A DNA stretch of 36,065 bases from an uncultured Chloroflexota bacterium (lineage in GTDB: Bacteria; Chloroflexota; Chloroflexia; Chloroflexales; Chloroflexaceae): contig CAKZKA010000216.1 in assembly GCA_937120965.1 (NCBI GenBank), forward strand, positions 1-36,065, given 5' to 3'. The notes below the pieces were generated by a model that was not told where the DNA came from, did not search any database, and worked only from the letters and a program-made list of their open reading frames with translations. Shown one piece after another: positions 1 to 36,065 of the stretch (its first letter is position 1; each line of letters opens with the position of its first letter). The position numbers and the translations under genes are program-made.

Positions 1-129
1 CCTGAGGGGAGAAGCCCGGTTCCCTCCCCCAGCGGGGGAGGGCCAGGGAGGGGGCGGCCCTCCCGAAGACGCCCTATATTCATCGCGGCGTTGTGCGGCG
101 CAGCCGCATGGGAGTCTAACGTGAACATA
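1..129. repeat. GC-rich hairpin repeat region (left window edge)
   Basis: No gene is visible here. The stretch contains a block with a run of G/C inverted repeats around 20-70 and a TTGTGCGGCGCAGCCGCATG core at about 92-111. The same core with similar upstream text recurs at 34045-34064 and, inverted, at 22027-22046, so this is a dispersed intergenic repeat. It borders the tandem palindrome units that start at 130. Confidence 0.6.
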
Positions 130-290
130 GGGAACCCGGGGTTCCCCAACCCCCTGCCTGTGGGGGGCGCCAGCCGCTCCCAACCGCGGTTGGAGAATGG
201 GGAACCCGGGGTTCCCCAACCCCCTGCCTGTGGGGGGCGCCAGCCGCTCCCAACCGCGGTTGGAGAATGGGGAACCCGGGTTTCCCCATG
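130..290. repeat. Tandem 70-bp palindrome-containing repeat units
   Basis: Two full 70-bp units (from about 130 and 200) and the start of a third (270) are nearly identical. Each opens with a GGGGAACCCGGGGTTCCCC-type palindrome, followed by a CCCTGCCTGTGGGG segment, a GGCGCCAGCCGCTCCCAACC segment and GCGGTTGG. The esterase stop codon lies at 296, just inside the right edge. This is the divergent (GAACCCGG) subtype of the palindrome family found throughout the window. Confidence 0.85.
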
Positions 291-295
291 CCCCC

Positions 296-1012
296 TCAAT
301 CGTACCCCTCAATATACAGATTGATCATCTGCTTCCAGTAGGGCCAGTCGTGGCACCAGCCGTCCCACAGACGCAGGGCATTGCCGATGCCTCGCTCCCA
401 GAGTTGCCGCGAAAGCAACTCGTTGGACCATGCGCTGGGGTCGTCCCGACCGATAGCCAGGATGATATCGGTTTCGCGGAGGCGCTCGAGGAGCTGGGGG
501 TCGGTCAGGTTGGGAATGAAATCTACCGGATTGTGGTAGTAAAGGCCCTGGGTGTAGTGACTGAAGAAGCGTCGGACGTCGTAGAGACCGCTGAGCCCGA
601 TGACGCGCCGCACAATGCCGGGATGCCGCAGGGTGAAGATCACCGCCTCGGTCGCTCCGAACGAGCAACCGGTTGCCATCAAGTAGCGGTTGGGGTTGAT
701 CATGCGGACGAGCGGCAACACCTCGGTGAGAAGGTAGTGCTCGTACTGCTCCTCGCGCCACATCCGCGAGTCGGTATCGCGGGTGTCGTTGTACCAGGTT
801 TCGCTGAACACGCTATCCACGCAGATCAACTGCAACCAGCCCCGCTCCAGGCGGTGGGCCAGACTTGCGACCATACCGCGATCTTCGTATTCAAAGAAGC
901 GTCCGTAGGAAGTGGGAAAGACCAGACAGGGCGCGCCCGCGTGGCCGAAGATGAGCAGTTCCATGTCACGGCCCAGCGCGTGGCTGTACCAGCGGTGATA
1001 GTCTCGACGCAT
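296..1012 (-). CDS. Alpha/beta-fold esterase family protein
   Basis: The 238-residue protein resembles the putative esterase (esterase D-like) alpha/beta hydrolase family, which hydrolyses ester or acyl bonds; the substrate is not predictable. The nucleophile elbow GCSFGA (residues 115-120, Ser117) lies about halfway along. A candidate acid sits in AIGRDD (Asp190/191) and a candidate His in WCHDWPYWKQM (His221), in the expected order for a catalytic triad. There is no signal peptide, so it is probably cytoplasmic. The ATG at 1012 was chosen because the conserved N-terminal strand begins right after it. The gene lies 69 bp downstream of the glycosyltransferase on the same strand and may be co-transcribed with it. 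Its 3' end abuts the tandem repeats. Confidence 0.8.
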   Translation of the reverse strand: MRRDYHRWYSHALGRDMELLIFGHAGAPCLVFPTSYGRFFEYEDRGMVASLAHRLERGWLQLICVDSVFSETWYNDTRDTDSRMWREEQYEHYLLTEVLPLVRMINPNRYLMATGCSFGATEAVIFTLRHPGIVRRVIGLSGLYDVRRFFSHYTQGLYYHNPVDFIPNLTDPQLLERLRETDIILAIGRDDPSAWSNELLSRQLWERGIGNALRLWDGWCHDWPYWKQMINLYIEGYD

Positions 1013-1081
1013 ATGTTCAACGCTCAGGGGTGCAGAGGCGGTTCCTGAAGGCGGAATGATACTCGCGGGGGGGCGGTATTG

Positions 1082-1876
1082 TCAATGCGTCCCCGTCGCC
1101 CCCTGGCGCCGGTTGGATGAGGGTGCAGGCGCCAGCATACGCAGGAAGGCGAACTTCACCACTTCGAACCAGGCCATGGTCAGGCAGAGAAACAGGCCCA
1201 GGGCCCCGTCGCGCCAGCCGCCAAGGCGCACGTAGCGACGCCAGAATTCGCGGGCAGGGGCGCCGAGGAAGTTGCGCCAGCGCGCGCGGCGGCCCTCTTC
1301 GGCCAGGGTGCGGGCCTCGGCCAGGGCGTAGCGGCTCTGCTTGATCCACAGTTCATCGAGGCGCTCGATGTTGAGGTGCACCAGGTGGCCGTGGAGCATC
1401 CCCGGGGGGCCGGCAAGGCGCGGGAACTCGTGAACGTGGCGGCGCTCGTCGTAGTGGGCGGCGTCGCGGCGGAGCAGCCGTAGTTGATGGTCGGGATACC
1501 AGCCGCCGCCCCGCAAGGTTTGGCCGAAGAACAGATTGCGGCGGGGGATCCGATACCCGTTGCAGGCGGACGGCAACGTCTGGAGCACGGCGCGCACCTC
1601 GGCGGCCAGTTCGGGGGTAACGCGCTCATCGGCATCGAGGAACAGCACCCAGGTACCGCGGCTGAGAGCCAGGGCCTGGTTGCGCTGGGCGGGAAAGCCG
1701 CGCCAGGGGGCGCGGATCACTCTGGCGCCGTGGGCGGCGGCAATCTCGCCCGTGCGGTCGGCGGTGCGCTCGTCGAGCAGCACGAGGACTTCGTCGGCCA
1801 GGCCGGCCACGCTGGCCAGGCAGCCGCCGATGTGCCGCTCTTCGTCACGAGCGATAATGGCGACAGTCAGGTGCAT
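1082..1876 (-). CDS. Glycosyltransferase family 2 (WaaE/KdtX-like)
   Basis: The 264-residue protein has a GT-A fold of family 2: an N-terminal VAIIARDEERHIGGCL nucleotide-binding strand, a DADER metal/nucleotide motif (residues 81-85), and the RRNLFFG..RGGGWYPD..LRLLRR and VHE blocks typical of the lipopolysaccharide-core WaaE/KdtX-like branch. The C-terminus is hydrophobic (about 235-255) and may associate with the membrane. It probably transfers a sugar from a nucleotide-sugar donor to a cell-surface glycan; donor and acceptor are unknown. The ATG at 1876 is chosen because the fold starts there. The open frame runs upstream to 1978, but those codons are repeat DNA. The putative ribosome site (TCAGGA) straddles the edge of the repeat at 1881. 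Confidence 0.85.
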   Translation of the reverse strand: MHLTVAIIARDEERHIGGCLASVAGLADEVLVLLDERTADRTGEIAAAHGARVIRAPWRGFPAQRNQALALSRGTWVLFLDADERVTPELAAEVRAVLQTLPSACNGYRIPRRNLFFGQTLRGGGWYPDHQLRLLRRDAAHYDERRHVHEFPRLAGPPGMLHGHLVHLNIERLDELWIKQSRYALAEARTLAEEGRRARWRNFLGAPAREFWRRYVRLGGWRDGALGLFLCLTMAWFEVVKFAFLRMLAPAPSSNRRQGATGTH

Positions 1877-1880
1877 GGTC

Positions 1881-1970
1881 CTGAGGTGAACATATGGGGA
1901 AACCGGGTTTCCCCACCTGCGGTGAGCCTGTCGAACCGCACCCCTGCCTGTGGGGGCGGCAAGCCCTCCC
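1881..1970. repeat. Palindromic repeat unit between TPP enzyme and glycosyltransferase
   Basis: It begins with CTGAGGTGAACATAT, continues into the palindrome GGGGAAACCGGGTTTCCCC (1896-1914), then a CACCTGCGGTGAGCCTGTCG segment and the CCCTGCCTGTGGGGG segment. The same leader recurs at 3860, 33754 and, with changes, 34862 and 35887. It fills nearly the whole gap between two co-directional genes. Confidence 0.85.
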
Positions 1971-1974
1971 CACT

Positions 1975-3699
1975 TCACATCGAAAGCGACCCCTTGCGAA
2001 ACTCGGAGCGATCGAGGCGGGCGTTGATCAGTACGGGGCGGCCAGCGCGGGCGCGGGCGCGTGCCTCGGCCAGGGTGTCGGCGATCAGCTCGGGGTCGTC
2101 GAGCAGCAGGCCCTCGGCGCCGAGCGCTTCAACGGCGCGGTGGTAGGCCGAGGGGGCGAGGGTGGTGCCCACATCGTCGCCCAGGAGCGCCACCTGGTCA
2201 CGGGCGATCTGAGTCCAGCCGGCGTCATTGCCCACCACGCCGATCAGCGGGATGCCGTGGCGGGCGAAGGTGTCGAACTCGACCAGGCTGTAGCCGAAGG
2301 CGCCGTCGCCGAAAAGGGCCCAGATCTCGGCCCCGGGTCGCGCCAGCGCGGCTCCCAGGGCAAAGCCAGCGCCGATCCCCAGGGTGCCGAACGGTCCCGG
2401 ATCCAGCCAGCGGAGGGGGCCGCGGGGACCGATGATGTAGGCCGCAGTGGCAACAAAATCGCCCCCGTCGCCGATAACGATGGCCTCATCGGGGAGGGCG
2501 GCCTCGATCTCGCGACAGAGGTGCAGCGGGTTGAGGTAGGCGCCCCGTTCTTCTGCCATACGGGCGATCTCAGCATCGCGCTCGGCGTCGCGGGCGCGGA
2601 GCCGTTCGCGCCAGGCGTTCCAGCGTGCCCCACCCTGCACCCGCTCGGCCAGCGCGCGCAGGGTGTACCCGGGGTCGGCCCGCAGCGCCAGGGTCGGGCG
2701 GCGGTTGAGAAATAGTTCGGCGCGGCTGCGATTGACGGCGATGTAGCGCGCGTCGCGGCGGATGTGCCGCCCGTAGTCGAGGCGAAAATCGCAGGGCACC
2801 CCGGCCAGGAGCACCAGATCGGCTTCGCGCAGGGCGGCGCGGCGCTGGTGGCGCATAACCAGCGGATGGGCGCGTCCGAGCAGGCCACGCGCCCCGCCGG
2901 AGAGGTACACCGGCGCGCCCAGGGTCATTACCGCGCGCGCCAGGTCGTCAACCGCGCCGACCTCCAGCAGCGCCTGCGCGCCGATGATGAGCAGCGGCTG
3001 GCGCGCGGCGGCAACGAGCGCAACTGCCCGCTCCAGCGCGCGCGGCGCGGGCAGCGGCGGTGTGGCGGCGCGTGGCGCGGCAACGGCCACCCGCCGCGAA
3101 CCGGCGAACAGACGGGCCAGATGGAGGTTCAGGTAGAGGCGGGTGGCGCGGGCGGCCGGGCTGGTTCCCCTGGCCGCGCCCAGATAAAGCTGCCGCACCG
3201 CGGCCTCGGGGTACAGCAGATCGACGGGACACTCCAGAAACACCGGGCCGGGCACGCCGCTCCGGGCCTCATCGAAGGCCCGCGCCAGCAAGGGCGCCAG
3301 GTCGGCCACACGCCGGGCAGCGCCGGCCCACTTGACGTGGGGGCGCAGCAGGGCCATCTGGTCAATGTCTTGCAGCGCACCGCGACCCTTGAGCAGAGTG
3401 GCGGTGGCGCCGCCAAGGAGCACCACCGGCGACTGCGCGATCTGAGCGTTCTTCACCGCCGTAACGGTGTTGGTGAGACCCGGCCCGGCAGTCACGGCGG
3501 CCACCCCCGGGCGGCCCGTCAGCCGGGCCAGGGCATCGGCGGCAAAGACCGCCGTGGCCTCGTGGCGGGTGTCAATCACGCGGATGCCCCGCTGCCGGCA
3601 ACTGACCAGGATCGGCGAAATGTGACCGCCGCACAACGTAAATACGGCCTGCGTCCCCCGGGCCTCCAGAACCCGCGCAATCACCTCGCCCCCGTGCAT
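1975..3699 (-). CDS. Thiamine-diphosphate enzyme, ILVBL/2-hydroxyacyl-CoA lyase-like
   Basis: The 574-residue protein has the three-domain acetolactate-synthase fold. The Pyr domain carries the catalytic Glu ([17 protein letters not shown], Glu47), and the C-terminal PP domain binds ThDP/Mg through GDGAFGY (464-470) and NDAGW (491-495). Blocks such as [41 protein letters not shown] and [13 protein letters not shown] match the eukaryotic ILVBL (HACL2) branch better than catabolic or anabolic acetolactate synthases. ILVBL cleaves 2-hydroxyacyl-CoA in alpha-oxidation, so C-C bond cleavage or ligation on a 2-hydroxyacyl substrate is the best guess. The ATG at 3699 precedes the conserved HGGE and has GGAGG four bases upstream. 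The frame stays open to 4344, but that part is repeat DNA. An in-frame ATG at 3744 lies inside the 116-bp element. Confidence 0.85.
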
Positions 3700-3736
3700 G
3701 CCTCCTCCGGTGGATGGAACGTGGCCGCTTGCCGCT

Positions 3737-3852
3737 GGTATCATACCATTTTTGGTTTTAGATTTTGGATTGTGGATTGCCACACTGGGCAGCACAACGC
3801 CTAAAACCGCTTTAAGCAATGCGGCATCATCAACGGTAGTTGGTATCATACC
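3737..3852 (-). repeat. 116-bp MITE-like element, copy A
   Basis: The element is bounded by GGTATCATACC at 3737-3747 and again at 3842-3852, each itself near-palindromic. The interior is AT-richer than its surroundings and reads in inverted orientation relative to a second copy at 24645-24760; the two match over almost the whole length. It has no coding capacity for a transposase. It sits in the promoter/leader region of the TPP enzyme gene. Confidence 0.8.
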
Positions 3853-3863
3853 AGATGTTCTGA

Positions 3864-4320
3864 GGTGAACATATGGCGAAACTGGGTTTCCCCGTGCCCC
3901 CTGCCGGTGGGGCGCCAGCCGCTCCCACCAGCGGTTGGGCCATGGGGAAACCGGGTTTCCCCACCTGCGGTGAGCCTGTCGAACCGCACCCCTGCCGGTG
4001 GGGCGCCAGCCGCCCGCAACCGCGGTTGGGACACGGGGAAACCGGGTTTCCCCGTGCCCCTGCCCACGGGGAGGGTGTGGGCGGCGTAGCCCGCCCACGT
4101 TGCGCTCGAGGGGGCGCGGGGAAACCGGGTTTCCCCGTGCCCCTGCCGGTGGGGCGCCAGCCGCTCCCAACGGCGGTTGGGCCATGGGGAAACCGGGTTT
4201 CCCCGTGCCCCCTGCCGGTGGGGCGCCAGCCGCTCCCAACGGCGGTTGGGCCATGGGGAAACCGGGTTTCCCCGTGCCCCTGCCCACGGGGAGGGTGTGG
4301 GCGGGCGCAGCCCTGCCACA
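3864..4320. repeat. Cluster of six palindromic repeat units
   Basis: Six palindromes of the GGGGAAACCGGGTTTCCCC type lie at 3875-3893 (degenerate), 3944-3962, 4035-4053, 4118-4136, 4186-4204 and 4255-4273. The intervals are 69, 91, 83, 68 and 69 bp. The spacers are themselves repetitive: GCCGGTGGGGCGCCAGCCGC with CCCAACGGCGGTTGGG, TGCCCACGGGGAGGGTGTGG, or GGTGAGCCTGTCGAACCGC. The cluster fills the divergent interval between the leftward TPP enzyme gene and rightward gatB. It shows no coding signature. Confidence 0.9.
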
Positions 4321-4380
4321 CCGTCGCCGGGCCGCGCGCCTCACAGGCGCGCAGGCGCCTCCGCACCCGGCGCTGGCGTG

Positions 4381-4389
4381 TGCTACAAT
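4381..4389 (+). promoter_or_regulatory. Putative extended -10 promoter for gatB
   Basis: TGC-TACAAT (extended -10 form TGnTANAAT) lies 30 bp before the gatB start. No convincing -35 hexamer is present at 16-18 bp spacing, which extended -10 promoters tolerate. The same TGC-TATACT pattern is found before the baeRF and thioredoxin-TPR genes. Confidence 0.4.
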
Positions 4390-4418
4390 ATGCGCAAGAA
4401 ACCTGACCCGGGGGGCTT

Positions 4419-5879
4419 ATGCCGGAGTACATCAGCACCATTGGCCTGGAGATCCACGCCCAGGTCCGCACGGCCTCGAAGATGTTCGACGGATGCAGCG
4501 CCGACTACGCCGGCAGCCCGCCGAACAGCCGCGTCTCGGTGGTGAGCCTGGGGTTGCCCGGGGCGCTGCCCGTTGTGAATGCCAGGGCCATCGAGTATGC
4601 GGCTCTCTCCGGGCTGGCGCTCAATTGCACGGTCAACCAGCGTTCGATCTTCAGTCGCAAATCCTACCCGTATCCCGATCTCCCCAAAGGTTTCCAGATC
4701 ACCCAGTACGACGAACCGTTGTGTTCCGATGGCTGGATCGAGATCCGCCTGGCTTCCGGGGCCACCAGACGCATCGGCATCGAGCGCCTGCACATCGAGG
4801 AGGATACCGGGCGTCTGATCCACGCCGATGACGGTTCTTCGCTGATTGACTACAACCGCAGCGGCGTGCCGTTGATGGAGATTGTCACCCGCCCCGACAT
4901 CGCCACTCCCGAGGAGGCCCGGCTGACCTTCGAGAAGATCCGCCAGATCCTGGTGTGGATCGGGGTGAACAGCGGTAATCTGGAGGAGGGCGCCCTGCGC
5001 TGCGACGCCAATGTGAGTGTGCGCCCGGCAGGGCAGGCCGCCTACGGGGCCAAGGTCGAGATCAAGAATATCAACTCCTTCCGTTTTGTGGAGCGAGCCC
5101 TGGCCTTCGAGATCCAGCGGCAGATCGCGGTGCTGGAAGCCGGTGGCGTGGTGACCCAGGAGACGCGGGGATGGGACGAGTTTCGCGGCGAAACTGTGGG
5201 CCAGCGCTCCAAAGAGTACGCCCACGACTACCGCTACTTCCCTGAGCCCGACATTCCGCCGCTGGTGCTGAGCGCGGAGTGGATCGCCGCGCGGCGGGCC
5301 GAGTTGCCGGAGCTGCCCGACGCCCGTCGGGCGCGCTTCGAGAGCGGATATGCCCTGAGTCCCCAGGACGCTGATCTCCTCACGCTGGAGCGCCCGATCG
5401 CCGACTACTTCGAGGCGGCGGTGGCGGCGGCGCAGGCTGTGGGCGGCACGCCGAAGGACGTGGCGAACTGGGTGTTGAATGAAGGCTTCCGGCTGCTGAA
5501 GGAACGCAACGAGCCGGCGGTGCGTCTGGTGGAACGCATGCCCGTGGCTCATCTCGCCGCGCTGATCGATCTGGTCGCGAGGGGCGCCATCAACCGCAAT
5601 GTCGCCAAACAGGTGTTCGAGGCCAGCTTCGACAGCGGCGCCGACCCGGCGCGCCTCGTGGCCGAGCAGGGCCTGACGCAGATCAGCGACAGCGCGGCCC
5701 TGGCGTCGGTGGCCCGCGAGGTGATCGCTGCCAACCCCAGAGTGGTCGCCGAGTACCGCGGCGGCAAAACCAGCGCCATTCAGTACCTGGTCGGCCAGAT
5801 GATGCGCGCTACCCGTGGGCAGGCCAATCCGCAACTGGCCCGGGAGTTGCTGGAGGCGGCGCTCGCAGCGGAACAGTAG
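4419..5879 (+). CDS. gatB: Asp-tRNA(Asn)/Glu-tRNA(Gln) amidotransferase subunit B
   Basis: The 486-residue protein is a full-length GatB. With GatA and GatC it converts misacylated Glu-tRNA(Gln) and/or Asp-tRNA(Asn) into Gln- and Asn-tRNA by ATP-dependent transamidation in the cytoplasm. Diagnostic blocks are IGLEIHAQVRTASKMF at the N-terminus, LGLPGALPVVN, RKSYPYPDLPKGFQI, LHIEEDTGRLIH, DYNRSGVPLMEIVT and VEIKNINSFRFVERAL in the kinase-like catalytic core. The C-terminal YqeY-like tRNA-binding tail ends in YLVGQMMRATRGQANPQ. Start ATG 4419 follows a purine-rich GGGGGG stretch. gatA and gatC are not in the window. The downstream HEPN/SH3 gene starts 28 bp later on the same strand. Confidence 0.97.
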   Translation: MPEYISTIGLEIHAQVRTASKMFDGCSADYAGSPPNSRVSVVSLGLPGALPVVNARAIEYAALSGLALNCTVNQRSIFSRKSYPYPDLPKGFQITQYDEPLCSDGWIEIRLASGATRRIGIERLHIEEDTGRLIHADDGSSLIDYNRSGVPLMEIVTRPDIATPEEARLTFEKIRQILVWIGVNSGNLEEGALRCDANVSVRPAGQAAYGAKVEIKNINSFRFVERALAFEIQRQIAVLEAGGVVTQETRGWDEFRGETVGQRSKEYAHDYRYFPEPDIPPLVLSAEWIAARRAELPELPDARRARFESGYALSPQDADLLTLERPIADYFEAAVAAAQAVGGTPKDVANWVLNEGFRLLKERNEPAVRLVERMPVAHLAALIDLVARGAINRNVAKQVFEASFDSGADPARLVAEQGLTQISDSAALASVAREVIAANPRVVAEYRGGKTSAIQYLVGQMMRATRGQANPQLARELLEAALAAEQ

Positions 5880-5907
5880 CTGGCGCACATGCAGACGGCG
5901 GACACCA

Positions 5908-7047
5908 ATGAGCACAGCAGACGACCATCGCTCGCCCGGCCCTCTGGAGCTCATCGACTCGGCGCGGACGAAGTACACCGCGGCCCTGGGGCGCCTGCGG
6001 CGCGGTTACCTGGAGCTGGCGCTGTTGAGCCTGCACGGCAGTGTGGAAGATGCCCTGCGGGCGCACGGCCTGCGCCTGAATCTGCCGGCCGCCCGTGAGG
6101 AGCTTCCCGAACTCCTCGACGCGCTGACGCGGGTCACCCTGGCGCCGCTCAGCCCGGCGGAGGCCGAGGGCGTGCGCCGCATGCACCGCCTGCGCAGACG
6201 CATCGCCCACGGTGAGCACGTGGTCGTCGCTGGCGAGACGATTGACGCCTACCGGCGCCTGGCCGCGCGCCTGCTGCCCCGGTACGGGGTTACCGTTATT
6301 CCACCGGAGGAGCCAGAGGCCACCCTGCTGACAGGGGCCGCCCAGCTCGAGGCCCCGGAGGCAGCCATGGGGCGAGCCGGCCTGCTGGCGAGGCGCGGGC
6401 GACGCGATACGCGCGTTGCAACGGTGGAAAGTGGGCCGCGCCGCGAGCGCACTGTCTACCCCGATGCCGAACTGGCCCGGTACGTGGGGCGCGTGCGGCC
6501 CAGCCGCGCCACCAGCGAGCTGCCCCTGGCACGGCAATTCAGCCGCGGGCGCGGCCCCGAGGCGCTCTGGAACGGCGCGCCGGCCTGGCTCTTGCCCGCG
6601 CTGATCGTCTTGAGCATCTTCCTGGTGGGGGCAGTGATATCCATCAGCGTGCAGCAGCGCAGGACAGCTTCGCCCATGCCTACGGCGATCCTCGCTGCAA
6701 CAGCGGGCTTGCCGGGGAGCCTGTCGCCGTCACTGGTGGCGCGCCCCGAGCCAGGGACAGAAAGCGGCGCGCTGACAGGCAACGAAGGGGCGCCACCGGC
6801 AACCGCAGTGGCGCTCCCCCAATTCACTGCAGGTCAAACCGTCTACGTCCGTGGCGAGGTCGAAGTTCTGAGCGTCCGGGCGAACCCGGGCACCGGCGCC
6901 GGCAACCCGGTGATCTTCGGCCTGGGGCCAGGGACGGCGGTAGAGGTGCTGAACGGCCCCATCGAGGCCGACGGCTACACCTGGTGGCAGGTACGCAGCC
7001 CCCTGGGCGAGGGGTGGTGCGCGGGCCAGTACCTGGAGGCGCGGTAA
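5908..7047 (+). CDS. Membrane protein: HEPN-like N-terminus, SH3-like C-terminus
   Basis: A 379-residue protein of unknown function. Residues 12-125 look all-helical; AALGRLRRGYLELALLSLHG and the later RRRIAHGE (R96-H101) resemble the helix pair and Rx4-6H motif of HEPN domains. A basic low-complexity linker follows (150-220), then one membrane helix (about 226-247, LLPALIVLSIFLVGAVISIS), a Pro/Thr/Ala linker, and a C-terminal SH3b-like domain (310-376, VRANPGTGAGNPVIFGLGPG to WWQVRSPLGEGWCAGQYL), normally an extracytoplasmic wall- or ligand-binding module. The ATG at 5908 is taken because the upstream in-frame codons to 5815 overlap gatB and look non-coding. The HEPN assignment is by eye and uncertain; SH3 and the membrane helix are firmer. 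Confidence 0.7.
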   Translation: MSTADDHRSPGPLELIDSARTKYTAALGRLRRGYLELALLSLHGSVEDALRAHGLRLNLPAAREELPELLDALTRVTLAPLSPAEAEGVRRMHRLRRRIAHGEHVVVAGETIDAYRRLAARLLPRYGVTVIPPEEPEATLLTGAAQLEAPEAAMGRAGLLARRGRRDTRVATVESGPRRERTVYPDAELARYVGRVRPSRATSELPLARQFSRGRGPEALWNGAPAWLLPALIVLSIFLVGAVISISVQQRRTASPMPTAILAATAGLPGSLSPSLVARPEPGTESGALTGNEGAPPATAVALPQFTAGQTVYVRGEVEVLSVRANPGTGAGNPVIFGLGPGTAVEVLNGPIEADGYTWWQVRSPLGEGWCAGQYLEAR

Positions 7048-7053
7048 GGTCGG

Positions 7054-7233
7054 GCCGAAGCATGCGCCGCGGGCCAGCGCCGGGGCAATACGCCAGCACG
7101 TGGCGCGTGCTTCGGCCTACCATCGCCCCGAGCCGACAGCGCGCCCGGGTGACGAGGCGACCGATGCGGGGCCGAAGCATGCGCCGCGGGCCAGCGCCGG
7201 GGCAACATGCCAGCGCGTGGCGCATGCTTCGGC
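7054..7233. repeat. Two direct copies of a 63-bp hairpin
   Basis: Two near-identical 63-bp units, 7054-7116 and 7171-7233, each start GCCGAAGCATGCGCC and end with its inverse GGCGCATGCTTCGGC (one mismatch in the first copy), so each folds into a long hairpin. The loop (GCGGGCCAGCGCCGGGGCAA) is also conserved. There is no T-tract, so a standard intrinsic terminator is unlikely. The pair fills the gap between the HEPN/SH3 gene and the tRNA. Confidence 0.85.
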
Positions 7234-7262
7234 CCACCATCGGACGTGGGTGACGAACAGAC

Positions 7263-7348
7263 GCCGGAGTGGCGAAATGGCAAACGCTGCGGTCTTAAAA
7301 ACCGCTGGGGGCAACCCCTTACGGGTTCGAGTCCCGTCTCCGGCACCA
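7263..7348 (+). tRNA. tRNA-Leu (anticodon UAA)
   Basis: The acceptor stem GCCGGAG (7263-7269) pairs with CTCCGGC (7338-7344), followed by discriminator A and an encoded CCA (7346-7348). The anticodon stem GCGGT/ACCGC encloses the loop CTTAAAA, giving anticodon TAA. A long variable arm (TGGGGGCAACCCCTTA) marks it as a class II tRNA, and the T-arm GGGTTCGAGTCCC is canonical. It lies at the left edge of the accessory segment. Confidence 0.95.
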
Positions 7349-7630
7349 GCACTGCAAAGCTATGAAACGCCTCTCGGTCGATCGGCAAGATCGGCAGGGA
7401 GGCGTTTCATGTAGCCAATTATGTAGCCAAAGTCGGAGCGTCTGTAGCCGTCCACGGCTGTGTGTAGCCATACGCCGTGAGTCAGGGCATGAGTCGCTCG
7501 GAAATCCCTTACAGTTCCCGCCCTTCCTGAGCCGCCCCAACTCTGAGATTTGCCACACCCTTTAGCCCGCACATCCGAGCGGCTCGCCGCGATACTCCAA
7601 CCATCAACCCCGGGCTGACGCACCAGGAGG
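7349..7630. other. Gene-free region with hairpin and TGTAGCC direct repeats after tRNA
   Basis: No convincing gene is found. A 12-bp inverted repeat, ATGAAACGCCTC (7362-7373) and GAGGCGTTTCAT (7399-7410), encloses two GATCGGCA repeats. Four direct TGTAGCC heptamers follow at 7410, 7422, 7443 and 7463, spaced 12, 21 and 20 bp. Such repeats beside a tRNA 3' end resemble integrase arm-type sites or a regulator array, but no integrase gene is recognisable. Confidence 0.4.
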
Positions 7631-7636
7631 TTGGAG

Positions 7637-7816
7637 ATGAACAGCAACCGAGCCCCTTGTGATTTCCGAGCGACGCTCGCCTTCACCGCCTTCGTCCTGT
7701 TTGCCTTCGTGCTCCTCGCCGCGCTGCTAGCCCCCGGCGCCATCCCTCTGCTGCCGGTGCTGCCCACGCTGATCGGGCTGCTGCGCGTCTCGTTGAGGGC
7801 GCTGGAGGGTGGCTGA
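7637..7816 (+). CDS. Small hydrophobic membrane protein
   Basis: A 59-residue open frame starts at ATG 7637 with AGGAGG six bases upstream (7625-7630), which is the main support for it being translated. The centre (residues about 14-50) is almost entirely hydrophobic, enough for one long or two short membrane helices separated by GAIPLLPVLP. No family is recognised. It ends 22 bp before the 3' end of the opposing TPR fragment. Confidence 0.5.
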   Translation: MNSNRAPCDFRATLAFTAFVLFAFVLLAALLAPGAIPLLPVLPTLIGLLRVSLRALEGG

Positions 7817-7838
7817 GGGCGAGAAGGTGGGCGAGGCA

Positions 7839-8262
7839 TCAAGCCGTGGGCGCCTCGCCCATCTCATCGAGCCGGCGCAGCTCCTCGCGGGCCTCGGCGA
7901 GCTCGCGGCGCATACCGAGGCGTTCGAAGATGTCGATGGCCTCGAAGATTGAGGCGCGAGCGGCTGACAGTTCGCCGCGCAAGGCGTGAACTTGTGACCA
8001 CACGCGATGAATCTCACCGACGTAACGACGATGCTTAAACTCCCGGCCCAGCACATTAGCTTTCTGCAGCCGCACCACGACCTCAGCGAGTTCGCCGCGC
8101 CGTAGGGCAATCTGCGCCAGAGAAAGCCATCCCGTAACCATCGCGCAGTGGAAGTCCTGCTCGGCGCCCTCGAGGGTCAGAAAGAGCGCCTCTGCCTCCT
8201 GGTAATCCCCTGCAAGGAAGTATGAGTCGGCGATACAATAGCGGTAAAGGTATCCGTTCAGG
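7839..8262 (-). pseudogene. 3' remnant of a TPR-repeat protein
   Basis: The leftward frame encodes about 140 residues of helical TPR-like sequence (ADSYFLAGDYQEAEALF, LSLAQIALRRGELAEVVVRL, VHALRGELSAARASIFEAID, then a terminal IFERLGMRRELAEAREELRR). This resembles the C-terminal tail of large AAA/NACHT-type or guanylate-cyclase-type regulators with TPRs. Upstream of about 8262 the similarity stops and the frame runs into the transposase remnant, so the 5' part has been lost. The frame stays open to 8798 only because it is antisense to other genes. Confidence 0.65.
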
Positions 8263-8322
8263 GAGGGGCAATTGCCCCGGGTTTGAGTTGCGAGAAATCG
8301 CACGATCCGGCATACTACCGCT

Positions 8323-8715
8323 ATGGACGAGCCGCAACGCCCCGCTGAACTGAGCGAGGACGCGTGGCAGGCGACCCCACCGGAGGTGCGCCAGTTTATC
8401 GCGCTGCTCGTGATGAAACTCGCGGCGTTGGAGCCACGCCTCAACCAGAACTCGCAAAACTCGTCCAGGCCCCCTTCCTCCGATCCCCCGTCGGCGCCGC
8501 CGCGACCAGCCAAAACCCACGGGGCAGACCCGGGACCAAAGGTGCGCAACCGGGACATCCCGACCAGCACCGCGACCTTATTCCGACGGAACGACGCCAG
8601 GTGTGCTGGGCGCACCTGATCCGCAATCTGCGCAGCCGGGTCGATGCCAAAGGGCGCTGGCAAGCCGATGCCGCCGATCTGCTCGCCCTCGCCGCGCTCG
8701 TCTTCGCAGTACGAG
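8323..8715 (+). pseudogene. Decayed IS66-family transposase
   Basis: The 5' part from ATG 8323 encodes a typical IS66 N-terminus with LEPRLNQNSQNSSRPPSSDP. Around 8515-8530 the reading shifts by one: RPGTKGAQPGHPDQHRDLIP continues in another frame. The next recognisable block, RQVCWAHLIRNLRSRVD with a helical tail ADAADLLALAALVFA, belongs far downstream in an intact transposase, so the central catalytic region is deleted. The remnant sits between the broken TPR gene and the LuxR-type regulator and probably marks the rearrangement that joined them. Inverted-repeat ends are not identifiable. Confidence 0.75.
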
Positions 8716-8722
8716 TACCGCA

Positions 8723-11509
8723 ATGTCCCTGCTCGCCGCCAAGCTCTTCTGCCCTCCGCCCCGGCCCGGCACCGTGCTCCGCCAGGGGCTGCTCGCACGG
8801 CTCAGCGATGGGCTGGCGCGCAAACTGACGCTGGTCGCTGCGCCCGCCGGCTACGGCAAGACCACGCTGGTCAGCGCGTGGGTCGCGGCGGTCGACCTGC
8901 CGGCCGCCTGGCTGTCGCTCGACGCTGACGACCGCGATCCCGTCCGTTTCTTGAGCTACGTCCTCGCCGCGCTCCAGACGGTTCGGCCGACCCTGGGCCG
9001 CAACCTGCTGACCGCGCTCCAATCTCCACAGCCCCCACCACTTGAGGCCCTCCTCACCGATCTGCTCAACGCGCTCGCCGCCCTGCCGGAGCGGCTCATC
9101 CTCGTCCTCGACGACTACCATGTCATCGACTCGGATCTGGTCGACCGCGCGCTCGGCTTCCTGGTCGCCCACCTCCCGCCTCAACTCCACCTGGTGATCG
9201 CCACCCGCGAGGATCCCGCGCTGCCGCTGGCGCAGCTACGCGCCCGCGGCCATCTGAGCGAGCTTCGCCTCGCCGACCTCTGCTTCGACGCCGACGAGGC
9301 GGCCGCCTTCTTCGCCGAGGTTATGGACCTGCGGCTGCCGAAGGCCGAGGTCGCCGCACTCGTGGCCCGCACCGAAGGCTGGGCCGCCGGCCTCCACCTG
9401 GCGGCGCTTTCCCTGCGAGGCCATCAGGACGCAGCCGGCTTCGTGCACTCCTTCTCCGGCAGTCAGCGCTTTGTGCTCGACTATCTGCTCGAAGAAGTGC
9501 TCCACCAGCAGCCCGCGCTGCTCCAGCAGTTCCTGCTCCGCACCTCAGTGCTTGACCGGCTCTGTGGCCCGCTGTGTGACGCGGTCCTTGCCATGCCTGT
9601 CGGAGCCGGGCAGGCGACCCTTGAAGCCATCGAACGCGCCAATCTGTTCCTCGTTCCACTGGACGACCAGCGTTGCTGGTATCGCTACCACCATCTGTTT
9701 GGCGAACTGCTGCGGCAGCGCCTCCCGCAGGAGGCGGCCATGGACGCGGGTGCGATCGCCACGCTCCACCTCCGGGCGAGTGGCTGGTATGAGGCCCGGG
9801 GGCTGATGCTTGAGGCGCTGCACCACGCCGCTGCGGCCGCCGCCCCCGCTCGGGTGGCCGCGCTGGCCGAGCGCGCCTGGGCGCACATGGACAGCAGCTT
9901 TCAGACGGCCGCATGGTGCCGCTGGGTGGGCCAGCTCTCGGAGGAGGTGCTGCGCGTCAGGCCGGTGCTGTGCACCCAGTACGCCTGGGCGCTGATGGAT
10001 ACTGGCCAGACCGAGGCTGGCGAGGCCTGGCTGCGCCACGCCGAGCGCTGGTTGTCCGCTGCGCACAACATGGAGTCTGCGTCGCACGACGAAATGGCGT
10101 CGATGGTGGTAGTCGCCAGCGAGCTGCTGCCCAGCTTGCCGGCGCGGATCGCCGCCGCCCGCGCCTACCTGGCCCAGAGCCGCGGCGATTTCGTCGCGGC
10201 CCAGCAGTATGCCGCCACCGCGCGGGACCTGAGCGCTGAGACGGAACCGCTGCTGCACGCCCAGGCGACCGTGCTGGCGGGGGTGAGCCAGTGGGCTACC
10301 GGCGCCCTTGAGGCGGCCTATAGCGCCTTCGCCGCATGGGTCGAGCACACGCGCACGGCCGGCAACCTTGCGTTCGCCCTGGCAAGCGGCTTCTACCTGG
10401 CGGAGATCCGGCTTGCCCAGGGCCATCTGCGCGAGGCCGCCCGCCTCTACCGGCAGTTCCTCACCCTGGTACCGGCCGATCACGAAGCCCTCAGGATGGC
10501 CGCCCCACACCTGCACCTGGGTCTGGCCGTGATCGCCCACGAGCAGGGCGATTCCCAGGCCGCCACGCTGCACCTGCGCACCAGCAAGGAGCAGGGCGAG
10601 CAGGCCGCCCTGATCGACTGGCCCTTTCGCTGGCGTCTGGCCCGGGCCCGGATCGAAGAGTCGTCCGGCAACTGGGAGGCCGCCCTTGATCTGCTGGATG
10701 CGGCCGAGCGGCGCTATCTCCCCAACCCCGTCCCTGACCTGCGCCCCATCGCGGCGCTCAAGGCGCGAGTGTACCTGCGGCAGGGCAATCTCCTCGCCGC
10801 AACGGCATGGGTCGCGGCGTGCGGCGTCACTGCCACGGATGCCCTGAGCTACCGGCGTGAGTTCGAGCATCTGACCCTCGCGCGGGTCCTGATCGCTCGC
10901 TATCGCCGCGAGCACGTTGCCAGCGATCAGCACGACGTGCTCGATCTCCTCACGCGACTGCTTGCGGCAGCGGAGGCCGGCGGCAGGATCGGCAGCCAGA
11001 TCGAGATCCTGCTGCTCCAGAGCCTCGCCCACGAGGCCCTGGGCGACAGTCGGCAGGCACACATCCCGCTGCAGCGTGCGCTGGAACTGGCCGAGCCGGA
11101 GGGCTACGTCAGGCTGTTTACAGACGAGGGCGCACCACTGGCACGGCTGCTCAGCGAAGCACAACGCGCAACGCGCAACGCGCAACGCGATCCGCTCGCC
11201 TCCTATCGTGCCGTGCTGGTAGCAGCGTTACAGCATACGGCCAGGGCACAGGTTGAGGAGGCCGGGGCTGCTTTGCGCTCTGCGCTCGAACGCTCAAACG
11301 CGTTACCAGAGCCGCTCACCACACGTGAGCGCGAGGTGCTGCGCCTGATCGCCGAGGGGCTCGGCAACCAGGAGCTTGCCGCACGGCTGCACCTCTCGCC
11401 CCAGACGGTCAAGGTGCATACGCGCAATATCTACAGCAAACTTGGGGTTACGAGCCGTACTCAGGCCGTTGCCAGAGGCCGGGAGCTCGGATTCCTGGAG
11501 CGGCCGTAA
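8723..11509 (+). CDS. Large ATP-binding LuxR-family regulator (MalT/LAL type)
   Basis: A 928-residue STAND-type transcriptional activator. The N-terminal NTPase has Walker A APAGYGKTT (40-48) and Walker B LILVLDDYHVID (125-136), followed by the winged-helix part of MalT-like proteins (CWYRYHHLFGELLRQRL) and a long TPR-like helical sensor region (about 350-800). The LuxR-type HTH (865-928: LTTREREVLRLIAEGLGNQE, then LHLSPQTVKVHTRNIYSKLG) is C-terminal. Inducer and targets are unknown; the small membrane proteins downstream are candidate targets. ATG 8723 begins the conserved LLAAKLFCPPPRPGTVLR block. No good ribosome site precedes it, because transposase remnant reaches to within about 8 bp. 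A (CAACGCG)4 tract at 11162-11189 lies between sensor and HTH. Confidence 0.9.
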   Translation: MSLLAAKLFCPPPRPGTVLRQGLLARLSDGLARKLTLVAAPAGYGKTTLVSAWVAAVDLPAAWLSLDADDRDPVRFLSYVLAALQTVRPTLGRNLLTALQSPQPPPLEALLTDLLNALAALPERLILVLDDYHVIDSDLVDRALGFLVAHLPPQLHLVIATREDPALPLAQLRARGHLSELRLADLCFDADEAAAFFAEVMDLRLPKAEVAALVARTEGWAAGLHLAALSLRGHQDAAGFVHSFSGSQRFVLDYLLEEVLHQQPALLQQFLLRTSVLDRLCGPLCDAVLAMPVGAGQATLEAIERANLFLVPLDDQRCWYRYHHLFGELLRQRLPQEAAMDAGAIATLHLRASGWYEARGLMLEALHHAAAAAAPARVAALAERAWAHMDSSFQTAAWCRWVGQLSEEVLRVRPVLCTQYAWALMDTGQTEAGEAWLRHAERWLSAAHNMESASHDEMASMVVVASELLPSLPARIAAARAYLAQSRGDFVAAQQYAATARDLSAETEPLLHAQATVLAGVSQWATGALEAAYSAFAAWVEHTRTAGNLAFALASGFYLAEIRLAQGHLREAARLYRQFLTLVPADHEALRMAAPHLHLGLAVIAHEQGDSQAATLHLRTSKEQGEQAALIDWPFRWRLARARIEESSGNWEAALDLLDAAERRYLPNPVPDLRPIAALKARVYLRQGNLLAATAWVAACGVTATDALSYRREFEHLTLARVLIARYRREHVASDQHDVLDLLTRLLAAAEAGGRIGSQIEILLLQSLAHEALGDSRQAHIPLQRALELAEPEGYVRLFTDEGAPLARLLSEAQRATRNAQRDPLASYRAVLVAALQHTARAQVEEAGAALRSALERSNALPEPLTTREREVLRLIAEGLGNQELAARLHLSPQTVKVHTRNIYSKLGVTSRTQAVARGRELGFLERP
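11162..11189. repeat. Heptanucleotide tandem repeat (CAACGCG)x4 inside the regulator
   Basis: Four perfect copies of CAACGCG lie in frame within the LuxR-type gene, encoding residues about 814-823 in the linker before the DNA-binding domain. Since 7 is not a multiple of 3, gain or loss of one unit would shift the frame and remove the HTH. Confidence 0.85.
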
Positions 11510-11782
11510 CGCCCCTGGCCGCCAGCTCTACCCCGCTCGACACGCGTGAACGAGCCGGAGCGCCGTGAGCTATCGCCACGGTGCCGTACGCCGTTGCCCA
11601 TGTTGCTCAGCCGTAGCGCGTTGGGCATACCTACCCCCGCAAATACCACCGCAGTGGTACGCCATGCGTGCCGCCGGGTGCTATCGTGGTGCTGTTCGAG
11701 CGCGTGGGCTGTGATGGAGCGTTGAGCGCCATCGGACGCCGGCCCCGCACCATGCGGGAACCTGTCGCGCAGGAGTGCGAGC

Positions 11783-12073
11783 ATGGAGCAGCACCAATCT
11801 CCCAGGGCAACCCATGGCGAGCCGGCTGTCTACCAGATGAAGGTGCAGGGCCAGCTCAGCGCGGACTGGTGCGCCTGGTTCGACGGGATGACGATCACCC
11901 GGGACGCCGCTGGCGCAACGCTCATCACCGGCCCGGTGGCCGATCATGCCGCCTTGCACGGGCTGCTGCGCAAAGTGCGCGATCTCGGCCTGACGCTGCT
12001 CGCACTGAGCTCAAGCGAGCCGAGAGGACTGGACGGGTTAGCGGCAAATGCAGGTGACCGACCCGGCGCGTAG
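11783..12073 (+). CDS. Conserved small hypothetical protein
   Basis: The 96-residue soluble protein has the signature YQMKVQGQLSADWCAWFDGM, then TLITGPVADHAALHGLLRKV and RDLGLTLLALSS. This pattern belongs to a short conserved family in Chloroflexota and Actinobacteria, often near LuxR-type regulators or small membrane proteins; no biochemical function is known to me. Start ATG 11783 has AGGAG nine bases upstream. It lies about 270 bp after the regulator and 16 bp before the next gene, so it probably heads a small operon with the following membrane-protein genes. Confidence 0.7.
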   Translation: MEQHQSPRATHGEPAVYQMKVQGQLSADWCAWFDGMTITRDAAGATLITGPVADHAALHGLLRKVRDLGLTLLALSSSEPRGLDGLAANAGDRPGA

Positions 12074-12089
12074 GTGATAAAGGAGATCC

Positions 12090-12857
12090 ATGATGAACAA
12101 TGTACGGAAAGTGGCGCAGGTGAGCACAGACACCAGGCCAGCGATCAGAGGAACTCGAATGAGCGAGGCAGCTATACCAGTAGCGACCACGGGGAGCCGG
12201 GTCTCCACGACGCGAATCGTCGGCGTCGCCGCGGTCGCCTTAGCCGTGTCGGCGTTCGTTCAGAACGCGGTGTTTGGGGGCACTGGAGCGCCTGCCTACA
12301 GCGATCCGCTTGATGTGGCGCTTACCTACCACGCCGAGAACCGGGGCGCCTTTGCCATCATTTCGGGTCTGGAGACTGTGAACATGGTGCTGCTCCTGTT
12401 GTTCGTCACGGCGCTGCACGGGCTCGCTCAGCGCCGGGGCGGCGCAGGGGCGGACTGGTCGCGGCTCGCGGTGGCAGCCGGAGCGGCTTGCTCGACGTTA
12501 TTCGCCCTCTTCATTGCCACGCAGATCGCGGTTGTGCTCGCCGCAAGCAACCTGGCCGAGCCGAACCCTGCCTTCGCGTTGATGTGGCAGCTCCATGCCG
12601 CGGCCTTCGCGCTCGCGCTGCCCGCGCTCGGGGCGACCTTCATCGGCGCGGCGTTGGCCACCCACGCCAGTGGTTTAACACGGCCGTGGCAGCGGCTGCT
12701 CGGCGTGGCGGGTGGCAGCATGTCCATCGTGGCCGGGTCCGGAAACCTCGCCATCGCGGATGGGTCGCCACTGATATTCGTCGGGGTTCTGGGCTATTTT
12801 TTGTGGCTCGTCTGGCTCGTTGCCATCGGCCTACGGCTCATCCGTGGGCAGGGCTGA
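12090..12857 (+). CDS. Multi-pass membrane protein (DUF4386-like)
   Basis: A 255-residue protein with about six predicted membrane helices, including IVGVAAVALAVSAFVQNAVF near the N-terminus, VNMVLLLLFVTALHGLA, LFALFIATQIAVVLAA, the Ala/Leu-rich AAAFALALPALGATFIGAAL and a last helix VGVLGYFLWLVWLVAIGLRL. The layout resembles DUF4386-type integral membrane proteins, but the family is not certain and the role is unknown. Two adjacent ATGs (12090, 12093) follow AAAGGAGA; the second has better spacing. A further ATG at 12159 begins just before the first helix. It sits in the presumed operon with its small neighbours. Confidence 0.65.
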   Translation: MMNNVRKVAQVSTDTRPAIRGTRMSEAAIPVATTGSRVSTTRIVGVAAVALAVSAFVQNAVFGGTGAPAYSDPLDVALTYHAENRGAFAIISGLETVNMVLLLLFVTALHGLAQRRGGAGADWSRLAVAAGAACSTLFALFIATQIAVVLAASNLAEPNPAFALMWQLHAAAFALALPALGATFIGAALATHASGLTRPWQRLLGVAGGSMSIVAGSGNLAIADGSPLIFVGVLGYFLWLVWLVAIGLRLIRGQG

Positions 12858-12917
12858 CGTCGCTCTGGACGGGGCCATTCACAACACCTTCCTCCAGTAT
12901 TCAAGACAAGGACTACC

Positions 12918-13412
12918 ATGAGAACCCGGACAGCAGAACGCACCGCGCTAGAGGACCGGCAGGTTCCAGTCCAGGCGAAGCTCGCAGCAGCGTGGACCAG
13001 CTTCATATTCCTCTACCTCTACGTCGACTACCTCGCCCTGTACAAGCCCGGCGTTGTCGACGACATCCTGGCCGGTGTCGTCCACGAGTTCAACATCGGC
13101 CCAACCTTTGTCGCCATTGCGCTCACGGCTTTAGCCATCCCGATCCTCATGATCCTGCTCTCCACGACACTGCCCGCCGGTGTCAACCGCACCGTCAACC
13201 TCGTCGTCGCAGTGCTCTACATCCCCTTCTCGATGTACAACGCGGTCGGCGAGTCCTGGACCTACTCCTACTTCTACGGCCTCTCCATCGGACTCGAGGT
13301 GCTGCTCCTGGCCTTCATCCTGCGCGCCGCCTGGACCTGGCCCCGTGCCGCCTCGCCGTCGATGCCAGACCGCGTCGAACCCGGCCGGTCGCAGATCGAG
13401 GTGGGACGGTAG
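12918..13412 (+). CDS. DUF6326-family membrane protein
   Basis: The 164-residue protein has four predicted membrane helices. KLAAAWTSFIFLYLYVDYLA at the N-terminus, followed by LYKPGV and a central ALAIPILMILLSTTLPAGVN, is typical of the DUF6326 family of small integral membrane proteins; the C-terminal helix ends in AAWTWPR. Function is unknown. ATG 12918 is preceded by AAGGA (8-bp spacing). It lies 60 bp after the DUF4386-like gene and 4 bp before a second, truncated DUF6326-like sequence, suggesting an ancestral tandem pair. Confidence 0.7.
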   Translation: MRTRTAERTALEDRQVPVQAKLAAAWTSFIFLYLYVDYLALYKPGVVDDILAGVVHEFNIGPTFVAIALTALAIPILMILLSTTLPAGVNRTVNLVVAVLYIPFSMYNAVGESWTYSYFYGLSIGLEVLLLAFILRAAWTWPRAASPSMPDRVEPGRSQIEVGR

Positions 13413-13416
13413 GCGC

Positions 13417-13668
13417 ATGGCTCCGATCCGAACCGCCGGTCTGACCGAGAACTTCGGCGGTCTCCGCACCGTCAACGAGGCGGTCGTGAATGAGATCCCG
13501 ATCGCGATGGTCGTGCTCTCCCACGCGCTGCCCTTGCCGGCCAACCAGCCGGCGAATAGCATCGCTGCCATTGTCACGACCGCCTTCATGATCCGCGGCG
13601 GCTTGCTGACCCCGCACTACCTGTTCTTCGCCTCGGTCGAGGCCGCCGCGCTGCTCTTCATCATCTGA
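13417..13668 (+). pseudogene. Truncated DUF6326-like membrane protein
   Basis: An 83-residue frame (ATG 13417) carries only the second half of a four-helix protein: EIPIAMVVLSHALPLPANQP, then AIVTTAFMIRGGLLTPHYLF and FASVEAAALLFII, ending in a stop where relatives continue for about a dozen residues. The first two helices are missing; in their place is a short hydrophilic stretch that need not be native. It is best read as a remnant of a duplicate of the preceding gene, though a short functional protein cannot be excluded. Confidence 0.5.
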
Positions 13669-13814
13669 ACGGCATGGGCGTTGCGTGAGGCAATCCATCA
13701 CCCGCGGGCCATCTCGTCAAGCTTGTCGGCTGAACCTTGGGTCGGCTATGGATACTACTGAGCCTGTGTGCCCCGACGAACCGCAAGCCGAACGAAATAG
13801 AGGAGTGATTACCA

Positions 13815-14798
13815 GTGCAAGCGATGACCTATCGAGCGTATGGCACACCCGACGTGCTCCAGTTGACCACTATCACCAGGTCCGTACCTGAGGCCGGCGA
13901 GGTACTGGTGCAGGTCCATGCCGCGTCACTCAATCAGGCCGACCTCTACCTGCTACGCGGTGAGCCGTGGGTCGCACGCCTCTCATCGGGGCTGCGCCGG
14001 CCGAAGCGCCCGACCCTCGGCGCCGACGTCGCCGGGCGCGTGGTCGCCGTCGGCGGCGGCGTGACAGAGTTTCAGCCGGGGGACGCGGTGTACGGCGACC
14101 TCGCCGCCTGCGGCTTCGGCGGGTTCGCCGAGTACGTCTGCGCCCGCGCGGAGGCGCTCGCGCCAAAGCCGGCCAGCCTCAGCTTCCCCCAGGCGGCAGC
14201 CGTCCCGATGGCGGCGGTCACTGCGCTGCAGGGGTTGCGGGCTGCCGGACCGGTGGAGGCGGGGGAGCGCGTGCTCATCCATGGCGCCTCAGGGGGCGTC
14301 GGCACCTTCGCCGTGCAGCTAGCGAAAAGCATGGGCGCCCACGTGACGGCAGTGTGTAGCGCCCGCCACGTGGAGCAGGCACGCGCACTCGGGGCAGAGC
14401 ACGTTATCGACTATACCCGGGAGGACTTCACGCGGGATAGCCGGCGCTACGGCCTGATCCTGGTGGTGAATGGCCGGCGCTCGCTCGCGGAGTACCGGCG
14501 CGCCCTCAGCCCTCGGGGCCGCCTCGTCGTGGCCGGGGGCGACGTGGGGACGATTATGCAGGCGACGCTGCTCGGGCCGGCGGTGTCGATCGCCCGCGGT
14601 GTTAGGGTACGAGGCCTGGTTGCCCGCCCCAGCCGGCAAGACCTGATGCTCGTGGGCCATCTGCTCGACAGTGGCGCGGTCGTGCCCGTCATCGACCGCT
14701 GCTACCCGCTTGGCGAGCTCCCCGAGGCGATGCGCTATCTCGCGAGCGGCCACGCCCGCGGCAAGGTCGTCATCACGATGGAGCAGGCCGGCCAATGA
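13815..14798 (+). CDS. Medium-chain dehydrogenase/reductase (quinone oxidoreductase-like)
   Basis: The 327-residue protein has an N-terminal GroES-like substrate domain (SLNQADLYLLRGE, LGADVAGRVVAVG, FQPGDAVYGD) and a Rossmann domain with HGASGGVGTFAVQLAKSMGA (nucleotide motif at residues 157-163). It lacks the Cys ligands of catalytic zinc and structural zinc, so it belongs to the zinc-independent quinone oxidoreductase/enoyl reductase branch, probably using NADPH. The substrate is unknown. The frame starts at GTG 13815 with AGGAG nine bases upstream; an internal ATG at 13824 is possible. The stop overlaps the start of the next small gene (ATGA), indicating coupling. Confidence 0.88.
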   Translation: MQAMTYRAYGTPDVLQLTTITRSVPEAGEVLVQVHAASLNQADLYLLRGEPWVARLSSGLRRPKRPTLGADVAGRVVAVGGGVTEFQPGDAVYGDLAACGFGGFAEYVCARAEALAPKPASLSFPQAAAVPMAAVTALQGLRAAGPVEAGERVLIHGASGGVGTFAVQLAKSMGAHVTAVCSARHVEQARALGAEHVIDYTREDFTRDSRRYGLILVVNGRRSLAEYRRALSPRGRLVVAGGDVGTIMQATLLGPAVSIARGVRVRGLVARPSRQDLMLVGHLLDSGAVVPVIDRCYPLGELPEAMRYLASGHARGKVVITMEQAGQ

Positions 14799-14992
14799 AG
14801 GCGCTGCGTACGGTCGGGAGCGCCATGCTCATCGCGCTGTTCCTGGCGACCGTGACGCTTATCTGGCTGATGCCGGTTCAACCAGTGGGGGCCACGCTCA
14901 TCGAGTCCACCGAGATCGCCCTCCCTCTCTGGCGGCTAGTCAAAGGCGTTGATGGCAAGCGATGGCGGCAGCGTGCTACGGGTGTGGCGTGA
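14795..14992 (+). CDS. Small single-pass membrane protein
   Basis: A 65-residue frame whose ATG overlaps the oxidoreductase stop codon (ATGA, 14795-14798), which suggests translational coupling. Residues 7-27 (VGSAMLIALFLATVTLIWLM) form a membrane helix or uncleaved signal, followed by a short tail ending in a basic KRWRQR stretch. No family is recognised. It may be the N-terminal remnant of a longer membrane protein. Confidence 0.45.
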   Translation: MKALRTVGSAMLIALFLATVTLIWLMPVQPVGATLIESTEIALPLWRLVKGVDGKRWRQRATGVA

Positions 14993-15058
14993 CCGAGCGG
15001 ATAACGGGGTACATGCGCACGCCGATCCCGGCGTAGCGGCGAGGAAGACAAAGGGATG

Positions 15059-15193
15059 ATGTCAGATGATCACGATTCGCCCGCAGCGCCTCAAAGGTAT
15101 AATGCTGGCGCTCACCGTATCGCTGTGCAGGTCAACCGCGTAGCACCGGACAAGGCCACGCTACAGTTGAGCGCAACCGATCCGTACCATTAG
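15059..15193 (+). CDS. Possible small protein or gene fragment
   Basis: A 44-residue frame with an acidic/histidine start (MSDDHDSPAAPQ) and a C-terminal half VQVNRVAPDKATLQLSATDP that looks like a genuine protein tail. AAAGGG directly precedes a double ATG (15056, 15059), too close to be a good ribosome site. No family recognised. It could equally be a leftover of a larger gene. Confidence 0.25.
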   Translation: MSDDHDSPAAPQRYNAGAHRIAVQVNRVAPDKATLQLSATDPYH

Positions 15194-15615
15194 CGGAGAT
15201 GTTGCCGGGCTCTGCACTGGCGTGATTTGATAGGATGCCTGGCGGTCGGCAGGTTGAAGCACTGCCCGGCGTTTCATCCTGGCAGCGGTGTCGCGGCGTT
15301 GTCCCGTAGCGGTGGGATGCCCGGCGCCTGCACGGAGTCGCGCTATTCAGGTCCTGATCACGCCCGTTCAGGTGTGATATAATCTGAGCGCGTTTCAGCA
15401 AGGCGTCCTCATCAGCGTCGCTTGTAATCTGTGTGTTCCTGATCGGAATATACGGTACGCGAGCGACGAACCATCGCATCAACGGCCTGTCCCTCGTGTA
15501 AACGACTCGCCCCGCGTTCGACTCCAGAACACCCCTGGTCGCCGCTTCACCTTTCTCCTGCCGATCCCAACCTAATCTACAGGTACATGGCGCACGCTCT
15601 AGAAGGATTGTGCAC
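15194..15615. other. Intergenic region before metalloprotease lipoprotein gene
   Basis: No gene is supported here. A leftward frame (15132-15650) is open but shows no domain, no ribosome site and overlaps the lipoprotein start. The only notable signal is a TGA-TATAAT extended -10 at 15375-15383, with TGATCA 17 bp upstream; it would give a leader of over 200 nt. Confidence 0.4.
15375..15383 (+). promoter_or_regulatory. Putative extended -10 promoter
   Basis: TGATATAAT is a consensus -10 hexamer with a TGn extension. A weak -35-like TGATCA lies 17 bp upstream (15355-15360). It points towards the lipoprotein gene at 15616. Confidence 0.35.
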
Positions 15616-17865
15616 GTGAGCCTCAAACGAGCCACCGCGATCACGGTCATCCTGCTGTTTATGATGACCGCCTGTACCGGTTCCTCCTCTCCCGATGCTC
15701 AACTAGCCACGCCACGCGCCGGATCGATGCGGACATCAACCGCAACGCCCCTTTCCGCCACATCCCCGACCCTCATACCCACCCGGGCACAGCCAGCGGC
15801 TGCGCCAGCCGCAGCGAAGGGAACATACCTCATCAACCGGCGTGCCACCAGCGCGCACAGCACGCTCAAGAACGTCAATCTCGTGCTCTACCGCGCAACC
15901 CTGACCGATGATCGTCTGATCCTGCGTGTGGGCTTCCACAACGTCAGCGATGAAAGCTTTTACATTTCTGGTGGTCCCGGAGCCAGCGATCTTCTCCTGG
16001 TTGACGCCGCCGACACTACGTACAAGCCTGTCGAATTCAGCGACAATCTGGAGAATATCGATCCCCCGGATAATTTCATGCCCGGTCAGGCGAATGTCGG
16101 CAATGTCGCATTTCCGATACCGACCGGCCCCGCGCCTTACGAACTACGCTTCCCCACCTACGATGCGATCACGTTCGACCTCAATCAGCCAGTGTCATCA
16201 GCAGCACAGCCGATCCCCGAAGGAACGTACTCGCTGTCGGTTGAACTCTACAGTGGACGCAACGCACTCGTACCGGTCCGTCTGCGCCTTGACTCCGTCA
16301 CGCTAACGCAGGAGGAGTTGACCCTCCAGGTTGCTTTCGTGAACACCCTTCGCCAGGGGTATGATCTCAGCAGAGGGGTAAAGGGCAGCGATGCGCGCCT
16401 GCTCGATGCCGAGTTTGCGGCGTATGAGCCGGTCAGCGTGAGCGACAATCTGGCGGAGACCATTGCGCCGCCGAAAGGATGGTTGCCAGGGCAGGCGCAC
16501 ACCGGGCAGATCACGTTTCCACGACCGGAACGCCTGGAAGAGGTCCGCTTCATCTTCCCCGACTATGCCGCTGCCACGCTGCGCTTCGATGCGTCTGGCC
16601 TGGCAGGCGCTGCGGTCACCTCGGCCACCGGCGGGACGCCGCCACCAACGGCGACGCCAACCGTGGAAGAGGTTGCGCTACGCGAACTGGAGCGTCTGCT
16701 GGAACGACAGGCGAAGGCAGTTATGACCGGCGATCTGCCCACGTATCTGGCCACGTTCGCTGAAGGTCTGCGCCAGGAACAGCAGACGATCTTCGCGCGC
16801 AGTCGCAACCTGCCGTTGAGCGATTATCAGGTACGTGTGTCGCCAGCAGAAAGGGTTGGGCAGTCTGACGTGAACAAGGGTCTCCTTCGCGATATTGATG
16901 TCCTCATCCGATATCAATTACGCGGCGTACCGGAAGACAATCCCTTCCAGCACACCATAGCCGTCACGTTTGAGCGCCAGAATAGCGGCTGGGTCATCAG
17001 CGAATACGATCTGGAAAAAAACCCGCCGTTCTGGTGGAGCGGTGATATCATCGTTCAGGAGACGCCGCACTTCTTGATCCTCGCCCGACCGGACGCTGGC
17101 GATGTTCTGGCGCAAGTGGTGCAGGAATGCGAACAGGCATATAGTGACATCCAGGCTGCCGGGCTTGAGCCGGAGGAGCGGCTTGTTGCATTCTACACAA
17201 CTACCCAGGAGGATTTCACCGCGCAGACCGGGATGGGATCGCGCACCCTCGGCGCCGCGCTGTCGCTCTACGAACTGGCCGGCGAACAGATACAGCCGCT
17301 GGGACGGGTTTTCTACATCAACGGCGCGGCGTTCAAGGATCAACCTGATGACGGTGGACCCTTCGGACGACTGGCGACCATCCGGCATGAACTGGTACAC
17401 CTGGCGCTGGCGCGCGAGACCCGGCCATTCACGCCGGTCTGGCTCGTTGAAGGCGCCGCGATGCACTACGCCGGGCAACTCCCGCCCGAGCTGCGGCGCC
17501 GCCTGGTCGAAGATGGCAGACTGGACTCCCTGAGCCTGGAGCGCCTCACCGGCGCCGAGACCCTTGGCGCTTTCGATCTGCTTGGTCAGCGAGTCGGATA
17601 CGAATATCTGTTTTCTGGCGAGGTTGTGCGCTACCTGATCGAGACCAGAGGCGAAGCCTCGTTCAGGGAACTCTACCGCTATTTCAGCAACGTACCGCTG
17701 GAAAGAGTGCTCGACCGGGTGCCGCTGTTTTCGGTTGGTTTTGGCGCGCCGTTTGGCAAACTCAGCCAGGAAGTAACCCCGGAGGCCCTATCGAGCGTGT
17801 ACGGACTGACAATTGCAGACCTCGATGCAGCGGTCAAGCAGCGATTGCAGGAGCAGAAGCCATAA
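15616..17865 (+). CDS. Secreted lipoprotein with peptidase MA-like metalloprotease domain
   Basis: A 749-residue lipoprotein. The signal helix ends in a lipobox (LLFMMTACTG), followed by a Thr/Pro/Ala linker. Two related beta-rich domains follow (about 65-190 and 200-325), both containing LxLRVxF/LQVAF, a 'SDNL..I.PP' block and 'PGQA..G...FP'; they look duplicated. A second linker precedes an NTF2-like helical/beta region (about 345-475). The C-terminal part is a gluzincin protease: HELVH (591-595) and the third ligand Glu612 in WLVEGAAMHYAG. It should act outside the membrane on an unknown substrate. Two GTG starts exist (15610, 15616); the second is better spaced from AGAAGGA. No co-directional partner is close. 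Confidence 0.82.
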   Translation: MSLKRATAITVILLFMMTACTGSSSPDAQLATPRAGSMRTSTATPLSATSPTLIPTRAQPAAAPAAAKGTYLINRRATSAHSTLKNVNLVLYRATLTDDRLILRVGFHNVSDESFYISGGPGASDLLLVDAADTTYKPVEFSDNLENIDPPDNFMPGQANVGNVAFPIPTGPAPYELRFPTYDAITFDLNQPVSSAAQPIPEGTYSLSVELYSGRNALVPVRLRLDSVTLTQEELTLQVAFVNTLRQGYDLSRGVKGSDARLLDAEFAAYEPVSVSDNLAETIAPPKGWLPGQAHTGQITFPRPERLEEVRFIFPDYAAATLRFDASGLAGAAVTSATGGTPPPTATPTVEEVALRELERLLERQAKAVMTGDLPTYLATFAEGLRQEQQTIFARSRNLPLSDYQVRVSPAERVGQSDVNKGLLRDIDVLIRYQLRGVPEDNPFQHTIAVTFERQNSGWVISEYDLEKNPPFWWSGDIIVQETPHFLILARPDAGDVLAQVVQECEQAYSDIQAAGLEPEERLVAFYTTTQEDFTAQTGMGSRTLGAALSLYELAGEQIQPLGRVFYINGAAFKDQPDDGGPFGRLATIRHELVHLALARETRPFTPVWLVEGAAMHYAGQLPPELRRRLVEDGRLDSLSLERLTGAETLGAFDLLGQRVGYEYLFSGEVVRYLIETRGEASFRELYRYFSNVPLERVLDRVPLFSVGFGAPFGKLSQEVTPEALSSVYGLTIADLDAAVKQRLQEQKP

Positions 17866-18319
17866 CGTGAAGTACGCTTCGCCTCGACCGCCAGCGCGGT
17901 CAGGTCGGCTGCCTCGCGGCGCCGGCCGATCAGCGGCGTCGCTGGCGCGGCAGGTTGCCAGTCGCCGTAGCTGGCGGCTCATCGTGGCAGGTGTGTGGCG
18001 GAACTATGCGAGGCTTCTCATGCCAGCATAAGGTGCGGGCTCTGCTCCGGGGTCCTCCAGGAGGGGGTGAGGACCAACCAGCGCATTCCAACGCCATAAC
18101 GCCCGTCGGCGCTCATACGTTCTGTCCATCCCTGCCCAGGGGAGGGTGCGGAGGGATGTGGCCTTCCCATGGGAATCTCGGTGCATTCCTGTGATGTGTG
18201 GCGCAGCCGCATAGCTGTAGTGTTGTAAACACCACGTGAGCGCATTTGCGCACGAAGATGTTTATATACTACGGTCAGGACCATCGGCAAAACCATTCGA
18301 CACAGAAAGGTCTCTGGCT
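17866..18319. other. Intergenic region between two lipoprotein genes
   Basis: No gene is supported. The stretch contains GC-rich short inverted repeats (for example around 18048-18070 and 18135-18160) and a GTGTGGCGCAGCCGCAT core at about 18196-18212, which belongs to the dispersed hairpin repeat family. An AT-rich TTTATATACT stretch at 18261-18270 may contain the promoter of the next gene, but no good -35 is seen. Confidence 0.45.
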
Positions 18320-19444
18320 ATGCACCTCTACACTCGTCCCTGGTTCCTCGCCGCTCTGCTTGTCCTCCTGATCTCCTGCGGCGCCCCATCATCGCCTGCG
18401 TCGAACCAAACGACCGCGCCTGCGGCGCAAGGGGCAGAAGCGCCAGCAGTCTCGCCCTTTTCCACAGCCACAGCGATATCTAAGCCAACAGCGACGCCTG
18501 AGGCAGTCGAGCCGGGCGCCAGCCGGAGCGCTCCTTTACCCCTGGGTACCGAGCTGCGTTTTACGAACTGGGCCGTGATGATCAGCGCTGTCGTTCGGGG
18601 TGACGAGGCAGCCCGGGCTATTGCTAACGCCAACCAGTTCAACGACCCTGCTCCTCCGGGCTGGCAGTACCTCCTGGCAACACTGAAGCTGACTAATATC
18701 TCGACTGAACAGACGGCCAGGAGCGCACTGTTGGGTGTAGACGTGCGCGTCACTGGCCAGCGCAGCCTCCTCTACGACCGGGCCAGTGTGGTACCTCCGC
18801 GGCAGTTAGAGGGAGAGCTGTTTCCGGGGGGCTCCGTCGAGGGCCAGATCGCCTTCCTCGTACCCGTCGACGAGGGCAATCTGATGTTCTATGTGGCCGA
18901 GTTTCTCTCCTTCGATCGTAACGGGCGACGGTTCGTCGCTATTGATGAAGGCGCTGTTGTCCGTCCCGATTCGGTCCTGGCGACGCTGACACCAACCGAC
19001 ACGGGTGCCAGTCGTGCCAATCCTGCGCCTCTGGGTGTCACGACGATCAGCGAGAATTGGGAGATCACCGTGCTTGAGGCGCTGCGTGGCATCGAGGCTG
19101 CCAGGCGGGTTGCTGAGGCCAACATGTTCAATGAACCGGCGCCGGAAGGGGAGGAATACCTGCTCGCCCGTGTGCGCGCTCGCTATCTGGGCCGCGATGA
19201 CCCCGACGTAATGGCACAGATCAGCCAGAGTGATTTCAGAGCCACCGGGGCTGCCAACGTTGTGTACGAACGACCGCTGGTAGTTGCCCCTGAGCCCCGA
19301 TTGGACGCTTACCTGTTCCCCGGTGGTCAGGTAGAGGGATGGTTGGTGGTGCAGGTACCAGCGGATGAGACCGGGTTGACCCTGGTCTTCCAGCCTGGTT
19401 TCGCCCTTAGCGATAAGAACGTGCGGTTCTTTGCGCTTGAGTAG
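18320..19444 (+). CDS. Lipoprotein with two DUF4352-like domains
   Basis: The 374-residue protein has a signal helix and lipobox (LLVLLISCGAPS, lipidated Cys20), a low-complexity Ala/Thr/Pro linker (25-70), then two homologous beta-sandwich domains of the DUF4352 (telomeric-repeat-factor-like) type. Domain 1 has NWAVMISAVVRGDEAARAIA with NQFNDPAPPGWQYLLATLKL; domain 2 repeats it as NWEITVLEALRGIEAARRVA with NMFNEPAPEGEEYLLARVRA. Each ends with a LFPGGxVEGxxxxxVP block. Such domains are usually extracytoplasmic, with unknown ligands. ATG 18320 is chosen because it directly begins the signal peptide and follows GAAAGG. The in-frame extension to 18236 is hydrophilic and unlikely. Confidence 0.82.
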   Translation: MHLYTRPWFLAALLVLLISCGAPSSPASNQTTAPAAQGAEAPAVSPFSTATAISKPTATPEAVEPGASRSAPLPLGTELRFTNWAVMISAVVRGDEAARAIANANQFNDPAPPGWQYLLATLKLTNISTEQTARSALLGVDVRVTGQRSLLYDRASVVPPRQLEGELFPGGSVEGQIAFLVPVDEGNLMFYVAEFLSFDRNGRRFVAIDEGAVVRPDSVLATLTPTDTGASRANPAPLGVTTISENWEITVLEALRGIEAARRVAEANMFNEPAPEGEEYLLARVRARYLGRDDPDVMAQISQSDFRATGAANVVYERPLVVAPEPRLDAYLFPGGQVEGWLVVQVPADETGLTLVFQPGFALSDKNVRFFALE

Positions 19445-19562
19445 CCCCCAACCAGTCAGTTGATGGGCGCCTCTGCGGGTGGGATAATGATCTGTGCCTG
19501 CATCCGAGGCGGAAATAGGCGAAACCGGGTTGTCCTGACCTCCCTGCTCGCCGGGGTGGCAA

Positions 19563-19670
19563 GACCTCCTCACAGGGAAGGGTATGGGGAAACCCGGTTT
19601 CCCCATACCCCAACCGCTGTTGGGAGTGCCTGGCAGCCCAACAGACAGGGGCGTGGGGCGCCCCGGTTCC
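19563..19670. repeat. Isolated palindromic repeat unit
   Basis: The palindrome GGGGAAACCCGGTTTCCCC (19586-19604) carries one centre change relative to the main form. It is flanked on the right by ATACCCCAACCGCTGTTGGG and a CTGGCAGCCCAACAGACAGG segment, corresponding to the CCAGCCGCTCCC spacer of other units. Confidence 0.75.
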
Positions 19671-19986
19671 CCTGCGTTTATCAGTGTTCGCAGACCGGGC
19701 GCACGTGGTTTACCACAGAGAACGGAGGAAACGAGGTTATCCCCCACTACGGCCCGCCGGGTTGGCGGGCATGCCGGTCTTCCCGATCTGCGAGCTGTGC
19801 AGGAGGACCAGGGAAACGAGAACGCGTAAGGCCAGTCCAGGCTACTCCCCGGGGCCAGCAGAGCGAACGAGGCGCCCGGGGAACGACGGGCGCCGCGCGC
19901 TAGCTGCGCCGACACCGCGGGACGCTCCCGGTCTTGATCTCCTTACGGAGCGTGACGAGAACATTACGCTATTCAGACTTCTTTTC

Positions 19987-19995
19987 TGCTATACT
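19987..19995 (+). promoter_or_regulatory. Putative extended -10 promoter for baeRF gene
   Basis: TGC-TATACT is identical to the element before the thioredoxin-TPR gene (34972-34980). There is no good -35 at 17 bp. It would give a leader of about 160 nt before the start at 20164. Confidence 0.4.
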
Positions 19996-20163
19996 AGTAT
20001 GACACCGTCAAGATGACGGCTCTCTGGCCGCCTTGCGGAGGTGGATTGTTCACACACCTCTCTGTCTCCCGGGGGCCGCACGGCGAGCACTGACCCCTTC
20101 CGGGTCGCGCCTGGCTGTTCAGCGCTGCGGCTGCAAGGCGGCGTGGAACGAAAGGAGGGCCTG

Positions 20164-21372
20164 ATGCTGGAGTATCTGACGCGCGATATGTTCCTGCGTC
20201 TCGCCGAGCCGGCGTCTGAAGGTTGCCTGTCGATCTACCTGCCAGTGGGTGAGGCCGGCGGGCGGGCCGCGGCCAATCGTCTCCGGCAGATCCTGCGTGG
20301 CTTTGAGCAGCAACTCGATGCCCAGGGTGTCGCTCCGGCGACGGTGGCCGGCCAGCTCCGCGCGGCCCGGGACCTGGTGGAGGATCTGGCCCACCGGATC
20401 AACGATCACGCGGCGTGCGCGCTGTTTGCCTGGCCCGATCGATCGGTCAGCTATCGCCTTGCCGGCCCGGTTGCGGAGCTGGTGGTGTTTGGTCAGTGGC
20501 CCCATCTCAAACCGCTGGTGCCGCTGGTCATGGAGCGCGGCACGTACTATGTGCTCAGCCTGGGCAAAGCAGGCGTGCAGCTTTTCGCCGGCAAGGGCGC
20601 CACGCTGGAGCCTCTCGATTTGCCCGGCGCTCCCTCCGGGCTTGATGAGGTGCTCCAGTACGACGAGTTCGAGCGCCAGTACCAGTTGCACCCCGGCGTG
20701 CCCGGCAAGGGCGGCGAACGCGGCCCGGTGTTCCACGGGCAAGGCGGCGCCGCGGACGAGCTGAAGTCGCAGATCCAGCGCTATTGCCAGCAGATAGACC
20801 GGGCGCTCCTGCGTGCCCTGCCCGAGGCGCGCGACCCGCTGGTGCTCTGCGGCACAGGCTACGTCCTGGCCATTTACCGTGCCGTCAGTCGCTATCCTGC
20901 AATCGCCGACGCTGCGATCGTCGGCAGCCCGGCGCGGCTATCTCCCGTCGAACTCGGGGCGCGCGCGTGGGAGATTGTGCGCCCGGACACGACGGAAGCG
21001 CGCCGTGCCGCGCGCGAACGCTACGAGGCCCTCGCGGCGCGTAACAACCACCGCGTTGCCGCGAAGCTAAGCCTTATCCTCCCCGCTGCCGCCGCCGGTC
21101 AGGTTGATACGCTCTTCGTTGCCCTCGATCGCGAGCAGTGGGGCCGATACGATCCGGTAACCGGCGAACTGCTGCTCCACGAGGCGCAACAGCCCGGCGC
21201 TGATGACCTGCTTAACCTGGCCGCGGTGCTGACTATGCAGTGCAGTGGGACGGTCTACGCGGCGCCGGCAGGTGAGGTGCCGGGTGAGGAGGGGTGTGCG
21301 GCCATCCTGCGACCGGGAGCGCCGCCAGCCGGCGCTCCTGCTCCGGCTGGCGCATCGGCAGAGTTGGCCTGA
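20164..21372 (+). CDS. baeRF-type archaeo-eukaryotic release factor homologue
   Basis: The 402-residue protein matches the bacterial archaeo-eukaryotic release factor (baeRF) families (baeRF3/7-like), which are eRF1/Pelota relatives lacking the stop-codon-reading domain and proposed to act in ribosome rescue or hibernation. Visible features: an N-terminal helical/beta region (CLSIYLPVGEAGGRAAANRL, then RQILRGFEQQL), a strand pair TYYVLSLGKAGVQLFAGKG (about 127-145), the conserved FHGQG (190-194) followed by an amphipathic helix ELKSQIQRYCQQIDRALLRA and PLVLCGTGYVLAIYRAVSRY, and a C-terminal LFVALDREQWGRYDP block. ATG 20164 has AAAGGAGG upstream, which decides the start over the open frame reaching back to 20041. 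A strong hairpin follows the stop. Confidence 0.82.
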   Translation: MLEYLTRDMFLRLAEPASEGCLSIYLPVGEAGGRAAANRLRQILRGFEQQLDAQGVAPATVAGQLRAARDLVEDLAHRINDHAACALFAWPDRSVSYRLAGPVAELVVFGQWPHLKPLVPLVMERGTYYVLSLGKAGVQLFAGKGATLEPLDLPGAPSGLDEVLQYDEFERQYQLHPGVPGKGGERGPVFHGQGGAADELKSQIQRYCQQIDRALLRALPEARDPLVLCGTGYVLAIYRAVSRYPAIADAAIVGSPARLSPVELGARAWEIVRPDTTEARRAARERYEALAARNNHRVAAKLSLILPAAAAGQVDTLFVALDREQWGRYDPVTGELLLHEAQQPGADDLLNLAAVLTMQCSGTVYAAPAGEVPGEEGCAAILRPGAPPAGAPAPAGASAELA

Positions 21373-21374
21373 TG

Positions 21375-21414
21375 GATGCGGGTGTGAACGGGCTGGCCCG
21401 TTCACACCCGCATC
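21375..21414. terminator. Bidirectional hairpin terminator
   Basis: A perfect 19-bp inverted repeat, GATGCGGGTGTGAACGGGC (21375-21393) and its complement (21396-21414), occupies the 60 bp between two convergent genes. It lacks a T-tract on either side, so it would act as a strong hairpin, not a textbook intrinsic terminator. Confidence 0.75.
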
Positions 21415-21432
21415 GTCCTTCTGCACCATACC

Positions 21433-21816
21433 TCAGTGGATTAAGTCGGGGTGATCCTCCAGCGTCCCCGCCAGATAGGCGGCAACAGCCTCATCAACAC
21501 TAACCATGGGCGTACAGATGAGTTGCAGCCCGGCCCGACGCACACGCTGGCTCATAGGCGCGCCGATACCGTTGGCGATCACCACCCCGCAATCGGCTAT
21601 CGGCGCCAGCATGGCGTCATGGTCATGGTGATGCTCGTGCGCGCTGGCTTCATCGGGGCCGTGGATATGCTGGCTGTGGCCGTGGTGCGCAGGTTTGGCT
21701 CGCACCTCCCGGGTCACCTCGCGCCCCTCCTCGATGGTTACCACCACATAGCTCCGCGCGCGCCCGAAGTGACGGCTAATCTGGGTTCCGTTGTTACTCA
21801 CCAGGGCGATCTTCAT
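21433..21816 (-). CDS. NifX/NafY-like (dinitrogenase cofactor-biosynthesis fold) protein with His-rich loop
   Basis: The 127-residue protein has the ribonuclease H-like fold of the dinitrogenase iron-molybdenum cofactor biosynthesis family (MKIALVSNNGTQISRHFGRA, YVVVTI at the start; IADCGVVIANGIGAPMSQRV, GLQLICTPMVSVDEAVAAYL at the end). Members bind Fe-S or FeMo precursors in diazotrophs, but many homologues occur outside nif clusters with unknown roles. The central loop contains ten histidines between residues 44 and 66, an obvious metal-binding insertion. ATG 21816 has GGAGG four bases upstream. No nif genes are in the window, so a general metal-cluster or metal-chaperone role is inferred. 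It converges on the baeRF gene. Confidence 0.85.
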   Translation of the reverse strand: MKIALVSNNGTQISRHFGRARSYVVVTIEEGREVTREVRAKPAHHGHSQHIHGPDEASAHEHHHDHDAMLAPIADCGVVIANGIGAPMSQRVRRAGLQLICTPMVSVDEAVAAYLAGTLEDHPDLIH

Positions 21817-21829
21817 ACGTCCTCCAGCG

Positions 21830-22190
21830 GGCTCCGGGGTATCGGAGGCCCCGATGGTCCGGGGCACGGGACACCCGGGTCCCTCTGCGCTTCCGGCGGG
21901 GTAGAGTGAGACGCGCGACTATCCCCCAACGCGCTCTCCCGGGCTGCTCCCCCTTCGGCGCCTGTGTGCCAGTAGAATCTCACCTCGTTTGATGCGCGGG
22001 AGTGGCAGGACGTTACGACGGTCATCTGTGCGGCTGCGCCGCACAACACCGGAATGAAAATAATTATTCCTGGGAGGGCTGCGCCCTCCCAAACCCTCCG
22101 CGCTGGCGGGTTGTTTCCTGGGAGGGCGTAGGGGCGCGGCGGCGCCGCGCCCCTACGCCCAAACCCTCTCGCGCGCGAGCTATTTTCACC
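21830..22190. repeat. Intergenic stretch with GC-rich hairpin repeats
   Basis: No gene is supported. 22027-22099 is an inverted copy of the composite repeat at 33991-34064: the TGTGCGGCTGCGCCGCACAA hairpin, then GGAATGAAAAT, then CTGGGAGGGCTGCGCCCTCCC. A second CTGGGAGGGCGTAGGGGCGC palindrome follows at 22109-22160. Confidence 0.75.
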
Positions 22191-22197
22191 TCAGTTC

Positions 22198-22560
22198 CTA
22201 CAGATCCACGAACACCTCGCCATTCTCCTCGGTTACGGGGTAGGTAGTCAGAGGTGTTGGCTCCTTACCCAGGGCGATCAGCGCCCGCGACCAGCCGGGG
22301 AGGCGCATCCCTCCAAGCCCGCGTACCCAGTCAAGGTTCTTCCCCGTCGTCAGATCAAACTGTGAGCCGTGCCAGGAGCATGTGAGCGTACTACCCTCCA
22401 GGTGGCTGCGATTCAGTGGCAGGTTCATGTGCGGGCACATGCCGTGGGCCGCGTAGATCTTGCCATTTATCCGCGCAGCTACGAGGTTCAAGTTCTTGCC
22501 GGTCACCTCCACCAGCCTTGCCTCCGGAAACTCTGCAGACGTGCCGATCCTGACGCGCAT
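22198..22560 (-). CDS. Rieske [2Fe-2S] ferredoxin
   Basis: The 120-residue protein is a soluble Rieske-type ferredoxin. The cluster ligands are C42-P-H44 and C61-S-W-H64, with the FDLTTG turn after the second box; both His and both Cys are present. The size and lack of a signal peptide or membrane helix suggest a cytoplasmic electron carrier rather than a cytochrome-bc subunit. The electron donor and acceptor are unknown. ATG 22560 has GAGGAGG upstream. The CAP-domain gene ends 22 bp before this start on the same strand, so the two are probably co-transcribed. Confidence 0.9.
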   Translation of the reverse strand: MRVRIGTSAEFPEARLVEVTGKNLNLVAARINGKIYAAHGMCPHMNLPLNRSHLEGSTLTCSWHGSQFDLTTGKNLDWVRGLGGMRLPGWSRALIALGKEPTPLTTYPVTEENGEVFVDL

Positions 22561-22582
22561 CGTTTTCCTCCTCAATCTGGCG

Positions 22583-23542
22583 TTACTCCGAGACCGTTGT
22601 GGCGCTTCGTGCGACCGTGAATGACCACGTGTACGTTTGCCCATTCGCAGTGACGGAGACAGTATAGCTGATCCCCGGGGTAAGCGGACTGCGCGGGATC
22701 ACGACAATAGCATCCCGAGAGTCCAGAATGTTGCGCCCCAGGGCCTGTTGCCCCGGATCTGGATTCACATAACTGGTCTCGTCGAACACGCAGTGCGGAA
22801 GGGGTGTGCTGCCCTGCAGGAATGCCGACGCAGTCACGTTGGGCACGCGATCCCCCGGGCCGAGTTGCAGGATGATCGGCAGCCCGCTGGGGACGCTGTA
22901 GCCCGGGCAACTGGTGAGCGGATCGGGATACTCGCCGCGATGGACGGCCAGGGGGACGGTGGCGCCATCAGCCGGCCATTGTACGGGAAAGGTCACCGTT
23001 GGAGGCAGCCTGCCCAGCCCGCGGATCACGTCCAGCCCCGCTCCCATTTGCAAGTTGCCATCAGCCTCGCGATAGCTGCCAAAGCCAGCCTGCACCAATT
23101 CCGGGTCAATCACGCCAATGGCGTGAAAGGGACCCTGCATCCACGAGTCGATCGCCCACTCGTCAGGGGTGTTAACCTCGAAATGGGCAACAAGATTGCT
23201 GGATTGAGCGGCAGCCAGACCTTCCGGGGTGTACCACGGGTTGTTCGGGTTCTCCGTGTGTTCTACGACATCGTTCTTCACCATGTAACGGGCATGCAGC
23301 CAGTTGCCGTAGCTCCAGCTTGTGTTCTCAGTGACCGGCGGCAACCGGGCCATAGCCCGGTAGTAGTTCACATAATCAAGCCAGCCGACCCGGGCCGCCT
23401 GGCGAATCACCAGTGGCAGATGCACTGTCGCAGCCGACGTAGATCGCGGGTTGCCGGAAGCCCGGGCGCCCATCAAGAGAAAGAGCGCGGCAATACCGGT
23501 CAGGACGAGCGTGCTCACCGCTGTACGCTTGAAATGTCGCAT
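22583..23542 (-). CDS. Secreted CAP/SCP-domain protein
   Basis: The 319-residue protein has an N-terminal signal/anchor helix (TAVSTLVLTGIAALFLLMGA, about 8-27) and a CAP (SCP/PR-1-like) domain. The latter shows the initial helix WLDYVNYYRAMARLPPV, the His in WSYGNWLHARYMV, the EH pair in VVEHTENP and a WMQGPFHAIGVIDP block that matches the 'S..HR..il.P' motif. The C-terminal third (about 225-315) is a beta-rich tail ending in PLTPGISYTVSVTANGQTYT, similar to an Ig-like domain. CAP proteins are extracellular with varied functions. ATG 23542 follows GAGGAGG. It is divergent from the antiporter gene. Confidence 0.8.
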   Translation of the reverse strand: MRHFKRTAVSTLVLTGIAALFLLMGARASGNPRSTSAATVHLPLVIRQAARVGWLDYVNYYRAMARLPPVTENTSWSYGNWLHARYMVKNDVVEHTENPNNPWYTPEGLAAAQSSNLVAHFEVNTPDEWAIDSWMQGPFHAIGVIDPELVQAGFGSYREADGNLQMGAGLDVIRGLGRLPPTVTFPVQWPADGATVPLAVHRGEYPDPLTSCPGYSVPSGLPIILQLGPGDRVPNVTASAFLQGSTPLPHCVFDETSYVNPDPGQQALGRNILDSRDAIVVIPRSPLTPGISYTVSVTANGQTYTWSFTVARSATTVSE

Positions 23543-23571
23543 CGGCCCCTCCTCTTGTTGCCCACGGGCGC

Positions 23572-23599
23572 TTGTCGTGTTCCTGGCGTGTCGTACAAT
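23572..23599 (+). promoter_or_regulatory. Putative promoter for the cation exchanger
   Basis: TTGTCG (23572-23577) and TACAAT (23594-23599) are separated by 16 bp, and the gene starts 40 bp downstream. This is the best -35/-10 pair outside the 3-hydroxypropionate cluster. Confidence 0.5.
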
Positions 23600-23638
23600 A
23601 CGTCCCGGCTCCTGCGTGTCGAAGCTGAAAGGCGCTCC

Positions 23639-24643
23639 ATGCTCACCTGGCTGTTCTTCATCCTCTGTAGCGCGACCGTGGTCGTCGGTGGGGTCCAACT
23701 CTCCAAGTACGGAGACATTATCGCCGAAAAGACCGGCATGGGCCGGACCTGGATCGGGGTCATTCTGCTGGCCTCGGTGACATCGCTGCCAGAACTGTTC
23801 ACCGGGTTGAGTGCGGTGGCGGTCTACCGGGTTCCCAACATCGCCGTAGGCGACGTACTGGGCAGTTGTATGTTCAACATTCTGATCATTGCCTTGCTCG
23901 ACGCGCTCGGTGGCTCGGCGCCGATTACCGCGCGGGTCTACCAGGGGCAGGTGTTGACCGCTGCGTTCGGCATTCTGGCGTTGGCGCTCGTGTGTCTCAG
24001 CATCGTGGCCGCCGGGAGCATCCCGGCCGTTGGCTGGGTCAGTGTGGCCAGCGCCGGTTTCTTCGTCATCTATCTTTTCGCGATGCGCACCATTTTTATC
24101 TACGAGCGGCGCCGTATCGCGACCTTTGTCGAAGAGGTGGCCGAAGCGGTTAACTACGAGCACGTCTCCTTCCGGTATGCCGTGGCCCGTTTCAGCCTCA
24201 ACGCGGTACTGGTGATCGTCGCCGCCACCTACCTGCCCGGTCTGAGCGCGGAACTGGCGGCCCTGACCGGCCTGGGCCAGACGTTCTTTGGCACGATGTT
24301 CGTTGCGCTCACCACGTCAATGCCCGAGGTGGTCGTCGCCGTCGCTGCGCTGCGGATGAACGCGGTGGACATGGCCGTTGGCAATATCTTTGGCAGCAAT
24401 CTCTTCAATGTCGGGCTGATCCTGGCCCTCGACGACCTGTTCTACACCCCCGGCCCCTTGCTGGCGCAGGTCTCTGCCAGTCACATCCTCGCCGCCATCG
24501 CCGCCATTGCGATGACCGCGGTTGCCGTAGTTGGCCTGGTCTACCGTCTGGAGCGAAAAGCCTTCCTGGTGGCCCGCGATTCGCTGGGCATTATTGCGAT
24601 CTACGTGGTAACGACGACTTTGCTCTACGGCGCCAGGGAATGA
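23639..24643 (+). CDS. Na+/Ca2+ exchanger-family antiporter
   Basis: The 334-residue integral membrane protein has the inverted-repeat architecture of the CaCA superfamily: about ten helices with two alpha-repeats. Alpha-1 carries LASVTSLPELFTGLSA (44-59) and GDVLGSCMFN; alpha-2 carries VALTTSMPEVVVAVAA and GNIFGSNLFNVGLI. The acidic Glu of each repeat (Glu52 in SLPEL, and the Glu of SMPEV), which binds the cation, is present. It probably exchanges Ca2+ (or another divalent) for H+ or Na+ across the cytoplasmic membrane. ATG 23639 has AAAGG seven bases upstream. The 116-bp repeat element begins 2 bp after the stop codon. Confidence 0.92.
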   Translation: MLTWLFFILCSATVVVGGVQLSKYGDIIAEKTGMGRTWIGVILLASVTSLPELFTGLSAVAVYRVPNIAVGDVLGSCMFNILIIALLDALGGSAPITARVYQGQVLTAAFGILALALVCLSIVAAGSIPAVGWVSVASAGFFVIYLFAMRTIFIYERRRIATFVEEVAEAVNYEHVSFRYAVARFSLNAVLVIVAATYLPGLSAELAALTGLGQTFFGTMFVALTTSMPEVVVAVAALRMNAVDMAVGNIFGSNLFNVGLILALDDLFYTPGPLLAQVSASHILAAIAAIAMTAVAVVGLVYRLERKAFLVARDSLGIIAIYVVTTTLLYGARE

Positions 24644-24644
24644 C

Positions 24645-24760
24645 GGTATAATACCAATTACCGTTGATGATGCCGCATTGCCTGAAGCGATTTCAGGCGT
24701 TGTGCTGCCCAGCGTGGCAATCCACAATCCAAAATCTAAAATCCAAAATGGTATAACAGG
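24645..24760 (+). repeat. 116-bp MITE-like element, copy B
   Basis: It begins GGTATAATACC immediately after the antiporter stop and ends with a degenerate GGTATAACA. Between them it matches the reverse complement of 3737-3852 almost base for base (for example GTTGATGATGCCGCATTGC and GGCAATCCACAATCCAAAAT). Confidence 0.8.
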
Positions 24761-24811
24761 AGGGCCGTTGCACTGCAACGGCCCCTATCCTTCTCGTCGT
24801 AGGTGGCGTCC

Positions 24812-24890
24812 GGAGGGTTTGGGAGGGCAAAGCCCTCCCAGGAAACAACCCGCCAGCGGGGAGGGTTTGGGAGGGCCGGGAGAGCACAGC
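24812..24890. repeat. GGAGGGTTTGGGAGGGC hairpin repeat, tandem
   Basis: Two adjacent copies of GGAGGGTTTGGGAGGGC, the first followed by AAAGCCCTCCCAGGAA, form the hairpin part of the composite repeat seen at 33991-34020 and 22070-22099. The DJ-1 gene ends at 24956. Confidence 0.7.
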
Positions 24891-24955
24891 CCCGCCGATA
24901 AGCTGCTCGATTGCAGCGTCAGCAGCGCCTCGAAGGCCGAACGCCGCGTCGCGGC

Positions 24956-25534
24956 TCAGGCCTCGATCTTTGTCCCCAGCACTGTCAGGAACTGGGCGAT
25001 CCAGGCCGGGTGGGCCGGCCAGGCTGGAGCGGTAACCAGGTTGCCGTCGGTAACGGCCGCATGAACGGGGATCTTGGCGTACTCGCCACCGGCCAGTTCG
25101 ACTTCGGGGCCAACGGCGGGGTAAGCCGAGACGGTGCGACCCTTGACCACTCCGGCCGCGGTCAGGATCTGCGCGCCGTGGCAGATTGCGGCCACGGGCT
25201 TGTTGGCGTCGAAGAAGTGGCGCACGATCTCCAGCACACGCGGGTTGAGGCGCAGGTACTCGGGCGCGCGCCCGCCCGAAATCACCAGCGCGTCGTACTC
25301 CTCGGGGTTCACCGTCGCGAAGGTGGCGTTGAGCGCGAAGTTGTGGCCCGGTTTTTCACTGTAGGTCTGGTCGCCCTCGAAGTCGTGGATCGCCGTGCGC
25401 ACCGTCTCGCCGGCCTTCTTATCGGGGCATACCGCGTGCACCGTGTGCCCGACGGCCTGCAGGGCCTGAAAGGGCACCATCACTTCGTAATCTTCCACAT
25501 AGTCGCCGACGAGTTGCAGGATCTTCTTGGGCAT
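24956..25534 (-). CDS. DJ-1/PfpI family protein (class I glutamine amidotransferase-like)
   Basis: The 192-residue protein has the flavodoxin-like DJ-1/PfpI fold. The nucleophilic elbow Cys is Cys118 in [11 protein letters not shown] with the adjacent His119, and [15 protein letters not shown] forms the oxyanion/substrate loop. [15 protein letters not shown] at the N-terminus contains the conserved Glu of the family. Members act as deglycases, intracellular proteases or chaperones, and the specific activity here is unknown. The length fits the 'protease I-like' branch. ATG 25534 is preceded by AAAGGAGG. It is transcribed towards the antiporter and is separated from the meh 3' end by a GC-rich tandem repeat. 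Confidence 0.88.
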
Positions 25535-25688
25535 AGCGGTCCTCCTTTGGTACTGCTATCAGCCGGTAGGGTTTCCCACTGGTCGGAGATCGTCTGGCGG
25601 GCACGCTGTCACTACAGGGAAGTGTAGCACACCTGTAACGATTGTGCCATGGAGGATGGGCGACGGGCGCCACCCGCCCCACGGGCAC

Positions 25689-25800
25689 CGTCGAGACGCC
25701 CCCCCGGGCCGTCTCGACGTCCCCCCGGGTCGTCTCGACGCCTCCCCGGGCCGTCTCTACACCCCCCGGGCCGTCTCGACGCCTCCCCGGGCTGCCTCTA
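25689..25800. repeat. 20-bp GC-rich tandem repeat at the 3' end of meh
   Basis: About five tandem units of roughly 20 bp, CCYCCCCGGGCCGTCTCGAC, fill 25700-25800, preceded by an inverted CGTCGAGACG (25689-25698) that can pair with each CGTCTCGACG. The final unit overlaps the meh stop codon (25798-25800). This is unlike the palindrome family. Confidence 0.8.
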
Positions 25801-26649
25801 CGACCCCAATTCCGCCTCGGCGCTCATCGCCGTTTTTCCATCGGGTCCCTGGGCCTCCAGGCTCACCCGGTCGCCGTTCGGCACCCCAACCAGGCGGAAC
25901 GGCGCCAGATCGAACAACGGCGCCTGGCCGCGAAAACTGAAGCCGCTGATCGGGCGGTCGGTATTGCGGCGCACCAGGTCGAGCAGCAGGATGGCCGTCA
26001 GCGGCCCGTGTACTACCAATCCCGGATAGCCCTCCTCGTGGCGCGCGTAGGGCCGGTCGTAGTGAATGCGATGGGCATTGAAAGTGAGCGCTGAGAAACG
26101 GAATAACAGTCGCGTGTCAGGGACGATGGTGCGCGTCCAGGCGCCGTCGGGCGGCGCGGGCAGGTCGGCAGGTGTCGGGGCCGGAATCGGCGGTCCCGGT
26201 TCGCGGTAGACGATATCCTGCTCCTCTTCGAGGCAGAGCGTCTCGTCCTGGTAGAAGTTGTAGCCGACGGTCACGAAAGCCAGTGACCCGCTGCGCCCAC
26301 TCTTGGTCGTCACATTGCGGATCACGCCCTCCCGGCGTGCCGGCTGACCAAGCCTGAGCGGGCGGTGCAGGCGCAGCCGCGCCCCGGCGAACATGCGCCG
26401 CGGATAGGGAATGGGCGGCATAAAGTCACCTCGCTGCGGGTGCCCATCCTCTCCCAGACGCGACTGCGGGGCGCGAGGCAGGAAGTAGAACCAGTGCCAG
26501 AGCAGCGGGAGCGCCGCCCCGGCCCCCAGGGGGGTGTCCGTGTCATCGAGGGTTGCGGCGGCAGCCAGGGCCGGACTCACGCACAACTCGTCGGTGACCT
26601 GCTCCGTTCGACCGATCCACGCGGCATAGGTGGCGCTTGGCTCATCCAT
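25798..26649 (-). CDS. meh: Mesaconyl-C4-CoA hydratase (Meh)
   Basis: The 283-residue protein is a two-part hot-dog-fold dehydratase of the FAS1-like/HTD2 type. Visible blocks are WHWFYFLPRAPQSRLGEDGH and YPRRMFAGARLRLHRPLRLG in the N-terminal half, and LLFRFSALTFNAHRIHYDRP followed by YPGLVVHGPLTAILLLDLVR in the hydratase-2-like half, whose Asn/His supply catalysis. In the 3-hydroxypropionate bicycle Meh hydrates mesaconyl-C4-CoA to (S)-citramalyl-CoA. Identification rests on the family plus location: it is divergent from smtA and completes the pathway set. ATG 26649 has GAGGAG upstream; the frame continues into repeat DNA beyond it. An HTD2-like dehydratase of other specificity is the alternative. 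Confidence 0.85.
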   Translation of the reverse strand: MDEPSATYAAWIGRTEQVTDELCVSPALAAAATLDDTDTPLGAGAALPLLWHWFYFLPRAPQSRLGEDGHPQRGDFMPPIPYPRRMFAGARLRLHRPLRLGQPARREGVIRNVTTKSGRSGSLAFVTVGYNFYQDETLCLEEEQDIVYREPGPPIPAPTPADLPAPPDGAWTRTIVPDTRLLFRFSALTFNAHRIHYDRPYARHEEGYPGLVVHGPLTAILLLDLVRRNTDRPISGFSFRGQAPLFDLAPFRLVGVPNGDRVSLEAQGPDGKTAMSAEAELGS

Positions 26650-26689
26650 CGCTGGCTCCTCGTGTGAGTGGGGTTGACCCAGACTACGG

Positions 26690-26935
26690 TTCCTGGGAGG
26701 GCGCAGCCCTCCCAGATCCTCCCGGTGGTGAGGGAACCGGGCTCCTCCCCCGGCGGGGAGAGGCTGGAAGGGGATCAGAACGTGGCAAACCCGCCCCGCG
26801 GGGCGGGGCATGGGGAAACCCGATTTCCCCATGCCCCCAACCAGTGTTGGGGGCGCCTGGCGCCCCGCTGGGCGGGGGCATGGTTCGACAGGCCCACCGC
26901 AGGTGGAGAACCCCGGTCTCTCCCATGTTCACATC
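26690..26935. repeat. Hairpin and palindrome repeats in the meh-smtA interval
   Basis: TTCCTGGGAGGGCGCAGCCC and CTCCCAG (26691-26717) form a hairpin repeat. The palindrome unit GGGGAAACCCGATTTCCCC (26812-26830, one mismatch) is followed by CATGCCCCCAACCAGTGTTG and a GTTCGACAGGCCCACCGCAG segment, seen inverted in other units. The 560-bp interval between the divergent genes is otherwise gene-free. Confidence 0.8.
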
Positions 26936-27054
26936 AAAGCTCGAACAAGAGGGCTGGACCGTCCTGGCTACCCTCCTCTGCGGCTGTGCGTGCACGGAAA
27001 TGGGCGTGATGGACCACGGCGAGGCCGCCATTTTTTGCGCTTAGTATAACAAAC

Positions 27055-27084
27055 TTTACAAAAACTCTGTCAGTATTATACAAT
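27055..27084 (+). promoter_or_regulatory. Putative smtA-operon promoter in AT-rich patch
   Basis: TTTACA (27055-27060) precedes TATACA (27077-27082, 16-bp spacer), with an overlapping TACAAT (27079-27084, 18-bp spacer), inside a conspicuous AT-rich patch (27031-27095) in an otherwise GC-rich window. The smtA start is 126 bp downstream. A second TATAAC lies at 27045-27050. Confidence 0.5.
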
Positions 27085-27209
27085 CTGTCTGTTCCCAGAA
27101 GTGTCGTGAAAGCTCAGCGCTCCGATTCCGTAACACTGATCCCGACGCGCCAGACCGGCCTGATCAGCGTATTCGGATAGGGGCAATTCTGTGCACCGGA
27201 GGCCAGACT

Positions 27210-28580
27210 GTGACAAGACGATCTCGTGCGAGCGCCGCAGAACATGCGGCTCCTCAGGACCTCGCTGGCGACGCTGCGCCGGTTGAGGCGCAGGCGTCCG
27301 ATCCGGAGCGGGAGCAGCTCCCAAACGGGGACGCCATACCCGCCCTGCAGCCCGATCCCCGACCACGCGAGTATGAGCGTGAGCGCCTGCCGCTGAGCGG
27401 GGTGCGGGTGATTGACGTGGGCAACTTTCTCGCCGGCCCGTATGCCGCTTCGATCCTGAGCGAGTTTGGCGCTGAAGTCCTCAAGGTTGAGCACCCGATT
27501 GCCGGCGATCCCATGCGCCGCTTCGGCACCCCCACCAAGCGTCACGACGCCAGTCTGGCCTGGTTAAGCGAGGCCCGCAACCGCAAGTCGGTGACCATCG
27601 ACCTGCGCCAGCCCGAGGGCGTGCAGCTCTTCCTGAAACTGGTTGCGCGTTCGGATGTGCTGATCGAGAACTTTCGCCCCGGAACGATGGAGGAGTGGGG
27701 CCTGGGCTGGAACCAGGTGCGGGAAGCGAACCCGCGTCTGGTGATGCTGCGCGTCTCGGGCTATGGTCAGACAGGGCCGTACCGCCGGCGTTCCGGCTTT
27801 GCCCACATCGCGCACGCCTTCGGCGGGCTTTCCTACCTGGCAGGGTTTCCCAACGAAAGCCCGGTGCTGCCGGGCAACGTGCCTCTGGGCGACTACATCG
27901 CCAGTCTCTACGGGGCCGTCGGCGTGCTGATCGCCCTGCGCCATGCCGAGCGCACCGGCGAGGGCCAGGTGATCGACATCGGGATCTACGAGGCGGTCTT
28001 CCGCCAGCTCGACGAGATCGCCGCGGCCTACGGTCTGTTCGGCAAGATCCGTGAACGCGAGGGGGCCGGCAGCTTCGTGGCGGTGCCCCACGGCCACTTC
28101 CGTACCCGTGACGATAAGTGGGTGGCCATCGCCTGTACCACCGACAAGATGTTCGAGCGTCTGGCCGAAGCGATGGGCCAGCCTGACCTGGCCTCCAGCG
28201 AGTTGTACGGCGAACAACGCAAGCGCCTGGCCGCCCGCGACAAGGTCAACAAGATCGTCATTGACTGGGTCGGCTCGCTGACCCGCGATGAGGTGATGGC
28301 CATCTGCCTGGAAAAAGAAGTGCCCATCGGCAAACTCAACAGCATTGCCGACATTTTCGAGGACGAGCACTTCCAGGCCCGCGGCAACCTGACGCGCATT
28401 AACGAGGAAGGGGTTGGTGAAGTGGTGGTGCCCGGCGTGGTGCCGACCCTCTCTGAAACTCCCGGCCGCATCACCAACCTTGGCCCGCCCCTGGGCAACG
28501 CCACCTACGAGGTGATGCGCGAGATGCTCGGCCTCACGCCCGATGATATCAAGTATCTGCGCCAGCGGAAAATCATCTAA
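27210..28580 (+). CDS. smtA: Succinyl-CoA:(S)-malate CoA-transferase subunit A
   Basis: The 456-residue class III (CaiB/BaiF) CoA-transferase forms, with SmtB, the enzyme moving CoA from succinyl-CoA to (S)-malate, giving (S)-malyl-CoA for Mcl. The family core starts at about residue 60 (LPLSGVRVIDVGNFLAGPYA), with HPIAGDPMRRFGTPTKRHDA and [20 protein letters not shown]. The catalytic Asp is probably Asp228 in VPLGDYIASLYG. The first 60 residues are an Ala/Pro/Glu-rich extension without a counterpart in SmtB, which matches SmtA being the longer subunit. GTG 27210 has GGAGG eight bases upstream. The first gene of five co-directional pathway genes, divergent from meh; spacing to smtB is 72 bp. 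Confidence 0.9.
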   Translation: MTRRSRASAAEHAAPQDLAGDAAPVEAQASDPEREQLPNGDAIPALQPDPRPREYERERLPLSGVRVIDVGNFLAGPYAASILSEFGAEVLKVEHPIAGDPMRRFGTPTKRHDASLAWLSEARNRKSVTIDLRQPEGVQLFLKLVARSDVLIENFRPGTMEEWGLGWNQVREANPRLVMLRVSGYGQTGPYRRRSGFAHIAHAFGGLSYLAGFPNESPVLPGNVPLGDYIASLYGAVGVLIALRHAERTGEGQVIDIGIYEAVFRQLDEIAAAYGLFGKIREREGAGSFVAVPHGHFRTRDDKWVAIACTTDKMFERLAEAMGQPDLASSELYGEQRKRLAARDKVNKIVIDWVGSLTRDEVMAICLEKEVPIGKLNSIADIFEDEHFQARGNLTRINEEGVGEVVVPGVVPTLSETPGRITNLGPPLGNATYEVMREMLGLTPDDIKYLRQRKII

Positions 28581-28652
28581 GAAGAGGCGCGCCCTTCCCG
28601 CGCCCGCTCCCGTGGCGGCGCAGCCACATTGACCACCAAAGAGGAGAGAGAC

Positions 28653-29876
28653 GTGACCCATCAACCCAACGAGGACAACCTGCCCCTCAAGGGCATCACT
28701 GTTATTGACGCCGCAACCGTCATCGCCGCGCCCTACTGTGCGACCATCCTCGGTGAGTTTGGGGCCGACGTGATCAAAGTGGAGCATCCCATCGGGGGTG
28801 ACGCGCTGCGGCGCTTCGGCACCCCGACGGAACGGGGCGATACGCTGACGTGGCTGAGCGAGGCGCGCAACAAGAAGTCGCTGACCCTCGACCTGCACCG
28901 CCCCGAGGGCGCAGAGATCTTCAAGCAACTCGTGGCCCGCGCCGATGTGCTCTGCGAAAACTTCCGCACCGGCACCCTCGAACGGTGGGGCCTGGGCTGG
29001 AATGTGCTCCACGAGATCAATCCCCGCCTGATCATGCTGCGCGTTACCGGCTACGGGCAGACCGGCCCCTACGCCGACCGCCCTGGCTTCGCCCGTATCG
29101 CTCATGCCGTCGGCGGCATCGCTTACCTTGCGGGTATGCCCAAGGGCACCCCGGTGACCCCCGGCTCAACCACCCTCGGCGATTATATGACCGGCATCTA
29201 CGGCTGCATCGGGGTGCTGATGGCGCTGCGCTACCGCGATCAGACCGGGTGTGGCCAGTACATTGACGCGGCGCTCTACGAGTCGATCTTCCGCTGTACT
29301 GACGAACTGGCCCCCGCCTACGGCATGTACGGCATCGTGCGCGAGCGCCACGGCCCGCATCACAACGACTTCGCCTGCCCCCACGGCCATTTTCCCACCC
29401 GCGATGGCAAGTGGGTGGCCATCTCGTGCGCTACCGACAAGCTCTTCGCCCGCCTGGCCCGGGCTATGAACCGCCCCGAACTGGCCTCCTCCAGCATCTA
29501 CGGCGAGCAGAAGGTGCGTCTGGAGCACTGCAACGATGTGAATGAGATCGTGCGCGACTGGTGCGGCTCGCTGACCCGCGAAGAGGTGCTCGAGCGCTGC
29601 TACGCCACCGGTACCCCCGCCGCGCCGCTGAACAACATCGCCGACATCTTCGGCGACCGGCAGTTCCACGCTCGCCGCAACCTGGTGGCGATGGATGTGC
29701 CGGAGACCGGCGAAACGGTGATTGTGCCCACGGTGATCCCCAAGCTCTCGGCCACACCTGGCCGGATCAAGCACCTTGGCCCGCGTCTCGGCGAGCATAC
29801 CGATGAAGTGTTGCGCGACGTGCTCGGACTCAGTAACGACGAGATCGCGTCGCTACGCGAGAAACGGGTGATCTGA
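28653..29876 (+). CDS. smtB: Succinyl-CoA:(S)-malate CoA-transferase subunit B
   Basis: The 407-residue class III CoA-transferase is clearly paralogous to Smt[41 protein letters not shown] and [12 protein letters not shown], with probable catalytic Asp177. Pairing of two such paralogues directly upstream of mct and mcl is the context expected for the heteromeric succinyl-CoA:malate transferase. The GTG at 28653 is preferred (GAGGAG, 6-bp spacing) over the in-frame TTG at 28629, which has no ribosome site. The stop overlaps the start of mct by one base (TGATG), indicating translational coupling. Confidence 0.9.
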
Positions 29877-31096
29877 TGACACAAGGACTCCTCTCCGGCC
29901 TCCGCGTCGTTGAGGGCTCGGCCTTTGTCGCCGCGCCCCTCAGCGGTATGACTCTGGCGCAGCTCGGCGCCGATGTGATCCGCTTCGATCCCATCGGCGG
30001 CGGCCTGGATTACAAACGCTGGCCCGTTACCCGCGACGGGCAGAGCCTGTTCTGGGCCGGCCTCAACAAGGGCAAGCGCTCCATCGCCGTGGATATTCGC
30101 CATCCCCTCGGCCAGGAGGTGCTCACCCGGCTGATCTGCGCCCCCGGCGATGGCGCCGGGCTGTTCATTACCAACTTTCCCGCCCGCGGCTGGCTCAGCT
30201 ACGAGGCCCTGCGCGCCCACCGCGCCGATCTGATCATGATCAACTTCCTCGGGCGGCGCGACGGCGGCTCCGAAGTGGATTACACTGTCAATCCTCAGCT
30301 TGGCCTGCCCTTCATGACCGGGCCTGAAGGGATCGCCGACCCAGTCAACCACGTCTTCCCGGCCTGGGATTTTGTCTCCGGGCACCTGATCGTCGTTGGC
30401 TTGCTCGCTGCCGAGCGCCACCGACGCCTCACCGGCGAAGGGCAACTGGTGCAACTCTCGCTCAAAGACGTAGGCCTGGCTATGCTCGGCAACTTCGGCA
30501 TGCTCGCCGAGGTGATGATTAACAACGAAGACCGCCCGCGCCAGGGGAATTACCTCTACGGCGCCTTCGGACGTGACTTCATGACCCTTGACGGCAGACG
30601 GGTGATGGTCGTGGGGTTGACCGACCTGCAGTGGCGCTGTCTGTGCAACGCCACGGGTATGGCCGGAGCCTTCGGCGAACTGGGTACCCGCCTTGGCCTT
30701 GACCTCACCCAGGAGGGCGACCGCTTCCGCGCCCGCCACGCCATTGCCCAGCTTCTCGAGCCCTGGTTTCGCGCCCGCACCTTCGACGAGGTGCGCCGCA
30801 GCTTCGAGGAGCACCGCGTGACCTGGGGGCCTTACCAGAGTGTGCGGGAGTTGATCGCCAGCGACCCCGACTGCTCGACCGCCAACCCGCTCTTCTCCAT
30901 GCTCGAGCAGCCTGGCATCGGCACCTACCTGGCGCCCGCCACCCCTCTGGACTTCAGCCAGGTGGAGCGCCTGCCGGCCCGCCCCGCGCCGCGCCTCGGC
31001 GAGCACACCGACGAGATCCTGTCCGAGTTGGGGCTGAGCGACGGCGAGATCGCCCGGCTCCACGATGAAGGCGTTGTTGCTGGACCAGCAGCCTGA
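29876..31096 (+). CDS. mct: Mesaconyl-CoA C1-C4 CoA transferase
   Basis: A 406-residue, more divergent CaiB/BaiF-family protein. In the bicycle Mct moves CoA within one molecule, from the C1 to the C4 carboxyl of mesaconate (mesaconyl-C1-CoA to mesaconyl-C4-CoA). Asp165 in [11 protein letters not shown] is at the position of the family's catalytic Asp. The usual GxGQ block is present ([17 protein letters not shown]), while the N-terminal [20 protein letters not shown] and a [11 protein letters not shown] stretch distinguish it from SmtA/B. Its position between smtB and mcl supports the assignment over a generic CoA-transferase. ATG 29876 overlaps the smtB stop. Confidence 0.9.
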
Positions 31097-31109
31097 TCGG
31101 AGGAATTCT

Positions 31110-32153
31110 ATGAAATTACCGTACAATTTCTACCGGCCCCTGGCCATCGGCGCGCCCCAACCCCTGCGCGAGATCCCCGTGCGCCCCGAGCGGATGATCC
31201 ACTTCTTTCCGCCCCATGTCGAAAAGATCCGCGCCCGGCTGCCCGAGGTCGCCCGCCAGGTGGACGTGCTCTGCGGCAACCTTGAAGACGCCATCCCTGC
31301 CGATGCCAAAGAAGCCGCCCGCGCCGGCTTCATCGAGGCCGTGCAGGCCAACGATTTTGGCGATACCGCCCTGTGGATCCGCGTCAACGCCCTCAACAGC
31401 CCCTGGTTCCTCGATGATATGACCGCGCTGATCGAGGCGGTCGGCAACCGCCTCGACGTGATTATGATCCCCAAGGTCGAAGGGCCGTGGGACATCCACT
31501 TTGTTGATCAGTACCTGGCCCTCCTTGAGGCGAAGTACGGCGTGCAGAAGCCCATCCTCATCCACGCTCTGCTCGAAACTGCCCAGGGCGTCATGAATGT
31601 CGAGTCGATCTGCGGCGCCAGCCCGCGCATGCACGGCTTGAGCCTCGGCCCCGCCGATCTCGCTGCCTCCCGCGGTATGAAGACCACTCGCGTCGGCGGC
31701 GGTCACCCCTTCTACGGCGTCCTCGCCGACCCGCAGGAGGGTAGCACCGAACGCGCCTTCTTCCAGCAGGACCTGTGGCACTACACCGTGGCGCGTATGG
31801 TGGATGCCTGTGTGTCGCACGGTATTCGCGCCTTCTACGGGCCGTTCGGCGACCTCAAGGATGAAGCCGCCTGCGAGGCCCAGTTCCGCAACGCCTTCCT
31901 GATGGGCTGCACCGGCGCCTGGACCCTCGCCCCCAACCAGATCCCTATTGCCCGGCGCGTCTTCAGCCCCGATGTGAACGAGGTGCTCTTCGCCAAACGC
32001 ATCCTCGAGGCTATGCCCGATGGCACCGGCGTGGCCATGATTGATGGCAAGATGCAGGATGATGCCACCTGGAAACAGGCTAAAGTGATCGTGGACCTGG
32101 CGCGCATGGTCGCGAAGAAAGATCCCGAACTGGCCCAGCTCTACGGTTTCTGA
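31110..32153 (+). CDS. mcl: (S)-Malyl-CoA/beta-methylmalyl-CoA/(S)-citramalyl-CoA lyase
   Basis: The 347-residue CitE-like (HpcH/HpaI family) TIM-barrel lyase is trifunctional in the bicycle. It cleaves malyl-CoA to acetyl-CoA and glyoxylate, condenses glyoxylate with propionyl-CoA to beta-methylmalyl-CoA, and cleaves citramalyl-CoA to acetyl-CoA and pyruvate. Expected motifs: [27 protein letters not shown] (Arg91), [19 protein letters not shown] with the Mg ligand Glu156, and [14 protein letters not shown] with Asp183. The length is the same as the known Chloroflexus enzyme class. ATG 31110 follows GGAGGAATTCT, 13 bp after the mct stop. The upstream in-frame codons overlap mct and are rejected. 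Confidence 0.93.
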
Positions 32154-32204
32154 CCGCAGGAGCGCCTCGGGGAGGGGGCTTCCCCCCTCCCACCGGCTTT
32201 CAGG

Positions 32205-32242
32205 GATGGTGTGGGGAAACCCGGTTTCCCCACAGGTTCACG
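32205..32242. repeat. Single palindrome unit between mcl and mch
   Basis: The palindrome GGGGAAACCCGGTTTCCCC (32213-32231) is followed by ACAGGTTCACGTGAG, the inverse of the CTGAGGTGAAC leader in other copies. It sits in the 102-bp gap inside the operon, with a GGGAGGGGGCTTCCCCCCTC hairpin just upstream (32170-32189). Confidence 0.8.
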
Positions 32243-32255
32243 TGAGGAGTAATCC

Positions 32256-33311
32256 ATGACCTCAAAAACCACCCGTGGCAATTACTTCGAGGATTTCCGG
32301 CTGGGCCAGGAACTCATCCACGCCACGCCGCGCACGGTGACCGAGGGAGACGTGGCCCTCTACACGGCTCTGTACGGCTCGCGCTTTGCCCTTGCCTCTT
32401 CGGCGCCCTTTGCCGCGAGCCTGGGGTTGCCCCGGGCGCCCCTCGACAGCATGCTGGTCTTCCACATCGTCTTTGGCAAGACCGTGCCCGACATCTCGCT
32501 CAACGCCATTGCCAACCTTGGCTACGCCGGTGGGCGCTTCGGCCAGCCAGTCTTTCCCGGTGACACCCTCACCACTACCTCGACCGTCATCGGCCTGCGC
32601 CAGAACAAAGACGGTAAGACCGGTGTGGTCTATGTGCGCTCCATCGGAACCAACCAGCGCGACGAAATGGTGGTAGACTATATACGCTGGGTGATGGTGC
32701 GGAAAAACGATCCCGACGCGCCTGCCCCCGAGCCGGTGGTGCCCGATCTGCCCGAAGCCGTCCCGGTCGAAGATCTGGTTGTGCCCTACCGCGTCGAACG
32801 TGGTCGCTACGATACGGCGCGGGCCGGCAGCTCCTTCCTGTGGGACGATTACGAGCCGGGCGAGCGCATTGATCACGTGGACGGTGTGACCATCGAGGAA
32901 GCCGAGCATATGCTGGCTACCCGTCTGTACCAGAACACGGCGCGGGTCCATTTCAATCAGCACGTTGAACGAGAAGGGCGTTTCGGGCGGCGGATTGTCT
33001 ACGGGGGCCATATCATCAGCCTGGCGCGGGCGCTGACCTTCAACGGCCTGGCTAACGCTCTGAGCATCGCCGCGATCAATGGCGGGCGGCACACCAACCC
33101 CAGTTTCGCTGGCGATACGATCTATGCCTGGTCCACCATTCTCGACCGAATGGAGCTGCCGGGCCGCGACGACATCGGGGCGCTGCGGCTACGCACTGTG
33201 GCAACCAAGGACCACCCCTGCGCCGACTTCCCCGACAAAGCCGCCGACGGCGCCTACCCGCCCTCCGTGGTGCTCGACTTTGACTACACGGTGCTCATGC
33301 CGCGCCGTTAA
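32256..33311 (+). CDS. mch: Mesaconyl-C1-CoA hydratase (beta-methylmalyl-CoA dehydratase)
   Basis: The 351-residue protein has two MaoC-like hot-dog domains. In the bicycle it dehydrates erythro-beta-methylmalyl-CoA to mesaconyl-C1-CoA. The N-terminal domain starts with YFEDFRLGQELIHATPRTVT, then SRFALASSAPFAASLGLPRA and a GQPVFPGDTLTTTSTV hot-dog helix/strand block with 'R.QNKDGKTGVVYVRS'. The second domain carries HFNQHVEREGRFGRRIVYGG and a PSFAGDTIYAWSTI block, the counterpart of the first domain's FPGDTL. The order after mcl and the size agree with the known enzyme. ATG 32256 has GAGGAG upstream. Confidence 0.92.
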   Translation: MTSKTTRGNYFEDFRLGQELIHATPRTVTEGDVALYTALYGSRFALASSAPFAASLGLPRAPLDSMLVFHIVFGKTVPDISLNAIANLGYAGGRFGQPVFPGDTLTTTSTVIGLRQNKDGKTGVVYVRSIGTNQRDEMVVDYIRWVMVRKNDPDAPAPEPVVPDLPEAVPVEDLVVPYRVERGRYDTARAGSSFLWDDYEPGERIDHVDGVTIEEAEHMLATRLYQNTARVHFNQHVEREGRFGRRIVYGGHIISLARALTFNGLANALSIAAINGGRHTNPSFAGDTIYAWSTILDRMELPGRDDIGALRLRTVATKDHPCADFPDKAADGAYPPSVVLDFDYTVLMPRR

Positions 33312-33428
33312 GCGGTGCGTTCAGTCCGTTCTTCGGCGAGAGGGTTCGGGAGGGCTGCGCCCTCCCGAATGGTGTTCGATGGCATCCCTGTAGGGCGCGG
33401 CGAAGCTGCGCGGGTGTCCGACGCGTCT
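33312..33428. repeat. Hairpin repeat after mch
   Basis: GAGGGTTCGGGAGGGCTGCG and CCCTCCCGAA (33341-33370) form a hairpin typical of the dispersed GC-rich repeat family and may end the pathway transcript. No T-tract is present and no gene is seen. Confidence 0.6.
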
Positions 33429-33758
33429 ATGCTCGAACTCAAAACATCGCTCCTCTTCTTTATCACCGCCATCGCCGAGATCGCCGGCTGCTACCTGTTC
33501 TACCTCTGGCTGCGCGAGGGGCGCAGTCCGGTCTTGCTCGCGCCGGCGCTCCTGTGCCTCATCCTCTTCGCCTGGCTCCTGACCCTGCACCCCACCGCCG
33601 CCGGGCGGGTCTATGCCGCCTATGGCGGGGTGTACATCGTTGTGGCCATCCTCTGGCTCTGGGCGATTGACCGTGTGACCCCCACCCGGTGGGATTTGCT
33701 CGGCTCGGTGGTGGCCCTGGCAGGTATGGCGATTATTATGTTTGCCCCTCGCCACTGA
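33429..33758 (+). CDS. YnfA-family (UPF0060) small membrane protein
   Basis: The 109-residue protein has four membrane helices. [20 protein letters not shown], with Glu/Gly in the first helix and the LRE loop, followed by [20 protein letters not shown] and [20 protein letters not shown], is the UPF0060/YnfA signature. The family is structurally like half-size SMR-type transporters; a role in efflux is suspected but not established here. ATG 33429 is chosen because the conserved sequence begins there; the ribosome site is poor. The stop codon TGA is part of the CTGAGG leader of the repeat that follows. Confidence 0.88.
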
Positions 33759-33990
33759 GGTGAACATACGGGGAAACCGGGTTTCCCCATCTCCCCTGCC
33801 TGTGGGGGGTGCCAGCCGTTCCCAACAGCGGTTGGGACACGGGGAAACCGGGTTTCCCCACCTGTGGTGAGCTTGTCGAACCGCGCCCCTGCCTGTGGGG
33901 GGTGCCAGCCGTTCCCAACAGCGGTTGGGACATGGGGAAACCGGGTTTCCCCAATCCCCTGCCCGTGGGGGCGGCAAGCCCTCCCCACCG
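33754..33990. repeat. Cluster of three palindromic repeat units
   Basis: The CTGAGGTGAACATACGGGG leader starts at 33755 and overlaps the ynfA-like stop. Palindromes lie at 33770-33788, 33841-33859 and 33934-33952, separated by CTGCCTGTGGGGGGTGCCAG and TCCCAACAGCGGTTGGGA segments, or by GTGGTGAGCTTGTCGAACCG. Confidence 0.9.
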
Positions 33991-34064
33991 GGAGGGTTTG
34001 GGAGGGCGAAGCCCTCCCAGGAACAAATATTTTCATTCTGGCGTTGTGCGGCGCAGCCGCATGG
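33991..34064 (+). repeat. Composite GC-rich hairpin repeat
   Basis: GGAGGGTTTGGGAGGGCGAA, GCCCTCCCAGGAAC, an AT-rich AAATATTTTCATTCTGGCG and the TTGTGCGGCGCAGCCGCATG hairpin follow one another. The same order occurs inverted at 22027-22099, and the last part at 92-111. Confidence 0.8.
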
Positions 34065-34089
34065 ACGACTGAAATGGTATGACCCGAAG

Positions 34090-34866
34090 ATGGCCCGAAC
34101 CGGTATGTCTCACGCTTCGCTGTTGAGCCGGAGCTGGATGCTGAAGCACCTCTTCGCACTGGTGATCGGTATCAGCTTCATCAGCCTGGGCTTCTGGCAA
34201 CTGGCCCGTCTGGAGGAGCGCCGGGCCCTGAACGCCGCCCGGCTGGCCGTGCTTGATCAGAACCCCGTCACGCTTACCGGGCGCGAACCCGACCCGGCGG
34301 CGCTGATCGGGCGCAAGGTGCGCGTCACCGGCGCCTATCTCAACGAAGCCAGCGTTGTGTTGCGCGGCCAGCGCTCCGACAGTGGCGTTGAAGGGGTGCA
34401 TGTGCTCACGCCCCTGCGTATTGCCGGGAGCGAAATGGCGGTCATTGTTGATCGGGGCTGGATCCCCGCCACGCGACCTGAAACGGCGGACCTCGCCGCT
34501 TACGCCGTGACCCGCGAAGTGACAGTTGAGGGCCTGGCCCGCGCTCCCCAGACCCGTCCTGACTCGCCGCTGGCCCCGCGCGATCTGCCGCTCCCGGGCC
34601 AGGAGCGCATCAACGCCTGGGTGCGCGTGGACGTGTCCCGACTCCAGGCCCAGGTGTCCGCTCCGCTGCTGCCACTGTACATCGAGCAGCTACCCTCCGG
34701 CAACGGCGCCGCTCTGCCCCGCCCGCGCGATCCGCGGCAACTCGACGAAGGCCCGCACCTGAGTTACGCCATCCAGTGGTTCGCCTTCGCGGCCATCCTT
34801 GCCGTAGTCTATGCGGCGCTGCTGCGCCAGCAGTTGAGGGAAGCGAGAGGGCGAGACCTGAGGTAA
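34090..34866 (+). CDS. SURF1-family protein
   Basis: The 258-residue protein has the SURF1 architecture: an N-terminal membrane helix (LFALVIGISFISLGFWQLAR, about 21-40), an extracytoplasmic domain with GRKVRVTGAYLNEASVVLRG, VHVLTPLRIAGSEMAVIVDR and GWIPATRPETADL, and a C-terminal helix (HLSYAIQWFAFAAILAVVYA). SURF1 proteins assist assembly (heme a insertion) of cytochrome c oxidase. No oxidase genes are adjacent. Start ATG 34090 is uncertain; an in-frame ATG at 34105 is an alternative, and the ribosome site is weak. The stop TAA lies inside the CTGAGGTAAAC left edge of a repeat. Confidence 0.88.
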   Translation: MARTGMSHASLLSRSWMLKHLFALVIGISFISLGFWQLARLEERRALNAARLAVLDQNPVTLTGREPDPAALIGRKVRVTGAYLNEASVVLRGQRSDSGVEGVHVLTPLRIAGSEMAVIVDRGWIPATRPETADLAAYAVTREVTVEGLARAPQTRPDSPLAPRDLPLPGQERINAWVRVDVSRLQAQVSAPLLPLYIEQLPSGNGAALPRPRDPRQLDEGPHLSYAIQWFAFAAILAVVYAALLRQQLREARGRDLR

Positions 34867-34965
34867 ACCTATGGAGAAACCGGGTTTCCCCATACCTCTG
34901 CCCACGGGGTGCCAGCCCTCCCCACCGGGAGGATCTGGGCGGGCGCAGCCCTCCCAGAAACAACA
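34858..34965. repeat. Palindromic unit and hairpin after surf1
   Basis: CTGAGGTAAACCTAT, then the palindrome GGAGAAACCGGGTTTCCCC (34873-34891, one mismatch), then TGCCCACGGGGTGCCAGCC and a GGAGGATCTGGGCGGGCGCA / GCCCTCCCAG hairpin (34929-34957). Confidence 0.8.
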
Positions 34966-34971
34966 GAAGTC

Positions 34972-34980
34972 TGCTATACT
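34972..34980 (+). promoter_or_regulatory. Putative extended -10 promoter for thioredoxin-TPR gene
   Basis: TGC-TATACT, identical to 19987-19995, lies directly after the repeat and about 55 bp before the gene. A -35 is not evident. Confidence 0.45.
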
Positions 34981-35039
34981 GGGGGAGGGTATCCGACCAT
35001 ACGCTCCGCTGTAACGTCTTTCCAGGAGAGGTTGTGACG

Positions 35040-35891
35040 ATGATCGGTGATATGAAATCAAGCGGGACGTCGACGCCAAAGGTCGGTGTCATTGACGTTC
35101 ACGATCGAAACTTCGATCAAGAAGTGCTCGCGCGCTCGCAGAGCGTCCCGGTGGTGATTGACTTCTGGGCGCCCTGGTGTGGGCCTTGTCGCACGCTGGG
35201 GCCGTTGCTCGAACGGCTGGCAGCCGAGGCTCGCGGCGCCTGGGTCCTGGCCAAGGTCAATGTTGATGAGAATCCGCGTCTGGCCCAGGCCTTTCGTGTG
35301 CAGAGTATTCCCGCGGTGATGGCGGTGCACCAGGGCAAGATTGTCGATCAGTTTATTGGCGCCTTGCCCGAGTCACAGGTGCGCGCCTGGCTCAAGCGCT
35401 TCGTTCCCGAGCCTTCGGCGTCGCTGCTCGATGCCGCGAAGGCGCTCGAGGAGCGCGATCCCGAGGGCGCCATCGCCCGCTATCGTCTGATCCTCGGCGA
35501 GGAGCCGGAGAACGCTGAGGCCCTGTTTGCCCTCGGGCGGTTGCTGTTGTTGCGGGGCGATCCTGAGGGAGTGGCAACGCTCAAGCAGGTGCCGGCCAGT
35601 TCGCCGCTGTTCGCGCGCGCCCAGGCCGCGCTGCCGCTGGCCGAGCTGCTCGCCGAGCGCGATGCCCCTGCCGAAGGCGATCTCGATCTGCGCTACCGCC
35701 AGGCGGCCCGCGCGGTAGCCAGCGGCGCCTACGCCCAGGCGATTGATGATCTGCTGGCGATTGTCGCCCGCAACCGCGCCTACCGTGACGACGGCGCGCG
35801 CAAGGCGCTGCTGGCCCTGTTCGCGGTTCTCGGTGATGAGCATCCCCTCGTTCCAGGCGCCCGTCGCCGGCTGGCGAATACGCTGTTCTGA
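35040..35891 (+). CDS. Thioredoxin-TPR protein (CnoX/YbbN-like)
   Basis: The 283-residue protein has an N-terminal thioredoxin domain with a normal active site WCGPC (46-50), preceded by PVVIDFWAP, and cis-Pro in VQSIPAVMAV. It continues into TPR-like helices (about 130-280: LEERDPEGAIARYRLILGEE, NAEALFALGRLLLLRGDPEG, and a second set near the C-terminus). This is the CnoX/YbbN layout: a cytoplasmic holdase/co-chaperone or redox adaptor. Two in-frame starts are close: GTG 35034 and ATG 35040; AGGAGAGG could serve either. The stop TGA is supplied by the CTGAGG left edge of a repeat. Confidence 0.9.
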   Translation: MIGDMKSSGTSTPKVGVIDVHDRNFDQEVLARSQSVPVVIDFWAPWCGPCRTLGPLLERLAAEARGAWVLAKVNVDENPRLAQAFRVQSIPAVMAVHQGKIVDQFIGALPESQVRAWLKRFVPEPSASLLDAAKALEERDPEGAIARYRLILGEEPENAEALFALGRLLLLRGDPEGVATLKQVPASSPLFARAQAALPLAELLAERDAPAEGDLDLRYRQAARAVASGAYAQAIDDLLAIVARNRAYRDDGARKALLALFAVLGDEHPLVPGARRRLANTLF

Positions 35892-36065
35892 GGTGAAAAT
35901 ACGGGGAAACCGGGTTTCCCCATCCCCCTGCCTGTGGGGGGTGCCAGCCGCTCCCACCAGCGGTTGGGAAATGGGGAAACCGGGTTTCCCCAACCCCGAG
36001 CCTGTGGGGGTGGCAGCCGCTCCCACCAGCGGTTGGAAATGGGGAAACCGGGTTTCCCCAACCCC
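35887..36065. repeat. Cluster of three palindromic repeat units (right window edge)
   Basis: CTGAGGTGAAAATAC leads into palindromes at 35903-35921, 35973-35991 and 36041-36059, with TGCCTGTGGGGGGTGCCAGC and TCCCACCAGCGGTTGG spacers. Units are about 70 bp. The cluster runs off the window. Confidence 0.9.

Follow-up and report, generated by a model that had tools for sequence, protein, structure and literature searches.

What role a stand-alone bacterial relative of eRF1/Pelota could play, and with which partners, is the question raised by the gene at positions 20164-21372 (forward strand) of the window, the whole 36 065-nt stretch of DNA analysed here, which is contig C216 of a genome of 5.18 Mb in 307 contigs (G000). 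The same-genus set consisted of this genome and of G001, G002, G003 and G004. In the best overall explanation, to which a probability of about 0.5 was given, the encoded protein is a divergent Balon paralogue acting as a non-hydrolytic A-site factor and co-induced with the RNA ligase RtcB.

The open reading frame contains 402 open codons and encodes a product of 402 aa. A Shine-Dalgarno sequence (AAAGGAGG, 20151-20158, forward strand) is located 5 nt before the ATG at 20164 and is invariant in the four same-genus genomes having the gene (4/4). The G000, G002, G003 and G004 sequences were aligned without gap from 19 nt before this ATG to 30 nt inside the gene, the extent compared. Because of this alignment and of the preceding Shine-Dalgarno sequence, the ATG at 20164 is very probably the true start. 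Upstream of it, the frame is open as far as a GTG at 20041, which would give a 443-aa product. This longer product was rejected, since the G004 frame is interrupted 21 codons upstream and the leader is altered by indels.

The first-pass annotation had described the product as a relative of eRF1/Pelota and had proposed a profile search against the baeRF families as a check. This search gave Pfam baeRF family7 (E 3e-33, residues 128-274), family3 (1e-31) and family6 (2e-27), all above the gathering scores; it is the middle (RNase H fold) domain that passes these scores for families 3, 6 and 7 (PF18845, PF18848, PF18849). The protein was also above the Pfam cutoff for families 11 and 8, and none of the baeRF families was clearly preferred. 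All 20 aligned members, window protein included, matched families 3, 6, 7, 8 and 11 at E <= 1e-3, and the description was confirmed. An AlphaFold model built from 3 sequences was unusable (pLDDT 34.5) and was discarded.

Relatedness to Balon was then assessed with single sequences and with profiles. With the window protein alone, phmmer gave E 2.3e-4 for Rv2629 Balon (8v9k) and E 0.072 for P. urativorans Balon (8rd8, deposited under the name 'Methyl-accepting chemotaxis protein'). The three deposited structures 8rd8, 8v9j and 8v9k are cryo-EM structures of Balon proteins on ribosomes (PMC10901736). Profile A10 was made from 15 sequences, i.e. the clade of the window protein and its 30-35% relatives, with the Balon-type rows omitted. 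It matched P. urativorans Balon (8rd8) with E 8.7e-33, from position 7 to 385 of the 385 profile positions and over residues 2-369 of 369, and this collinear match points, at the sequence level, to the three-domain architecture of the aeRF1 type. With a 20-sequence profile in which four Balon-type rows were included, the E value for 8rd8 was 3.8e-58. Profile A10 also matched MSMEG_1130 (E 1.7e-6) and, weakly and in the N-terminal helix region, two designed helical proteins (E 1.1e-4 and 0.016). That the window protein is a baeRF/Balon homologue is considered virtually certain.

The Balon equivalog model (NCBIfam NF052287) has a cutoff of 330 bits. The window protein scored 62.8 bits and stayed below it, whereas the product of a second gene of the genome, L002 (G000:C140:16934-18022), scored 403.5 bits and is a Balon equivalog. 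On these scores, the genome encodes a Balon equivalog and a divergent paralogue, the window protein, which suggests specialisation among Balon-type proteins. A LuxR-type response regulator gene (L082:6045-6746) is located just upstream of L002 on the same strand. According to the first-pass annotation, few members had been studied, and roles in ribosome rescue or hibernation were hypotheses. Most baeRF families are indeed described as uncharacterised, with rescue or hibernation as proposed roles (PMC6514570). Since the studied proteins closest to it are Balons, with cryo-EM structures on ribosomes, hibernation is nevertheless experimentally grounded for the superfamily, and that part of the statement needed correction; the window protein itself, however, scores below the equivalog cutoff.

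The Balon proteins (P. urativorans AOC03_06830, MSMEG_1130 and Rv2629) resemble the window protein in their similar length, in lacking GGQ and NIKS and, for P. urativorans Balon, in full-length collinearity. Identity is 18.9%. The window protein is longer before the HGxG loop, by 14 alignment columns compared with P. urativorans Balon and by 29 compared with L002, and it ends in a Pro/Ala tail whereas Balon usually ends in Arg-Tyr. Balon binds the decoding centre through its N-terminal HP motif and occupies the A site together with EF-Tu(GDP). The N-terminal stretch THRxxPxNxQDPI of Balon is not conserved in the clade of the window protein, so decoding-centre binding of the Balon type may differ or be lost there. 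Where Balon has THREHPANDQDPI, the window protein reads YLPVGEAGGRAAAN; if the HP motif lies at this point, which is a guess, the window protein would lack it. Binding of the window protein to the ribosomal A site is nonetheless considered likely.

GGQ and NIKS were absent from the translated sequence in a scripted check. An HGQG loop, located just before the helix that would follow the catalytic loop, was tentatively placed as the equivalent of the GGQ loop. At the position of its glutamine (Q193), G002 and G004, two of the five aligned close-clade members, have His. Class I release factors and catalytic rescue factors keep a catalytic Gln in the PTC loop; in this clade, no such residue is conserved. 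Because GGQ is absent and the Gln of HGQG is replaced in these two members, peptidyl-tRNA hydrolysis is unlikely.

The extended -10 promoter attributed to the gene by the first-pass annotation was found again. It reads TGCTATACT (TGC-TATACT, 19987-19995, forward strand), is invariant in the four same-genus genomes having the gene (G000, G002, G003 and G004) and would place the transcription start near 20001. No TTGACA-like -35 box was found upstream of TATACT, and a promoter scan of the window gave no site there. The DNA from 19930 to the start codon could be aligned in all four of these genomes, and conservation drops sharply farther upstream. Between 19444 and 20164, the only ORFs are of 147, 81 and 110 aa on the forward strand and 369 aa on the reverse strand, none with a Pfam match. 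Since it has its own conserved promoter, faces a convergent gene downstream and is preceded by no recognisable gene at 19444-20164, the gene is probably a single-gene transcription unit, as had been proposed.

The 5' leader (20001-20163, forward strand) has conserved ends and a variable interior in the same-genus alignment, and a possible closing helix (20027-20036 with 20133-20142) came from the inverted-repeat and folding analysis. The hypothesis that this 163-nt leader is a structured regulatory RNA was rejected as unproven. Its fold was no better than those of shuffled sequences (20020-20165, z -0.36; -79.6 kcal/mol against a shuffle mean of -78.6 with the start region included), and the shorter stretch 20005-20150 reached z -2.0, 8 of 200 shuffles folding at least as well. 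In the consensus fold, GGCUCUCU is the partner of the Shine-Dalgarno region, and two-sided changes were seen in only 1 of 43 pairs; in the G002 leader, the probability of this anti-Shine-Dalgarno pairing was 0. Accessibility of the Shine-Dalgarno sequence, calculated for G000 only, was 0.39, within the range of shuffled sequences (0.30 +/- 0.19). In the leader region, no match attained the gathering score of its Rfam family; 7 sub-threshold matches (E up to 5) were listed there.

Upstream of the -10 lies a 27-bp element, TTACGGAGCGTGACGAGAACATTACGC (19943-19969, forward strand), with two TTACG boxes 21 bp apart. It ends 20 bp before TATACT and spans about -58 to -32. It is conserved before the baeRF gene in G002, G003 and G004 and recurs before the archease-rtcB genes in G000, G002 and G003. 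A first pattern (TTACG-N16-TTACG-N21-TANNNT) was made from the baeRF promoter alone. Only two exact matches were found in the 5.18-Mb genome: the baeRF promoter itself and G000:C95:6308-6360, directly before the genes for archease (PF01951, E 5e-28) and RtcB (PF01139, E 2e-171). At one mismatch, 2 further sites were found in the genome and 2 with the reversed control; in 104 Mb of simulated DNA, there was no exact match in either direction. The baeRF and rtc elements of G000 are identical at 21 of 27 positions; of the 17 positions that the search pattern leaves free, 11 agree (binomial p 0.0018).

The archease-rtcB promoters of G002 and G003 also carry the element, its boxes differing by T-to-C and G-to-A changes. 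These two sites depart from the earlier pattern by 7 and 4 mismatches and were missed by it (reversed control, 0). The degenerate pattern TYACRGNNCGTRRCGARANNATYACRC was widened after inspection of these two sites and detects them by construction; its search therefore tests only rarity elsewhere, and the pattern made from baeRF alone is the unbiased test. When 100 genomes (493 Mb) were searched with the degenerate pattern at 0-1 mismatch, seven sites were obtained, four baeRF and three archease promoters, and nothing elsewhere; the reversed pattern gave 1 match. The element thus precedes baeRF in 4/4 same-genus genomes with the gene and archease in 3/3 same-genus genomes where archease was found. 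The alignment of the seven promoters continues through the extended -10, where the baeRF sequence faces TGGTATCAT, TGTTATCAT and TGCTACCAT of the rtc promoters, with a single 1-nt gap in G002 rtc. The distance from element to -10 is 20 nt in six of the seven sites and 19 nt in G002 rtc. Within the rtc promoters, 70% of the element columns are identical, against 35% over the whole aligned stretch. The rtc leaders of G000, G002 and G003 (L086-L088, upstream of archease) have a common hairpin, in which 6 of the 22 predicted pairs show two-sided changes (3 sequences).

Weaker sites were also recorded. Five 2-mismatch sites were found in other genomes, and one further site with 3 mismatches in G003 (C50), inside an open frame (reversed control of that scan, 1). 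For five of these six, the surrounding frame is open over at least 80 codons, the exception being L103. One of the 2-mismatch copies, L099 (G052:C489:2594-2620), is followed by TGCTATAAT at 33 nt, not 20, and was taken as chance; the gene after it is presumably tgt. No large regulon was found for the element: with up to 2 mismatches allowed, G000, G002 and G003 each had two sites.

Could the promoter similarity be a coincidence, or the common descent of a generic promoter, with no co-regulation of the genes? The promoter evidence comes from one genus and seven sites, all read from sequence, and the five 2-mismatch sites elsewhere are near the ~5 that a single simulated site per 104 Mb would predict, with one match for the reversed pattern; these points would fit such an explanation. 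It is made improbable by the absence of any 0-1-mismatch site from 104 Mb of simulated DNA, by the construction of the first pattern from baeRF alone and by the way the element stands out in both promoters. The kept distance to the -10 also argues against it, since TANNNT was found 20 nt on in none of the six weaker sites. The features expected of a regulon were present: a common promoter element, kept spacing, conservation in relatives and rarity elsewhere (one genus, 7 sites). Since the same element is present at the same spacing before archease-rtcB, a two-operon regulon of an A-site factor and an RNA ligase is probable, and the promoter sequences make co-regulation of baeRF with archease-rtcB highly likely. 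The shared element provides a concrete, testable partner for this baeRF subfamily and a cis-element for isolating the regulator. Among the matches listed in the open-licence literature, no title or abstract opening mentioned a promoter common to a baeRF or Balon gene and rtcB.

On the 3' side, the first-pass annotation had noted a strong flanking hairpin and described the gene as closed off by it. The perfect 19-bp inverted repeat is there: its arms (21375-21393 and 21396-21414) are 100% complementary, 2 nt apart, and start 2 nt after the stop codon. The RNA fold of 21370-21420 had an energy of -38.8 kcal/mol (z -7.6, matched by none of 200 shuffles). An intrinsic terminator would combine a G+C-rich hairpin with a U-run; no U-run follows this hairpin on either strand, and the terminator scan did not return it. 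'Closed off' therefore describes a position and not a demonstrated terminator. Conservation of the hairpin sequence was rejected: other hairpins occupy the same place in G002 (z -2.97) and G004 (z -3.76), and none beyond chance was found in G003 (z -0.62). A dispersed repeat was also rejected, on the counts of arm matches in the genome (only its own two arms at 0-2 mismatches, five others with 3; reversed control, 9 at up to 3). The feature resembles an exchangeable 3'-end hairpin lying between convergent genes, possibly bidirectional. Without U-tract and variable among congeners, it is the less informative flank; the informative one is the promoter with the 27-bp element that also precedes archease-rtcB, an element that the first-pass annotation had missed.

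The convergent neighbour (21433-21867, reverse strand) encodes a dinitrogenase iron-molybdenum cofactor domain protein (NifX/NifB C-terminal-like; Pfam, all NCBIfam matches below cutoff). DNA matching this gene is also present downstream of baeRF in G002, G003 and G004; in G004 (L003, about 2800-2950), a tandem CCGTACGGCCGCAGCGCGCTATGG repeat lies between the two genes. Other repeats were noted in the window. A perfect inverted repeat of 18 bp with a 1-nt loop (22124-22160) separates the cofactor-domain gene from a Na/Ca exchanger gene. Two long inverted repeats with the common arm GGCCGAAGCATGCGCCGCGGGC (7053-7246) lie just upstream of a tRNA (7263-7345). A palindrome around GGGGAAACC/GGTTTCCCC recurs at 192-294, 4028-4143, 19580-19610, 26805-26837 and 35903-36060 and looks like a short interspersed hairpin family. 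Three successive CoA-transferase family III genes followed by an HpcH/HpaI aldolase gene occupy 27210-32153.

Any match to the protein at E 1e-3 was found in 25 of 61 genomes and in 51 of 400 Chloroflexota genomes, own genome included in both counts. Close orthologues (57-83%) are present in G002, G003 and G004, of the same genus, and in G032. The window baeRF, archease, RtcB and the element are all absent from G001, which has only an L002-like gene. G004 (84% complete) has baeRF and the element, and archease was not found in it. In G032 (57% identity), one contig carries the orthologue with Hsp20 just upstream and an archease fragment 5.6 kb downstream; the element is absent, and the archease reads as truncated, with only its first part readable. 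This contig (L083, G032:C1463:1-16674) encodes on one strand a PAS protein, DJ-1/PfpI, Hsp20, baeRF, a glycosyltransferase, an aminoacyl-tRNA editing domain, a cyclopropane synthase, VIT1, an M50 protease with CBS and the archease whose second half is unreadable, a stress-like set. Across the Chloroflexota, with thresholds of E < 1e-25 for a strong baeRF match and E <= 1e-30 for RtcB, RtcB was found in 21 of the 36 genomes with a strong baeRF match versus 130 of the 364 others (Fisher p 0.011, uncorrected for relatedness). The place of RtcB was listed for 20 of these 21 genomes; both genes are on one contig in only 3 (G106, G122, G193), ~0.5 Mb apart. With the element in same-genus promoters on one side and these co-occurrence and contig counts on the other, the association of baeRF with RtcB is tight in the genus and loose in the phylum. 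PADLOC gave no match for baeRF, archease or RtcB.

In the proposed mechanism, both operons would be switched on when translation is damaged or stalled, by an activator binding the 27-bp element, which would stand in for the -35 box. The baeRF protein would enter the A site as Balon does, without hydrolysing peptidyl-tRNA, and would clear or guard it, while RtcB with archease would reseal broken rRNA or tRNA. A joint role of baeRF and RtcB in repair is a tentative proposal. A dedicated ribosome-repair module can be imagined on the same footing, as a speculation: a Balon paralogue specialised for damaged ribosomes would occupy the A site when the ribosome has been cut near its decoding centre and, with no peptide release, expose the break to the co-induced RtcB-archease, and the regulator would read RNA or ribosome damage.

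The protein might instead be a plain hibernation factor, a second Balon that would keep the A site of idle ribosomes blocked in stationary phase, the element before rtcB then marking a general stress regulon with no joint repair. The full-length profile match to Balon fits this, as do the Hsp20 gene preceding the G032 orthologue and the description of Balon as a hibernation factor present in 2-4 copies in many bacteria, with genes in varied stress operons (PMC10901736). However, the genome already has a Balon equivalog in L002 (403.5 bits), the window protein is far from the Balon family (62.8 bits), and two promoters per genome (G000, G002 and G003, up to 2 mismatches) make a narrow set for a general stress regulon; plain hibernation is possible, and is held with reserve. 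Catalytic rescue, in which the HGQG loop would hydrolyse peptidyl-tRNA on stalled ribosomes, could be argued from the inferred position of HGQG just before the helix after the catalytic loop and from PrfH-RtcB2, a known pair of release factor and ligase (PMC9223846). It is very improbable given the change of Q193 to His in G002 and G004, and most baeRF families are described as usually appearing without the catalytic Gln and as probably inactive (Burroughs and Aravind, PMC6514570). The divergent Balon paralogue co-induced with RtcB is the reading retained.

Known systems resemble this arrangement in part. RtcB is listed by Helena-Bueno et al. among the genes neighbouring Balon genes (PMC10901736). 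For baeRF families 3, 6 and 7, the neighbourhood links reported by Burroughs and Aravind (2019) are with HPF (PMC6514570), whereas the window gene is linked by a promoter element to archease-RtcB. The rtcBA operon regulated by RtcR (PMC9650030, PMC7790460, PMC9879122) likewise places an RtcB repair operon under dedicated regulation; RtcR is described as an enhancer-binding protein acting with sigma54, whereas a sigma70-type extended -10 is present here. In the RtcB2-PrfH operon, a termination-type A-site factor is paired with an RtcB ligase, as here: after colicin E3 has cut the ribosome, PrfH enters its A site and the 16S rRNA is resealed by RtcB2 (PMC9223846). PrfH, however, is encoded in one operon with RtcB2 and brings about peptide release, whereas the present factor is of the aeRF1 type without GGQ, rtcB is on another contig with only the promoter element in common, and archease is present. 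If the repair module exists, it would parallel PrfH-RtcB2 with a non-hydrolytic factor of the aeRF1 type.
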